Origin: a virus
Length of the DNA: 61,583 bases
Virus record (IMG/VR): IMGVR_UViG_3300025085_000018
Location: 1 to 61,583 of that record
Strand: one strand, 5' to 3'
A program made the translations under genes and the position numbers. How positions within the stretch are numbered: position 1 is the first letter of the stretch; every line of letters begins with the position of its first letter. Shown in pieces: positions 1 to 61,583 of this stretch. The notes under the pieces were generated by a model. It did no database searches. It saw only the letters and a list, made by a program, of their open reading frames with translations, and was not told the DNA's origin.

Positions 1-1
1 A

Positions 2-3000
2 GAAATATTATCCGATATTGGAGCAGTTGCTCCTAGTACATTAGGAAGTTATTTGCCACTAACAGCTGGGTCGACTAAAAAACTTACAGATACTTTATAT
101 ATACAAGGCACAAATACAACTAACGCAGAGTCTGTATTAGTTAGGGGTGTATCATCTAATGACGGAGATTGGTTGGGTAGTATAAGAACAGCAAATACAG
201 GCGGTTATAACCAAGAAATGAGGTTTTATACATCTGATGCAAATGGAACAACTAATGAAAATTTAACTTTAACTTTAAGTCCTAATAAAAACGCTACTTT
301 TGCTGGAGCAGTTTCTACAGGTGGTTATTTAACATTAAATGCAGCAGATAATATTCCAAGATTAGTTTTCAATGGCGGTGGAGATGACTTCATGTTTAGC
401 AATACTGCGAATTATTTTGGTTTATATAATGATACCGATAGTAGATGGGACATTCAAGTAGATGGTGCAGGTAACACAACTTTTTCAGGTGATGTAACAG
501 TTGGGGGTAACCTAATTGTTAATGGTACAACCACTACATTAAACACTACAACCGTAGAAGTTGAAGATAATATACTACAGCTTAATACCACACAAGGAAC
601 ACCAGATACTGCGACAGCAGCTACATCTGGTATCTCTGTTTATAGAGGTGATGGTGTTACACAAGCAAGTTTAATATTTGATGATGCAGATGACACTTGG
701 GATTTAACTAATAATTTAAATATTGGTGGCAACTTTGTTAGCTCTGGCTATGTTCAAGCTTTTGGTTTGTTGTACTTAAGGTCTAGTGTTGAAGTAATGA
801 ACAAAGCTGCTGATGGGTTTTTAAGTCTTGCTACAAGAAACACTAGTGGTAATGAAGCAGTATATGATTTATCAAATATAGGAACGTTAAGCACCTCTGG
901 TAACGCAACGTTTGCAGGTGCTGTAATTATTGAAGGTGGAACTTTAGAGATAGGTAAAGCAGATACAGCATCTGGTCATATTAATGCTAAAGAGTTAATG
1001 ACATTTAATATTGACACAGACAATGATGATACTAATAGATATTTTGCTTGGTATAAAGATAGTTCTTCTGGTAGCGGTACTGAACTTTTTAAAATTGAAG
1101 AAAGTGGTAACGCAACTTTTGCAGGTAATGTATACTTAAAAGCTGCATCAAATGAAGGTAACTTATTTTTTGGGACTGCTGATGCTAATTATAAGATTTT
1201 TGGTGGTGGTACTTACGGTTATATGGGGTATAACACAGGTGGTTATCATAGATTTTTAATAAACGGCTCAGAAAAATTTAAAATAAATAGTTCCGGTAAT
1301 TCAATCTTTTCAGGTAATATAGTACTTCCAGGAGAAGAATCTAATAATTTTAAAATAGCATTTACCGGTGCATCTGCTAGTTCAGGTTTATCTACAGTAG
1401 ATCAAAGTGGAGCGGGATTATATATAGGAGCAAATTCAAGAGTAAATAATTCTGGTAATGTTGTTTATGACAATTCTGCATTACCAAGTAGTGGTATATA
1501 TTTTGATGGATGGAACGGTGATGATATGGAGTTTTATACCGGAACATCAGGAAACCCTTCTAAAAGACTTACAATCTCAGGTGCAGGAGATGCCAATTTT
1601 TTAGGCAAAATAGGTATTGGAACGACAACTGCTCCTACATACGATATAGATATACATAATAACAACGGTAGAATTAGAATGCTGGGTAGTACTGGATATC
1701 TTTCTTTAGATTTACAAAATAATGGTCAAAGTTTTTATTTATCACGAAACGGTGCTACAGTAGATTCTTTTGCAACCGGCAATACTGCTTATGCTGGTAT
1801 TTTAGCAGTTCAAGGTAATTATAATTTAGAATTTGCTACGAATGGCGTTGTTAGACAAACTATTAATGGTTCTGGAAACGTTGGTATAGGTGTTGACCCA
1901 TCTGGCAATACAGATAGGCTTCAAATAGATAATCCCGCAAATCCTACATCTATTAGAATAGGTGATAATACAACTGATGACTGTTACGTTATATTTAATA
2001 CAGACGGAAATGACTGGAGCATAGGAACAGACAGAAGCGATAGTAATAAATTTAAAATATCTGACTACAGTAGAGTTGGTACAAATGATAGGTTTGTAAT
2101 AGATACTTCTGGAAAAGTAGGAATAGGAACTACTAATCCTGGTACAGCTTTACAAGTTGGTGGATTAGATGACGGTAGCAACTACGATATAACATTAGGT
2201 TGGAACGCAGTTAACACTCAAGCTGTAGGTACTAAAAGATCCGCTTTAACTTTTAAGACTAGTCAAACAGGAGTTAACAACTTAGATATATACAAGTGGG
2301 ATATAGCTATGGTAACAGCTCCCGCAACTGCCGCAAACGAGCCTTTTGGTTCTGATTTAGCTTTTTTAAGAAGCACTAGAAATTCAACATCTGTTGATGA
2401 AACAACCATGATACTCACACAGTTAGGCAACGTAGGAATTGGGGTTACTGACCCTCAAGCAAAACTAGAGGTTAAGGGCACTAGCGCTACACCTGCGGAT
2501 GGAAATGAAATAATTTCTGTGACTAATACGACTGGAGGATCTAAATTACTTTTAGGAGTTGTAGAAAATAGCTATAGTTGGATTCAATCTGCAGAAGGTG
2601 GAACTTTAAGAAATTTATTATTAAATCCTAGCGGTGGAAACGTAGGTATCGGGACGACTAGTCCTAGTAGTAAACTAGAAGTTAATAGTACTTCAAATTC
2701 AGAACCGCATATACTAGTTAAAAAACAAACTCCCGGTGGTGGCGCTGAAATACTATTTGAACATAATAGCGGCGCTACTCAAAACGCTAGTATTAAATAT
2801 ACTCAAAATGGTGATAATCAATTATATATCACAACTAATTACGATTCACCAAATGATTTAAATAGAATATATTTCCAACCAGGAGGTGAAACTGCTATGA
2901 CAATTAGAGGTGGAAGTAACGCAACTGGAAATGCAGGTAACGTAGGTATAGGTACTACTAGTCCTGTCTCAAAACTACAAGTTACTGGTGGTATACAAAT

Positions 3001-3529
3001 GGCTAATGATACAGCCACAGCTTCAGCAGATAAAGTAGGTACAATGCGATATAGAACTGATACAGAATATGTAGAGGTTGATGGAGAAGAGTTAGTTACT
3101 AATGGTGGTTTTGATACTGATAGCGATTGGACTAAAGGAACTGGTTGGACTATTAGTGGGGGAAAAGGCAACGGAGCCTCAGCTGGAGGTGATTTAACTC
3201 AAACAATTTCAATTTCAGTAAATAAAACATATAAAGTAACTTATACAATATCTAATTACATATCAGGCATATTCCGAATAATTTTAGGAGGATATACAGC
3301 AGGCACTAATAGAAATGCAAATGGAACTTACACTGATATTATAACGGTTACAAACGCAAGTTCGAATTCACTTTTATATCTTGCAGGTGATGTAAGTGCT
3401 GTTACTTTATCTATAGACAACGTATCTGTAATAGAAGTAACAGAAGAAGACGCAAGCTACGCAGATATGTGTATGCAAACAGGTAGTTCAACATACGAAT
3501 GGGTTAACATAGTAAGAAATACATATTAA
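2..3529 (+). CDS. Tail fibre protein, 5' end cut off by window edge
   Basis: The frame is open from base 2 to the stop at 3527-3529 (about 1175 codons); the N-terminus lies outside the window. The protein is a low-complexity beta-rich fibre: motifs of the GNVGIGTTSP and SGNATFAG type recur every 30-100 residues, a pattern known from phage tail fibres and host-recognition appendages. LPLTAG near the left edge resembles the LPLTGGTMTG fibre motif in the next gene. The C-terminus (from about 3060) changes to a beta-sandwich-like, carbohydrate-binding-like segment (NGGFDTDSDWTKGTGW). It has no S74 domain of its own. The next gene starts at the base right after its stop, so the two fibre genes are probably translated together. 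Role in adsorption is inferred from family resemblance. Confidence 0.85.
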   Translation, partial: EILSDIGAVAPSTLGSYLPLTAGSTKKLTDTLYIQGTNTTNAESVLVRGVSSNDGDWLGSIRTANTGGYNQEMRFYTSDANGTTNENLTLTLSPNKNATFAGAVSTGGYLTLNAADNIPRLVFNGGGDDFMFSNTANYFGLYNDTDSRWDIQVDGAGNTTFSGDVTVGGNLIVNGTTTTLNTTTVEVEDNILQLNTTQGTPDTATAATSGISVYRGDGVTQASLIFDDADDTWDLTNNLNIGGNFVSSGYVQAFGLLYLRSSVEVMNKAADGFLSLATRNTSGNEAVYDLSNIGTLSTSGNATFAGAVIIEGGTLEIGKADTASGHINAKELMTFNIDTDNDDTNRYFAWYKDSSSGSGTELFKIEESGNATFAGNVYLKAASNEGNLFFGTADANYKIFGGGTYGYMGYNTGGYHRFLINGSEKFKINSSGNSIFSGNIVLPGEESNNFKIAFTGASASSGLSTVDQSGAGLYIGANSRVNNSGNVVYDNSALPSSGIYFDGWNGDDMEFYTGTSGNPSKRLTISGAGDANFLGKIGIGTTTAPTYDIDIHNNNGRIRMLGSTGYLSLDLQNNGQSFYLSRNGATVDSFATGNTAYAGILAVQGNYNLEFATNGVVRQTINGSGNVGIGVDPSGNTDRLQIDNPANPTSIRIGDNTTDDCYVIFNTDGNDWSIGTDRSDSNKFKISDYSRVGTNDRFVIDTSGKVGIGTTNPGTALQVGGLDDGSNYDITLGWNAVNTQAVGTKRSALTFKTSQTGVNNLDIYKWDIAMVTAPATAANEPFGSDLAFLRSTRNSTSVDETTMILTQLGNVGIGVTDPQAKLEVKGTSATPADGNEIISVTNTTGGSKLLLGVVENSYSWIQSAEGGTLRNLLLNPSGGNVGIGTTSPSSKLEVNSTSNSEPHILVKKQTPGGGAEILFEHNSGATQNASIKYTQNGDNQLYITTNYDSPNDLNRIYFQPGGETAMTIRGGSNATGNAGNVGIGTTSPVSKLQVTGGIQMANDTATASADKVGTMRYRTDTEYVEVDGEELVTNGGFDTDSDWTKGTGWTISGGKGNGASAGGDLTQTISISVNKTYKVTYTISNYISGIFRIILGGYTAGTNRNANGTYTDIITVTNASSNSLLYLAGDVSAVTLSIDNVSVIEVTEEDASYADMCMQTGSSTYEWVNIVRNTY
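1315..1579 (+). repeat. Fibre module A, copy 1
   Basis: Encodes a segment running from VLPGEESNNFKIAFTGAS to RLTIS that recurs almost unchanged in the next gene at 5676-5941. Shared stretches include STVDQSGAGLYIGANSRVN and GIYFDGWNGDDMEFYTG. The match is strong in protein and also visible in DNA, so it looks like a recent duplication or gene-conversion exchange between the two fibre genes. Confidence 0.85.
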
Positions 3530-6500
3530 ATGGGTACAGGAAAAACATATTCAACAAGATATTTACTAGATAGTAACAATAACTCTGGCGTTGCGGGACA
3601 AGTTCTTGTAACAACAGCTACAGGTGTTAGTTGGCAAAATGCTGAGAGCACAGGAGATAACCAAACTCAAGGATCGTTATTTGACTCTAAGATAATATTA
3701 ATAGATACTCCAAACGGAGGCTTAAAACCATATAGAGTTATAACTGACGAGTATGGAGAATGGATTCAGGTAGGTAGATTTGCTGCTAATGCAATGACAT
3801 CTATTCAAGCAAGTTCTTGGAGCTCTGTTAGTGGTTTAAGTACAGGGACATCGCAAAGCGAAACTACACAGTTTTCTGCAGATTTTGGTGATTGTTTTCC
3901 GGATGAAGTAAGGATAATGGGTGCCACTGATTTTAACAATTGGAGAAACACAAGAACTATTGATTTTGTCTATAAAGTTCCAGCAGGTAGAAAATGGAAA
4001 CATTTCTTTAGTAATGGCTCAACCACTGGTATGGGGATAGTTGACGGTGTTAAATACGGATGGACTGTTAACGGAGCCTATGATGGTTTTGGCAGATGGA
4101 CAAACCCTAGCTTAACCAGTATAAGAATGTCTGATTTTGGTACAGCACCAGCAAACCCGCCAGCAGCATTTACTACAGCAACCACTAATGCTTTTTATTG
4201 GAACCCTATGGGTGATGCGAAATTCAGTGTATCAGCTACAAGAACTTTCTGTGGGCAAGATACATTTGTTACTTCAGGTGTTGGTGTAGATGACAGTCAA
4301 GCTGGATTTTTTGACGAGTATCCGAATGAAACAAATAACATGGGAGGGGGCGCTGATTTTAGCTCTGCAGTATGGGTATTAATAAAAATACCAGGTGGCG
4401 CAAGTGGTGGCGGTGGAGATGATTCTTATTGGAGCGCTAATGGTAATGATATACACAATGATAATACAGGCAACGTAGGGATTGGTGAGGATACTCCTAC
4501 TGCTAAATTACATTTGGGTGTAGACTCTGCAAATGATGATACTTTTCATATATTTAACGGAAGTGTTAGAACTCATCTATTAGCTTCGGAATCCACCAAT
4601 GGAGTTATTTATATGCGTAGCTCTGCTAACACCAACACAGTAAGAATAAACGCCTCAGGTGATTCATATTTTAACGGAGGCAACGTCGGGATCGGGTCGA
4701 CTAATCCTAGTTTCCAATTATCAATTGAAAACCACGCTACAACTACCTCAACTGCAACAATGGAGTTAGACGGTAAAAGAACAGATGGAACCGACGGTCC
4801 TGTTGGAGAAATGATATTTAGTAATAATGGTGATACTTTTGCTACAGTAGCTGGTTTTAGAGATGGGGCAGATAATAAAGGTTCTTTGCAATTCCAAACT
4901 CAAGACGGTACCTTTACTACAAAAATGACAATATCGTCAGAGGGAAAAGTCGGGATAGGAACAACTGATCCTGGTCAAAATTTGGAAGTTATTGGAAACG
5001 TAGGTTTAGGATTAAGCGAATCAACTACAAGAACAGCTCTTATAGCTAATACTTTTGGGTACAGTACAGCTTGGAAAACTTTAACACTAGGAAGCGCAGG
5101 AACTAATTACCAGACCGACGCAGTTTCTCTTTGTTTTAATGTTGTTTTAAATCAAAATTCAAGTGGTTCTTATACTGGTAATGGTAGTGAATATTTTTGG
5201 AGGAAAGCCGGAAAATTTATGACTCCTAATTCAGGAAACAATGGATACAATGTTATTTTCAATTGGAGTTCAAGTGGAAAGGTATTAAATCTTGCGCCCT
5301 ATAATGGCATTACATTTGCTGATGGCCAAGAAGCGGTTGATGCTGCAGGTCAAATTATACCACCACCTGGAAGGTCTTCAAGCCCTGACCCTGAGGATTA
5401 TCAAAGATCTTTTTCTACAGAATTTAAAGGAAAAACAGCCGCAGGATCTCCTAGCACGGGTAGTAGTTGGATTGGGCTTATGTCTATGTCCCCATACAGA
5501 CCATCGATTTCTGGATTTTACACAACTCAATTAGGTTTTGGTGCTGATGGAACAAACGGGGATATGTTCATAAGAAGAGGAACTACAACTACGTGGGGAA
5601 GTTGGAATAAAATTTTAACTGAAGGCAATTCTGGAACAGGGCCTTTCTTACCACTGACTGGTGGGACAATGACTGGTAATGTAATTTTTCCAGGAGAAGA
5701 AGCTAATAGTTTTAAAATAGCTTTTACTGGAGCATCTGCAAGTTCAGGCATATCTACAGTAGATCAATCTGGAGCTGGTTTATATATAGGAGCAAATTCA
5801 AGAGTGAATCAATCTGGTAATGTTGTTTATCACGATTCTGCGTTGCCAAGTAGTGGTATATATTTTGACGGGTGGAATGGTGATGATATGGAGTTTTATA
5901 CAGGCTCTTCTGGTAACCCTACTAAAAGGTTAACTATTGATTCAGATGGATTACTTAAATTTTCTAAGACCGCTACTACTGGTACTGCTGTCGCAAGTAT
6001 AAATCACGCAAGTAATAATTTCTTATATATAAATGGTGGAACAGAAGGTGTAGCTATTGGAGACGATAACCAAAATACCAGAATGGTATGTTACAATGAT
6101 GCTTACATAAGATTTGATTCTGCGGGTGTAGAAAGAATGCGTTTAACGCCTGATGGTAATAGCACGTTTCTTATACTAAAAGCTAAACCGTCTACTTTCA
6201 ATTCAAAATCATTCATTACATTATATGGTACAAATTCTAATACTTATGGTGGTAGTGTAATTGCTAGATCATCTATTAGTTCCGAAACAGACGGAACCGC
6301 TTATGGTTCAATTTTAAAATTTACAACAAATGATACTTCAAATGTAGAGCAAAATAGGTTGACAATTTTATCTAATGGCAGCGTCGGAATTGGAACTACG
6401 AATCCTGCTAGTGAAGCAAATTTATCTTTAGCCGCTAATTCAACATCAGAAGGTGGACATCTTGCTTTGTTTAAAGGAACTTCACAAACTCAAGCAACTC

Positions 6501-8362
6501 ATTTAGACAACTACGCTAATACATTTAGAATAATGAATGGTGCTGACGCTTCAAGTGGAGCAGTGCAATTTTCTTTAAACCATACAACAGCTGCTGCAAC
6601 TTTTGCGGGTAATATAACAACGCCAACTCAAGAATTAAGCACCGCTGCAACACCAACTAGCTTTGGAACTTATACGTCAGAAATTAGATTAATAGATACT
6701 CCTAATGGTGGACTAAAAAAATGTAGAGTAATTACAGATAATTACGGTGAATGGATTTTAGTAGGTAGATTTGCAGCTGATGCAAGAGCTAATATTCAAG
6801 GTACTTGGTCTTCTGAAAGTGGCTTAGATACATCTACAGCACAGAACAATATAACTAGATTTTCTGCTGATTTTGGAGATAGCTACCCTAGTGAGGTAAG
6901 AATAATGGGGGCGACAGACTTTACAAAATGGAGGGATACTAGAACAATTGACTGGGTGTATGGTGTACCAGAAGGTAGAAAATGGAAGAATTTCTTTAGT
7001 GGAGGAACAAATAGTGGTATGGCCCTAAACGTAAAATATGGGTGGGAAATAAACGGGGCTTATGACGGTTTTGGTAGATGGGTGAATCCAGCTCAAACTT
7101 TTGTAAGAATGTCGGATACTAACGTTACAAATCCATCATCTGCATATACAACGGCGACTACAAATGCTTTTAGTTGGAATACAGCTAGTGACGCTAAAAT
7201 GACCGTATCTTCTTTTAGAGCTTACAGTGGGCAAGATACTACGGAAACAGCTGGTTTTGGTGCTGATGATAATATTCAAGGGTTTTTTGATGTATATCCT
7301 AGCGAAACAAACAATATGCAAGGTGGAACTGGTTTTAATTCTGCTGTATGGGTGTTAATAAAATTACCTACCGCTTTAAGCAGTGGTAGTGGGGGTGGAA
7401 CAGGTAATCAATGGGCTGGTGGTCCAGATGATATACACAACACTAACACGGGTAATGTCGGAATTGGAAACACTTCACCTGATAAATTACTACACGTTGG
7501 TAATGGAAGCGCGACCTTAAACGCGCCTCAAGGAGCGGAAATTGAAGGGTATAATAACACTCTAGATGTAAAAACCAATGAAGGAAACAACATAGCAGAC
7601 TTTACTGCTGCTTTAAATTTATTTTGTGATGGCGTTACTGGATCTTCAGGAACTGGAACAGGTATTTATTTTAGAGCTAAAACTGGTGGTGGTGGCGGTG
7701 GTGAATACACTAAAGGAAGAATACAAGGTGCTGTTTATACAAGTTGGACAACAAATACAGATGCTACAAGAACATCAAAATTAGTAATACAAACAACTAA
7801 TAATGGAACACACGCGGATAGAGTAACTATATTAGGTAATGGAGATTTTGGAATAAACGATACTAGCCCTAGTAATAAGTTAGACGTTAACGGAGATATA
7901 AGAGGTACTCAATATAAATTAAGAGGTAACGTTAGCAATCCTACAAACACAGCGGCAACTATATATGATCAATCTGGTGTAGGGCTTACACTTTCAGCTC
8001 ACAATGTTGAACTAAGAAATTATAACGGTAGTTCTATGGTTCGATCTGTGTTTTTTACTCATAACTCTGCAACTTTCACTGGAACATGCACTGCTACAAA
8101 CTTTATATTATCTTCTGATAAAACATTAAAAGAAAATATAAAAGATATAGACAAAAAACATATTGATGTTAACTGGAAAAACTTTGAATTAAAATCTGAA
8201 CCAGGTGTAAAAAGAGCAGGTGTTATAGCTCAAGAACTTGAAGCAAAACATCCAGAGTTTGTAAGAACAAATGAAGATGGCTTGAAGTCTGTAGCTTATG
8301 TAGATTTACTAATAGCTAAAATTGCTGAGTTAGAAGCAAGGTTAGAAAAAGCAGGCATATAA
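3530..8362 (+). CDS. Tail fibre/spike with C-terminal S74 intramolecular chaperone
   Basis: This 1610-aa protein starts with ATG directly after the upstream stop. It carries GNVGIG-type repeats, LPLTGGTMTGN (about residue 707), and two copies of a 230-residue domain (3685-4395 and 6676-7370) containing LIDTPNGGLK, RIMGATDF, NGAYDGFGRW and SAVWVLIK. The last 90 residues are a Peptidase_S74 domain: SSDKTLKENI holds the Ser and Lys expected for self-cleavage, followed by GVIAQELEAKHPEFV and a coiled-coil end (LIAKIAELEARLEKAG). In known systems this domain trimerises and folds the fibre and then cuts itself off. The protein is therefore the probable receptor-binding fibre. The duplicated domain is not one I can name; a lectin-like role is a guess. 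Confidence 0.9.
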   Translation: MGTGKTYSTRYLLDSNNNSGVAGQVLVTTATGVSWQNAESTGDNQTQGSLFDSKIILIDTPNGGLKPYRVITDEYGEWIQVGRFAANAMTSIQASSWSSVSGLSTGTSQSETTQFSADFGDCFPDEVRIMGATDFNNWRNTRTIDFVYKVPAGRKWKHFFSNGSTTGMGIVDGVKYGWTVNGAYDGFGRWTNPSLTSIRMSDFGTAPANPPAAFTTATTNAFYWNPMGDAKFSVSATRTFCGQDTFVTSGVGVDDSQAGFFDEYPNETNNMGGGADFSSAVWVLIKIPGGASGGGGDDSYWSANGNDIHNDNTGNVGIGEDTPTAKLHLGVDSANDDTFHIFNGSVRTHLLASESTNGVIYMRSSANTNTVRINASGDSYFNGGNVGIGSTNPSFQLSIENHATTTSTATMELDGKRTDGTDGPVGEMIFSNNGDTFATVAGFRDGADNKGSLQFQTQDGTFTTKMTISSEGKVGIGTTDPGQNLEVIGNVGLGLSESTTRTALIANTFGYSTAWKTLTLGSAGTNYQTDAVSLCFNVVLNQNSSGSYTGNGSEYFWRKAGKFMTPNSGNNGYNVIFNWSSSGKVLNLAPYNGITFADGQEAVDAAGQIIPPPGRSSSPDPEDYQRSFSTEFKGKTAAGSPSTGSSWIGLMSMSPYRPSISGFYTTQLGFGADGTNGDMFIRRGTTTTWGSWNKILTEGNSGTGPFLPLTGGTMTGNVIFPGEEANSFKIAFTGASASSGISTVDQSGAGLYIGANSRVNQSGNVVYHDSALPSSGIYFDGWNGDDMEFYTGSSGNPTKRLTIDSDGLLKFSKTATTGTAVASINHASNNFLYINGGTEGVAIGDDNQNTRMVCYNDAYIRFDSAGVERMRLTPDGNSTFLILKAKPSTFNSKSFITLYGTNSNTYGGSVIARSSISSETDGTAYGSILKFTTNDTSNVEQNRLTILSNGSVGIGTTNPASEANLSLAANSTSEGGHLALFKGTSQTQATHLDNYANTFRIMNGADASSGAVQFSLNHTTAAATFAGNITTPTQELSTAATPTSFGTYTSEIRLIDTPNGGLKKCRVITDNYGEWILVGRFAADARANIQGTWSSESGLDTSTAQNNITRFSADFGDSYPSEVRIMGATDFTKWRDTRTIDWVYGVPEGRKWKNFFSGGTNSGMALNVKYGWEINGAYDGFGRWVNPAQTFVRMSDTNVTNPSSAYTTATTNAFSWNTASDAKMTVSSFRAYSGQDTTETAGFGADDNIQGFFDVYPSETNNMQGGTGFNSAVWVLIKLPTALSSGSGGGTGNQWAGGPDDIHNTNTGNVGIGNTSPDKLLHVGNGSATLNAPQGAEIEGYNNTLDVKTNEGNNIADFTAALNLFCDGVTGSSGTGTGIYFRAKTGGGGGGEYTKGRIQGAVYTSWTTNTDATRTSKLVIQTTNNGTHADRVTILGNGDFGINDTSPSNKLDVNGDIRGTQYKLRGNVSNPTNTAATIYDQSGVGLTLSAHNVELRNYNGSSMVRSVFFTHNSATFTGTCTATNFILSSDKTLKENIKDIDKKHIDVNWKNFELKSEPGVKRAGVIAQELEAKHPEFVRTNEDGLKSVAYVDLLIAKIAELEARLEKAGI
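3685..4395 (+). repeat. Fibre domain B, copy 1 (internal duplication)
   Basis: Encodes a 230-residue domain whose second copy lies at 6676-7370 in the same gene. The copies share LIDTPNGGLK, GEWI.VGRFAA, FSADFGD, VRIMGATDF, RTIDW/F, YGW..NGAYDGFGRW, TTATTNAF and SAVWVLIK, and both are followed by a GNVGIG repeat. DNA identity is lower than protein similarity, which suggests an older duplication than module A. Confidence 0.85.
5676..5941 (+). repeat. Fibre module A, copy 2
   Basis: Near copy of 1315-1579 in the upstream fibre gene. Differences are mostly single substitutions (for example VNNSGNVVYDNS against VNQSGNVVYHDS), with the same GWNGDDMEFYTG core. It sits just after the LPLTGGTMTG motif. 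Confidence 0.85.
6676..7370 (+). repeat. Fibre domain B, copy 2
   Basis: Second copy of the 230-residue domain described at 3685-4395. It is followed by a GSGGGTGNQW linker and another GNVGIG repeat, so the whole unit of domain plus repeat seems to have been duplicated. Confidence 0.85.
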
Positions 8363-8781
8363 TGGGTGTACCAAATACTACGACTTTTACCTTACAAAAT
8401 GTTGTTGATGAAATTGACAATGATGATAATTTAGTAGGATGTTTTAACGATGCTAACGCTAACTACTTTGATCCATCATATGAAGGCAGCCAAAATCAAC
8501 TGCTTAATTTTAGAAACTATGGATCACAAAATGCTTTAACACAGTTTACTGGAAGCGGTGGGCAAAATGATATTAAGTTTATTTGCACTCAATCTATTAC
8601 TACAAATTATTGGCACAATGGTAGCGCTACTTATCCACAAGTAAATGACGATGTATATACTAATTCAACTGGAACAACTTCATTTGGATCTACTTATATG
8701 TTAACTTCAGGAACTGGTGGTTACTACTTAACATGCTCAAGCGGAAGAGTTACCAGTGTAGCTTTCTGTAGCCCACCATAA
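8362..8781 (+). CDS. Small fibre-associated protein, unknown function
   Basis: 139 aa. The ATG overlaps the last base of the S74 fibre stop (TAATG), so translation is probably coupled. It starts MGVPNTTTFTLQNVVDEI and contains the segment DPSYEGSQNQLLNFRNYG, followed by a Ser/Thr/Gly-rich beta-like region ending in GGYYLTCSSGRVTSVAF. I do not recognise a named domain. Its position right after the fibre and its composition suggest a fibre-tip or adhesin-like accessory protein (inference). Confidence 0.75.
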   Translation: MGVPNTTTFTLQNVVDEIDNDDNLVGCFNDANANYFDPSYEGSQNQLLNFRNYGSQNALTQFTGSGGQNDIKFICTQSITTNYWHNGSATYPQVNDDVYTNSTGTTSFGSTYMLTSGTGGYYLTCSSGRVTSVAFCSPP

Positions 8782-8806
8782 TAAATAAATAAATAAATAA
8801 ATAAAT
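8782..8806 (+). repeat. TAAA tetranucleotide repeat, six copies
   Basis: Six TAAA units follow the TAA stop of the preceding gene. Because the period is four, the tract places TAA stops in all three forward frames. It ends the fibre cluster and precedes an independently started gene at 8826. Confidence 0.9.
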
Positions 8807-8825
8807 CAATCTTTAAAATTAAAAA

Positions 8826-9257
8826 ATGGCAATTATTTACAAATGGGATATCCCACAAATGAACGCTCACATTCAATCAGAAGGTGAAGACAATGTAATT
8901 TACACAGTACATTACAGATACACAGGCTCTGAAGAGTCTGGAGGCGAAACTTATTCAGCAACAAACATTGGAACACAGAGCTACGAGTATGTAGCAGGTG
9001 AACCTTTTGTGCCTTATGAAGATACAGAAGCTTTTGAAAACGTAGTTATTGGGTGGTTAGAAGGATCGTTAGATGTACCTGCAATGCAAGCTAGCATAGC
9101 TGCAACTATTCAATCTGAGATTACACCAGTAAACGAAGACTTATATTTTACATGGCAAAATCCGCCAATACCACCTACGCCAGATCCAGACCCAGATCCA
9201 GATCCAGCACCAGAGCCTCCAAAAGAAGAGGAAGAAGAAGAGGAAGATGAGGAATAG
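8826..9257 (+). CDS. Hypothetical virion-region protein with acidic Pro/Glu tail
   Basis: 143 aa beginning MAIIYKWDIPQMNAHI. Residues 1-110 look globular, with mixed beta strands (NVIYTVHYRYTGSE) and a helix (MQASIAATIQSEI). The tail is DP-repeat and poly-Glu (residues 116-143), likely disordered. Similar short proteins occur near fibre genes in marine phages, but I cannot give a function. An A-rich leader and no Shine-Dalgarno site precede the ATG. Confidence 0.7.
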   Translation: MAIIYKWDIPQMNAHIQSEGEDNVIYTVHYRYTGSEESGGETYSATNIGTQSYEYVAGEPFVPYEDTEAFENVVIGWLEGSLDVPAMQASIAATIQSEITPVNEDLYFTWQNPPIPPTPDPDPDPDPAPEPPKEEEEEEEDEE

Positions 9258-9269
9258 GTAAATTTCACT

Positions 9270-9286
9270 AAAAACAAGTAATAATA
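9270..9286 (+). promoter_or_regulatory. Leader motif AAAAACAAGTAATAATA, copy 1
   Basis: A 17-nt motif identical to 32313-32329. In both places it lies in an intergenic gap just upstream of an ATG (5 nt here, 4 nt at the second site). This points to a translation-start or mRNA-leader element; a promoter role cannot be excluded. Confidence 0.4.
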
Positions 9287-9289
9287 CAA

Positions 9290-9306
9290 ATATGCATAAC
9301 GCATAT
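9290..9306 (+). promoter_or_regulatory. Short hairpin over a mini-ORF start
   Basis: ATATGC-ATAAC-GCATAT: a perfect 6-bp stem with a 5-nt loop. The ATG of the 15-codon ORF at 9292 lies in the 5' arm, so folding could hide that start. No T-run follows, so it is not a terminator. Confidence 0.35.
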
Positions 9307-9339
9307 AACCAGTGTATAATTAAAAACCAAAACCAATGA
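9292..9339 (+). CDS. Possible 15-aa leader peptide
   Basis: Encodes MHNAYNQCIIKNQNQ. Its TGA overlaps the ATG of the next gene (ATGA at 9336-9339), the same coupling used across this genome. The 17-nt leader motif sits 5 nt before its ATG. It is too short for any coding statistics, so this is a tentative call. Confidence 0.3.
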   Translation: MHNAYNQCIIKNQNQ

Positions 9340-9653
9340 CACTATTTTACCAGACTAACTCGTGGATTAGTCAACCACAACAAAATGAAAAACGATTGAA
9401 CCTATGGAACCACATTGCTAAAAAAGCAAACTGGCGTATAGTTCAATTACCAAACGGCTATTATCAAACAGAGTACAAAGATCCTGATTGTGAGTGTAAT
9501 CCTGAAAAGGATACGTGCTGCGAAAAATGGATAGATGTGACTAGGAGAGAATCAATGCAAGCCGCCGAAACCTCAATAGATAAAACTATTGAACACTACC
9601 AAAAGAAAGTTGAATTTTTAAACGGACCAAAAGTAGTAAAGACCTTTAAGTAA
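9336..9653 (+). CDS. Hypothetical protein with Cys cluster
   Basis: 105 aa. The N-terminal half is aromatic and basic (WNHIAKKANWRIVQLPNGYYQTEY). A cysteine cluster, CECNPEKDTCCEKW (about residues 53-66), could bind metal. The C-terminal half is helical (ESMQAAETSIDKTIEHYQKK). It lies between virion-type genes and the chaperonin pair. Function unknown. Confidence 0.7.
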   Translation: MTLFYQTNSWISQPQQNEKRLNLWNHIAKKANWRIVQLPNGYYQTEYKDPDCECNPEKDTCCEKWIDVTRRESMQAAETSIDKTIEHYQKKVEFLNGPKVVKTFK

Positions 9654-9685
9654 AACCAAACCAATCTAATCAAATTAAATCAAAT

Positions 9686-11239
9686 ATGGACGGAATTGTC
9701 AAAAACCTTAGCTTTGGTGACGAAGCTAAACAAAAGGTATTTAAAGGAATAGATAAACTCACTAAAGCTGTTAGCTCTACATTAGGGGCTAGCGGCAAGT
9801 GTGTTATCATGGAGGATAACTCTGGTGTTCCTATAATAACAAAAGATGGTGTAACAGTAGCTAATTCTGTTATACTAAGAGATCCTGTAGAAAATATGGG
9901 TGCTACGTTATTAAAAGAAGCAGCTAGAAAAACAGTAAGAGAAGCTGGCGACGGTACAACTACAGCTACAGTATTAGCACACTCAATAATGAATAGTGCT
10001 AAAAGTAGTGATAGAAAAGTAAGAGATGGTATATCATCTGGTGTAGATAAAGTTATTGATTACTTAAAATCTATATCAATACCTGTAAAAGGTAAAATGA
10101 TTGATGACATAGCTACTATATCTACAAATAACGACAAAGAACTTGGTAAATTAATAGCTGATGCTTTTAGATCAGTTGGCCAAACAGGTGTTGTTACTAT
10201 GGAGCCATCAGAAGGTGGTTTAACAGAAGTTGAAATAGTAGAAGGTGTTGAGTACGAAAAAGGTTTTTCTCACGGTGAATTTATAACAGATAAAGACAAA
10301 GGTACAGCTGAGCTAGACAATGCTTTAGTTTTACTTATGGATTCTAAGATAGATTCAATAAGACAAATACAACCAGTACTAGAACATGTTATAAAAGGTA
10401 ACAAGGCTTTGTTAATTATTGGTGAAGTTGAAGCTGGTGTTTTATCAGCTCTTGTAATGAACAAGAAAAAAGGTAATATAAAAATAAATGTTATAGAACC
10501 ACCTGCTTTTGGATTAAGAAGAAAAGAAATATTTAACGACTTATCTTTATTAACAGGAGCAACTATTATAAACGAAGATTTAGGTGATGATTTAAACACT
10601 ATACAAGTTAATTATCTTGGTAAATGTGTTAAGTCAACATCCACTCAAGATGAAACTATTATACAAATAAATGATGTGTCTGAAGAGGTAGACGATATAA
10701 TAGAAAAAATAAAAAAAGATTTAAAAAAGAAAAATAAAGCACATATTCAAATTGGTCTTGAAAAAAGATTAGCTAGATTAAGTGCAAAAGTAGCAATAGT
10801 TAAAATTGGTGCTAATTCTGATATTGAATTAAAAGAAAAAAGTGATAGAGTCGAAGATGCTATTTGTGCTACTAAAGCTGCTATTAAAGAAGGTATTGTA
10901 CCAGGTGGTGGTATTGCTTTGCTTAACGCTTCTAGTGTTTTAAAACCTGAGAACAAAGGTGAAGAAGTATTACTTGAAGCTATAAAAGCACCGTTTAACA
11001 CATTATTAAGTAATGCCGGTATAGTTTTAACGTCTGAACAATTAAAAAATTTACATTCAAACGAAGGTAAAGGATTAGATGTGGTTACAGGAAATATGGT
11101 AAATATGGTAAAGCTAGGTATTATAGATCCATTACTGGTAACAAAAAGCGCTTTAATAAACGCAGCTTCTGTAGCTACTACAATACTTTCAACTGATTGT
11201 GTAATAAATAACATGAGGATAGATGAAGGCAATAGGTAG
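9686..11239 (+). CDS. groEL: Phage chaperonin GroEL (Cpn60)
   Basis: 517 aa against about 545 in bacterial GroEL. Conserved features: TLGASGKCVIMEDNSG and ITKDGVTVA near the N-terminus, the ATP-site loop GDGTTTATVLA (about residues 88-98), the catalytic Asp region RVEDAICATKAAIKEG (about 388-403), and the PGGGIALL motif. The apical region is diverged and Lys-rich (residues 330-355), and the flexible Gly-Gly-Met tail is missing. In the family, 14-mer rings fold proteins in an ATP-driven cycle with GroES. Here it most likely folds phage virion proteins such as the capsid or the giant ejection protein. It overlaps groES by 17 nt; the gene order is groEL then groES, opposite to most bacterial operons. 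Confidence 0.95.
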   Translation: MDGIVKNLSFGDEAKQKVFKGIDKLTKAVSSTLGASGKCVIMEDNSGVPIITKDGVTVANSVILRDPVENMGATLLKEAARKTVREAGDGTTTATVLAHSIMNSAKSSDRKVRDGISSGVDKVIDYLKSISIPVKGKMIDDIATISTNNDKELGKLIADAFRSVGQTGVVTMEPSEGGLTEVEIVEGVEYEKGFSHGEFITDKDKGTAELDNALVLLMDSKIDSIRQIQPVLEHVIKGNKALLIIGEVEAGVLSALVMNKKKGNIKINVIEPPAFGLRRKEIFNDLSLLTGATIINEDLGDDLNTIQVNYLGKCVKSTSTQDETIIQINDVSEEVDDIIEKIKKDLKKKNKAHIQIGLEKRLARLSAKVAIVKIGANSDIELKEKSDRVEDAICATKAAIKEGIVPGGGIALLNASSVLKPENKGEEVLLEAIKAPFNTLLSNAGIVLTSEQLKNLHSNEGKGLDVVTGNMVNMVKLGIIDPLLVTKSALINAASVATTILSTDCVINNMRIDEGNR

Positions 11240-11483
11240 AAACTTAATAATAGAGAAAATAGAAGAAGGAACTACTGAAACAAAAGGTGGTTTATTGCTA
11301 GCAGAGCTTCATAGAGACGATATAAGGTACATTAGAGCTAACGTAATAGAAGTTGGAGATGAAGTGTTAGGTTTAAAAAAAGAAGACCTTATATACTATG
11401 ATCGACATGCTGGTCACAAAATAGAAATTGAAAATAAATCATATCACGTAATAAAAACACAAGATGTGGTTGTTGTTTTATGA
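11223..11483 (+). CDS. groES: Co-chaperonin GroES (Cpn10)
   Basis: 86 aa. It starts MKAIGRNLIIEKIEEG, followed by a mobile-loop-like segment with GGLLLAE (about residues 22-28), then the barrel motifs ANVIEVGDEV and KKEDLIYYDRHAGHKIEIENKSYHVIKTQDVVVVL, matching the GroES pattern of a beta-barrel ending in a DIL/DVV strand. It should cap the phage GroEL. The start lies inside groEL, implying coupled translation and a fixed ratio. The insertion HRDDIRYIR after the mobile loop is unusual in length for so short a GroES. Confidence 0.9.
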   Translation: MKAIGRNLIIEKIEEGTTETKGGLLLAELHRDDIRYIRANVIEVGDEVLGLKKEDLIYYDRHAGHKIEIENKSYHVIKTQDVVVVL

Positions 11484-11923
11484 AAAAGCTAGACGCTGGA
11501 GACCTAAAAGATCTCAATTTGCTAAAACATTATCGTATAATACGTAAGTGGGCTTGTAAAAACAATAACCTTCGTGAAGCTGATTTAGAATTACTACTAT
11601 ATTTAGATTGTATAGACTTGTTTACAAAGAAAGATTTTGAAGCAGGTGTATACTCTTATAGTTGGGATAACAGAAGATGGTCTAGGTTAATAAAAGAAGA
11701 CTGGATAGTTGTTTGGAGAAAAAGAAATAGAACTACGCAAACTTATAATATATATAAGGTTTCTTTTAAGGGTAAACAGTTAATAAATAGAATATATAAA
11801 ATAATGTTAGGTAAAGAAAAAATACCTACTAGTTTTAGAAGAAATAAAATAATGGAAGGTAAATCTTATATGGACAAGGTTTTAACAAAGTCCATAAAAG
11901 ACGTAAATAAAGATACAATATGA
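11480..11923 (+). CDS. Putative winged-helix-like small protein
   Basis: 147 aa, overlapping groES by 4 nt (ATGA). The helical segment YRIIRKWACKNNNLREADLELLLYLDC is followed by F..KDFEAG.YSYSWDNRRWSRLIKEDWIVVWRKRNR and YNIYKVSFKGKQLINRIYKIM. This resembles the MarR-like winged-helix layout: recognition helix, then a beta wing with a basic hairpin. It is basic overall. It may bind DNA as a regulator or a virion DNA protein. I infer this from pattern alone. Confidence 0.7.
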   Translation: MKKLDAGDLKDLNLLKHYRIIRKWACKNNNLREADLELLLYLDCIDLFTKKDFEAGVYSYSWDNRRWSRLIKEDWIVVWRKRNRTTQTYNIYKVSFKGKQLINRIYKIMLGKEKIPTSFRRNKIMEGKSYMDKVLTKSIKDVNKDTI

Positions 11924-12261
11924 TACCAAATTTAGCAGCAATAGTACAACAAGCTCAGTCTATGGGTTTAGATCAAAATAGTAGCGCAGTTGCGCCACAA
12001 CCTAATAACGGTGGTACTGTAGTTGGAACAGGTACTAGTGTAAATGATTTATCTTATTTTTCAAAACCTATGGGTATAGAAGCTCAATCAGCTGATGAAG
12101 TTAGAGCGCAAGCAACAACAAATATGATGAATCAATCTCAAATGTTATCTAGCCCTATAAATCCAGATGGTTTTTCAAGATCAGAAGAAGAAATAACAAA
12201 CATGTTTAATCCTCAAAGACAAGAAGATTTAACATACAATCCAACTAAACAAATAAAATAA
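11920..12261 (+). CDS. Hypothetical small protein
   Basis: 113 aa, coupled to the upstream gene by ATGA. Rich in Asn, Gln, Ser and Met, low in hydrophobics, and probably largely disordered (SPINPDGFSRSEEEITNMFNPQ). No domain recognised. Its place in a run of small late genes suggests a minor virion or assembly protein. Confidence 0.7.
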   Translation: MIPNLAAIVQQAQSMGLDQNSSAVAPQPNNGGTVVGTGTSVNDLSYFSKPMGIEAQSADEVRAQATTNMMNQSQMLSSPINPDGFSRSEEEITNMFNPQRQEDLTYNPTKQIK

Positions 12262-12266
12262 AAATT

Positions 12267-12485
12267 ATGCATAAAACAGATCCAAATTATAACGAAGTAA
12301 TGGCATCTAAAAACGCTCATGGTGTTGTAGGTGAAAGCGCTATATGGGATGGGCCATTAGACCAAACAGGTAGAGCTCATGGAAAAGGTAATAGCTCAGG
12401 AATAACAGGTATGCAAATACTAAAAGCAGATTTACCTTACAAAGGTATAAATGCGGTAATGTGCGCTCAAGGTAAAAAATATTAA
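12267..12485 (+). CDS. Hypothetical small protein
   Basis: 72 aa, starting MHKTDPNYNEVMASKNAHG. Gly-, Lys- and Asn-rich, no membrane segment. It follows the previous gene by 5 nt. Unknown function; probably part of the late small-gene run. Confidence 0.65.
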   Translation: MHKTDPNYNEVMASKNAHGVVGESAIWDGPLDQTGRAHGKGNSSGITGMQILKADLPYKGINAVMCAQGKKY

Positions 12486-12496
12486 AAGACAAAGAA

Positions 12497-12817
12497 ATGG
12501 GATTATTTAAAACACAAGACTCTACTATAAGTCAAGCTATGCCTTTAACGGCTGCTATGATAGCTAGTATTGACGCTAGACCAGCTTGGGCATTTGAAAA
12601 CCAAAGTGGGACATTAGGTACTAACCTAAACTCATCTGTAATATATTGTGGTGTAATGCCAGCAGATGCATCAATAAGCGTGAGACTACCAGGTAGTTCA
12701 CAAGTAATAACTTTTGAAGGTTTACAATCTGGATCAATACTTCCAGTAGCTGTTGATTATGTTACAGCTGTGGCAGGTACTGGTGTAACAGTAGGTGACT
12801 TTATAGTAGGAAAATAA
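12497..12817 (+). CDS. Putative small virion or head-decoration-like protein
   Basis: 106 aa of mostly beta and turn residues: VIYCGVMPADASISVRLPGSSQVITFEGLQSGSILPVAVDYVTAVAGTG, ending VGDFIVGK. Such compact beta-rich proteins near head genes are often capsid decoration or head-fibre proteins. No specific family is recognised, so the role is an inference from composition and position. Confidence 0.65.
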   Translation: MGLFKTQDSTISQAMPLTAAMIASIDARPAWAFENQSGTLGTNLNSSVIYCGVMPADASISVRLPGSSQVITFEGLQSGSILPVAVDYVTAVAGTGVTVGDFIVGK

Positions 12818-12820
12818 GAT

Positions 12821-13057
12821 ATGGAATCAAAAAAAGGATACACAGGACATTACTCGGGTAATCACCCTAAGCACTCTAAAGTTACTAAAAGTAATTTAGA
12901 TGCTACAAGAAGAGATGACGAAGCTCACATGAAATATTTAAAAGAAGATGTAGACTATGATAATAAACATGGTCACAGTGATATAGATATGACTGCAGAT
13001 GAAAAACATATATCAAAACTTGCAGGCGATTTAAAGTACGACGAAAAGCATCATTAA
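12821..13057 (+). CDS. Histidine-rich small protein
   Basis: 78 aa with 12 His and many Lys and Asp residues (YTGHYSGNHPKHSKVTKSN; ending DEKHH). It is highly charged and likely disordered or metal-binding. The neighbouring 309-aa protein at 13926 is also His-rich with HHKGAA repeats, so the two may belong to one structure. Function unknown. Confidence 0.65.
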   Translation: MESKKGYTGHYSGNHPKHSKVTKSNLDATRRDDEAHMKYLKEDVDYDNKHGHSDIDMTADEKHISKLAGDLKYDEKHH

Positions 13058-13089
13058 AATAAACAGAGTAAACTGACAAATCAAAAAAA

Positions 13090-13117
13090 CATTTAACATT
13101 TAACATTTAACATTTAA
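13090..13117 (+). repeat. Four tandem CATTTAA heptamers
   Basis: Four perfect copies of CATTTAA sit 12 to 39 nt upstream of the ATG at 13129, in a 71-nt intergenic gap. Period-7 tracts like this can vary in copy number and change spacing of a promoter or leader; this one is followed by an A-run and the start codon. Confidence 0.9.
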
Positions 13118-13128
13118 CAAAAAAAATT

Positions 13129-13419
13129 ATGGCAAATTACATTAAAATTAAAGCAGCAGATATCAATGTTGCTGATCAACTTTCAGACGTAATAATCGGA
13201 GGCGTTGATTCTGTTTATCAAGGAATAGCAAACGGAACAGGAGCTCCTAACACCTTTGTAGTATATTCAGGAGGTAAAAGTTATTTATTTACAGTTACTG
13301 CAAAAGGTAAAGAGTGGGCTGATCAATTTATTTCAGCTGTCACTGCTAACCCAGGTGGACCTTTAGCAATCGTGCAAAACAGCACTGGCGTAAAAATTAC
13401 TGACATAGTAATAGCATAA
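13129..13419 (+). CDS. Putative small abundant virion protein
   Basis: 96 aa: ANYIKIKAADINVADQLSDVIIGGVDSVYQGIANG, followed by FVVYSGGKSYLFTVTAKGKEW and VQNSTGVKITDIVIA. Regular beta strands and few charged residues fit a small structural subunit. It has its own leader with a tandem heptamer tract and a strong A-rich start region, so it may be expressed at a high level. Function inferred from position only. Confidence 0.65.
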   Translation: MANYIKIKAADINVADQLSDVIIGGVDSVYQGIANGTGAPNTFVVYSGGKSYLFTVTAKGKEWADQFISAVTANPGGPLAIVQNSTGVKITDIVIA

Positions 13420-13421
13420 CC

Positions 13422-13577
13422 ATGCAATCTAGAGGATTAGGCGACAGTATTGCTAAGTTCACTAAAAAAACAGGTATTAAGACCATTGTAGATAGAATGT
13501 CTGATGGTCTTAATCTACCTTGTGGTTGTGAACAAAGGCAATCGTGGTTTAATGAAAAGTTTCCTTACAATAAATAA
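13422..13577 (+). CDS. Small CxC protein (51 aa)
   Basis: Starts 2 nt after the preceding stop and reads MQSRGLGDSIAKFTKKTGIK, then CGCEQRQSWFNEKFPYNK at the end. The pattern of an amphipathic basic helix, then CGC plus an ERQ.WFN..FPY tail, is one I have seen in short proteins of Bacteroidetes phages, which supports a real gene below usual length cut-offs. Role unknown. Confidence 0.75.
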   Translation: MQSRGLGDSIAKFTKKTGIKTIVDRMSDGLNLPCGCEQRQSWFNEKFPYNK

Positions 13578-13578
13578 C

Positions 13579-13920
13579 ATGGCATTTAAAATAACACCAC
13601 CGTTCGACTTAACAGATATGAGCACCTCTATATTCGAAAGAGATATGGGTGAAGATCCTGTTTATGCTAGAACTCCTAAAAATGGTGTTATAGTTTTGAA
13701 CAAGGATTTAAAAGATCCTATTGAAAAAGCTAAAACTATCGCTCATGAGAAAGTCCACATAGATCAATACAAAAGTGGAGAGCTTGATTACGAGGTTGAT
13801 GGTGCTGGTAAAGGTTATGTTGATTTTAGAGGAAAAAGATTCGATTATTCAATAATGCAAAAAGGTAAAGGGCCTTGGGAAAAACCAGCCTACGCCGCAG
13901 AAAAAAAAATAAATATATAA
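13579..13920 (+). CDS. Small HExxH metallopeptidase-like protein
   Basis: 113 aa, chosen start MAFKITPPFDLTD 1 nt after the preceding stop; a longer upstream extension exists in frame but would overlap the 51-aa gene. The motif AHEKVHIDQYKSGELDYE (about residues 52-69) contains HExxH, the zinc-binding core of many metallopeptidases, with a downstream acidic residue that could be the third ligand. No signal peptide. It could process virion proteins or act in cell-wall breakdown. Known family unclear. Confidence 0.7.
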   Translation: MAFKITPPFDLTDMSTSIFERDMGEDPVYARTPKNGVIVLNKDLKDPIEKAKTIAHEKVHIDQYKSGELDYEVDGAGKGYVDFRGKRFDYSIMQKGKGPWEKPAYAAEKKINI

Positions 13921-13925
13921 AAAAT

Positions 13926-14855
13926 ATGAAAACAAATCAAGATGGCGGAAGTGATTCTGCTAAAAAACCAAGCGCTCCAGCAGAGCAGATAGCGGGAAAT
14001 CAAAAAGGCGCGGCTAAATATGGTCACCATAAAGGAGCAGCTGATTATAGCGTAAAAAAAGGATCACACGATCACCCACACGGAGCACCTAAAATGGGTT
14101 ACAAACAATCATTTGGAGCAGGTAAAGCAAACTGCTATGCAAAAGGCGCTGCTAAGGTAGCTGAAATAATGACATTTGGAGCTTCTAAATATGGTCATCA
14201 CAAAGGAGCTGCTGATTCAGGTCACGGTGGACCTGCTGGTCATACTCATCCTAGTATGACAACAAAATCTATAGAGACTTCAGGTGGCGGATCTAGTTCT
14301 TCTAGTTCTTCAACAAAAGGTGGAAGCTCTAGCTCTAGACAATCAACAAATAATTTATCTAGTTACCAAGCTACTTTAAAAGACTTAGGACCTAACTTTA
14401 AACCTACAGCGGAGCAAACAGCAAAAGCTAACGCTAGAGTTGCATTACTTAAAAAGAAAGATTCAGAAGCTAGAAAAGCTAACTCTACTTCATCAAGCTC
14501 TTCTTCTAACAATACTAATAGCGGAAGTACAACTAGAAAAAGTGAAACTATAACTTCTAAAAAATCTATGGGCGCTGTTCAAGAAAAAGGGAAAATAGCA
14601 GATGAGAATAGAGCTTCAAAAAATGCTTATAATAGAGAGATGACTAATATAAGAGCGGCTAGCGATTCTATTTCTGCACGTAACAACTTTTTAAATAAAA
14701 AACCAGCGCACCTGCAAAATCATCCAAAAGCACTCAGTACAGCTGCGGCAATTGGTGGTGTTGAAGCTAAGAAAACTAGAATCAAAAGTGGTGACTTTAG
14801 TTTTACAGAAGCTAATAAGATCCAAAAAGCAGGTCGAAACAGTAGCGGAAGATAA
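13926..14855 (+). CDS. Low-complexity His/Ser/Ala-rich protein
   Basis: 309 aa; start MKTNQDGG chosen because the longer in-frame form would run through the end of the previous gene. Residues 1-110 hold two copies of KYGHHKGAAD plus DHPHGAPKMGYK and GHGGPAGHTHP, suggesting a His-rich repeat unit. The middle is poly-Ser (SSSSSSTKGGSSSSR), the end basic and helical. Such proteins in phages are often virion-associated or internal linkers. No enzyme motif is visible. Confidence 0.7.
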   Translation: MKTNQDGGSDSAKKPSAPAEQIAGNQKGAAKYGHHKGAADYSVKKGSHDHPHGAPKMGYKQSFGAGKANCYAKGAAKVAEIMTFGASKYGHHKGAADSGHGGPAGHTHPSMTTKSIETSGGGSSSSSSSTKGGSSSSRQSTNNLSSYQATLKDLGPNFKPTAEQTAKANARVALLKKKDSEARKANSTSSSSSSNNTNSGSTTRKSETITSKKSMGAVQEKGKIADENRASKNAYNREMTNIRAASDSISARNNFLNKKPAHLQNHPKALSTAAAIGGVEAKKTRIKSGDFSFTEANKIQKAGRNSSGR

Positions 14856-14857
14856 TT

Positions 14858-15259
14858 TTGAAAAAAATATTTCAATGGCTTACAGGTGGCGTTATCAAAG
14901 AAGTTGGTGACGTCATCGATAAGTTAACTACTACGGATGAAGAGAAACTGCTGATTAAAAAGCAAGTTCAAGAAATAATGAACAAAGCTAATGCTGATGC
15001 AGAGAATCAAATAACAAGGCGTTGGGAGAGTGATATGAAGTCAGATTCATGGCTTTCTAAGAACACACGACCTTTAGCCCTTATATTTTTATCAGTTATG
15101 GCTATATCATTTATATGGGTTGATAGTCATGAGGAAATATCTTTTACAGTAGAACAAGAGTGGATTGCATTATTAAAGCAATTACTTACAACTGTTTATA
15201 TAGCATACTTTGGTTCTAGAGGTATGGAAAAATTCAAAACTATAAGTAATAATAAATAG
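14858..15259 (+). CDS. Holin-like membrane protein with TTG start
   Basis: 133 aa. The only suitable start is TTG, 2 nt after the upstream stop (MKKIFQWLTGGVIKEVGDVIDKL). Residues 25-60 form a charged amphipathic helix; two hydrophobic segments follow, around RPLALIFLSVMAISFIWVDS (71-90) and LLKQLLTTVYIAYFGSRGME (105-124). This arrangement matches the 3TM-holin family seen in gene-transfer agents and phages. Holins form lesions in the inner membrane that let the endolysin out; the amidase is far downstream at 46201, so timing would be set by expression level. The TTG start may lower expression. Confidence 0.75.
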   Translation: MKKIFQWLTGGVIKEVGDVIDKLTTTDEEKLLIKKQVQEIMNKANADAENQITRRWESDMKSDSWLSKNTRPLALIFLSVMAISFIWVDSHEEISFTVEQEWIALLKQLLTTVYIAYFGSRGMEKFKTISNNK

Positions 15260-15285
15260 TAGGAATATTAATTAAATCAAATTAA

Positions 15286-15627
15286 ATGAAAAACTTAATT
15301 ATTACATTAGGTCTTTTCTGCTCTGTGTTTTCATATTCACAAGATAGGAAAGATTTTGCAGGTGTTTGGCAAGATGTTAAAAATGACGACACATTATTAG
15401 TAATTTATCACAACGAAACCATAGGCTCTTTAAAGTTCTGGAATTTTAAACTAGACAGAGAGTGGAGTATAAATGAAGATTTTTTATACGAAGAAAATGG
15501 CTTAGTAAAAACAATGCATGAAGATGCTTTAAACAGTGTTAAATTTTCAAACCAATATACGTTAAAAGATGGCGTATTAACAAAAGAAGCAAATGGTATG
15601 TTTCAAGAATTCACTAAATTAAATTAA
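15286..15627 (+). CDS. Secreted small protein with flavobacterial-type signal peptide
   Basis: 113 aa with signal peptide MKNLIITLGLFCSVFSYSQ, cut probably after the Ser-Gln region; FSYSQ ends are typical of Flavobacteriaceae exported proteins. The mature part, DFAGVWQDVKNDDTLLVIYH...GSLKFWNFKLDREW, resembles a small lipocalin-like beta-barrel. The leader AAATCAAATTAA precedes the ATG. A phage gene for a periplasmic protein could act in superinfection exclusion or lysis, but this is inference. Confidence 0.75.
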   Translation: MKNLIITLGLFCSVFSYSQDRKDFAGVWQDVKNDDTLLVIYHNETIGSLKFWNFKLDREWSINEDFLYEENGLVKTMHEDALNSVKFSNQYTLKDGVLTKEANGMFQEFTKLN

Positions 15628-15635
15628 ATCAAATT

Positions 15636-15884
15636 ATGAGTAAAGTAAACAAGATTAAAGACGAAGAGCTACAAAAAATTGTAGAAAAAACTAAAGAGCA
15701 AAACGAACTATTAAGAACAATAGGTGTTCTTGAAACTCAAAAACAAGGTGTTTTAGTTCAGTTGGCTAATAGTAATAAAGATCTAGAGGAAATTAAAAAA
15801 GAACTAGAAGATGAATACGGTCAGGTAACTGTAAACCTAGAAGACGGTAGTTATACTGAAATCGAAAAAGAAGATGACAAATAA
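15636..15884 (+). CDS. Small coiled-coil protein
   Basis: 82 aa, mainly one long heptad-rich helix (IKDEELQKIVEKTKEQNELLRTIG... LANSNKDLEEIKKELEDEYG) and a short acidic beta end (VTVNLEDGSYTEIE). Likely oligomeric. Function unknown; it overlaps the next gene by 11 nt. Confidence 0.7.
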   Translation: MSKVNKIKDEELQKIVEKTKEQNELLRTIGVLETQKQGVLVQLANSNKDLEEIKKELEDEYGQVTVNLEDGSYTEIEKEDDK

Positions 15885-16101
15885 TATTAGAAAGATCAGT
15901 ATCGGATCTGACTACAAAAATGATGCTATGCATTATTCAGTAGGGCAACAAGTATATGGTGGTCATGAAATATCACATATATTGCTAGATGATTCTGATA
16001 AATCTTATAATATACACATCAAAAAAAACAACGACGTATTGCCATGGAAAAAATTTAATTCTAACATGGCAATATCAGTTGAATATGATTTAGAGTATTA
16101 A
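15874..16101 (+). CDS. Hypothetical small protein
   Basis: 75 aa, overlapping both neighbours slightly (11 nt upstream; TAATG downstream). Sequence such as YSVGQQVYGGHEISHILLDDSDKSYNIHIKKNND suggests a compact alpha/beta fold. No family recognised. Confidence 0.65.
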   Translation: MTNNIRKISIGSDYKNDAMHYSVGQQVYGGHEISHILLDDSDKSYNIHIKKNNDVLPWKKFNSNMAISVEYDLEY

Positions 16102-16706
16102 TGAGAAGTTTATATGACTTTATAGTTAAACCTGTAGGAGAAGAATATGACAATGAAAAATCTATAGGTGATAAAAAAATTATATTAAATACTAAAATAG
16201 AGAGTTTTAAATTTGTAAATAATTTAGCTGAGGTTGTAGAAACACCTAAAGCATACAAAACTCCTATTGAAAAAGGTGATTTAATAATAATACATCATAA
16301 TGTTTTTCGTACGTTTTACGATATGAAAGGCAATAAAAAGAAAAGTAGATCATCTTTTATAGATGGTTTATATTTTTGTGCTTTAGATCAAGTGTATCTT
16401 TATAAAAAAGATATAAAATGGAAGTCTATAAATAGTAGATGTTTCATAAAACCGTTAAAGATAAAAGACGGATTAGAAGTAGCTAAAGAGAAAAAGCTTA
16501 TTGGTATATTAAAAATAGGTAATAGCTCGTTAGAAGCGCTAGGAATAAACGAGGGTGATACTGTTGGTTATACTCCATACGGTGAATATGATTTTATTGT
16601 TGACGAAGAGCGTTTATATTGTATGAAATCAAATGATATTGTTATAAAGTATGAAAACGAAGGAAACGAAGTTGAATATAATCCACGCTGGGCAAGTAGC
16701 AGTTGA
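16101..16706 (+). CDS. Possible GroES-like (Cpn10-fold) protein
   Basis: 201 aa. The N-terminal part reads DFIVKPVGEEYD, then NTKIESFKFVNNLAEVVETP, then IEKGDLIIIHHNVFRTFYD; the C-terminal part reads LEALGINEGDTVGYTPYGEYDFIVDEERLYCMKSNDIVIKYE. Each half has the order of a Cpn10 barrel: VxxP start, VVETP/KGD turn, and a final DI(V/L) strand. So it may be a duplicated or enlarged co-chaperonin, as T4 gp31 is an enlarged GroES analogue. A distinct GroES is already present at 11223. The assignment is pattern-based and uncertain; position just before the terminase suggests a head-assembly role. Confidence 0.7.
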   Translation: MRSLYDFIVKPVGEEYDNEKSIGDKKIILNTKIESFKFVNNLAEVVETPKAYKTPIEKGDLIIIHHNVFRTFYDMKGNKKKSRSSFIDGLYFCALDQVYLYKKDIKWKSINSRCFIKPLKIKDGLEVAKEKKLIGILKIGNSSLEALGINEGDTVGYTPYGEYDFIVDEERLYCMKSNDIVIKYENEGNEVEYNPRWASSS

Positions 16707-16926
16707 GGAGTTAATAAAGGTAGCTAAAGAACCTATAGTAGATTCAGACGATGACATATCAGCTGACAGACTTAAAAACGCGGCAGCTACAAAAAAGCTA
16801 GCTATATTTGATGCTTTTGAAATACTAAGCAGGATACAACAAGAAGAAGAGTTATTAAACGAAAAACCTAAAGAAGTTAAGCAAGAAAAAGCTTTTAAAG
16901 GTTTTGCTGAAGGTAGATCTAAATAA
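16651..16926 (+). CDS. Putative small terminase subunit or terminase partner
   Basis: 91 aa, overlapping the upstream gene by 56 nt and the terminase start by 1 nt. Sequence: HAGQVAVEELIKVAKEP, then DRLKNAAATKKLAIFDAFEILSRIQQEEELL. It is an acidic helical protein with a Lys-rich end. Position directly before the large terminase, its size and helical content fit a small terminase subunit, but I see no DNA-binding motif that proves it. An in-frame TTG at 16672 is an alternative start. Confidence 0.7.
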   Translation: MKTKETKLNIIHAGQVAVEELIKVAKEPIVDSDDDISADRLKNAAATKKLAIFDAFEILSRIQQEEELLNEKPKEVKQEKAFKGFAEGRSK

Positions 16927-19139
16927 TGTACGAGCAGCAGTTATATAAAGTATTAAATAACTATATAGATTCTAAAACTTTAAATCATAAGAATAAATAT
17001 AAGAAATGGGATTACGGTTATAATGAAGAATATGATGTTGTTGTTATAAGTAAAACCGGAGAAATAGGTGAGGTTTATGAGATACAAAACTTAAAAATTG
17101 CATTACCTAAAAAACATGATGTAATTAAATTTGAGAATAACAAATGGACTTACTCAGGTTATCCTAAGGAATTAAAAAAAATTAAATCAGTATTTGACTG
17201 GGAAGAATACCCTTTAGATTTTAAAGAAAAATGGTATGATTATATCGACAAAGAGTTTACAAGGCGTGAAGAAGGTTTTTGGTTCATTAATAAAAATGTT
17301 CCTACTTATATTACTGGCACTCACTATATGTACTTGCAGTGGAGTAAAATTGATGTTGGGCAACCAGACTTTAGGGAGTCAAACAGATTATTCTATATAT
17401 TCTGGGAAGCTTGCAAAGCAGACACAAGATCTTACGGAATGTGTTATCTTAAAAACCGTAGGTCTGGATTCTCTTTTATGTCATCAGCCGAGTCAGTTAA
17501 CCTTGCTACAATATCCACAGATTCAAGATTTGGCATATTGTCAAAATCTGGTCCTGACGCAAAGAAAATGTTTACCGACAAAGTTGTACCAATATCAGTC
17601 AACTACCCGTTCTTTTTTAAACCAATACAAGACGGTATGGATAGACCAAAGACCGAACTTGCGTACAGGGTACCTGCTTCTAAATTCACCCGTAGAAAAC
17701 TTGATGATAACACTAAGTTGCAAGAGATCACGGGCCTGGACACCACTATTGATTGGAAAAATACAGGGGACAACTCTTATGATGGTGAAAAACTAAAGTT
17801 ATTAGTTCACGATGAATCAGGTAAGTGGGAAAGACCAAACAATATATTAAACAACTGGCGTGTTACAAAAACAACACTTAGACTGGGTAGTAAGGTTATA
17901 GGTAAGTGTATGATGGGAAGTACATCAAACTCTTTAGATAAGGGTGGTGATAATTTTAAAAAATTATATAACGATTCAGATGTTACAAAAAGAAACGCCA
18001 ACGGACAGACTAGCTCGGGACTCTATTCTTTGTTCATACCTATGGAATGGAATTACGAAGGATACATTGATTCTTATGGCATACCTGTCTTCGACACACC
18101 AAAAAAACCAGTTGAAGATCCTCACGGGACTAAAATAAAAATAGGTGTAATAGAGTACTGGCAAAACGAAGTAAACGGTTTAAAGGAAGATCAAGATGGT
18201 TTAAATGAATTTTATCGTCAATTCCCAAGAACAGAAGAACATGCTTTTAGAGATGAGGCTAAATCATCTTTATTTAATCTAACTAAGATATACCAACAAA
18301 TAGATTGGAATGCTGATTTAAAAAACAGTGGAATAATAACTCAAGGAAATTTTCAATGGGTAAATGGAGTAAAAGATACTAAGGTATTATTTATGCCAAG
18401 CAAACAAGGTAGGTTTTTCTTATCTTGGACACCACCTATTGAAATGCAAAACAGAGTTGTAATTAAAAATGGATTAAAATGGCCAGGTAACGAACATACT
18501 GGAGCTTTTGGTTGTGATAGCTATGATATATCAGGTACTGTTGACCGAAGAGGTTCTAATGGTGCTTTAACAGGTTTAACCAAGTTTAGTATGGAGAACG
18601 TTCCACCTAATCATTTTTTCTTAGAATATATCGCTCGTCCACAGACGGCTGAGATATTTTTTGAAGATGTATTAATGGCTTGCGTTTTTTATGGTATGCC
18701 AATACTAGCAGAGAACAACAAACCAAGACTTTTATATTATTTTAAAAGAAGAGGTTATAGAGGTTACTCAATGAACAGGCCAGATAAAAAATATAATAAG
18801 CTTTCTACAACAGAAAGAGAAATAGGTGGAATACCTAATTCAAGTGAAGATATCAAACAAGCACACGCTGCAGCTATAGAGTCGTATATAGAAGAACATG
18901 TAGGTTTAAAGGAAAATGGTGATTACGGTGATGTGTATTTTCAAAGAACATTAGAAGATTGGGCTAAGTTTAATATAAACAATAGAACATCTCATGATGC
19001 TTCTATAAGCTCAGGTTTAGCTATAATGGCTTGCAACAAAAATAAATATAGACCAAATCCTGTTATTCAAAGAAAAGTTTACGATTTAGGTTTTAAAAAA
19101 TATAACAACAAAGGTACATTGTCAAAAATAATCGAATAG
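16926..19139 (+). CDS. Terminase large subunit
   Basis: 737 aa. N-terminal 90 residues are an extension. The ATPase part includes a Walker A-like KNRRSGFSFMSSA (about 176-188), Walker B LKLLVHDESGKW (about 290-301) and a coupling-type MMGSTSN. The RNase H-like nuclease starts with FGCDSYDISG (about 527-536), where Asp residues should bind metal. The family packages DNA into the prohead and cuts it. The Walker A box lacks the usual GK[ST] (SGFS here), which is a deviation worth checking. It is followed at once by the portal ATG after the stop. Confidence 0.9.
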   Translation: MYEQQLYKVLNNYIDSKTLNHKNKYKKWDYGYNEEYDVVVISKTGEIGEVYEIQNLKIALPKKHDVIKFENNKWTYSGYPKELKKIKSVFDWEEYPLDFKEKWYDYIDKEFTRREEGFWFINKNVPTYITGTHYMYLQWSKIDVGQPDFRESNRLFYIFWEACKADTRSYGMCYLKNRRSGFSFMSSAESVNLATISTDSRFGILSKSGPDAKKMFTDKVVPISVNYPFFFKPIQDGMDRPKTELAYRVPASKFTRRKLDDNTKLQEITGLDTTIDWKNTGDNSYDGEKLKLLVHDESGKWERPNNILNNWRVTKTTLRLGSKVIGKCMMGSTSNSLDKGGDNFKKLYNDSDVTKRNANGQTSSGLYSLFIPMEWNYEGYIDSYGIPVFDTPKKPVEDPHGTKIKIGVIEYWQNEVNGLKEDQDGLNEFYRQFPRTEEHAFRDEAKSSLFNLTKIYQQIDWNADLKNSGIITQGNFQWVNGVKDTKVLFMPSKQGRFFLSWTPPIEMQNRVVIKNGLKWPGNEHTGAFGCDSYDISGTVDRRGSNGALTGLTKFSMENVPPNHFFLEYIARPQTAEIFFEDVLMACVFYGMPILAENNKPRLLYYFKRRGYRGYSMNRPDKKYNKLSTTEREIGGIPNSSEDIKQAHAAAIESYIEEHVGLKENGDYGDVYFQRTLEDWAKFNINNRTSHDASISSGLAIMACNKNKYRPNPVIQRKVYDLGFKKYNNKGTLSKIIE

Positions 19140-21554
19140 ATGAAAATATATACTAATTCAAATAGTGCTTTTCCAAGTCAGGTAGTACCGGATGCGGAAA
19201 AAGCTTCATGGGAGTATGGATCTCAAGTAGCTTCTGCTATTGAAACTGAATGGTTTGACCAAGGGAGAACTAACGGTAATAGATACTTAACGAGTTGGAA
19301 TAACTTTCACAGTCTAAGACTATATGCTAGAGGTGAACAGCCTACACAGAAATATAAAGATGAATTGTCAATAAACGGCGATTTGTCTTATTTAAATTTA
19401 GACTGGAAACCAGTACCAGTTATATCTAAGTTTGTAAATATAGTTGTAAACGGTATATCACAAAAAGAGTTTGATATAAAAGCTTTTTCACAAGATCCTG
19501 AGTCAGTTAAAAAAAGAACTAACTACGCAACGGCTATTGCTGAAGATATGTTTGCTAGAGAGCAAATAGCTTTAGCTCAACAAACATTAGGTATTGACGC
19601 TTCTCAGTCTAATATACCGCCACCGTTATTACCAGAAACAAAAGAAGAATTAGAGCTGCATATGCAGTTAAGTTATAAGCAGTCAATTGAAATAGCAGAA
19701 GAAGAGGCTATATCAACAACACTAGCTAAAAATAGATGGGAGTTAACTAAACGTAGAATTAACGAAGATTTAGTTGTATGCGGAATAGCTTGTGCTAAAA
19801 CAAACTTTAATAAATCTAACGGCGTAACAATAGATTACGTTGATCCAGCTCACGTTATATACTCTTACACAGAAGATCCTAACTTTGAAGACATATACTA
19901 TGTTGGTGAAGTTAAGTCTATAACTATACCGGAACTTAAAAAACAATTTCCGCAAATTAGTGAAGAAGAGCTAGAGAAAATACAAAAAATGCCTGGAAAT
20001 AGGCAATACATAACAGGTTGGGGTAATTACGACGCTAACACTGTTCAAATATTATATTTTGAATATAAAACTTATATGAACCAGGTTTTTAAATTAAAAC
20101 AAACAGATAATGGTTTAGAAAAAGTTATTCAAAAAACGGATGAATTTAATCCACCACCGGCAGATACTTATGATAGAGTTTCAAGAAGTATTGAAGTACT
20201 ATACAGCGGCGCTAAAGTCTTAGGCACTAATACTATGTTAAAATGGGAATTAGCTGAGAACATGACAAGACCAGCTTCAGATAGTACTAAAGTTGAAATG
20301 AATTACGCTATATGTGCACCTAGAATGTACAAGGGTAGAATAGAATCTTTAGTAAGCAAGATAACTGGTTTTGCTGATATGATTCAAATAACTCATTTAA
20401 AAATGCAACAAGTATTGTCTAGAATGGTACCGGATGGTGTATTCTTAGATATGGATGGTTTAGCAGAAGTTGACTTAGGTAACGGTACAAACTATAACCC
20501 GGCAGAAGCATTAAACATGTATTTCCAAACTGGTTCTATTGTTGGTAGATCGTTAACACAAGATGGTGAGTTAAATAGAGGTAAAGTACCTATTCAAGAA
20601 TTAACATCATCAGCTAGTGGCGCCAAACTACAGAGTCTTATACAGACTTATAACTATTATTTACAGATGATACGTGATGTCACGGGGTTAAATGAAGCTA
20701 GAGATGGTAGTATACAAGATAAAGACTCGTTAGTAGGTATAGCTAAAATGGCCGCTAATCAATCTAATATAGCAACTAAGCATATTAATCAAGCTAGCTT
20801 ATATTTAGCGCTTAGAATATGTGAAAATATATCTCTAAAAATAGCAGATGTATTGTCTTTCCCTTTAACAAGAAACGCTTTAATTGAAAGCATATCTCTT
20901 TATAATGCTCAAACGTTAGGTGAAATATCTAATTTAAATTTACATGACTTTGGTATATATTTAGAGTTAGAACCTGACGAGGAAGAAAGAGCTCAGTTAG
21001 AGCAAAACATACAAATAGCTTTAAAAAATAACGGTATTGATCTTGAAGACGCTATAGATATTAGACAGATAAAAAATCTAAAGCTAGCTAATCAATTACT
21101 GAAACAAAAAAGAAAAAAGAAAATAAAAAGAGATCAAGCTCAACAAAAGCAAATGATTGATGCGCAAGCACAAGCAAATGCTAAAGCTTCTGAAGCTGCT
21201 GCTATGGCTGAGGTTCAAAAGAATCAAGCTATGACAGAGTCTAAAGTTCAAGTTGAACAAGCTAAGTCTCAGTTTGAAATACAACGTATGCAAACAGAGT
21301 TAACCGTTAAGCAACAATTAATGGCTCAAGAGTTTGAATACCAAAAACAACTAGCTCAAATAAAGCTAGGCGTAGAAAGTGAAAAAGAAAAAGAAATAGA
21401 AGATAGAAAAGACAAAAGAGTTAAATTACAAGGAACTCAACAAAGTCAATTAATAAATCAACGACAAAATGATTCTGCTCCTGTAGATTTTGAAGGAACA
21501 GACTCATCACAACTAGGCACGTTTGGTTTACAAAATATGATGCCGCCTAGTTAA
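19140..21554 (+). CDS. Portal protein
   Basis: 804 aa, starting directly after the terminase stop. Residues 60-130 include LRLYARGEQPTQKYKDEL and KPVPVISKFVNIVVNGI, the usual portal N-terminal wing; the region VLSRMVPDGVFLDMDGLAEVD and the segment MIRDVTGLNEARDGS (about residue 505-520) match the portal pattern where a stem and clip helix precede ST.LN.ARDG. The last 170 residues are a charged, Gln/Ala-rich coiled coil (RAQLEQNIQIAL...QKQLAQIKLG), longer than in typical portals. The portal is the DNA entry ring at one vertex and docks the terminase and tail. Confidence 0.85.
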   Translation: MKIYTNSNSAFPSQVVPDAEKASWEYGSQVASAIETEWFDQGRTNGNRYLTSWNNFHSLRLYARGEQPTQKYKDELSINGDLSYLNLDWKPVPVISKFVNIVVNGISQKEFDIKAFSQDPESVKKRTNYATAIAEDMFAREQIALAQQTLGIDASQSNIPPPLLPETKEELELHMQLSYKQSIEIAEEEAISTTLAKNRWELTKRRINEDLVVCGIACAKTNFNKSNGVTIDYVDPAHVIYSYTEDPNFEDIYYVGEVKSITIPELKKQFPQISEEELEKIQKMPGNRQYITGWGNYDANTVQILYFEYKTYMNQVFKLKQTDNGLEKVIQKTDEFNPPPADTYDRVSRSIEVLYSGAKVLGTNTMLKWELAENMTRPASDSTKVEMNYAICAPRMYKGRIESLVSKITGFADMIQITHLKMQQVLSRMVPDGVFLDMDGLAEVDLGNGTNYNPAEALNMYFQTGSIVGRSLTQDGELNRGKVPIQELTSSASGAKLQSLIQTYNYYLQMIRDVTGLNEARDGSIQDKDSLVGIAKMAANQSNIATKHINQASLYLALRICENISLKIADVLSFPLTRNALIESISLYNAQTLGEISNLNLHDFGIYLELEPDEEERAQLEQNIQIALKNNGIDLEDAIDIRQIKNLKLANQLLKQKRKKKIKRDQAQQKQMIDAQAQANAKASEAAAMAEVQKNQAMTESKVQVEQAKSQFEIQRMQTELTVKQQLMAQEFEYQKQLAQIKLGVESEKEKEIEDRKDKRVKLQGTQQSQLINQRQNDSAPVDFEGTDSSQLGTFGLQNMMPPS

Positions 21555-21581
21555 CATTTAATAATTATATAATATTTTATC

Positions 21582-22808
21582 ATGTCAGAAGAAACAAAAG
21601 TAAACGAACCTGTCAAGCAAGAGGGTGAGTTTAAAATCAAAAAAAAGAAACCTAAAAATTTAGGAAATCAAGGTAAAGATAACTTAATAAAAGTAGATCT
21701 TACTAAACCAGAGGCTCAGGGTGAAGTTATACCTGAGGTTACAAAAGTCACAATTCCTAAAGATGCATTAAAAGAAGAAGACGATGCCATTCAAATCGGA
21801 GAAACAGAGACAGTGGATGTGGGCGAACAAACCGGAGATAGCGCTAAAGTGGACGAACAAGTACCAGAGTCCAGCGAGGTTGTTGAAGAAATTACACCAA
21901 TCCAAGAAATAACAGAAGAAGAAGTAAAGGAGATAACACAAGATGTTAAAGAAGCTAAGAGAGATGAAAAAGTCTTAGGTAAACCTTTACCAGAAAACAT
22001 AGAAAAGTTAGTTTCATTTATGGAAGAAACTGGTGGAACTGTACAAGATTATGTAGCTTTAAACAAAGACTACAGTAACTACAGTCCTAAAGATGTTTTA
22101 AGAGAATACTATACAAAGGCAAAACCTCATTTAGATCAAGAAGAGATTAGCTTCTTAATGGAAGATAATTTTGAGTTTGATGAAGATGTAGACGAGCCAA
22201 GAGATATACGCAAGAAAAAACTTGCGTTTAAAGAAGAGGTTGCAAATGCTAAACAATTTCTTGAAAGTTCAAAAAGTAAATATTACGACGAGATCAAGTT
22301 GAGACCGGGCGTTACTCAAGAACAACAAGAAGCAATTAGTTTTTACGACCAATACAAGCAGCAACAAGAAACTGCAACACGATTACACGGTGATTTTAGA
22401 GATCGTACAAAAAAGCTTTTCAGTAACGAATTCAAAGGTTTTGACTTCAATGTTGGTGATAAGAAATTTAGATACGGTATTAAAGATCCTAGTAAAGTGG
22501 GTGAAACGCAGGTTGACGTACAAAACTTTGTTAGTAAATATACTAATGAAGAAGGTAGTTTAACTGACCCAGCGGGTTACCACAAAGCTATGTATGCTGC
22601 TATGAATGCTGATAAAATCGCTCATCATTTTTACGAGCAAGGAAAAGCGGATGGTGTTAAAGACATTATTCAAACTTCCAAGAACCCATCACAAGACGGA
22701 CCGAGGCAAGTTGCCGATGGAAACGTTTTTATAAACGGATTAAAAGTAAAAGCTATTAGTGGATTAGACTCAACAAAATTAAAAATTAAAAGAAAAAAGT
22801 TTAACTAA
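21582..22808 (+). CDS. Capsid scaffolding protein
   Basis: 408 aa. Residues 1-125 are very acidic and low-complexity (EEITPIQEITEEEVKEI), the middle is helical (ENIEKLVSFMEE, VTQEQQEAISFYDQYKQQQE), and the last 25 residues are basic (KLKIKRKKFN). Acidic helical body with a short basic C-terminus that can bind the capsid is the classic scaffold layout. It lies between portal and major capsid. No protease gene is obvious next to it, so it may leave by release, not by digestion. Confidence 0.8.
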   Translation: MSEETKVNEPVKQEGEFKIKKKKPKNLGNQGKDNLIKVDLTKPEAQGEVIPEVTKVTIPKDALKEEDDAIQIGETETVDVGEQTGDSAKVDEQVPESSEVVEEITPIQEITEEEVKEITQDVKEAKRDEKVLGKPLPENIEKLVSFMEETGGTVQDYVALNKDYSNYSPKDVLREYYTKAKPHLDQEEISFLMEDNFEFDEDVDEPRDIRKKKLAFKEEVANAKQFLESSKSKYYDEIKLRPGVTQEQQEAISFYDQYKQQQETATRLHGDFRDRTKKLFSNEFKGFDFNVGDKKFRYGIKDPSKVGETQVDVQNFVSKYTNEEGSLTDPAGYHKAMYAAMNADKIAHHFYEQGKADGVKDIIQTSKNPSQDGPRQVADGNVFINGLKVKAISGLDSTKLKIKRKKFN

Positions 22809-22823
22809 AAAAAAATTTAAATT

Positions 22824-24287
22824 ATGGCTTTAAGTCCTCAATTTGGTGATATTACACCAAGTCAAAGTCAACAAACGTTGGCTAGTAACTACTTAAACTT
22901 CGCTGGAGCAAATGGTGTGAATTTTTCACAACAATATTTACCAGAGCTTTACGAAGCAGAAGTAGAAAGATATGGAAACAGAACTTTATCTGGTTTCTTA
23001 AGAATGGTTGGCGCAGAAATGCCAATGACATCTGATCAAGTAATTTGGTCTGAACAAAACAGATTACACATCTCATACGAAAACGTAGTAATAAGTGGTG
23101 GTGGTCTAATACTAACAATACCTGTTACAGCTGCTAACGCTGCTGTGCCAATATTAAACGTAATCTCTCCAGGCTCAACAATTGTTGTAATGGATGATTT
23201 CGGTGGTGAAGCAAAATGTTTAGTAACTGCTTCTGACACAGGCGCTGCTGGTGCTGCTGGTAACCCAGGACAATTAACAATTCAACCTTACACTGTAGCT
23301 AACCTAAATGGGTTAACTGGAACAGTAAAGATATTTGTTTATGGTTCTGATTTCCAAAAAGGAAGTTCTACTGTTAACGCTGCAGTTGGAGCAAATGTTA
23401 TTGATCAAAATGCTAATCCTATGGTAACTGTGGATCCTGCATTCAGTACTTTTGTAAATTCTCCAATAATCATTAGAAGCCAATATACTGTAAACGGTTC
23501 TGACACTGCTCAGATCGGTTGGGTAGAAGTTGCTACTGAAGATGGAACTGGTGGATACTTATGGTATTTAAAAGCTGAGTCTGAAACAAGACTTAGATTT
23601 GAAGATTACCTAGAAATGGCAATGGTTGAAGGTGAACTAAATTCAGCTGGTGTTGTACCTGCTGCTCAAGGTGGTACTCAAGGTTTATTTGCTGCTATCC
23701 AAGACAGAGGTAACGTAGAAGTAGGCTTTACAGCTGCTGCTGGGTTAGACGCTTTTGATGCTATACTAAAGAACTTAGATACTCAAGGAGCTATCGAAGA
23801 AAACATGTTATTCTTGAACAGATCTACTGCTCTTGATTTTGACGATATGTTAGCTTCTATTTCTGGTGGATTCGCTGGAGGTACTGCTTTTGGATTATTT
23901 GAAAATTCTGAGGAAATGGCATTAAATTTAGGTTTCTCTGGTTTCAGAAGAGGTTCTTATGACTTCTACAAAACTGACTGGAAATACTTAAACGATGCTT
24001 CTACTCGTGGAGGATTAGTTGGACCTGCATCTATTGAAGGTGTATTAGTACCAGCTGGAACTTCTACAGTATACGATCAAATCTTAGGAACAAACATTAG
24101 AAGACCATTCTTACACGTACGTTATAGAGCTTCACAAGCTGATGACAGACGAATGAAGTCTTGGTTAACTGGTTCTGTAGGTGGTGCTTTCACTTCATCT
24201 TTAGATGCAATGGAAGTAAACTTCTTATCAGAAAGATGTTTAGTAACTCAAGCTGCGAATAACTTCGTATTATTCAAAGGAATCTAA
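22824..24287 (+). CDS. Major capsid protein
   Basis: 487 aa, starting MALSPQFGDITPSQSQQTLA. HK97-like features: N-arm, long spine-helix region, LWYLKAESETRLRFEDYLEMAMVEGE, the segment LDAFDAILKNLDTQGAIEENMLFLNR, and an A-domain end GTNIRRPFLHVRYRASQADDRRMKSW. Residues about 90-215 look like a beta-rich inserted domain exposed on the surface. Codon choice is more even and the leader is A-rich, suggesting high expression. A hairpin follows at 24309. Confidence 0.85.
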   Translation: MALSPQFGDITPSQSQQTLASNYLNFAGANGVNFSQQYLPELYEAEVERYGNRTLSGFLRMVGAEMPMTSDQVIWSEQNRLHISYENVVISGGGLILTIPVTAANAAVPILNVISPGSTIVVMDDFGGEAKCLVTASDTGAAGAAGNPGQLTIQPYTVANLNGLTGTVKIFVYGSDFQKGSSTVNAAVGANVIDQNANPMVTVDPAFSTFVNSPIIIRSQYTVNGSDTAQIGWVEVATEDGTGGYLWYLKAESETRLRFEDYLEMAMVEGELNSAGVVPAAQGGTQGLFAAIQDRGNVEVGFTAAAGLDAFDAILKNLDTQGAIEENMLFLNRSTALDFDDMLASISGGFAGGTAFGLFENSEEMALNLGFSGFRRGSYDFYKTDWKYLNDASTRGGLVGPASIEGVLVPAGTSTVYDQILGTNIRRPFLHVRYRASQADDRRMKSWLTGSVGGAFTSSLDAMEVNFLSERCLVTQAANNFVLFKGI

Positions 24288-24308
24288 TTGATTCAACAAA
24301 TGTAATTC

Positions 24309-24335
24309 TTACCCTCGTTGTAACTACGGGGGTAA
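24309..24335 (+). terminator. Hairpin after capsid gene, partial terminator
   Basis: Nine-bp stem TTACCCTCG / CGGGGGTAA (one T-G pair) with a 9-nt loop, then TTATTACT rather than a pure T-run. It lies 22 nt after the capsid stop. It may attenuate transcription or protect the capsid mRNA 3' end. Confidence 0.65.
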
Positions 24336-24371
24336 TTATTACTCTTATAAATTATTTAATTATATTATATC

Positions 24372-25136
24372 ATGGCAAAACAAAAAACAACTCAACCAGA
24401 TGGTTGGGAAATAAAAGATAGAAACTATTATCTAACAGGTAGTAAAACTCCACTAACACTTACGTTACCAAGCAAGCACACAACAAAACATCCTTTATTG
24501 TGGTTTGACGAAGAGCTAGGTGCTCAAAGAGAGTTAAAATATGCTACTAATCAAGCTTCATCATTTGTAGATGAGCAAAAAGGTGAATCAACAATGGGTC
24601 ACATTACGTTCAAAAACGGTGTGTTAAGAGTAGAAAAAAGATATCAAGCATTACAAAAAATGTTATCTTTATATCACCCATCAAGAAATCACTTATATAA
24701 AGAATTAAAACCTCAGCAGATTGCTAAAGAAGAACTGCATGATTTAGAATATGAGATAGAAGCTATGAACATGGCTTTATCTTTAGATATTGATCAATGT
24801 GAAGCAATACTAAGAGTTGAAGTTGGATCTAAAGTAAACGAGTTAAGCTCTAAAGAAGTAAAAAGAGACTTATTAATGTTTGCTAAAAGAAATCCAGTTT
24901 TATTTGTAGAATTAGCTAAAGACGATAATGTACAGCTTAGAAACTTAGGAATAAAAGCAACTGAAGCTAACATTATTAGGCTATCTCCAGATCAACGCTC
25001 GTTCACGTGGGCATCAAACGGTAAAAAACTAATGACGGTTCCTTTTGAAGAGAATCCTTATTCAGCATTTGCCGCTTTCTTGAAAACAGACGAAGGTGTT
25101 GAAATATTTAAGTCTATCGAGAAAAAACTTAAATAA
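24372..25136 (+). CDS. Hypothetical structural protein after capsid
   Basis: 254 aa. It starts MAKQKTTQPDGWEIKDRNYYLTG. The first part looks like a small beta domain (PLTLTLPSKHTTKHPLLWFDEE), then helical (YQALQKMLSLYHPSRNHLYKEL, EELHDLEYEIEAMNMALS). It sits between capsid and tail-connector genes and is bracketed by two strong hairpins, so its mRNA level may be set separately from the rest. No family recognised; a head-completion or internal head role is likely by position. Confidence 0.75.
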   Translation: MAKQKTTQPDGWEIKDRNYYLTGSKTPLTLTLPSKHTTKHPLLWFDEELGAQRELKYATNQASSFVDEQKGESTMGHITFKNGVLRVEKRYQALQKMLSLYHPSRNHLYKELKPQQIAKEELHDLEYEIEAMNMALSLDIDQCEAILRVEVGSKVNELSSKEVKRDLLMFAKRNPVLFVELAKDDNVQLRNLGIKATEANIIRLSPDQRSFTWASNGKKLMTVPFEENPYSAFAAFLKTDEGVEIFKSIEKKLK

Positions 25137-25146
25137 CATGTAATAC

Positions 25147-25179
25147 TAATATAGGGCTCGTTCACTCGGGCCCATATTA
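25147..25179 (+). terminator. Strong hairpin between structural genes
   Basis: 13-bp stem (TAATAT then GGGCTCG, one bulged A and one T-G pair) with loop TTCACT. No T-run follows, so it may be an RNA-processing or stability element rather than a true terminator. With the hairpin at 24309 it frames the 254-aa gene. Confidence 0.65.
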
Positions 25180-25195
25180 TAATAAACAAATTAAA

Positions 25196-26128
25196 ATGGC
25201 AATAAACATAGATCAAGTTTATAAAACAGTCTTGTTGATAATAAATAAGGAACAAAGAGGTTATTTAACACCTAATGAGTTTAATAAGCTAGCTACTCAG
25301 GTTCAACTTGATGTGCTAGATAATTATTTTGAGACCTTAAATCAACAGATTAGAGTGCCACAAAATGAAAGCGAATATGGAAATCGCTACAAATCAGTAC
25401 AAGAAAAGTTAGACGCTTTTAAAAAAATAGGTGATTGTACTTATAATGCACCAGCTGGCACAAATCCAGCTTTTTTTACGCTACCAACTTCTTCAGGTGC
25501 GGCTAGCGGAACGCAGTTAATATCAACTGTAACAAATCAAATAACATATCCCTTAACATCTATAACTCAAAGTCAAGTAGAAGACAGCACTGTTGTTGTC
25601 ACTTACCAAGGTTTAGCTTACACGAACTTTACTATATCAGGAGGTATATTTAGTTTAACAGCAGGTTCTCTACCTACTGGAGCGGCTAATAATATAGTTA
25701 TAACTTTATATCCTCAAGATTTTTATAAACTAGGAACTGTTTTATATAAAGATGATAGAGTCGTGCAACCTATACAAAGAAACGAGTTAGCGTTGTTAAA
25801 TATGTCACCAATAAGTAAACCTGTTGAATATTTCCCAGTTTATTTATTTGAACAAAACAAAGTAATTATACATCCTCAAACAATAAGCGATAGCGTTAAA
25901 GCTAGTTATATTAAAAAACCAGCAAACCCTAGTTGGAACTTTGATTCTTCTTCAGGGTACTACGTTTGGGATCCAGCAACTTCTGTTAATTTTGAATTAG
26001 ATGCAACAGAGCAAGTTAACGTAATAATACAGATATTATTATACGCTGGTATAGTTATAAAAGATCCAACAATAGTACAAGCTGCAGCTAGTGAAATAGC
26101 ACAGGAAGCTCAAAACGAAAGAAATTAA
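25196..26128 (+). CDS. Putative head-tail connector or tail-tube protein
   Basis: 310 aa. The N-terminus INIDQVYKTVLLIINKEQRGYLTPNEFNKLATQVQLDVLDNYF is a helical segment common in connectors of marine phages. The middle is a beta insertion, and the end (VNVIIQILLYAGIVIKDPTIVQAAASEIAQEAQNERN) is helical, like gp11-type tail-tube A proteins. Position just after capsid and before the 1633-aa tail gene supports an adaptor role (inference). Confidence 0.7.
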   Translation: MAINIDQVYKTVLLIINKEQRGYLTPNEFNKLATQVQLDVLDNYFETLNQQIRVPQNESEYGNRYKSVQEKLDAFKKIGDCTYNAPAGTNPAFFTLPTSSGAASGTQLISTVTNQITYPLTSITQSQVEDSTVVVTYQGLAYTNFTISGGIFSLTAGSLPTGAANNIVITLYPQDFYKLGTVLYKDDRVVQPIQRNELALLNMSPISKPVEYFPVYLFEQNKVIIHPQTISDSVKASYIKKPANPSWNFDSSSGYYVWDPATSVNFELDATEQVNVIIQILLYAGIVIKDPTIVQAAASEIAQEAQNERN

Positions 26129-26134
26129 TAAACG

Positions 26135-35215: not shown

Positions 35216-36850
35216 ATGGGAGCATACGATAATCCAACAATAATAAAAGACATGTACGGAGCTGAAGCTTGGGCGGCAGCTGCTAACCAAATTTCTAACG
35301 CTTCTGTTGGCATGGTTAAGTCATTTGCTGATGCTGCTGTAAAAAGAGCAGATAAAGCTGAAAAAGAAGAAAAAGATAGAGCAGCTCTTGAAGCAAGTGT
35401 AACCATTAAGCAAGCTGAAGCTGCTAACAAAAACTTTAATTCTGAAGAATGGCAAAATACACCCAAAAGTTTAATGGACCAAGCTAAAGATTATAATAAT
35501 TTTAATATGCTAGGTGGTGTTCATAATATAAATGGAGTGGATGTTGATTTTGGTATTGGTTCTGTTAAAGCTGAAATGTTAGTAAACGATCCTAACACTT
35601 CTTCAGAAGATAGAGTTAAATACATGTCTATAGTTAATGATGCTAAAAATTCACTAAGTACATTTGCTCAAGAAGCAGGTTTAGTTTTAGCTGATGAAAA
35701 AGACTTTAACGCTTCTTTAACATCAACTGGATCTTATTATTCTGGTACTGATAATCTTGAAAGATTTGAAAGTCAACTAGTGGCTAACGCTTTATATAAT
35801 AAAAACGGTATAATGCCAGAAGGTTTTGATGTTCAAAAAACATATTCTAAAGTATTTAAAGATGATCAGTCTAAGTTTTCACAAACACTTTTAACTTTTG
35901 ATTTTACAACTAACATAAATAATCCTTTATTACCTGAAGATCTTCGTGCTAAACTTGAAAAAAGCCAAGATGAAAATGGTAATGTAACAATTAAAAAAGA
36001 ATACAACTTAAGTGATGGTAGTTGGGATGGTAATTTAATTAATCCTAAAGAGTTAGAAAACGCTGATTACTTATCAGCCTCTAAAGGTTTAACTAATGAG
36101 TCGGGTGTTTTTAGTGATAAAATGGAAGTACCTTTAGCTAGTACCTCTAGTATAAGAAAAGGTAAAGATTTAAATGTTCAAACAGTATCTAAATGGATGG
36201 ATGTTAGTGCTTACGAATCAGCCGTTAAAGAAACTACTAAAAAACAAGCAGCGTCAGCTTTTGCTTTAATGAGTCAAACACAACAAGGTTTTGAGGCTTA
36301 TCTTAGAAACATGGAGCCTAAGTCAGCTATACCTGAGTATAATGAATTACTTAAAAACAAAAAACTAACTTCCAGTGAAATACTTTCTTTATTAGAAGAA
36401 ACAGAAATGAAGTCAGCTAAGTATAAAGTAGGTTTACTAGAAGGTGTTTCTGATCCAGATGGTTTTCAAATGACAAGAAGAGCAATAACACAAGCTGAAA
36501 TAAATGATTTAAAAGCTGCAGGTATACCAGCTGCTGAAAATATGAATGTAGGTGACATGCAGTATTTTAAAACTAAGTCTACAGAAAAACAAAAAGTAAA
36601 ATCAAGTAGTAGTGGTAGTAGTAGAAAAGGTAATACTGAAAAACAACAAGAAAAAATTGATTTTGCTAGTGACGTTGCTAATAACCCTGATTCTTTTAAA
36701 ATAATGAGAACAATACCTGGATCAGGTGGTAGAAAAATAAAATTAAATAGTGATGGAACTTATAAAATTTATGGAAAAGACAATAGTCCTGTTCCAGGAA
36801 GAACTAGCGTAAGCAAAGAAGATTTAATGAAAATTTATCCAATTAAATAA
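35216..36850 (+). CDS. Internal virion protein, gp15-like
   Basis: 544 aa. Mostly helical, with a charged and Ala-rich start (MYGAEAWAAAANQISNASVGM), a coiled-coil-like stretch (ADAAVKRADKAEKEEKDRAALE) and a basic C-terminus with a short repeat of Ser (SSSSGSSRKGNTEKQQ). It lies between the gp14-like and the giant gp16-like proteins, the same order as in T7. Function as ejection-tube component is inferred. Confidence 0.7.
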   Translation: MGAYDNPTIIKDMYGAEAWAAAANQISNASVGMVKSFADAAVKRADKAEKEEKDRAALEASVTIKQAEAANKNFNSEEWQNTPKSLMDQAKDYNNFNMLGGVHNINGVDVDFGIGSVKAEMLVNDPNTSSEDRVKYMSIVNDAKNSLSTFAQEAGLVLADEKDFNASLTSTGSYYSGTDNLERFESQLVANALYNKNGIMPEGFDVQKTYSKVFKDDQSKFSQTLLTFDFTTNINNPLLPEDLRAKLEKSQDENGNVTIKKEYNLSDGSWDGNLINPKELENADYLSASKGLTNESGVFSDKMEVPLASTSSIRKGKDLNVQTVSKWMDVSAYESAVKETTKKQAASAFALMSQTQQGFEAYLRNMEPKSAIPEYNELLKNKKLTSSEILSLLEETEMKSAKYKVGLLEGVSDPDGFQMTRRAITQAEINDLKAAGIPAAENMNVGDMQYFKTKSTEKQKVKSSSSGSSRKGNTEKQQEKIDFASDVANNPDSFKIMRTIPGSGGRKIKLNSDGTYKIYGKDNSPVPGRTSVSKEDLMKIYPIK

Positions 36851-36857
36851 AAATAAA

Positions 36858-39800
36858 ATGGCAATAGATCCAATTTATATACACCCACTATATGGAGAGC
36901 TTTCAGCTGAAGAAATTAACGCTTTAGCTGAAGAGAACAATATGAGTTTAGAAGATTATTTAGCAGATCAAAATGTTGAATTCAAAGAATCTGAACCTGT
37001 AGGTACAGGTACTGTTCTTAGAAACGAAGAAGTTGACTTAGATTCTTTTTATGATCCATCAAAAAAAGTACCAGTTGTTGCAGCAGAGGATGCGGGTGTA
37101 GCAACGGAGATAGACGAGACATCCAAGTTGGAATCACAATTGGAAGATATTTTATCGGAATACAAAAAAGTAAATAATAGTTTTTATGGTGATACATACA
37201 ATGGTAGTGTTGCTGGTAAAATGTTACTTGATGAGCGTTATAGTAATGTAAGAAGTAAATTAAAAAAAGCTTATCAAAATTCTGAAATGGACATAAATAA
37301 ACCTATGTCTATTATAGATAAAACAGAAGAAGAAGTTCAGTCTTTTTTAATGAACGAGTATCCTGGTGTTTATATAGAACAGACTGGTGTAAGAAATGCA
37401 TTAAATATAACTTTACCTGGAGAAAATAAATCTACAGAATTAGACTTACAACCTTTCACTTTAGATGGTAGAGACGAAGCTGTAGATATACTAAAAAAAT
37501 TAGATAAAGCATATAAAAACCAGACAGACGAAGAATTGGTTATTAATACTGTTGGTCAATTAGCTGATGTATTAGGCGAAACAAAAGATGATAGGTCTAT
37601 AAATAAAGCTTTAGAAGGTACAGGTTATAGCGTTTCTATTAATGCAGCTAGTGGATCTTTCAAAGACGGTACTAATCAACCATACTCTTATAATGTTATA
37701 AAAGACGGTAATGTAATTAAGGAAAAACTAGATGTTTCTGAGTTAAGATCTTTTATGACAGAAGATTTAGGTAAAGAAGGTTACGCGGCTATAATGAAAA
37801 ATAGCTATGAAGCAACTAGCAATTACTTAGAAACAAAAGCTAGAGATATAAAAAAAGAAGAGACAGTTATAAAATCTGATAAATCTCTAGATTTAAAATA
37901 TTTTAAAAATACTTTTGCTGATGATATAATAGCAAACATAAATCAAGTTTTACCAGAAGACTTAAGCTCTGAAGAACAAGAGCAAATTAAATCTTACATG
38001 GAAAATAACGCTATAGGTGAAATGGTTTATAACGCTAAGCTAGATAAAATGGTTAAAGCGCCTAGCAAAATTGATGATGACGTTAATAAAATGAAAGATC
38101 TAAGTGGTTTACCACAAGCTATCTTAGATAAAATACAACAAGCTGGTGGCGTAAAATTTATACAAGGTATGTATAAAGCTGGTATTGAAAACCTAAAAAA
38201 AGAAGAACTGCTTGACAGATCTAGAACCATAGGTGAAAAAATAATGGCTAATTCTGGTAATCAAAACCTAATAAGATTAGGTCAAGGCATTGCTGGAATT
38301 GAAAAAAATAAATTTGATCAAAGAATAAAAGAGCAAGTCAAAGAGCTTCCTAAAATATACGAAGAAAGATTTGGAGAGGTATTAAATACTAGAGCAAAAG
38401 AAATATTAGAAAATGCACCAAGAGATACTAAGTTAAGTATAGACTACACGCCAAGTGGTGATCCTATTTTTTCTTTAACAAATGATAGAAATCTTAGTAC
38501 TGAGGAAGGTAGATTATTTAAAGAAGCAGAGTCTCAAATATTTAAACTACAAAATGACTTTGCTAATCTTCAATTAGATTATTCTGCTACATTAAGTAAT
38601 ATGCAGCAAGAAGTTTCTGAGTTTTATGCTGCTAATCCTGTTGATGCTGATGTTTTTAAAGATTCTATGAAAGAATATGGACTAGGTAGTTTGTTTGCTA
38701 AAGATGTCAACGATGCTTTTGCTGGAATATTATTAGCCGCACCTACTTTAGTTAACTCTGATTGGGCTTTAGAAGCTCAAAAAAGATTAAATGCTAAAAA
38801 TGATTACTTTGAAACAATGGGTAGCTATGATGATGGGGATTTTGGTACTTTCTTTTTTAGAACATTAGGCCAGCAATCGGGTAATATAACACTAGCTATA
38901 GCTACCGGAGGTATTGGCTCTGCTGCAGGACTATCTTCTGCTATGACAGCTAATGCTATTGGTGGTTTATTTGGTTTGTCATCAGGTACACAAACATACA
39001 GAGATCTTAAAACACAGCAACAAATAGTAGGAACAGCTGATAAACAAGCTAAAATTGCTCTAGACGCTTACGAAAATGGAGTTATAGATTTATATACTTA
39101 TACTAATACTATGAGAGATATAAACAAAACTAAAGCTATGAGTGAAATAAGCGACGATCAAATAGTTAGCGCATCATTAGCTAATGGTATAATTGAAGGT
39201 ACTGTAACTAGATTTTTAGGTACAGCACCAAACACAATAAAGCTTTTAAAAGATTTTAAAGCACCTACGTCGTTAACAAGTGTATCTAAAAATTTATACG
39301 CGAATAAATACGAAAAAATAGCTGACTTAATAGGTAAACCACTATTAATGCGTGGTTCAGGAGAACTTGCTGAAGAAGAATTAATATATGGTGGTCAACA
39401 GTTTATAACAGAGTTTGGTATACTTGATAGAGAATTAGATCTTAGTGCTTGGGATGATACCGCTATGTCTACCATAATAACACTAGGTGTTTCACAAAGC
39501 CCAGGTGTTGCTTATTCTGGTATGGTAAATTATAATGCTACAAAAGATTTTGAAAAGAAAATAAACAAACTTAGAGTTAACAACAATGAGCTTAGCACAT
39601 TAATACAAGACTCTAAGTTAGACGCTAAACAGAAAAAATTATTACTTTCTGATATGGCTGAAAACTTAAAAGAACAAGGTTTAGAAGTTGACAGACTAGG
39701 CGTAGACATATTAGGTCGTAATTCTAACGATATAAAAAGATTAATAGGTACGGAGTTAATTAAATCACAGATTTTAGCTCAAGCAGGTGTTATGCCAGGT

Positions 39801-42800
39801 ATGTCAGATGTAGATAAAGCTGAAGTTATAAAGTCTTATAAAGAATCTTTAACAAAAGAACAAGCTAAAGTATTTGAAACTCAATTAAATGTTTTAGACA
39901 AACAAACTAATGTTATAAAAAACAAACCAACAAGCTTAACTAAAGCTAAAGAAAGCTTAGGTAGCATATGGACTACTAACGATTCTTACTTGAGTAAAAC
40001 AAACAAAGATGGTTATAATGAAAAATCTACAGAAGATAAGTTAGTAGCTGTTATAAACCAAGTAAGAGAGAGTGTAGGTAGGTCTAGTAAGAAAGCAGCA
40101 AAAGCAAATCCTGATATTGTTGCTATGGTTGAAAGCGAAACAATAAACGATAAACCTTTAAATAAAAAACAAAAGGAAATAAGATATCGTGAGCTTGGAG
40201 ATTTGATGGCTTTGAATCAATCAAGAGCTATATCTGTTGCAGAAGGTGTTAATGCTAAAGCCGCAGACATATTTGCAGACATAGATAATGTAAATATAGT
40301 AGAATACAAAACCGCAGAAGAACTAGAAACTGCTTTACTTGCTAATGGCGTAGAGGTTAATACTCCAGAGTATAACGAAGCTATTAAAAAGTTTAACAAT
40401 GGTCAAACATATGGAGCTGTTATGGGTAACACTATAATAACTCAAAATGCTGAGCAAGCTAAAAAAGATCTTGAAAATGGTGAAATAAGAGCTGGAACTG
40501 TTATAATACATGAATTTGCTCATATTGTAGATGATGCCCGTATAAAGCCAGAGAATAGAAAAATATATGCTGAAAATTTAGCTGCAGCAGCTGCTAACAC
40601 CGATAATCAAGCTATAAAAGCTGTGGATAGATCAGTTAGAAACATGCTTGATAATTTATACTCTAAAGACAATTTAACTTTTGAAAACAGTGATAAGTAT
40701 AGAGATGAGTATACTAAATACATGCAGGAAAGTTTATACGCTTTTGAAGATGAGGTTCAAATAGAAAAAGAAGATAGTTTTATAACTAGAGTATTTAATA
40801 GTACTGATCCTAACAAACTTAATACACCTGAAAAAGCTTTAGATTATTTAGCCGCAAACAACGCTGCGTTTAGATCTGGCAAGATAAGTAAGAAAACTAA
40901 AAAAGCTTTAAAAGATTTTAAAGGAAAAGAAACTAAGTTATCAGATAAATCTAGTGTTAATAAGTTAGCTATAGAATTTAAAAATAACCCTAAAGACTTT
41001 AAAGCTGACAAAGCTAAGTTTACTAATTTCTTTATACAAGCCCAGTCTGTAGCTATAGATGCTATGGGTTACAATGTAGCTAAGGGAGATATACTTGCAA
41101 GTGACGCAGCACAATTTGTTGCTACTGAAATTGAAAGCGTAATTAATACTTTTGATCCTAGTAAAGGAGCTTTTACAACACATGTTGTTAATAGTTTTAA
41201 AAACAGAAGAGCAAATAAGTTTTATAAACAAGAGTTTGCACCTAAAGATATAAAGAAAACTAGAATAGGTACCGGTTTTGACATAGTAGACCAAAGCTCT
41301 ACTGAAACTCTAAGCGAAAGACAAGCTAGAGAAGATAAAGAAACAACATCTAAAGTAGATCCTAGAAAATTTAAGATTGTTGCTTCTGATATAAAAAACA
41401 TGGAGAGTATGGTTGATGTTAAACCTAGCGATGTTGCTCCATTTAAATTAGACTTTAAAGAAATAAGTAGTAGATATGGTAGTAAACTAGCAGCTGCTAT
41501 GTACAATATATCTAATGATAAAATATCTAAAAACTCTAACTTAACTTATGCTAAGAAAATAGTAAATGGTATACCAGAAAATTCAGAAGCTGGTAGAATA
41601 CAAGATGACTTTAGAGATGCGCAAGAAGTTAAAAAGTTTTTAAAATCATTACCACCTACAAACGTTACATCTAAAGAGTCACAAGTTGGTCCACAGGGTG
41701 AAATGGTTCCGGTGTCAAAAGATACACAAGGTAGATCTATTGGTTTAAAAGGTAGAGTATTAGATTACTTTTATGCTGATAAAACAGGTGAAAGATCATC
41801 TGGTTTAACTAGCCAGCCATTTATAAGAAGATTAAAACCAGAATTTACAGGAGCTATATCTAGCGAAACTATAAAAAAGTTACAAGAAGACATGGGTATA
41901 ACGCCTATGGGTCAGCTCAATAACTACAATAGAAATATAGGTACTTTCTTAAATGGTATAGCTAAGTTAAAAGGTTCTATAATAGCTAACACAATAGCAA
42001 GAGATAAAGTTTCAAAGTTTACAGAAAGATCATCTAGGTCACCTAAACAGATACAAGCTGATATGGGCGCTGGTAGATCTGAAGTTCAGTTTAGTGAAAA
42101 AGTAAAAAGCATATTATCTAATCCAACTTTTAAACTAGAGACAAGAGGTATTGATGGTTTATTAAAAGCTTATAATATAGACGGTACTTTTAAATTTAAA
42201 ACTAGAGATGATGTAGATAAATACATTGCTGAAGTTAAAAAGAATTTACTACCTTTAATGCCAAAAGATTTTTGGTTTGGAAAACCTAATAAAAAAGGAA
42301 ACTATGGAACTGTATTTACACCAAGTTCTAAAGTTTTAGGAACCACAGATGTTAGTAAAGCTCTATATAAAGAATACTATGTAGATCAAATGAAAAAATT
42401 AGCTTTAGACACTAACCAAAAATACGGAGCGCCTATAAAAGGTGTTAGTGATTTTTCAGTTTCTGGATACGATACGTTGTTTAAAACTAAAGCTATAATA
42501 AAAGCTAAAATAAAGTCAGGTGATATAGATGCTTTTAATAAAAAAGTAAGTAAAATCCATCAAGCTATGTGGTATAGATTTAATGAAGCTATACGATCTA
42601 ATAAGGAAAACGCTAGAGTAATAGGTAATTATCTAAAAATAACTGGAAGCGACACTGGTCATTGGCATAAGCTAGGTGCTCAGTTCGTAGGTTACTCTAA
42701 TGAAATAACAGGCAGTAGATTTGAATACGAGCATGCTATGCCTGCTACGTCTGCTTACTTGTATTTGCTAGATGTAGCGTTGTCTAAAAGTGCATTTGAA

Positions 42801-45800
42801 AGCGCTTATGATTTTATTATAGACAACTACAAGCTTATATCCTTAGATAAAGCTATGGACAAAAAACTTATAGCTGTAGGTCTTCGTAGCGAAATGCCTG
42901 TTAATTGGAACTTATTAGAAAACAATTGGTATGATAGGTATTTTAGTAAACTAGTAGCAACGCAAGACGGTGGTATAGATCCAAGAGGATTAATAAGTAT
43001 TGACGGAACTAATTTCCAAGAAAAATATAATATAAATGCCGATGGTAGTTCTTATATAAGAGGAACTTTTAAGCCAGAGGCTAAATCACAAATTGAAAAA
43101 GATAACATAGCTGATAAAGCTATGAGAAATGCTAGAAGCCCTAAGTATTCTGAGAAAATTAAAAAAGCTAGAGTATTTGATTTTGACGATACATTAGCTA
43201 AATCTAATAGCAAAGTACTTGTTGAAACATTGGATGGTAATACATTTAAAATAAACGCAACAGAGTTTGCACGAAGAGCGGCAGAGCTAGAACAACAGGG
43301 TGCTAAATTTGATTTTACTGAATTTGAAAAAGTTATTGATGGTAAAAAAGGACCTTTGTTTGAAGTAGCTAAAAAAATACAAGATGCTAGAGGTTCAGAA
43401 GATATATTTGTTTTAACAGCTAGGCCTCAAAACGCAGATAAAGCTATAAAAAACTTTTTATCTAGTTTAGGTTTAAACATACCTTTATCTAATATAACTG
43501 GTTTATCAGACGGAAAACCTCAAGCAAAAGCAGACTGGATGCTTGGAAAATTTGCAGAAGGTTATAACGATTTTTACTTTACAGATGATGCAATGAAAAA
43601 TGTTAAAGCTGTTAAAGATGTTTTAAGCGTTCTTGATGTTAAATCTAAAGTACAGCAAGCTAGAATAAAGTTTAGCGAAAAACTTAGTGATGAGTTTAAC
43701 GCTATGATAGAAAGAAACAAAGGTGTTCCTGCTAAAGCTACTTTTTCAGACGCATTAGCTAGAAGAAGAGGCCAAAAACAAAAAAGATTTTCATTTTTTG
43801 TACCACCTTCAGCTGATGACTTTAGAGGTTTAACAATGTACACTTTTGCTGGTAAAGGCAAACAAGGTGAAATGGATCAAGAGTTCTTTGACAAAGCCTT
43901 AATAAAACCTTACATGAGAGGTATTGGTGCTGTAGAGCAAGCTAAACAAAGAATAACAAACGATTATAGAGCTTTAGTTAAGAAATATCCTAAAATAAAA
44001 AGAAAACTAAGAAAAAAGTTTGAAGAAACTAAATACACTACAGATGAAGCTATTAGAATATTTTTATGGGATAGAGCAGGTTTTGTTATACCAGGTTTAT
44101 CTAAGACTGATCAAGCTAAAGTAGTTAAATTAGTTTCTAATGATACAGATTTAGTTCAATTTGCAGATGGTGTTGAGTTAATAACTAGATTAGATAAATT
44201 TGTAGAACCTACAGATTTCTGGGATGCTAGCACAATAATAGGTGATTTAAGCAGAGTAGGTAGAGATATTAATAGAAAAGAATATTTAGCTGAGTTTATA
44301 GAAAACGTAGATATAATATTTTCACCTGAAAACTTAAATAAAGTACAAGCTTTATATGGGTTTAGAATAAGAGAATCGCTAGAGAACTCTATAAAAAGAA
44401 TGAAGAGTGGTAGTAATAAAGCTACAGGGGGTGGAAGATTAGTAGAATCTTGGAATAATTGGGTTAACAACTCTGTTGGTGCAATTATGTTCTTTAACAG
44501 AAGATCAGCACTATTACAGTTAATGTCTTCAGCTAACTTTATTAATTGGTCAGACAATAACCCAGCACAAGCAGCTTTAGCTTTAGCAAATCAACCTCAG
44601 TATTGGAAAGATGTTATAATGTTATTTAATTCACCTAAACTAAAACAAAGAAGATCTGGTTTAGAGGGTGATATACAAGAAGCTGAAATAGCACAAGCAT
44701 CTAGAAAAGGTGGTATGACAGGTGTTATATCTTACTTGTTAAAAATAGGTTTTACACCTACACAAATAGCAGATAGTATAGCTATATCAACAGGTGGTGC
44801 AACTTTTTATAGAAACAGAGTTAATACTTACAAGAAAGATGGCTTTGAAACAGCTGATGCAGAAGCTAAAGCTTTTGAGGATTTTAGTGCTATATCTGAT
44901 GAAACACAGCAATCAGCAGATCCAATGCTTATATCAGGCCAACAAGCTAGTGTATTAGGTAGATTAGTTTTAGCTTTCCAAAACACACCTATGCAATATA
45001 CTAGGTTAATTAAAAAAGCTGGTCAAGATCTTATAAACGGAAGAGGTAGTAAAAAGCAGAATATATCTAAAATACTATACTATGGAGCTATACAAAACTT
45101 TATATTCAACGCTTTACAAAACGCATTGTTTGCTTTAATACCAGGGTTTGATGACGAAGATGAAGATTTTGCAACAGATAAAGAAAAAGAAAAATACGAC
45201 GAAAAGAAAATTAGAGGTGAAGAAAATAAAATAGCTAGAATAGCTAATGGTATGGTTGATTCAATTGTTCGTGGTTCTGGTTTAGCAGGTGCGGTAGCTG
45301 TTACTGTTAAAAACACTATAAGAGAGTTTATAGAATACCAAGAAAAACCTGTGTTCTCTAGAGAAAAAGGAGATATCGTTTTAGCTGCACTTCAAATATC
45401 ACCGCCAATAGGTTCTAAAGCTAGAAAAATAAATGCTGCATTACAAACTTTACAATATGAAAAAGATGTAATTGATGAAAGAGGCTTTGATGTTACAATA
45501 GATGGTAAGTTTCAACTTAGTCCTACGTACAACATGATAGGTTCATTATCAGCTGCAACACTTAATTTACCTTTAGATAGAGCTGTAGATGAAGTTAATT
45601 CTATAACAGAAGCTTTAGATACTAGAAACACACAATGGCAAAGAATAGCTCTTGCTTTAGGTTGGAGATCATGGGATACAGGTGTTAAAATTGAAGAACA
45701 TGATTTAATAAAAACAAAAGCTAAAGAAGCTAGAAAAATAGCTGGTAAAGAAAAAGCTAAAGAAACTAGAAAAATAAACAAGCAAAAAACAAAAGAGTAT

Positions 45801-45941
45801 AAAGCTTACAGATTATTAGTTTTAGAATCGGTTCCAGATAATGTTCTTGAAATGATTTATTCAGAAGAAAGAAAAACAGGTAAACCATACCCTGCTTTTA
45901 AACTTCAAAAAATATATGATAAATATTCAGATTTAAAATAA
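36858..45941 (+). CDS. Giant multidomain ejection protein (gp16-like), with HExxH peptidase and HAD domains
   Basis: 3027 aa, about twice T7 gp16. From N to C: helical start; a Gly/Ala-rich hydrophobic stretch (about 676-712); HEFAH (1218-1222) in VIIHEFAHIVDDAR, a zinc metallopeptidase core; a segment INTFDPSKGAFTTHVVNSFKNRR (about 1430, split here) like sigma-factor region 2; a HAD phosphatase-type domain with VFDFDDTLA (Asp2108, Asp2110), LTAR (about 2185), a Lys (about 2218) and a DDA acidic pair (about 2242); and a C-terminus of a type common in large virion proteins (SALLQLMSSANFINW... TPMQYTRLIKKAG). No transglycosylase motif was recognised. Such proteins enter the cell with the genome and may act on the envelope or on host targets. 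Confidence 0.9.
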   Translation: MAIDPIYIHPLYGELSAEEINALAEENNMSLEDYLADQNVEFKESEPVGTGTVLRNEEVDLDSFYDPSKKVPVVAAEDAGVATEIDETSKLESQLEDILSEYKKVNNSFYGDTYNGSVAGKMLLDERYSNVRSKLKKAYQNSEMDINKPMSIIDKTEEEVQSFLMNEYPGVYIEQTGVRNALNITLPGENKSTELDLQPFTLDGRDEAVDILKKLDKAYKNQTDEELVINTVGQLADVLGETKDDRSINKALEGTGYSVSINAASGSFKDGTNQPYSYNVIKDGNVIKEKLDVSELRSFMTEDLGKEGYAAIMKNSYEATSNYLETKARDIKKEETVIKSDKSLDLKYFKNTFADDIIANINQVLPEDLSSEEQEQIKSYMENNAIGEMVYNAKLDKMVKAPSKIDDDVNKMKDLSGLPQAILDKIQQAGGVKFIQGMYKAGIENLKKEELLDRSRTIGEKIMANSGNQNLIRLGQGIAGIEKNKFDQRIKEQVKELPKIYEERFGEVLNTRAKEILENAPRDTKLSIDYTPSGDPIFSLTNDRNLSTEEGRLFKEAESQIFKLQNDFANLQLDYSATLSNMQQEVSEFYAANPVDADVFKDSMKEYGLGSLFAKDVNDAFAGILLAAPTLVNSDWALEAQKRLNAKNDYFETMGSYDDGDFGTFFFRTLGQQSGNITLAIATGGIGSAAGLSSAMTANAIGGLFGLSSGTQTYRDLKTQQQIVGTADKQAKIALDAYENGVIDLYTYTNTMRDINKTKAMSEISDDQIVSASLANGIIEGTVTRFLGTAPNTIKLLKDFKAPTSLTSVSKNLYANKYEKIADLIGKPLLMRGSGELAEEELIYGGQQFITEFGILDRELDLSAWDDTAMSTIITLGVSQSPGVAYSGMVNYNATKDFEKKINKLRVNNNELSTLIQDSKLDAKQKKLLLSDMAENLKEQGLEVDRLGVDILGRNSNDIKRLIGTELIKSQILAQAGVMPGMSDVDKAEVIKSYKESLTKEQAKVFETQLNVLDKQTNVIKNKPTSLTKAKESLGSIWTTNDSYLSKTNKDGYNEKSTEDKLVAVINQVRESVGRSSKKAAKANPDIVAMVESETINDKPLNKKQKEIRYRELGDLMALNQSRAISVAEGVNAKAADIFADIDNVNIVEYKTAEELETALLANGVEVNTPEYNEAIKKFNNGQTYGAVMGNTIITQNAEQAKKDLENGEIRAGTVIIHEFAHIVDDARIKPENRKIYAENLAAAAANTDNQAIKAVDRSVRNMLDNLYSKDNLTFENSDKYRDEYTKYMQESLYAFEDEVQIEKEDSFITRVFNSTDPNKLNTPEKALDYLAANNAAFRSGKISKKTKKALKDFKGKETKLSDKSSVNKLAIEFKNNPKDFKADKAKFTNFFIQAQSVAIDAMGYNVAKGDILASDAAQFVATEIESVINTFDPSKGAFTTHVVNSFKNRRANKFYKQEFAPKDIKKTRIGTGFDIVDQSSTETLSERQAREDKETTSKVDPRKFKIVASDIKNMESMVDVKPSDVAPFKLDFKEISSRYGSKLAAAMYNISNDKISKNSNLTYAKKIVNGIPENSEAGRIQDDFRDAQEVKKFLKSLPPTNVTSKESQVGPQGEMVPVSKDTQGRSIGLKGRVLDYFYADKTGERSSGLTSQPFIRRLKPEFTGAISSETIKKLQEDMGITPMGQLNNYNRNIGTFLNGIAKLKGSIIANTIARDKVSKFTERSSRSPKQIQADMGAGRSEVQFSEKVKSILSNPTFKLETRGIDGLLKAYNIDGTFKFKTRDDVDKYIAEVKKNLLPLMPKDFWFGKPNKKGNYGTVFTPSSKVLGTTDVSKALYKEYYVDQMKKLALDTNQKYGAPIKGVSDFSVSGYDTLFKTKAIIKAKIKSGDIDAFNKKVSKIHQAMWYRFNEAIRSNKENARVIGNYLKITGSDTGHWHKLGAQFVGYSNEITGSRFEYEHAMPATSAYLYLLDVALSKSAFESAYDFIIDNYKLISLDKAMDKKLIAVGLRSEMPVNWNLLENNWYDRYFSKLVATQDGGIDPRGLISIDGTNFQEKYNINADGSSYIRGTFKPEAKSQIEKDNIADKAMRNARSPKYSEKIKKARVFDFDDTLAKSNSKVLVETLDGNTFKINATEFARRAAELEQQGAKFDFTEFEKVIDGKKGPLFEVAKKIQDARGSEDIFVLTARPQNADKAIKNFLSSLGLNIPLSNITGLSDGKPQAKADWMLGKFAEGYNDFYFTDDAMKNVKAVKDVLSVLDVKSKVQQARIKFSEKLSDEFNAMIERNKGVPAKATFSDALARRRGQKQKRFSFFVPPSADDFRGLTMYTFAGKGKQGEMDQEFFDKALIKPYMRGIGAVEQAKQRITNDYRALVKKYPKIKRKLRKKFEETKYTTDEAIRIFLWDRAGFVIPGLSKTDQAKVVKLVSNDTDLVQFADGVELITRLDKFVEPTDFWDASTIIGDLSRVGRDINRKEYLAEFIENVDIIFSPENLNKVQALYGFRIRESLENSIKRMKSGSNKATGGGRLVESWNNWVNNSVGAIMFFNRRSALLQLMSSANFINWSDNNPAQAALALANQPQYWKDVIMLFNSPKLKQRRSGLEGDIQEAEIAQASRKGGMTGVISYLLKIGFTPTQIADSIAISTGGATFYRNRVNTYKKDGFETADAEAKAFEDFSAISDETQQSADPMLISGQQASVLGRLVLAFQNTPMQYTRLIKKAGQDLINGRGSKKQNISKILYYGAIQNFIFNALQNALFALIPGFDDEDEDFATDKEKEKYDEKKIRGEENKIARIANGMVDSIVRGSGLAGAVAVTVKNTIREFIEYQEKPVFSREKGDIVLAALQISPPIGSKARKINAALQTLQYEKDVIDERGFDVTIDGKFQLSPTYNMIGSLSAATLNLPLDRAVDEVNSITEALDTRNTQWQRIALALGWRSWDTGVKIEEHDLIKTKAKEARKIAGKEKAKETRKINKQKTKEYKAYRLLVLESVPDNVLEMIYSEERKTGKPYPAFKLQKIYDKYSDLK

Positions 45942-46204
45942 TGAAAAATTCAACTTACGAAAAACAAAACAGAGCAATGCGTTCAGAGTATAAGTCTGAA
46001 ACAGGCAAGACGTTAGGTAAAAGACTAACTAAAGGTAAAAACAAACGTAGAGTATCTTTCGCGTGTAGATTTGCAGGCATGGCTGGAGCTATGAAAGACG
46101 CTAAAGGTAAACCAACTAAAAAAGCAATAGCTTTAAAAAAATGGGGTTTTGGAAGTGTAGCTGCTGCTAAAAGTTTTTGCAACGCTAACAAAGAGAAGAA
46201 ATGA
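45941..46204 (+). CDS. Small basic protein of the MK-x-M-x-G type
   Basis: 87 aa, overlapping the giant gene by 1 nt (TAATG). Very basic, with KTLGKRLTKGKNKRRVSFACRFAGMAGAMKDAKGKPTKKAIALKKWGFGSVAAAKSF. The pattern RRFxxRxxGMxGxMKDxKGKPTxKAxALKxWGFGS is widespread among marine phages as a short unnamed protein. It likely binds DNA or RNA. Function unknown. Confidence 0.75.
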   Translation: MKNSTYEKQNRAMRSEYKSETGKTLGKRLTKGKNKRRVSFACRFAGMAGAMKDAKGKPTKKAIALKKWGFGSVAAAKSFCNANKEKK

Positions 46205-46626
46205 GAGATATAAATAAAATTATTGTTCATTGCTCTGCAACGCAAGAAGGTAAAGAGATAGATGCTGCGGAAATAAATCTTTGGCATTTAAAAAGAGGTT
46301 GGAGCGGTATAGGTTATCACTACGTAGTATTATTAGATGGTACTATAGAGTATGGCCGTAGCATATACAAACAAGGCGCTCATGTTAAGGGTGAAAACAA
46401 AGGTTCTATAGGAATTTGTTATATTGGAGGCGTTGAATCAGAACGTGGTTCTAATGGCAAATGGATTGCTAAAGATACTAGAACACCAGAACAAAAAGAA
46501 AGCTTATTATTATTGCTTAAAACATTAAAAAAGATGCATAAAAATGCTACAATACATGGCCACAACGAGTTCGCGGCTAAGAGTTGTCCGTGCTTTGATG
46601 CTAACAAGGAATATTGTAACATATAA
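46201..46626 (+). CDS. T7-lysozyme-like N-acetylmuramoyl-L-alanine amidase (endolysin)
   Basis: 141 aa, overlapping the preceding gene by 4 nt (ATGA). IIVHCSATQEG (His10) and the end IHGHNEFAAKSCPCFD carry the zinc ligands of the T7 lysozyme family (two His and one Cys), with WSGIGYHYVVLLDGTI and GICYIGG as core strands. It cuts the bond between MurNAc and L-Ala in peptidoglycan, without a signal peptide, so it needs a holin to reach the wall. In T7 the same enzyme also binds the phage RNA polymerase; no such polymerase is seen here. Confidence 0.9.
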   Translation: MRDINKIIVHCSATQEGKEIDAAEINLWHLKRGWSGIGYHYVVLLDGTIEYGRSIYKQGAHVKGENKGSIGICYIGGVESERGSNGKWIAKDTRTPEQKESLLLLLKTLKKMHKNATIHGHNEFAAKSCPCFDANKEYCNI

Positions 46627-46636
46627 AAAAAATAAA

Positions 46637-46798
46637 ATGGACTTTCAACAAATAAAACTTTACGTTATAAATGCTTCTACTTTAGGAGTAACTACTTTCA
46701 CTAACATCGAAATGGGTTTAAAATTAATATTATTACTAGTAACAATAGGATACACTATAGATAAATGGATAAAACTAAAAAAAGATAAGAAAAAATGA
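46637..46798 (+). CDS. Small one-TM protein, holin-like
   Basis: 53 aa: MDFQQIKLYVINASTLGVTT, then a hydrophobic helix IEMGLKLILLLVTIGYTIDKW, then a basic tail KKDKKK. Start chosen at this internal ATG, 10 nt after the amidase stop; a longer in-frame form would overlap the amidase by many codons. One TM helix and a basic tail beside the endolysin suggest a second holin or pinholin. Overlaps the next gene by ATGA. Confidence 0.7.
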   Translation: MDFQQIKLYVINASTLGVTTFTNIEMGLKLILLLVTIGYTIDKWIKLKKDKKK

Positions 46799-46941
46799 TA
46801 GAAAAACTAATTAAAGGAGCTGCTAAAAAGAAAACAAGTTGCTGGACAGGTTACAGTAATATTGTAAATGGAAAACCTACATATAAAAAGAAGGGCAAAA
46901 GAATGGTGCCTGATTGTAAACCAATTAAAAAGAAAAAATAA
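46795..46941 (+). CDS. Basic CWxGY small protein (48 aa)
   Basis: Translation MIEKLIKGAAKKKTSCWTGY, followed by a Lys-rich middle and PDCKPIKKKK. The pattern SCWxGY...K.GK..VP.C is one I have met in short proteins of marine phages, which supports it as a gene although it lies below usual length cut-offs. Two Cys and many Lys suggest nucleic-acid or metal binding. Function unknown. Confidence 0.7.
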   Translation: MIEKLIKGAAKKKTSCWTGYSNIVNGKPTYKKKGKRMVPDCKPIKKKK

Positions 46942-47042
46942 TGGGAAAGTTAATTATTAAAATAGGTGAAAAAATAGTGTCTGTTGAAAATTTTTTAAAA
47001 AATAAATGGAACTTATTTATTAGTAATTTAATGTTTAAATAA
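46941..47042 (+). CDS. Very short protein (33 aa)
   Basis: MGKLIIKIGEKIVSVENFLK followed by a mostly hydrophobic end. Overlaps the previous stop (TAATG). Probably the last gene before the terminator; its amphipathic or membrane character suggests a small membrane protein. Because of its length, the call rests on packing, not on family. Confidence 0.5.
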   Translation: MGKLIIKIGEKIVSVENFLKNKWNLFISNLMFK

Positions 47043-47093
47043 AAAGGAACAAGATAAAATAGGCGTACCATACCTAAAGTTCCTGTAACCAAG

Positions 47094-47122
47094 AAGGGCC
47101 CTCATTACGAGAGCCCTTTTTT
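47094..47122 (+). terminator. Intrinsic terminator of the plus-strand operon
   Basis: AAGGGC and CTC pair with GAG and GCCCTT around an ATTAC loop (one C/A mismatch), and six T residues follow at once. It lies between the last rightward gene and the convergent nrdA, so it ends late transcription. No T-run of the same quality exists for the minus strand, so the leftward operon may read through a little. Confidence 0.85.
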
Positions 47123-47137
47123 GATTTAACTAACTAA

Positions 47138-48856
47138 CTAACCATCACAAGACAAACAATCTTCATTCATTGCTTGTTGTGCGATATCTCCACGTAAGAC
47201 AGATTCTGTCCTCGTATAATATAAGGTTTTAACACCTTTTTTCCACGCTTCAAAATGTACTTTATTAAGCCATTTAGGCGTTGCTTCACTAGGGAAAGCT
47301 AAGTTCAAACTTACCGACTGGTCAACGTACTCTTGTCTAAGTCCAGCTTGATTAACTAACTCTAGCTGATTTATTTCTTTAAAAGTTTTAAAAACTTCCT
47401 TAGCAGATATACCGTGTCCCACTTTAATATCTTCAAGCTCAGGTATGTCTTGAACAGAACCTCCATCAGCAAGAATTTTATCCCATATTTCATTTGTATT
47501 TATTTTATGTTTTCTTAATAATTTTAATAGCGTAGGGTTTTTACGTATAAAAGTACCTTTAGCAGACTGCTCTGTAAATACATTTGCGGCCCAAGGTTCT
47601 ATACCCGCTGAAACATTCCCACTAAGCTTACTGTTAGAAACAGTGGGAGCAACAGCACGTAAATGAGTATTACGCATGCCAGTTCCAACACACCATAAAG
47701 GTTCTCCGTAAGTCTCTGCAAGTGCCATACTAGCCCTTTCGCTTTCAATTTTAATTTGACTAAATACTTTCCTAGTTTCAAACTGAGATAGTAAACCTTC
47801 GAATGGTAGTCCTTTTTCTTGTAAGTATGTGTGCCAGCCCAAAACTCCCAAGCCAAGCGCTCTTCCTTTCGTAGCTGACCTAACCGCATTTTCAAAGCCT
47901 CGTAAGCCTTTAGCTCGTTGTATAAACTCTTCCATGACTCCATCAAGGAACCATATACTGTCATAAATAAGGTTAGTACCTTTCCATTCTTCATACTTTG
48001 CTAAATTTAATGATGATAAACAACAAACAAAACTATGATTCTCATCGGTATGTAGTGTTATTTCTGAACATATATTAGTCATATGCACTTTTAAGCCATT
48101 TTCTTTATAAGCTTTAGGGTTCTTCTTGTTAACATTCCCTTTAAACATAATGTACGGTTCTCCAGTTGCTTTTCGCTTTCTAAGAAGTTTACTCCATCTA
48201 GCTCTAGCAACCGTATCTCCTTGTTCAAGTTTACGCATAAACTTATCGCCAACAACTGCGCACTGATGTAAGTTAAGCGACTGTCTGTTAATGTCTCCTT
48301 TAGGTTCTCTAATTTCAAGCCACTCCTCAAAATCTCCGTGCTCAATGTTGATGTTAACTGATGCAGCTCCTCTTCTAACTGATCCTTGATTAGTGGCAAG
48401 TATTGTTGAATCGTATATTTTACAAAAAGGGACGACTCCGTCTGATGTTCCATTTCCTGTTATTCTAGCGCCGGCGGGTCTTATTTGATTAATTCCGACA
48501 CCAACTCCACCGCCGTGCTTAGCGAGTAGCATCATCTCTAAATTTTTACTTCCTATATCTTGTATACTATCAGCCACATCAATACCGAAACAGCTAATAG
48601 GCAAACCGCGATCAGTACCTGTATTAGATAGTACTGGGCTAGCGAGACAAAGCCAACCATTCCATATGTACTCGAAGAAAGTTTCTGCCATTTCTGGTTT
48701 ATATAATCTACGAGCAACCGTTTTAGCGACTCTTTTGTATGCTTCACGAGGCGTTTCTCCGTCAAATAGATATCCCCCGGATATAGTCTTCTTGTATACG
48801 TCTGTATTACCCCACGCAGGGTAATCTTCTCCTTTAATCCATTCATTATTCCACAT
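47138..48856 (-). CDS. nrdA: Ribonucleotide reductase class I alpha (NrdA)
   Basis: 572 aa from ATG at 48856 (MWNNEWIKGEDYPAWGN), chosen since it begins 2 nt after the upstream stop; longer in-frame starts would overlap the small membrane gene by about 97 nt. SCFGIDVADS (about 86-95), the active-site NICSEI (about 260-265), YYTRTE (about 540-545) and the C-terminal pair CLSCDG (Cys567, Cys570) match the catalytic Cys, Asn/Glu, radical-transfer Tyr pair and re-reducing Cys pair of NrdA. It lacks the N-terminal ATP-cone, so overall activity control by dATP is likely lost. Makes dNDPs from NDPs together with NrdB encoded upstream. Confidence 0.95.
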   Translation of the reverse strand: MWNNEWIKGEDYPAWGNTDVYKKTISGGYLFDGETPREAYKRVAKTVARRLYKPEMAETFFEYIWNGWLCLASPVLSNTGTDRGLPISCFGIDVADSIQDIGSKNLEMMLLAKHGGGVGVGINQIRPAGARITGNGTSDGVVPFCKIYDSTILATNQGSVRRGAASVNINIEHGDFEEWLEIREPKGDINRQSLNLHQCAVVGDKFMRKLEQGDTVARARWSKLLRKRKATGEPYIMFKGNVNKKNPKAYKENGLKVHMTNICSEITLHTDENHSFVCCLSSLNLAKYEEWKGTNLIYDSIWFLDGVMEEFIQRAKGLRGFENAVRSATKGRALGLGVLGWHTYLQEKGLPFEGLLSQFETRKVFSQIKIESERASMALAETYGEPLWCVGTGMRNTHLRAVAPTVSNSKLSGNVSAGIEPWAANVFTEQSAKGTFIRKNPTLLKLLRKHKINTNEIWDKILADGGSVQDIPELEDIKVGHGISAKEVFKTFKEINQLELVNQAGLRQEYVDQSVSLNLAFPSEATPKWLNKVHFEAWKKGVKTLYYTRTESVLRGDIAQQAMNEDCLSCDG

Positions 48857-48858
48857 AT

Positions 48859-49104
48859 TTATCCTATAAAGTGTTTTGTCCAAGCAACTAAACCGTTTAA
48901 GTTTAGTATAACTAAGTTCCATTGTTTTCTTGATGATGTCTGTATCATGACGCATATAAATCCTATTATAAATAATCTAGGATCTAACGTCCATTGTCCT
49001 GCTATCAAAAAAGCTGCGCCAAAGTATCCTATACGTGACGCAAACTTTTGATATGATGTAAGCTTATTTGTATAAGCTAATATCTTTAATAATTTTCTAT
49101 TCAT
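48859..49104 (-). CDS. Small membrane protein between nrdB and nrdA
   Basis: 81 aa, start M at 49104 (MNRKLLKILAYTNKLTSYQKF) overlapping the nrdB stop as TAATG. Two hydrophobic helices: IGYFGAAFLIAGQWTLDP and LFIIGFICVMIQTSSRK, then W at the end (AWTKHFIG). No family name known to me. Location between the reductase genes suggests a membrane-linked partner or simply a packed neighbour. Confidence 0.75.
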   Translation of the reverse strand: MNRKLLKILAYTNKLTSYQKFASRIGYFGAAFLIAGQWTLDPRLFIIGFICVMIQTSSRKQWNLVILNLNGLVAWTKHFIG

Positions 49105-50072
49105 TACCAAATATCTTCATAATCTTCGTTTTCACCTGCTTTACTGTAGTCAGTTGGCCTAATCGCGAAGAAATCAGTATGAGTGACCCCGCCGGTAAGA
49201 TGATAGAACCAATCAAGATTAGACGCTGCTTCAGTGTCATACGAGAAATACGATCCCAAATCGATATAACCGAGTTCTGCAAGTTTTTCATTTGTTCTTT
49301 TTCTTATAAATTGTTTTAAGTCATTTGCTTTAATGCCTTCAATGTCACCCATTTCAAACATTTTATCAATATAACTTTCTTCTAGTTTAATCATAGTTGA
49401 TGCTGCTTCTGTAACATTATGTCTGCAAGCTTCTAGTAACGTATCGTCTTCTTGACACATTTGTCTAAACAGTTGACAACCCATTTTACTATGCAATGAT
49501 TCATCTCTTACAGACCATTTCATTTGCTGCCCAATTCCTTTGAGTAAATTACGTAGTTGAAAACTATATAACACAGCGAAAGCACTATATAAACTAACAC
49601 CCTCTGCGAAGGCGGAAAATATAGCCAAGCTTGTACCGATGCCGACACTGCTAGTCCCGTCATAAGCAACCAAATTATCAAAACGTCTAGCCGTTGCAGG
49701 TTCGTGTAAAAATGCTTCATAATCTTCTAGTTTTAAAGTTTCGTTTAAATAACTATAAGCCACAGCGTGTACTGTTTCTTGTGAGCCAAACATCATGGCC
49801 ATCTGTCTTATTTCGTGTTTAGGAAACCACGATACGACCTTCTGGGTCCAATAGTCTGAAACAGCGCATTCGGTCTGCGCGAATCCAAGAAGTATGTTCC
49901 CAACGAGGTTTTTTTCTTTTTTGTCAAGTTTTTCATTCCAATCTTTTATATCGCTCTGCATTGAGATTTCAGTATGTAACCAAAATGCTTGAGCTTGTTT
50001 TAACCAGCCTTCTGTGTAATATTCAGGATAATCAAATGGTTTGTACGCTACGCGCTCATCAAACAATCCCAT
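49104..50072 (-). CDS. nrdB: Ribonucleotide reductase class I beta (NrdB)
   Basis: 322 aa. Metal and radical residues are visible: Glu68, Glu99 and His102 in SQETVHAVAYSYL, the radical Tyr at Tyr106 in the same segment, FAEGVSLY and DESLHSKMG for the remaining ligands, and a C-terminal Tyr in NEDYEDIW that docks NrdA. All residues for a class I di-iron-type beta are present, so it should be active. It supplies the radical for NrdA. The gene overlaps the 48-aa gene by TAATG upstream. Confidence 0.95.
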   Translation of the reverse strand: MGLFDERVAYKPFDYPEYYTEGWLKQAQAFWLHTEISMQSDIKDWNEKLDKKEKNLVGNILLGFAQTECAVSDYWTQKVVSWFPKHEIRQMAMMFGSQETVHAVAYSYLNETLKLEDYEAFLHEPATARRFDNLVAYDGTSSVGIGTSLAIFSAFAEGVSLYSAFAVLYSFQLRNLLKGIGQQMKWSVRDESLHSKMGCQLFRQMCQEDDTLLEACRHNVTEAASTMIKLEESYIDKMFEMGDIEGIKANDLKQFIRKRTNEKLAELGYIDLGSYFSYDTEAASNLDWFYHLTGGVTHTDFFAIRPTDYSKAGENEDYEDIW

Positions 50073-50218
50073 TACTTAAATATCTCTAAAGCTATGTCTA
50101 TTAAAGGCAAATACAATACGTGAGTTGTTTGTTCGTCTTCCTCATAGGTTCTTATTCCAAGTAATAAACCTGGATAAGTACCCACTGAAAGGCTCCAGTT
50201 TTTTTTAGTTTTTTCCAT
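50072..50218 (-). CDS. Small conserved-looking protein (48 aa)
   Basis: Translation: MEKTKKNWSLSVGTYPGLLL, then GIRTYEEDEQTTHVLYLPLIDIALEIF. The pattern W.LS.GTYPGLL.G.RTY...TTHVLYLP has the look of a real folded domain, and its stop overlaps the nrdB ATG (TAATG). Short, unnamed, in the nucleotide-metabolism operon. Confidence 0.75.
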   Translation of the reverse strand: MEKTKKNWSLSVGTYPGLLLGIRTYEEDEQTTHVLYLPLIDIALEIFK

Positions 50219-50384
50219 ATACTTTAATATTATATTTATCTTGTTGTTCTACTAATTCTTTAAATTTAATTTTTCCTCTTATATTCCAACTCCATTTACA
50301 CCATTTATCTATCTGACGTTCCGCATACATTTTTCTAGCTAATCGTTTAGCTTGTCTAGGATTAATCTTACTGTCTCGTCGCAT
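50205..50384 (-). CDS. Small basic helical protein (59 or 41 aa)
   Basis: Reads MRRDSKINPRQAKRLARKMY, then AERQIDKWCKWSWNIRGKIK, then FKELVEQQDKYNIKV. Its stop lies 14 nt inside the next gene start. The long form starts 46 nt inside the endonuclease gene; an internal ATG at 50330 gives 41 aa without overlap and could be the true start. Basic and amphipathic, likely nucleic-acid-binding. Confidence 0.65.
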   Translation of the reverse strand: MRRDSKINPRQAKRLARKMYAERQIDKWCKWSWNIRGKIKFKELVEQQDKYNIKVYGKN

Positions 50385-50794
50385 TCTTTTTGATTTTGTG
50401 GTTTGTATAATGTAAAAGGATCTAGTCTTTGATTTGCTATAAGTTTTTTAAACATTTTCCATCTTAAAGGAAAAGACTCATTGGCTCTACCTTTTGTTTC
50501 AATTATAAAATTTTTACCTATAAAATCAGGTGTATATTTTATATTTAAAATCCTTTTGTTACCTCTATTTTTATAATCTCCTTTACCATTACCACATCTT
50601 TCATATGATGCAAAAGGAAAATCAAAAGGTTCCTGTAATTCAAATGTTTTACCTTCGTATAAAGCTTTTATTTTAGCTTTTTTTAAAGCCATATACATAT
50701 AACGTTCTAAACCAGAAGCGAAGTTGATCCCATCATATGAGATCTTCTTCGATTGTACTGGTCCTTTTTTTCTTTTATAAGATTTCTTCCTCAT
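50339..50794 (-). CDS. T7-type endonuclease I (Holliday-junction resolvase)
   Basis: 151 aa. FASGLERYMYMALKKA, NIKYTPDFIGKNFIIETKG and RWKMFKK match the PD-(D/E)XK core of T7 endonuclease I: Glu of SGLE, Asp of PDF, Glu and Lys of ETKG. T7 gp3 is 149 aa. It cuts branched DNA during phage replication and packaging and can degrade host DNA. N-terminal Lys/Arg-rich tail is longer than in T7. The start overlaps the previous gene by 20 nt. Confidence 0.9.
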   Translation of the reverse strand: MRKKSYKRKKGPVQSKKISYDGINFASGLERYMYMALKKAKIKALYEGKTFELQEPFDFPFASYERCGNGKGDYKNRGNKRILNIKYTPDFIGKNFIIETKGRANESFPLRWKMFKKLIANQRLDPFTLYKPQNQKECDETVRLILDKLND

Positions 50795-51071
50795 TTATTT
50801 CTATATTATAAAGCCCTGTTTCAAGACTTTCAGATCTTTTAAGCATAACCTCTTCAACCTCATCTTGCAAACATCTTCTAGCTGCTTCTATATAAAGTAA
50901 AGCATCCATTAATTCTTCTTGCACATCAATTAAAAAACGATCTAGGTTTTTTTCTTGACCTTCAATTTCTTGCATCATGGTAGCGCCATACTTTTTTTGA
51001 CCTATTAAACTACGTTCGTCCATCTTCCTTAGTACTTGTTGTACTATCTTGTCTTCTGTTTTAATCTGCAT
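50775..51071 (-). CDS. MazG-like nucleotide pyrophosphohydrolase-like protein
   Basis: 98 aa. Helical with DERSLIGQKKYGATMMQE and DRFLIDVQEELMDALLYIEAARRCL, the EE-x-x-DA pattern of all-alpha NTP pyrophosphohydrolases. The family hydrolyses NTPs or dNTPs to monophosphates. Only part of the metal site is visible in the text, so it may be an inactive or partner subunit. It overlaps both neighbours and follows a second MazG-like domain upstream (51061), which is unusual. Confidence 0.7.
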   Translation of the reverse strand: MQIKTEDKIVQQVLRKMDERSLIGQKKYGATMMQEIEGQEKNLDRFLIDVQEELMDALLYIEAARRCLQDEVEEVMLKRSESLETGLYNIEINEEEIL

Positions 51072-51870
51072 CTTTTACAAATGTTCCGTTAATCATTTTA
51101 CCTGTTCTTGCTGCTATAACTTTGTAAGCTTCATCAATACAATATTCTATATCGTATCCTTGTAGATGAGCTAAGTTTGTAAGTACTACAACCATATCAC
51201 CTATTGCGTCTACAATCTCTGGTTGATCATTTTTAAGTAATGCTTTAGCTAGCTCACCAGCTTCTTCTTGTAACTTTACAAATTGAGTATGTGAATTACC
51301 TTCACTGTATAAGCCTCTTGTTGCTGCCCAATCTCTAATAAGATCAAATCTTTCATCTGTCTTTGAAACTGTACCTGCTTCGTTATTAGCCATCATAACT
51401 AATATATCTATATCTGCTGAATCTTTAGGATTAAAAAATGCTTCATAAAAAGCTTTATTATAAATGTAAGATCTATCGTTGTTAAACATAGATGTTTTAA
51501 CATTTTGCATTATCCAAGGTATATTTTTTGTTGTTAACTCAAATGTACCAAACTGTGGATGCTTCCACTTTAAACCTACGTTATCCATTAATCTGCCTTT
51601 TAATTTGTTTACAGGTAGAGGAAACGTTGTTGTTTGTTCTGTTATATTTATTTTCATTTTATTAAATAGTTTTTTATAAGGTTTTATATCTACTTTATAG
51701 CCGTAAGACTTTTGAAGTTCTATTTCACGGTCTGATATATAATTTACATCGTCTGACTGTTCAAGAACTTCATACTCACCCTCCTTATAGCCTTGCATAA
51801 GGGTTACTCTGTTATTAAGATTACGTGTAACACCAATCTTTTTACCTGGTATGTGGTATATATAATACAT
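51061..51870 (-). CDS. Fusion of GIY-YIG nuclease-like and MazG-like domains
   Basis: 269 aa. Residues 1-65: YYIYHIPGKKIGVTRNLNNRV and SDREIELQKSYGY, resembling a GIY-YIG nuclease core (two aromatic/Ile strands, Arg, then Glu). Residues 185-265: FVKLQEEAGELAKALLK, EIVDAIGDMVVVLTNLAHLQGYDIEYCIDEAYKVIAARTGKM, a MazG-type NTP pyrophosphohydrolase with EExxEL and the later DxxxD motif. The middle looks like a phage-specific linker. GIY-YIG enzymes cut DNA; MazG removes NTPs. The fusion could clear nucleotides near sites of DNA damage, or be a host-takeover enzyme. Function of the fusion is not known to me. Confidence 0.8.
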   Translation of the reverse strand: MYYIYHIPGKKIGVTRNLNNRVTLMQGYKEGEYEVLEQSDDVNYISDREIELQKSYGYKVDIKPYKKLFNKMKINITEQTTTFPLPVNKLKGRLMDNVGLKWKHPQFGTFELTTKNIPWIMQNVKTSMFNNDRSYIYNKAFYEAFFNPKDSADIDILVMMANNEAGTVSKTDERFDLIRDWAATRGLYSEGNSHTQFVKLQEEAGELAKALLKNDQPEIVDAIGDMVVVLTNLAHLQGYDIEYCIDEAYKVIAARTGKMINGTFVKDAD

Positions 51871-51878
51871 ATTTTATT

Positions 51879-52520
51879 TTAAAGTTTATTGTTATACAAA
51901 TGCATGTTGTGTGCATGATGGTAATACCATCCGACGTCCATAGACAGTCTGTCTGCAATCATTTTTTGTAATGATGAAAATTGATACTGATCATTACAGA
52001 AACCGTACCAGATGTCATTAGAACGCATATAAACAGACATACATAATTTATTATTAATTATTGTAAATTGTACAGCATATGTACACGGAGTATCTTTACT
52101 ATATTTATCATACTCTTTACAATCATATATACTTATAGCCGCGTGTCTAGTATCAGGATTATCTTTTAACTTAGCTATGACATAATCAATTTGATTATTA
52201 CGTTGCCATTGATAACCGTAGTTACTATTAACATTACCATCACTATCAGCCATACGTTCCCATATTGGTGGTATCTTACCATATAGTTGACCTAGCTTAA
52301 TTATGTTAGGGTCACCTGACAAATACCATTGCCATTCAGCTTCAGCATATTCAAGACTCCATTTACGTTCTCTATTTTTAATATGATTGTCTAATGGATC
52401 TTCTATAGTAAAGCCTACGTTGAATAATGCTTTAGTATCACCGAAGTCTATGCCTTCAACTCGTAGTTCATGTAATATACAGTTGAACGCTTCGTTTGCA
52501 TGTAAAAATTTAGTTCGCAT
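51879..52520 (-). CDS. dCMP hydroxymethylase-like thymidylate synthase family enzyme
   Basis: 213 aa from ATG at 52520, overlapping the upstream stop by 11 nt. Residues 94-104 (GDGNVNSNYGY region, here DGNVNSNYGYQW), DTRHAAISIYD, DTPCTYAVQF (Cys146 nucleophile) and RSNDIWYGFCND (166-177) are thymidylate synthase family motifs. In standard TS the pyrimidine-contact Asn lies in PFN; here the aligned residue is Asp177 in GFCND. T4 dCMP hydroxymethylase (gp42) also reads NSNYG and RSNDVVFGFRND, so a hydroxymethylase or dCMP-preferring enzyme is more likely than TS. Shorter than T4 gp42 (246 aa). Confidence 0.85.
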   Translation of the reverse strand: MRTKFLHANEAFNCILHELRVEGIDFGDTKALFNVGFTIEDPLDNHIKNRERKWSLEYAEAEWQWYLSGDPNIIKLGQLYGKIPPIWERMADSDGNVNSNYGYQWQRNNQIDYVIAKLKDNPDTRHAAISIYDCKEYDKYSKDTPCTYAVQFTIINNKLCMSVYMRSNDIWYGFCNDQYQFSSLQKMIADRLSMDVGWYYHHAHNMHLYNNKL

Positions 52521-52752
52521 ATTTTTTATAATAATATTTATAATAGTTAAATATAGTCGGCCATATCTCTCTTGGATCAAAATATTTAGGCGACCTGTTT
52601 ATTTTCTTGTTTATTTCTACATCTATATACCATGAAGTAAAGTTTTCTTTACAAAATGGAGATATATAAATGCCATTGTTAATACACCAACGATAAGCTT
52701 TAAACTCTTCAGGTGTATATTGATAACCAGTTGACTTCTTTTTTACTCCCAT
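52510..52752 (-). CDS. Small hypothetical protein
   Basis: 80 aa: MGVKKKSTGYQYTPEEFKAYRW, CINNGIYISPFCKENFTSWYIDVEI, then RSPKYFDPREIWPTIFNYYKYYYKKY. Aromatic, with an overlap of 10 nt to the helicase end upstream and 11 nt to the next gene. No known domain. Confidence 0.7.
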   Translation of the reverse strand: MGVKKKSTGYQYTPEEFKAYRWCINNGIYISPFCKENFTSWYIDVEINKKINRSPKYFDPREIWPTIFNYYKYYYKKYAN

Positions 52753-54461
52753 GGCATTGGTTCATCATTTATAGCTATAGGCTCATGAGGTATAAAACAA
52801 CCTGACTTTGGCTCCCATTTAAAATGAGCTTCAGCACCGTTCTCACCAAGGTTTTGAAACTTAACTTTAAGAACTTTAGCTTTAACAGTCTTAGCTTCGT
52901 AATCTCTGTGAACTAATATACCGTGATAACTAGCATCGTACCATTCACCACCACCTTTAATATTGTACATTGTAGGTTCTTCAATCTTACCATCTTGTGT
53001 CTTATACATTTTAGTAGGGTGAGCTACAATAAATACTAGTACGTCATATTTTTTAGCAAATATTTCTATCTTAGTTAAATATTCCATAGTATATCTATTA
53101 ACGTCTTCAGTCCTACAGTCTACGTCTCTAACCTTATTATAAGGATCGATAACTAAACATTTAATACCTTTACGTTTTACTAGCTCAGCACCTTTACGTA
53201 ATACAGACTCTAATGTGTAACGTTCCATATCAATATGAAAGTAATTAGTATTGCAATGATCTGCAACTTGGTTCCATTTATCACCGTGTATATCAGCTGC
53301 TGTTGGCATACCCTCCCATGTTTTACGCATTAATTTATGTGCGTGTAAATATGTAGGTTGATTCTCTGGTGATGCAAAAGCTGTTTTCCAGCCATAGTTA
53401 CGATTGTAACCTACAACCATTTGGTCAACAAAATCAGACTTACCACTACTAGGTATCCCAGTAACAGTAATAAACTGGCCGGTATATGTAGAAAAAATAT
53501 CGTCAAAGTTTTGTAAGCCAATTTGATATCCTTTCTTAAAACCATTGCGAACAAAATCCGTAACCTCGTCCTCAATATCTTTAAATGTTGTAACGTTTTC
53601 AAGCGGCACGGGCCTTGCTCCGGTAATACGCTCTTGTAATTTTTCTTTGCCATATGTTATTAAGTATTCGTTAGCATCTTTACAGTCATCAAACGACGCT
53701 AGGTAACAAACTTCAGCTCCAAGCCTACGGACTAATTCTGATTGTAATGCTTGCCCTGCTTCATCTGAGTCAACTGCTAGTATTATTTTTTCTTTGTCTT
53801 CAAAGTAATCTATACAGTTATCAAGATAATCTAAGTTATTACTATTTAACGTAGCTCCATTAGGAACTGATATCGCGTTTTTAATACCAGCTTCATGTAA
53901 AGCTAATACATCCATTTCTCCTTCGGTTATAACACAAGTGTCATAGCCTACTATACTGTTTATATTATAAAATACTTTTTCAGCGCCTTTATATAGTTTA
54001 AAGTTTTTTCTACCGTCTCTATATTTAATGTTAATAAGCTGATCACCCATTATATAATTAAACTGAATTGTATTCTCAGGCTTGCCAGTTTGAGGCATAT
54101 ATTCAGAACCTTCTGTTACACATAAGTCATCTAAGGTTTTCTGTGATATACCTCTTGTTTTAAACCATTCATATACTTTAGATCCTAACTGTTCAGGATC
54201 TGCCACGTGTAACGCGTTGGGCCTAACGTATTCTTTTTCGCTAGCGCCCTTGCGTTGATATGTATGTAATTGAAATGATGTATCACAATTGTGACAAGTA
54301 CCGAGACCCCGTTCCCAATCGTAAGACGCGCATTTTGCCTTTCGATTCTTGGGTTTTCTATCGTGAGAACACAAAGGGCATATACCCTGCTTTTTTCCCT
54401 CTTCAAGCTTATATTGATTGAAATCATCAATCAAGAATCCATTGATCTCTGTTGTCTGCAT
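52743..54461 (-). CDS. T7 gp4-like DNA primase-helicase
   Basis: 572 aa. Zinc finger: Cys28, Cys31, Cys56, Cys59 in CPLC...CHNC. TOPRIM: VITEGEMDVLAL and LAVDSDEAGQ, with the acidic metal residues. Then a RecA-type helicase: Walker A GIPSSGKSDF (about 334-343), Walker B KCLVIDPYN (about 430-438), a VFIVAHPTK motif, and GGGEWYDASYHGILVHRD, like T7 gp4 motif 4. It unwinds DNA at the fork and makes primers. Length equals T7 gp4 (566). No phage DNA polymerase gene is visible, so that gene must lie in the missing part or be taken from the host. Confidence 0.95.
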   Translation of the reverse strand: MQTTEINGFLIDDFNQYKLEEGKKQGICPLCSHDRKPKNRKAKCASYDWERGLGTCHNCDTSFQLHTYQRKGASEKEYVRPNALHVADPEQLGSKVYEWFKTRGISQKTLDDLCVTEGSEYMPQTGKPENTIQFNYIMGDQLINIKYRDGRKNFKLYKGAEKVFYNINSIVGYDTCVITEGEMDVLALHEAGIKNAISVPNGATLNSNNLDYLDNCIDYFEDKEKIILAVDSDEAGQALQSELVRRLGAEVCYLASFDDCKDANEYLITYGKEKLQERITGARPVPLENVTTFKDIEDEVTDFVRNGFKKGYQIGLQNFDDIFSTYTGQFITVTGIPSSGKSDFVDQMVVGYNRNYGWKTAFASPENQPTYLHAHKLMRKTWEGMPTAADIHGDKWNQVADHCNTNYFHIDMERYTLESVLRKGAELVKRKGIKCLVIDPYNKVRDVDCRTEDVNRYTMEYLTKIEIFAKKYDVLVFIVAHPTKMYKTQDGKIEEPTMYNIKGGGEWYDASYHGILVHRDYEAKTVKAKVLKVKFQNLGENGAEAHFKWEPKSGCFIPHEPIAINDEPMPWE

Positions 54462-54479
54462 TTAATTTAATTTAATTTA

Positions 54480-54566
54480 TTATTCCTCGTCCCTACAGTC
54501 TGGGCATATATCACAAAATAGATATTCATCTAGTGTCATGCCTTCTCCACATATTTCACACTCCAT
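54480..54566 (-). CDS. Tiny zinc-ribbon-like protein (28 aa)
   Basis: Reads MECEICGEGMTLDEYLFCDI, ending CPDCRDEE. Two CxxC pairs (C3/C6 and C21/C24) are typical zinc-ribbon knuckles. Its ATG overlaps the SSB gene stop (TAATG). Too short for standard gene finders; found from packing and cysteine pattern. Confidence 0.7.
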   Translation of the reverse strand: MECEICGEGMTLDEYLFCDICPDCRDEE

Positions 54567-54874
54567 TAAAACGGTAGGTCATCAGCTGGAGCAGCCGCTT
54601 GAGCAACTTGCTGAGGCTGATCTTGTCTTGGTGCTGCAGCCACGTTGTCACCGTTAGTCCATACTACTTGTACGTTACCTAAATAAACCTTAGGTGTTTT
54701 AGTTTCTCTTTCTTCTTTAGACTGAGCTACAACTATAGGTCCTTGGTTTCCGAACTGATCAGGCTCGTCGTTTACTGTAATTGTTATAGGTAGGTATTTA
54801 CCTTTTTTACCTTCTATGATCTTTGTTTTATCAATGTTATTTAAATTGATACTTGCTTTAATAATACTTGCCAT
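54566..54874 (-). CDS. Single-stranded DNA-binding protein
   Basis: 102 aa, OB-like beta pattern: IIKASINLNNIDKTKIIEG, YLPITITVNDEPDQFG, IVVAQSKEERETKTPKVYLGNVQVVW. The end APADDLPF is an acidic tip of the SSB type (like DDDIPF), which recruits replication partners. Located between the helicase and the recombination genes. Short for SSB; sequence divergence makes subfamily uncertain. Confidence 0.8.
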   Translation of the reverse strand: MASIIKASINLNNIDKTKIIEGKKGKYLPITITVNDEPDQFGNQGPIVVAQSKEERETKTPKVYLGNVQVVWTNGDNVAAAPRQDQPQQVAQAAAPADDLPF

Positions 54875-54876
54875 AA

Positions 54877-55608
54877 TTATAATGTTTTGTTAATAAAATA
54901 TTGAGATGGATCAAAGCCTTCAGACTTGTAAAATAATTCATAAGCCTGTACCGCTCTTTCAACTTTGTCTCTACCTCTTTCATAAAAATCTGTTGAGCAG
55001 TCAAAAATACCTATTTGACCTGTATTTTTGTCTATAGCTATAAATATCATTTCATAGCCAAATAGTTTACTATAAATATAAGCTTGACTGTCATAATTGT
55101 ACTTAGAAGCTGACCATTTAAACTTCTGAAGATCTGCTGTCGTTTTTAAATCGATAATCAGTTTTTCATCATGGTTTACAATATCAGCTTTACCTTTCCA
55201 TTTATGTCCTTCTAGCTCTGTAATGCCTGGTCTTTCATATTCTACATTACCAAGTCTAATCAGTTCTTCACATACTTTATTAGACATCATTTTGTCTGTT
55301 AATTTTTCTATGTTATCAACCTCATGTTGTAGTAAGCATAATTCTCCTCCGGACATCTCCTTATAAGCCTTAGTATTTCTAGTTGTTGCTTCTATTATCT
55401 TAAACTTTTTAAGCTTGTCTGGCTCAAGTATAGCTGTATGAAAATATCCGCCTACTAAAAATGCTGGTCTAGCCTCTGAAGCTTTACCAAGGTTTAAAGG
55501 GTTTGTAAGTAAAGTAGAGATATCAGAATTACTAAGGTACTTTTTACCAAAATCACCGTAGTAGTGTTCATCTGATTCTAACTTTTTTAATACATCTTCT
55601 TTTTTCAT
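54877..55608 (-). CDS. PD-(D/E)XK exonuclease (recombination, RecE/RecB-like)
   Basis: 243 aa: LSNSDISTLLTNPLNLG and AFLVGGYFHTAIL begin a fold seen in phage exonucleases; the catalytic core is GHKWKGKADIVNHDEKLIIDLKTTADLQKFKWSASKYNYDSQAYIY with Asp, Asp, Lys at GKADIV and IDLKTT, and the Gln-Tyr helix. It likely degrades one strand of double-stranded DNA, giving a substrate for the ERF protein in the next gene (stop/start overlap). Together: a phage recombination pair. Confidence 0.85.
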   Translation of the reverse strand: MKKEDVLKKLESDEHYYGDFGKKYLSNSDISTLLTNPLNLGKASEARPAFLVGGYFHTAILEPDKLKKFKIIEATTRNTKAYKEMSGGELCLLQHEVDNIEKLTDKMMSNKVCEELIRLGNVEYERPGITELEGHKWKGKADIVNHDEKLIIDLKTTADLQKFKWSASKYNYDSQAYIYSKLFGYEMIFIAIDKNTGQIGIFDCSTDFYERGRDKVERAVQAYELFYKSEGFDPSQYFINKTL

Positions 55609-56162
55609 TATAGTGTTGTTAATTGTTGTTCTACCTCTTGTGATAGACTATATTTGGCTTTAATAGCCGCTACTTTACCGCCTGCTTTTACATAATCCTT
55701 TGCTTTAGCAAATGCTGGATCTTTAGTTGAGGTTAAAGTTGGTTTGTTTGTTTTTGGTACAAATTTCTTTTTACCGTGATCATTTGTAGCGTCACTATCA
55801 GCTGTATCATCAATCAAGAATAAATTACCTAACGCATACTTTTTTGCATAAGAAGACGCTGAACCAAATTGCTGAGGTACGTTCATACCTTTTTGGTTTA
55901 AGTCAACACCTACAATAGCTGTAGCGCTTATACTGTTTTCACCATCACTTACGTTTGCAGTAGACTGCATCATAGGTAATGGATCAACACTGATAATTTC
56001 TTCATTGATCGTTACTGATACTCCTAACTCTAATAGAAAGGGTTTAGTTGCTTCTAGGATGTCTTCGGCTGATCTGAAGTTATACTTGCCGAAGGAGTTA
56101 AATCTACTTTTCTTCGATTTAAACTTTGTTTGGATTGTCGCTAATTTTTCGTTTATGTTCAT
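55608..56162 (-). CDS. ERF-family single-strand annealing protein
   Basis: 184 aa. FGKYNFRSAEDILEATKPFLLELGVSVTI, then QQFGSASSYAKKYALGNLFLIDDTADSDA match the ERF pattern (the QxxGSxxSYxxKYxLxxLF motif). Pairs with the exonuclease encoded immediately downstream (overlap 1 nt). It anneals complementary ssDNA during recombination. The C-terminus is a linker with a small helical domain (FAKAKDYVKAGGKVAAIKAKY). Confidence 0.9.
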   Translation of the reverse strand: MNINEKLATIQTKFKSKKSRFNSFGKYNFRSAEDILEATKPFLLELGVSVTINEEIISVDPLPMMQSTANVSDGENSISATAIVGVDLNQKGMNVPQQFGSASSYAKKYALGNLFLIDDTADSDATNDHGKKKFVPKTNKPTLTSTKDPAFAKAKDYVKAGGKVAAIKAKYSLSQEVEQQLTTL

Positions 56163-56227
56163 TCGTTTGTTTTTAAAATTGCTTATTTATATAATTACAT
56201 ATTTAATTACTGTTTTACACAGGTAAA

Positions 56228-56983
56228 CTAAAGATAATCAAGCACTTGCGAGTGATCTACATTATCTATTAATTTTTGTACAGCTTGCTTTTTTAGCTCA
56301 GATACACGTACATAATCACTAACACCTACTATGTTTAATTCTTTAGCTATTGCTTTTGCTGAATACTTATCACAGTCTAAACCGTAAGACATTCTTAACA
56401 CTTCATATTCATTGTGAGTTAAATGCTTCTGCATAAGACTCTTTAAATACAAGTTCATTAACTGTATGTTATAAGGTTCTGACTTATCTGCTATTTGATA
56501 CATCATATTTTCTTCATCATCATTTGTAACTTGTGCATCTATTGATAAAAATATACTATTGAAAAATATTTCTACCATCTTTTTATCTTTAGGATTTTTA
56601 CGCATGTTATTAAGCTGATGCTCAGGTATTCTCATATCACCTCTATTTCTGTCTATTGCTCTACGTATAGCTCCTTTAATTCTTTTAGATAAAAAAGATT
56701 TTAATGTTTTTTCTATGTCTTCTGATTCACCTAACATATTCCAATCTATTTTATCAACAGCTTTTGTTAATCCTGAACAACCTTCTTGTATTATATCGTT
56801 TATACTCATAACACCTGAAGCTTGCTGTGTTGTTGAAAACTTACGGCCTAGGTTTTCTACCAAAGGCATAAATTTTATTATAAGTTCTTTTCGTGTATAT
56901 TTATCATAAGGTTTATCATCGGGCATAGACTTCTTAACATCTTCCTTATATCTTATATAGTTTTGTACGTTATATTTCTTCAT
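56228..56983 (-). CDS. Phage RNA polymerase sigma-70-like factor
   Basis: 251 aa. Region 2: SINDIIQEGCSGLTKAVDKIDW and FLSKRIKGAIRRAIDRNRGDMRIPEHQ (about 60-125) match the sigma-70 core-binding and -10 region, with the ARxxxDRN style of -10 recognition. Region 4: LTHNEYEVLRMSYGLDCDKYSAKAIAKELNIVGVSDYVRVSELKKQAVQKL (about 187-237, split here) is an HTH. The region between is short and acidic. It probably redirects host polymerase to late phage promoters. It is encoded in the leftward operon next to an HTH regulator. Confidence 0.9.
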   Translation of the reverse strand: MKKYNVQNYIRYKEDVKKSMPDDKPYDKYTRKELIIKFMPLVENLGRKFSTTQQASGVMSINDIIQEGCSGLTKAVDKIDWNMLGESEDIEKTLKSFLSKRIKGAIRRAIDRNRGDMRIPEHQLNNMRKNPKDKKMVEIFFNSIFLSIDAQVTNDDEENMMYQIADKSEPYNIQLMNLYLKSLMQKHLTHNEYEVLRMSYGLDCDKYSAKAIAKELNIVGVSDYVRVSELKKQAVQKLIDNVDHSQVLDYL

Positions 56984-57584
56984 TTAATATTTGTTTTTCA
57001 TTTCTTAAAATATTGTTTAAATTACGTTGTACAGTTCTTGTAGAACAATTTAATAGCCCTGCAACTCTACCCCATGTTATATTTTTACCTGTTTCGTTTA
57101 AATCTAACATGCATTGATATATGTTTTCTTCATCAACTCTACTAGATCTACCTATTAGCTTACCTACGATACTCATTTTCTCACTAGGTGTTAAACCGCT
57201 ATAGTCTTTAAATATTATTTTACGTTTCTTATTTACAGGAGGTTCACCACCTATAACAAATACATCATCTATCATCTGTTGTAATTTTTTATCACTAATA
57301 AAAAACGTAACAAATCCATTGTTTTTATCTGCTATAAATTCATATACATGTGAAGGTAGTAAACCATTGTCCTGATTTAAATAATATAATACTAAGAAAT
57401 GCCACTTTAAAGATCTATAAGTTGTGATCTTTGCTTTACTTCGAAACAAGTGATAACATTCGTATGTACCATTTTCATAGTACTTATACAAAGCGGTTTC
57501 TTCAGTTGGTTTATCGTTAATAGGATCTTGTCGATACCTTATTTTACGATCATTCAACCATTTCATGTTTCTATCTTGTGACAT
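56970..57584 (-). CDS. HTH protein upstream of sigma gene
   Basis: 204 aa. C-terminal part GKNITWGRVAGLLNCSTRTVQRNLNNIL is a clear helix-turn-helix. The N-terminal part is unknown (YECYHLFRSKAKITTYRSLKWHFLVLYYLNQDNG), with a middle KLIGRSSRVDEENIYQCML. Overlaps the sigma gene by 14 nt. It may regulate early transcription, or serve with the sigma factor as a switch. Confidence 0.8.
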   Translation of the reverse strand: MSQDRNMKWLNDRKIRYRQDPINDKPTEETALYKYYENGTYECYHLFRSKAKITTYRSLKWHFLVLYYLNQDNGLLPSHVYEFIADKNNGFVTFFISDKKLQQMIDDVFVIGGEPPVNKKRKIIFKDYSGLTPSEKMSIVGKLIGRSSRVDEENIYQCMLDLNETGKNITWGRVAGLLNCSTRTVQRNLNNILRNEKQILNEEI

Positions 57585-57706
57585 TAGCCTCTTACTTTAT
57601 TATCTTTACGGGCTTTTGTCACCCTTGGTTTTCTAAAATTTTTAATTTTATCTTGTATACCAAATAAATTGGTACTAATTAAATGTATTGCTTGTTTTCT
57701 ACTCAT
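57584..57706 (-). CDS. Small basic protein (40 aa)
   Basis: MSRKQAIHLISTNLFGIQDK, then IKNFRKPRVTKARKDNKVRG. Its stop overlaps the ATG of the HTH gene (TAATG). Basic tail rich in Lys and Arg; nucleic-acid binding possible. Too short for family assignment. Confidence 0.65.
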   Translation of the reverse strand: MSRKQAIHLISTNLFGIQDKIKNFRKPRVTKARKDNKVRG

Positions 57707-58037
57707 TTATAATTGTTATTTTAACGTTATTCCATTTGCCTCCTTTTACGTCTTTATTCACAAGGAAGTCTATTCTTTTTTTCCATCTTTTATTCATACG
57801 GTCTTCAACAGTCCATTCACCACTCAACTGTCCTGCTCCTTCAACACAAACTTTAGTTCCAAACACAAACCCGTGTTTTTCTAGATCCCTAGATACCGCT
57901 ATCCAGCGATGTCCTTGAGGATTAGCTTCATTAATTGTTTTTAATGATGCTGTAGTTAAATAATCTGCGTTTGTTTGAGCAGGATCAGCATGGTATATGG
58001 TTGCTACTACCGTCATGTATAGCATAAATAATTTCAT
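57699..58037 (-). CDS. 3D-domain (double-psi beta-barrel) secreted protein
   Basis: 112 aa. Start MKLFMLYMTVVATIYHADPAQ resembles a signal sequence. The mature part has the 3D-domain order: an Asp in AQTNADYLTTASLKTINEANPQGHRWIAVSRDL, then FGTKVCVEG, GEWTVEDRMNKRWKKRIDFLV, so the three Asp residues for peptidoglycan cutting are present. Such domains occur in lytic transglycosylases and RlpA-like proteins. An early cell-wall enzyme could loosen the wall or block further infection. It overlaps both neighbours. Confidence 0.8.
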   Translation of the reverse strand: MKLFMLYMTVVATIYHADPAQTNADYLTTASLKTINEANPQGHRWIAVSRDLEKHGFVFGTKVCVEGAGQLSGEWTVEDRMNKRWKKRIDFLVNKDVKGGKWNNVKITIINE

Positions 58038-58503
58038 GTGGTCTAAATTTAAATTCTTCGTTTTTATTAGCTACTGTATACTTATCTTGTTCATAATAAT
58101 TCCAATAAGCTGTTACGCTACAATCTGGAACTTTGTGATGGTCTGGCATACATTGAGGAGGTTCTGTAAAAGTACTGTCCGGTATTGCTGGTGGTAATTG
58201 TTTTAAAACGTTTTTGCATTTAATAATTGTTAAGTGTGTTTTGTTATATCTTTTAGTATATTCCTTACCTAGTGCAATCATGTGATCGTATAACCACATG
58301 TATTGACTAGAGTTTTGCCTACACCATATGGTAGACGGATGATTGTAATGTGCTTTTTTATAAGGTACATTATCTCCGTTACCATAATGATGATGAGCTG
58401 TACAGAGCATTTGAGCTGATTCTAGTATCATTTTAACTTTATGTTTATCATAGAAATAGCTTGCAGCTTTTGCAGGATCTTTATGTAAATAAAATATATT
58501 CAT
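57985..58503 (-). CDS. Conserved MNIFYL-type phage protein
   Basis: 172 aa. MNIFYLHKDPAKAASYFYDKHKVKMILESAQMLCTAHHHYG, YKKAHYNHPSTIWCRQNSSQYMWLYDHM and PPQCMPDHHKVPDCSVTAYWNYYEQDKY form a pattern I have seen in many phage proteins that resemble pyrimidine-dimer glycosylase-like proteins. The His/Cys-rich N-terminal part may bind metal. I do not assign a function. It overlaps the 3D protein start by 53 nt, which is long for this genome. Confidence 0.75.
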   Translation of the reverse strand: MNIFYLHKDPAKAASYFYDKHKVKMILESAQMLCTAHHHYGNGDNVPYKKAHYNHPSTIWCRQNSSQYMWLYDHMIALGKEYTKRYNKTHLTIIKCKNVLKQLPPAIPDSTFTEPPQCMPDHHKVPDCSVTAYWNYYEQDKYTVANKNEEFKFRPHEIIYAIHDGSSNHIPC

Positions 58504-58610
58504 TAGTATCTTCGTTTGCTTGTTCTGTTATAATGTGCATCTAATAATAAGTGTACTACCTCTTCGCTTATCATATTGTCATTGTATAGTTGGTATATTA
58601 ACTTACTCAT
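58503..58610 (-). CDS. Tiny protein (35 aa)
   Basis: MSKLIYQLYNDNMISEEVVH, then LLLDAHYNRTSKRRY. Stop overlaps the ATG of the previous-type gene by TAATG, and its start overlaps the ligase stop by 8 nt. Helical, acidic middle and basic end. Confidence 0.6.
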   Translation of the reverse strand: MSKLIYQLYNDNMISEEVVHLLLDAHYNRTSKRRY

Positions 58611-59445
58611 AATTACGTATAGCTTTAAATTGTGGATGTCTGTAACTACCTGCTGGAGTACGTTCGAAATATGTAAACGTAGCTGTTTTGCCTATATAGT
58701 CATGAATATTATTTAGTATATTGGTTAACATACTATAGTCATAGCCCTTACCTGGAGGACAACCGAACTCTATGCCTTCATCATCAATCATTAAGAACTT
58801 ACCTAACGTGCCTGTACGCTTACCTTTACCTGGCACATAGCCTACAATAGTAGCCTCTGTGTCATGAAAGTCTTTGAACTTTTGTAAATTGTAAGAACGC
58901 TTACGTTGATAAGGCTCATCTAGACGTAGTATAGAACCTTCGTAACCATCTTTTAAATTGGTTTCATGTAATTCTTTAGCGCCTTTGTAAGAATATACGA
59001 GCTTAGTAGGTACGTATTTTACACAATAAGAATAAAAATCACTACAAACAAGGTTGTTCATACGTGAGCTGTAGTTTTCTTGTGTATTAGCATAGTCGTA
59101 GCAATGAAATTGTACTAGTTTAGCAGCCTCAGATCTGTCTAGATCAGTTGGTTTAGTTTTTCTGACTAATGATATAATCTTATTGAAATCGTCTCTTAGA
59201 TCATGATTATACAATTCACCGTCTAGTATCATGTCTGGATTTAAGTCAAATGAAGGTTTTAAATCTTCTAGTATGTGAGCTATATTTAGCCACGGTTTAC
59301 CTGTACGAGAGTATGCATATACTTCACCTTTGTCATTTAACTGAATTATACAGCGAACGCCGTCTAATTTTGGTTGCATAAATACTTTCTCGGACCAGTC
59401 GATTGGTTTTTTGTCGACTTTGTATGCGAGCATTGGTTTTATCAT
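58603..59445 (-). CDS. ATP-dependent DNA ligase
   Basis: 280 aa, short T7-like form. Nucleotidyl-transfer Lys26 in KLDGVR; ILDGELY (motif III), DGYEGSILR (motif IV), LQKFKDFHDTEATIVG (motif V) and the OB-fold end (GKTATFTYFERTPAGSYRHPQFKAIR). Seals nicks after replication. Its gene is in the first part of the leftward operon. Confidence 0.95.
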   Translation of the reverse strand: MIKPMLAYKVDKKPIDWSEKVFMQPKLDGVRCIIQLNDKGEVYAYSRTGKPWLNIAHILEDLKPSFDLNPDMILDGELYNHDLRDDFNKIISLVRKTKPTDLDRSEAAKLVQFHCYDYANTQENYSSRMNNLVCSDFYSYCVKYVPTKLVYSYKGAKELHETNLKDGYEGSILRLDEPYQRKRSYNLQKFKDFHDTEATIVGYVPGKGKRTGTLGKFLMIDDEGIEFGCPPGKGYDYSMLTNILNNIHDYIGKTATFTYFERTPAGSYRHPQFKAIRNYE

Positions 59446-59446
59446 A

Positions 59447-59689
59447 TTATTTAAATTTATTTAGTTTATTTTCTATTACTGCTATTCTGTTTTTAATTCT
59501 TTCACACTGACTATAGTTTTCTTTTTTTAGATTATAATCTAATTCTGTCATAGCTTGTGCTAATTGAGTTAATAATAACTGTTCTTCTGTTTCTTCATCT
59601 TCTAAAGATACTAATTCACTTTGAATTATACCTTCTAGCACTAATTCAGAAACTTTTTGTGCTATTTTGTTAATTTCATCATCTGTCAT
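59447..59689 (-). CDS. Small helical protein
   Basis: 80 aa, start chosen at MTDDEINKIAQKVSELVLEG (59689), because the longer in-frame start would run into the upstream gene. Helical, with heptads (LTQLAQAMTELDYNLKKENYSQCERIKNRIAVIENKL). Function unknown; it ends 1 nt before the ligase start. Confidence 0.7.
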   Translation of the reverse strand: MTDDEINKIAQKVSELVLEGIIQSELVSLEDEETEEQLLLTQLAQAMTELDYNLKKENYSQCERIKNRIAVIENKLNKFK

Positions 59690-59696
59690 ATATATA

Positions 59697-60167
59697 TTAT
59701 CTAATTTTATCTGTATTTTGTTTGTAAAAATTCCAATCAGTGTAATCCATGTTGTTATCATACTTTTCTATAACTTTATCTACAGGTAAAACAAAAACGT
59801 TTACTTGTTTATAATTGTTATAGCAACTTATCCATACATCAGGCTTACCTGTCCATAGTATATAAGTGTAATGATGATCAATACTTTTTACACTAGGATA
59901 TAAATATTGACTATTGTAATGAAAATCTTTAACTAAGTGTGATGCTATTCGTGATCCATCACCAAAGTTAGTAAATCCTTGATCTTGCTGCATATGCTTT
60001 ACCCAATTAGCTAACTGTACACCCTGCCATTGAGGGTAACCGTCGTGATGTAAATACATATTTACATAGCTTTTGTCACGTAATAAAGCTGGTTCGCATG
60101 CAAAACCTAGTTCGTTGTGTTCAGCATCTGACCTGTCTACAACCATTGTTAAGTTTCTTGTACTCAT
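59697..60167 (-). CDS. Conserved phage protein, unknown function
   Basis: 156 aa. MSTRNLTMVVDRSDAEH, KSYVNMYLHHDGYPQWQGVQLANWVKHM, FGDGSRIASHLVKDF and HHYTYILWTGKPDVWISC look like a compact fold. The motif NMYLHHDGYP.WQGVQLANW recurs in marine phages as an unnamed protein. Starts just before the tRNA gene and possibly early expressed. Confidence 0.75.
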   Translation of the reverse strand: MSTRNLTMVVDRSDAEHNELGFACEPALLRDKSYVNMYLHHDGYPQWQGVQLANWVKHMQQDQGFTNFGDGSRIASHLVKDFHYNSQYLYPSVKSIDHHYTYILWTGKPDVWISCYNNYKQVNVFVLPVDKVIEKYDNNMDYTDWNFYKQNTDKIR

Positions 60168-60187
60168 TGTTTATTATTTAATATTAG

Positions 60188-60261
60188 GTGCGCAGGGAGG
60201 ATTCGAACCTCCGACCTCGAGTTTATGAGACTCGCGAGCTAACCATCTGCTCTACCGCGCA
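60188..60261 (-). tRNA. tRNA with anticodon CAU (Met or Ile2)
   Basis: Clover-leaf on the minus strand: acceptor TGCGCGG with CTGCGCA (one G-T), D-arm GAGC/GCTC, anticodon arm CGAGT-CTCATAA-ACTCG with anticodon CAT, T-arm GGAGG-TTCGAAT-CCTCC. First pair is T-A, not the C/A mismatch of initiator tRNA, so elongator Met or Ile (after lysidine change) is expected. No CCA is encoded (CCTA follows). Confidence 0.9.
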
Positions 60262-60266
60262 ATTAC

Positions 60267-60728
60267 TTATAATTTTTGTTCTACGTAACCTTCGTCAATA
60301 AGAACGTCTATTATTTCTTGTTCTTGTATCTCACAAATACTTTGATATATTTCACTAAACATATCGCTTAGCCAATATTCATCTGTGAAATCACTAGCTA
60401 CGTATATTTCTTCGCAACTACCATCTCTTATAGCACTTTCTAATTCTGTTGATAAACCACCGTCATAGTAGTGCACATGTTCGTTTACACATATGTTTCT
60501 ATCGTCATATGTAGCTATAAAAACTTCATAACCATCTGCTGTTGTTTCAGGATATACATAGTAATCTGCATTACTAGTATAATCATCGTGCATAATAACG
60601 TCATAGTATTTTAATACTGTTGATTTTATAAAATCTTCATCGCTTATTCTATCGTCGTCTGACGTAGGAAAGCCTAGTTTTATCATTTTTGATTCAACTA
60701 TCTCGTCTGTAATAATTTTTTTACTCAT
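60267..60728 (-). CDS. Acidic hypothetical protein
   Basis: 153 aa, very acidic. MSKKIITDEIVESKMIKLGFPTS, YTSNADYYVYPETTADGYEVFIATYDDRNICVNEH and SCEEIYVASDFTDEYWLSDMFSEIYQ. Acidic early proteins of phages often mimic DNA or inhibit host enzymes, but nothing proves this here. Confidence 0.7.
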   Translation of the reverse strand: MSKKIITDEIVESKMIKLGFPTSDDDRISDEDFIKSTVLKYYDVIMHDDYTSNADYYVYPETTADGYEVFIATYDDRNICVNEHVHYYDGGLSTELESAIRDGSCEEIYVASDFTDEYWLSDMFSEIYQSICEIQEQEIIDVLIDEGYVEQKL

Positions 60729-60939
60729 TTAATTCTATTAATTTTGCAATATGACTCCATACTTGCAGTTCTACTTTAGTGCCTCTGTATACACTCCTTA
60801 ATTCTTCTATAGTTATACCACCTGTGAGTCCGTTTTTTAAGTCGTCTTTAAGCTTATCAATCTCAATTTTAAGCATTGTGATTTTAGCAAAAGCTTTTCT
60901 TGACGCTCTTTGTGATATTTCGTAGTTTGAAACTCTCAT
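60721..60939 (-). CDS. Small helical protein
   Basis: 72 aa: MRVSNYEISQRASRKAFAKITML, then KIEIDKLKDDLKNGLTGGI and ELRSVYRGTKVELQVWSHIAKLIELN. Coiled-coil-like. Overlaps both neighbours (8 nt; 1 nt). Function unknown. Confidence 0.7.
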   Translation of the reverse strand: MRVSNYEISQRASRKAFAKITMLKIEIDKLKDDLKNGLTGGITIEELRSVYRGTKVELQVWSHIAKLIELNE

Positions 60940-61172
60940 TACTTTACGATTTTGTTACCATACATAAAGCTTAAATTGTCTAGTTTCCAAGAATCTAGAT
61001 CACCATATGTCAATAGATCTCTAACCTCGTCAATTGTTAGTTCTGACCACATTAACTTTGACATTAACGTGTACTTTAATCTTTTAGCTGAGCTGTATTT
61101 TCTTGCGCTAGCTTGTAAACTTGTTTTAACGTCGGGCAATAGATTGTCGTAGACGGTTTTCATTTTTGTCAT
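60939..61172 (-). CDS. Small early protein
   Basis: 77 aa: MTKMKTVYDNLLPDVKTSLQ, ASARKYSSAKRLKYTLMSKLMW, ELTIDEVRDLLTYGDLDSWKLD. First protein gene of the leftward operon in this window; an alternative start is Met4 at 61163. Function unknown. Confidence 0.65.
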   Translation of the reverse strand: MTKMKTVYDNLLPDVKTSLQASARKYSSAKRLKYTLMSKLMWSELTIDEVRDLLTYGDLDSWKLDNLSFMYGNKIVK

Positions 61173-61583
61173 ATTTATTATTATTTAGTTATATTATCAA
61201 AATACATTTGTATTTAGTTTGTAATAAGTTACCGGCTGTCACTACGACTGGCTTTGTACAATTGATACCTCGAAGAAGCCGAGACGTCGATTTACTGTTA
61301 GGCCGGTATTATATTAAGAGAGATGTGCCCACGAAGTACTTCGCTTACGTAAATCCGCCGTGTTTGTTTGGACAAGTATATCTCTGCATATCTGCCATCT
61401 CTCTGTTAGTGGAAGTGGGCGGAATCGAACCGCCGTTTAAGTTAGTGTGACTTTCGCCTCCTATTTCTTAGCTTACCTTATCACTCCCTTTTCGAGGCAC
61501 CAGTCGCGGACCGGTACTAACTAGTATTATGCTTTATCCGCGCTTTTGACCAGTATGCCGCCGCCTCGATTGCTAGCTATTCA
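61173..61583 (-). ncRNA. Structured non-coding region with a tRNA-like array
   Basis: No protein-coding gene is convincing in these 411 nt. GC content is near 50% at 61501-61560 against roughly one third nearby. Four successive stretches have closing stems: 61230-61308 (TACCGGC/GCCGGTA), 61317-61404 (AGAGAGATG/CATCTCTCT), 61410-61488 (GGAAGTG/CACTCCC, one G-T) and 61493-61568 (CGAGGC/GCCTCG). They are 76-88 nt long and 4-8 nt apart. Which RNA class this is cannot be decided here, and the strand is inferred from the third module. It may be the upstream leader of the leftward operon. Confidence 0.5.
61410..61488 (-). ncRNA. tRNA- or tmRNA-like element with canonical T-arm
   Basis: On the minus strand the sequence ends with T-arm GGCGG-TTCGATT-CCGCC, 3' acceptor strand CACTTCC and discriminator A. 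A matching 5' strand GGGAGTG lies 79 nt upstream. The T-loop fits TTCRANY. No convincing D-arm or anticodon arm with U33 is found in the middle, which is also about 5 nt longer than usual. It could be a degenerate tRNA or the 3' end of a tmRNA whose start lies outside the window. Confidence 0.55.

What the first reader, a model, noticed from the sequence alone, without database searches (positions are those of the whole stretch)
36858..45941. 3027-aa ejection protein with HExxH peptidase and HAD phosphatase-type domains
The protein has an HEFAH core near 1218 and complete HAD motifs from 2108 to about 2242, plus a sigma-region-2-like segment near 1430. Carrying several enzymes in one ejected virion protein fits a polyvalent protein that modifies the host at entry. 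The size is about twice that of T7 gp16.
Basis: partly seen in the sequence, partly recalled or inferred. Interest (0 to 1): 0.65.

Follow-up and report, generated by a model that had tools for sequence, protein, structure and literature searches.

The report
Giant phage ejection protein with enzymes
A crAss-like marine phage carries one 3027-residue protein that is probably packed in the particle and pushed into the bacterium ahead of the DNA; it bears a metallopeptidase site, a sigma-factor-like piece and an interchangeable enzyme slot (phosphatase here, kinase in relatives), so it is probably an enzyme toolkit delivered before any phage gene is read.

Summary
In detail: one 3027-aa ORF at 36858-45941 with HEFAH at 1218, complete HAD motifs (2108-2244) and a sigma-region-2-like stretch near 1430. 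Hundreds of uncultured IMG/VR relatives exist; about 100 were analysed. Across 60 aligned zincin regions (mean column identity 14%) only four columns are invariant: H1218, E1219, H1222 and E1284, a complete HExxH...E site. Of 101 untruncated proteins, 99 have exactly one HExxH. HAD residues are near-invariant wherever a HAD is present, and the model's nearest solved folds are T4-type Pnkp 3'-phosphatases. The HAD sits in an exchangeable slot: 9 relatives carry a PNK/zeta-like P-loop kinase there and 15 neither. The sigma-like fold is supported weakly. The N-terminal module is homologous to phi38:1/phi40:1 gp101; phi40:1 gp101 was found in virions by MS/MS, in the same gene order after the muzzle. 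So: very probably a virion-packaged, ejected polyvalent protein. Enzyme activity, ejection and targets are inferred. It is a new variant of a known kind (polyvalent proteins; crAss cargo).

The parts
36858..45941 (+). gene for the 3027-aa giant virion/ejection protein
   Evidence: single open frame; full-length homologues of 2400-3400 aa in many IMG/VR contigs
38655..39647 (+). N-terminal module (residues 600-930), Gly/Ala-rich helical, shared with virion proteins of cultured flavophages
   Evidence: profile hits elemoF gp18 2.5e-35, Gundel gp74 2.8e-35, phi38:1 gp101 4e-31, Panino CDS0069 1.6e-17, phi19:3 gp129 4e-28; crAss001 gp45-gp50 not hit
40239..40913 (+). zincin (gluzincin-type) metallopeptidase-like domain, residues 1128-1352
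   Evidence: AF2 model: three strands, HExxH helix, Glu helix; VIA-align Z 7.2 to a zincin-fold domain; weak Pfam hits mostly to metallopeptidase families
40509..40523 (+). HEFAH (H1218, E1219, H1222), predicted zinc ligands and general base
   Evidence: invariant in 56 of 56 clusters and 60 of 60 aligned sequences
40707..40709 (+). E1284, predicted third zinc ligand
   Evidence: the only other invariant column in 60 sequences with mean column identity 14%
40938..41237 (+). sigma-region-2-like helical domain, residues 1361-1460
   Evidence: VIA-align Z 6.3 to S. aureus sigB and several other sigma factors; Sigma70_r2 weak hits at the same place in homologues; not supported by profile comparison with the phages' own sigma factors
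42729..42746 (+). EHAMPA motif (1958-1963) in an unidentified middle domain; EHxxP(A/S)-like motif in 63 of 102 homologues
   Evidence: 0 of 102 in reversed sequences
43155..43637 (+). HAD phosphatase-type domain (residues 2100-2260) in an exchangeable slot
   Evidence: motifs invariant or nearly so in 47 clusters; phrog_415 9e-6; fold nearest T4 Pnkp 3'-phosphatase, Z 10.5; replaced by a P-loop kinase in relatives
43698..45938 (+). conserved helical C-terminal module (residues 2281-3027)
   Evidence: most conserved part with the HAD; part shared with Gundel gp74 (HHalign probability 94%, E 1e-7); AF2 pLDDT about 80
34063..34464 (+). small ORF in the position of phi40:1 gp098
   Evidence: gene order
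34466..35197 (+). first putative ejection partner (position of phi40:1 gp099)
   Evidence: family profile hits Gundel gp72 5e-11, phi40:1 gp099 6e-5
35216..36850 (+). second putative ejection partner (position of phi40:1 gp100)
   Evidence: family profile hits phi40:1 gp100 2e-5 and phi19:3 gp127 3e-5
32334..33650 (+). C-terminal half of the muzzle protein
   Evidence: Pfam crAss_MUZ_C 9e-9, above cut-off; phrog_14478 1.5e-50

Best explanation
The gene encodes a giant virion protein of the polyvalent kind, the last of a muzzle-small-220 aa-550 aa-giant series of virion genes. It is packed with the DNA and enters the cell with or before it (inferred). The N-terminal module and the conserved helical C-terminal module are the packaging/ejection vehicle; the middle is cargo. 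The zincin most likely cuts the protein itself, in the head or after entry, to free its parts; cutting a host protein is the alternative. The sigma-region-2-like piece may touch host RNA polymerase. The HAD in the exchangeable slot most likely removes a phosphate from nucleic acid ends (a Pnkp-like 3'-phosphatase), preparing ends made by host nucleases for re-sealing. Shown by computation: architecture, conserved active sites, slot exchange, homology to an MS-detected virion protein. Inferred: ejection, activity, targets.
For: Virion: phi40:1 gp098-gp101 are annotated from experimental MS/MS; gp101 is 99.9% identical to phi38:1 gp101 and is hit by the N-terminal profile at 6e-31, crAss001 cargo proteins are not; same gene order in phi38:1, elemoF, Panino and, with extra genes between, Gundel. 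Zincin: H1218/E1219/H1222/E1284 are the only invariant columns of 60 sequences; fold as defined for polyvalent MPTases (PMC5512222). 99 of 101 untruncated proteins have exactly one HExxH. HAD: motifs conserved; Pnkp phosphatases are the top three folds, Z 10.5, 10.2, 9.6. Slot: 85 HAD, 9 kinase, 15 neither, at least four changes of the HAD label on the tree. Sigma-like.
Against: No virion proteomics of this phage. P0001 passes no Pfam cut-off. Generic HAD phosphatases reach Z 9.2, so the Pnkp assignment is a lead only; no T4-type RNA ligase family match in the window, though a DNA ligase gene is present. Foldseek alone gives no significant hit for either model. HHalign against the phages' own sigma factors is not significant. 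The contig may be incomplete.
Confidence: 0.68

Rival explanations
1. It is an internal head protein that acts only during assembly: the zincin is a maturation protease and the protein is not delivered as an effector.
For: Phage P1 DdrB is processed before packaging, and the N4 vRNAP MPTase region is needed for encapsidation (PMC5512222). Virion presence alone does not show entry.
Against: A phosphatase or a kinase in one exchangeable slot is hard to explain as an assembly need; the neighbouring genes are the cargo/ejection set of crAss-type phages (PMC10172136).
Confidence: 0.15
2. It is the equivalent of crAss001 gp47, a subunit of a virion RNA polymerase complex, with the sigma-like part as its promoter-reading piece.
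For: Same position after muzzle, C1 and C2; sigma-like fold; gp47 also has one HExxH.
Against: No DxDxD polymerase motif apart from an acidic run; no detectable homology to gp47, gp49 or gp50; the gp48-gp50 block is not seen after the gene, and the phage has its own sigma factor gene.
Confidence: 0.06
3. The slot enzymes act on small molecules or the cell wall: the HAD as a nucleotidase, the kinase as a zeta-type sugar kinase easing entry, not on nucleic acid ends.
For: Pfam Zeta_toxin and AAA_33 score alike on the kinase; Iyer et al. place zeta-like kinases in polyvalent proteins as cell-wall agents; generic HADs score Z up to 9.2.
Against: The three best HAD folds are Pnkp phosphatases and the PHROG match is a polynucleotide kinase family; HAD phosphatase and P-loop kinase are the two halves of Pnkp.
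Confidence: 0.3
4. The zincin and HAD are relics kept as structural folds.
For: One relative (L079) has a decayed HAD without motif I, and nothing measured shows activity.
Against: Catalytic residues are the most conserved positions while the rest of the zincin region diverges to 14%.
Confidence: 0.05

Closest known systems
Cellulophaga phages phi38:1 / phi40:1 gp101 (giant structural protein)
   Same: gene position after the muzzle and two smaller virion proteins; homologous N-terminal module; found in virions by MS/MS in phi40:1
   Different: 1691 aa, no HExxH, no HAD motif, no P-loop
Tenacibaculum phage Gundel gp74 and Flavobacterium phage elemoF gp18
   Same: N-terminal module; zincin region (HHalign 78% for elemoF, 17% for Gundel); C-terminal stretch shared with Gundel (94%)
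   Different: no HAD motif; elemoF carries DUF3293 instead; other middle cargo
Polyvalent proteins of phages and plasmids (Iyer et al. 2017, PMC5512222)
   Same: very long multi-enzyme protein with a zincin MPTase of the HEXXH + Glu type
   Different: no HAD phosphatase or sigma-like domain found by word search of that paper; slot exchange within one family not described in the parts read
crAss001 cargo protein gp47 and virion RNA polymerase gp49/gp50
   Same: position after muzzle, C1 and C2; gp47 also has one HExxH
   Different: no detectable sequence homology; no DxDxD polymerase motif
T4 Pnkp 3'-phosphatase domain
   Same: nearest solved HAD fold, Z 10.5 over 120 residues, 18% identity; motifs fall in register
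   Different: no kinase domain in the same protein; kinase and phosphatase alternate in one slot in this family
T7 gp16 / N4 vRNAP ejection proteins
   Same: very large proteins packed in the head and ejected (general knowledge; N4 in PMC12633501 abstract and PMC5512222)
   Different: no homology tested directly; no transglycosylase or polymerase found here

Membership tests
Polyvalent proteins (Iyer et al. 2017) | two or more effector/enzyme domains in one long polypeptide of a mobile element | tested here: met
   zincin site and HAD domain with conserved catalytic residues; kinase in relatives
Polyvalent proteins (Iyer et al. 2017) | zincin MPTase core: three-stranded sheet, HEXXH helix, second helix with Glu | tested here: met
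   AF2 model and invariant residues against the definition in PMC5512222
Polyvalent proteins (Iyer et al. 2017) | delivered into the host with the DNA | not testable with these tools
   inferred from homology to a virion-detected protein and from gene order
HAD superfamily | DxDx(T/V), motif II Ser/Thr, motif III Lys, motif IV acidic pair on a Rossmann-like core | tested here: met
Pnkp 3'-phosphatase (T4 type) | closest fold and catalytic residues in register | tested here: inconclusive
   top three folds but generic HADs within about 1.3 Z; no sequence-profile match in PDB
Pnkp 3'-phosphatase (T4 type) | removal of 3'-phosphate from polynucleotides | not testable with these tools
   needs an enzyme assay
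Sigma-70 region 2 | Pfam Sigma70_r2 match in the protein itself | tested here: not met
   none at E <= 0.1 for P0001; weak matches in 5 of 53 homologues
Sigma-70 region 2 | region-2 helical fold | tested here: inconclusive
   Z 6.3, rmsd 3.5 over 90 residues, several sigma factors high in the list; below the level that is clear for helical folds
Pervagoviridae/Pachyviridae-type giant virion protein | homologous N-terminal module and gene position after the muzzle | tested here: met
crAss virion RNA polymerase block | DxDxD catalytic motif | tested here: not met
   only an acidic DEDED run at 2766
T7 gp16 ejection protein | homology or transglycosylase domain | not tested
   not compared directly; no transglycosylase family appeared in the Pfam scans

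The most novel reading that the evidence does not exclude
A lineage of crAss-like phages delivers nucleic-acid end-healing enzymes inside the virion: one slot of the giant ejected protein holds either a Pnkp-type 3'-phosphatase or a Pnkp-type 5'-kinase, exchanged during evolution, beside a self-processing metallopeptidase and a sigma-like piece that recruits host RNA polymerase, so that DNA or tRNA cut by host defence nucleases is made ligatable before any phage gene is expressed.
Probability: 0.22. Interest if true: 0.82.

Novelty: new variant of a known kind. Interest (0 to 1): 0.6.

Why it matters
Which enzymes tailed phages inject before transcription is an open question with few worked cases. 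Here a family with hundreds of uncultured members shows a fixed vehicle (conserved ends), one peptidase site that is never lost in untruncated copies, and one enzyme slot whose content changes from phosphatase to kinase to neither. That gives direct, testable predictions (autoprocessing, end healing), and the N-terminal module offers a way to find injected cargo in other flavophages, some of which are in culture.

Tried and rejected
Whole-protein Pfam, PHROG and PDB scans gave nothing usable; shorter domain queries did for the HAD. tblastn in the phage collection found no cultured homologue. Scanning bacterial and archaeal genomes with the C-terminal module found none. HHalign of the sigma-like region against the phages' own sigma factors was not significant, so that call rests on fold and weak Pfam hits. 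Foldseek alone was uninformative for both models. Homology to crAss001 gp45-gp50 was not found. The T4-type RNA ligase family PF09511 was not found in the window. A clear transmembrane segment in the N-terminal module was not found. The HAD frequency of the first relatives' scan was biased, because one search pattern lay in the HAD; it was repeated with patterns outside the slot, but the classified set pools both scans, so the HAD share is an upper estimate.
Full report
OBSERVATION. The window is an IMG/VR virus record. The ORF at 36858-45941 (+) is 3027 aa with an ATG start and no internal stop. HEFAH is at 1218; about 0.002 such motifs are expected by composition. HAD motifs are DFDDT 2108-2112, LTARP 2186-2190, K2224 and DD 2243-2244.

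CONTEXT. Terminase, portal, virion proteins and a muzzle split into two ORFs precede the gene. The muzzle C-terminal half passes the Pfam cut-off for crAss_MUZ_C and its nearest cultured relatives are Cellulophaga phi38:1/phi40:1, Maribacter Panino, Tenacibaculum Gundel and Flavobacterium elemo phages. In phi38:1, elemoF and Panino the muzzle is followed closely by one or two small ORFs, a ~200-220 aa protein, a ~450-550 aa protein and a giant of 1691-3694 aa; Gundel has the same set with extra genes after the muzzle. In crAss001 the same place holds cargo proteins gp45 and gp46 and then gp47 (PMC10172136).

VIRION EVIDENCE. A profile of the N-terminal module (residues 600-930) from this family hits elemoF gp18 (2.5e-35), Gundel gp74 (2.8e-35), phi38:1 gp101 (4e-31), Panino CDS0069 (1.6e-17) and phi19:3 gp129 (4e-28), but none of crAss001 gp45, gp46, gp47, gp49, gp50, which serve as negative controls. 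E-values are for a handful of target proteins; HHalign agrees (probability 92-99%). phi40:1 gp101 (99.9% identical to phi38:1 gp101) and its neighbours gp098-gp100 are annotated 'based on experimental MS/MS proteomics analysis'. The two genes before the window's giant also match their counterparts weakly. So virion association is well supported by homology, not measured for this phage.

ZINCIN. Relatives were collected from IMG/VR. In 60 aligned zincin regions with mean column identity 14%, the only invariant columns are H1218, E1219, H1222 and E1284; the same holds across 56 clusters at 80% identity. The region was picked by its HExxH, so the independent test is E1284. Of 101 untruncated proteins 99 have exactly one HExxH, and the other two are short fragments. 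The AF2 model (pLDDT 80) has three strands, the HExxH helix and a second helix with E1284, the definition of the polyvalent MPTase core in PMC5512222. VIA-align gives Z 7.2 to a zincin-fold domain; weak Pfam hits of members are mostly to metallopeptidase families M91, M78, ATLF, M90 and M13. In that paper such domains are proposed to process the polypeptide, in the head or after entry, or to cut host proteins.

SIGMA-LIKE SEGMENT. Residues 1361-1460 of the model match sigma region 2 (S. aureus sigB Z 6.3, rmsd 3.5 over 90 residues; other sigma factors follow). Pfam Sigma70_r2 is weakly hit inside the giants of L055, L052 and L019, for L019 about 225 aa after its HExxH as in P0001, and it is the family most often hit among 53 members (5, best 8e-4). 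P0001 itself is not hit, and HHalign to the phages' own sigma factors fails. I call this a probable fold resemblance without shown function.

HAD AND SLOT. Conservation jumps at residue ~2100 and stays high to ~2950. The HAD matches phrog_415, a polynucleotide kinase family (9e-6), and weakly PF12710 in a close relative. Its model's best solved folds are T4 Pnkp 3'-phosphatase (5uj0, Z 10.5, 120 residues), the Pnkp1/Rnl/Hen1 complex (10.2) and T4 Pnkp (9.6); other HADs reach 9.2. The aligned ends put D2108/D2110, K2224 and D2243/D2244 in register with what I recall as T4 D165/D167, K258 and D277/D278 (recalled, not checked). In relatives the slot just before the conserved '...DFRGLTxYTFAGKGKQ' block is occupied differently: with search patterns outside the slot added and both scans pooled, 85 have the HAD, 9 a P-loop kinase and 15 neither. 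The kinase passes the Pfam cut-offs of AAA_33 and Zeta_toxin and occurs in nine contigs with distinct sequences from different samples, so it is not one chimeric assembly. On a tree of the C-terminal module the HAD label needs at least four changes and the kinase two, against shuffled means of 22 and 9. L079 has a decayed HAD.

HOW IT PROBABLY WORKS. Ends of the protein: packaging and ejection vehicle. Middle: cargo. The protein is loaded in the head, enters with or before the DNA, is trimmed by its own zincin, and delivers a nucleic-acid end phosphatase (a kinase in relatives) and perhaps an RNA polymerase contact before phage transcription. The genome carries an ATP-dependent DNA ligase gene that would need 3'-OH/5'-P ends; the T4-type RNA ligase family was not found. 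Steps after packaging are inference.

NOVELTY. Polyvalent proteins with zincins, and ejected cargo in crAss-like phages, are known. A HAD phosphatase or a sigma-like part in such proteins was not found by word search in PMC5512222, and I found no paper on this family. No cultured phage in the collection holds a detectable full homologue, and no bacterial or archaeal genome was found with one. I file it as a new variant of a known kind.

Noticed in passing
27398-33650: The muzzle protein appears split into two ORFs (27398-32299 and 32334-33650); both match phrog_14478, and the first carries a Fib_succ_major domain (E 8e-20). A split-looking muzzle is also seen in Maribacter phage Panino.
   Followed up: partly
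42729-42746 and the middle region of homologues: An EHxxP(A/S)-like motif in an unidentified domain between the sigma-like part and the HAD slot: in 63 of 102 homologues, 0 of 102 in reversed sequences.
   Followed up: partly
L084, L088, L090, L098, L109, L112, L115, L194, L203: A PNK/zeta-toxin-like P-loop kinase occupies the place of the HAD domain in these relatives; part of the finding, but outside the window.
   Followed up: yes
9686-11239: Phage-encoded GroEL-type chaperonin (phrog_5725, E 2e-139) upstream of the terminase; related flavophages have a GroES co-chaperonin gene near the terminase.
   Followed up: no
56228-56983 (-): Stand-alone sigma factor gene (phrog_351; Sigma70_r2 just over cut-off), found in about a third of the related contigs searched, many of which are fragments.
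   Followed up: partly
L020, about 9617-9664: The giant ORF of this relative is broken into two overlapping frames (2326 and 676 aa), either an assembly error or a frameshift.
   Followed up: no
L116, 1176-1592: A distant relative of the slot kinase (31% identity) in a contig that matches only the kinase part of the query.
   Followed up: no
crAss001 gp47 (L027:6120-13145), residue 2157: crAss001 gp47 also has one HExxH (HEAFH) near its C-terminus; no profile match to the zincin here.
   Followed up: no
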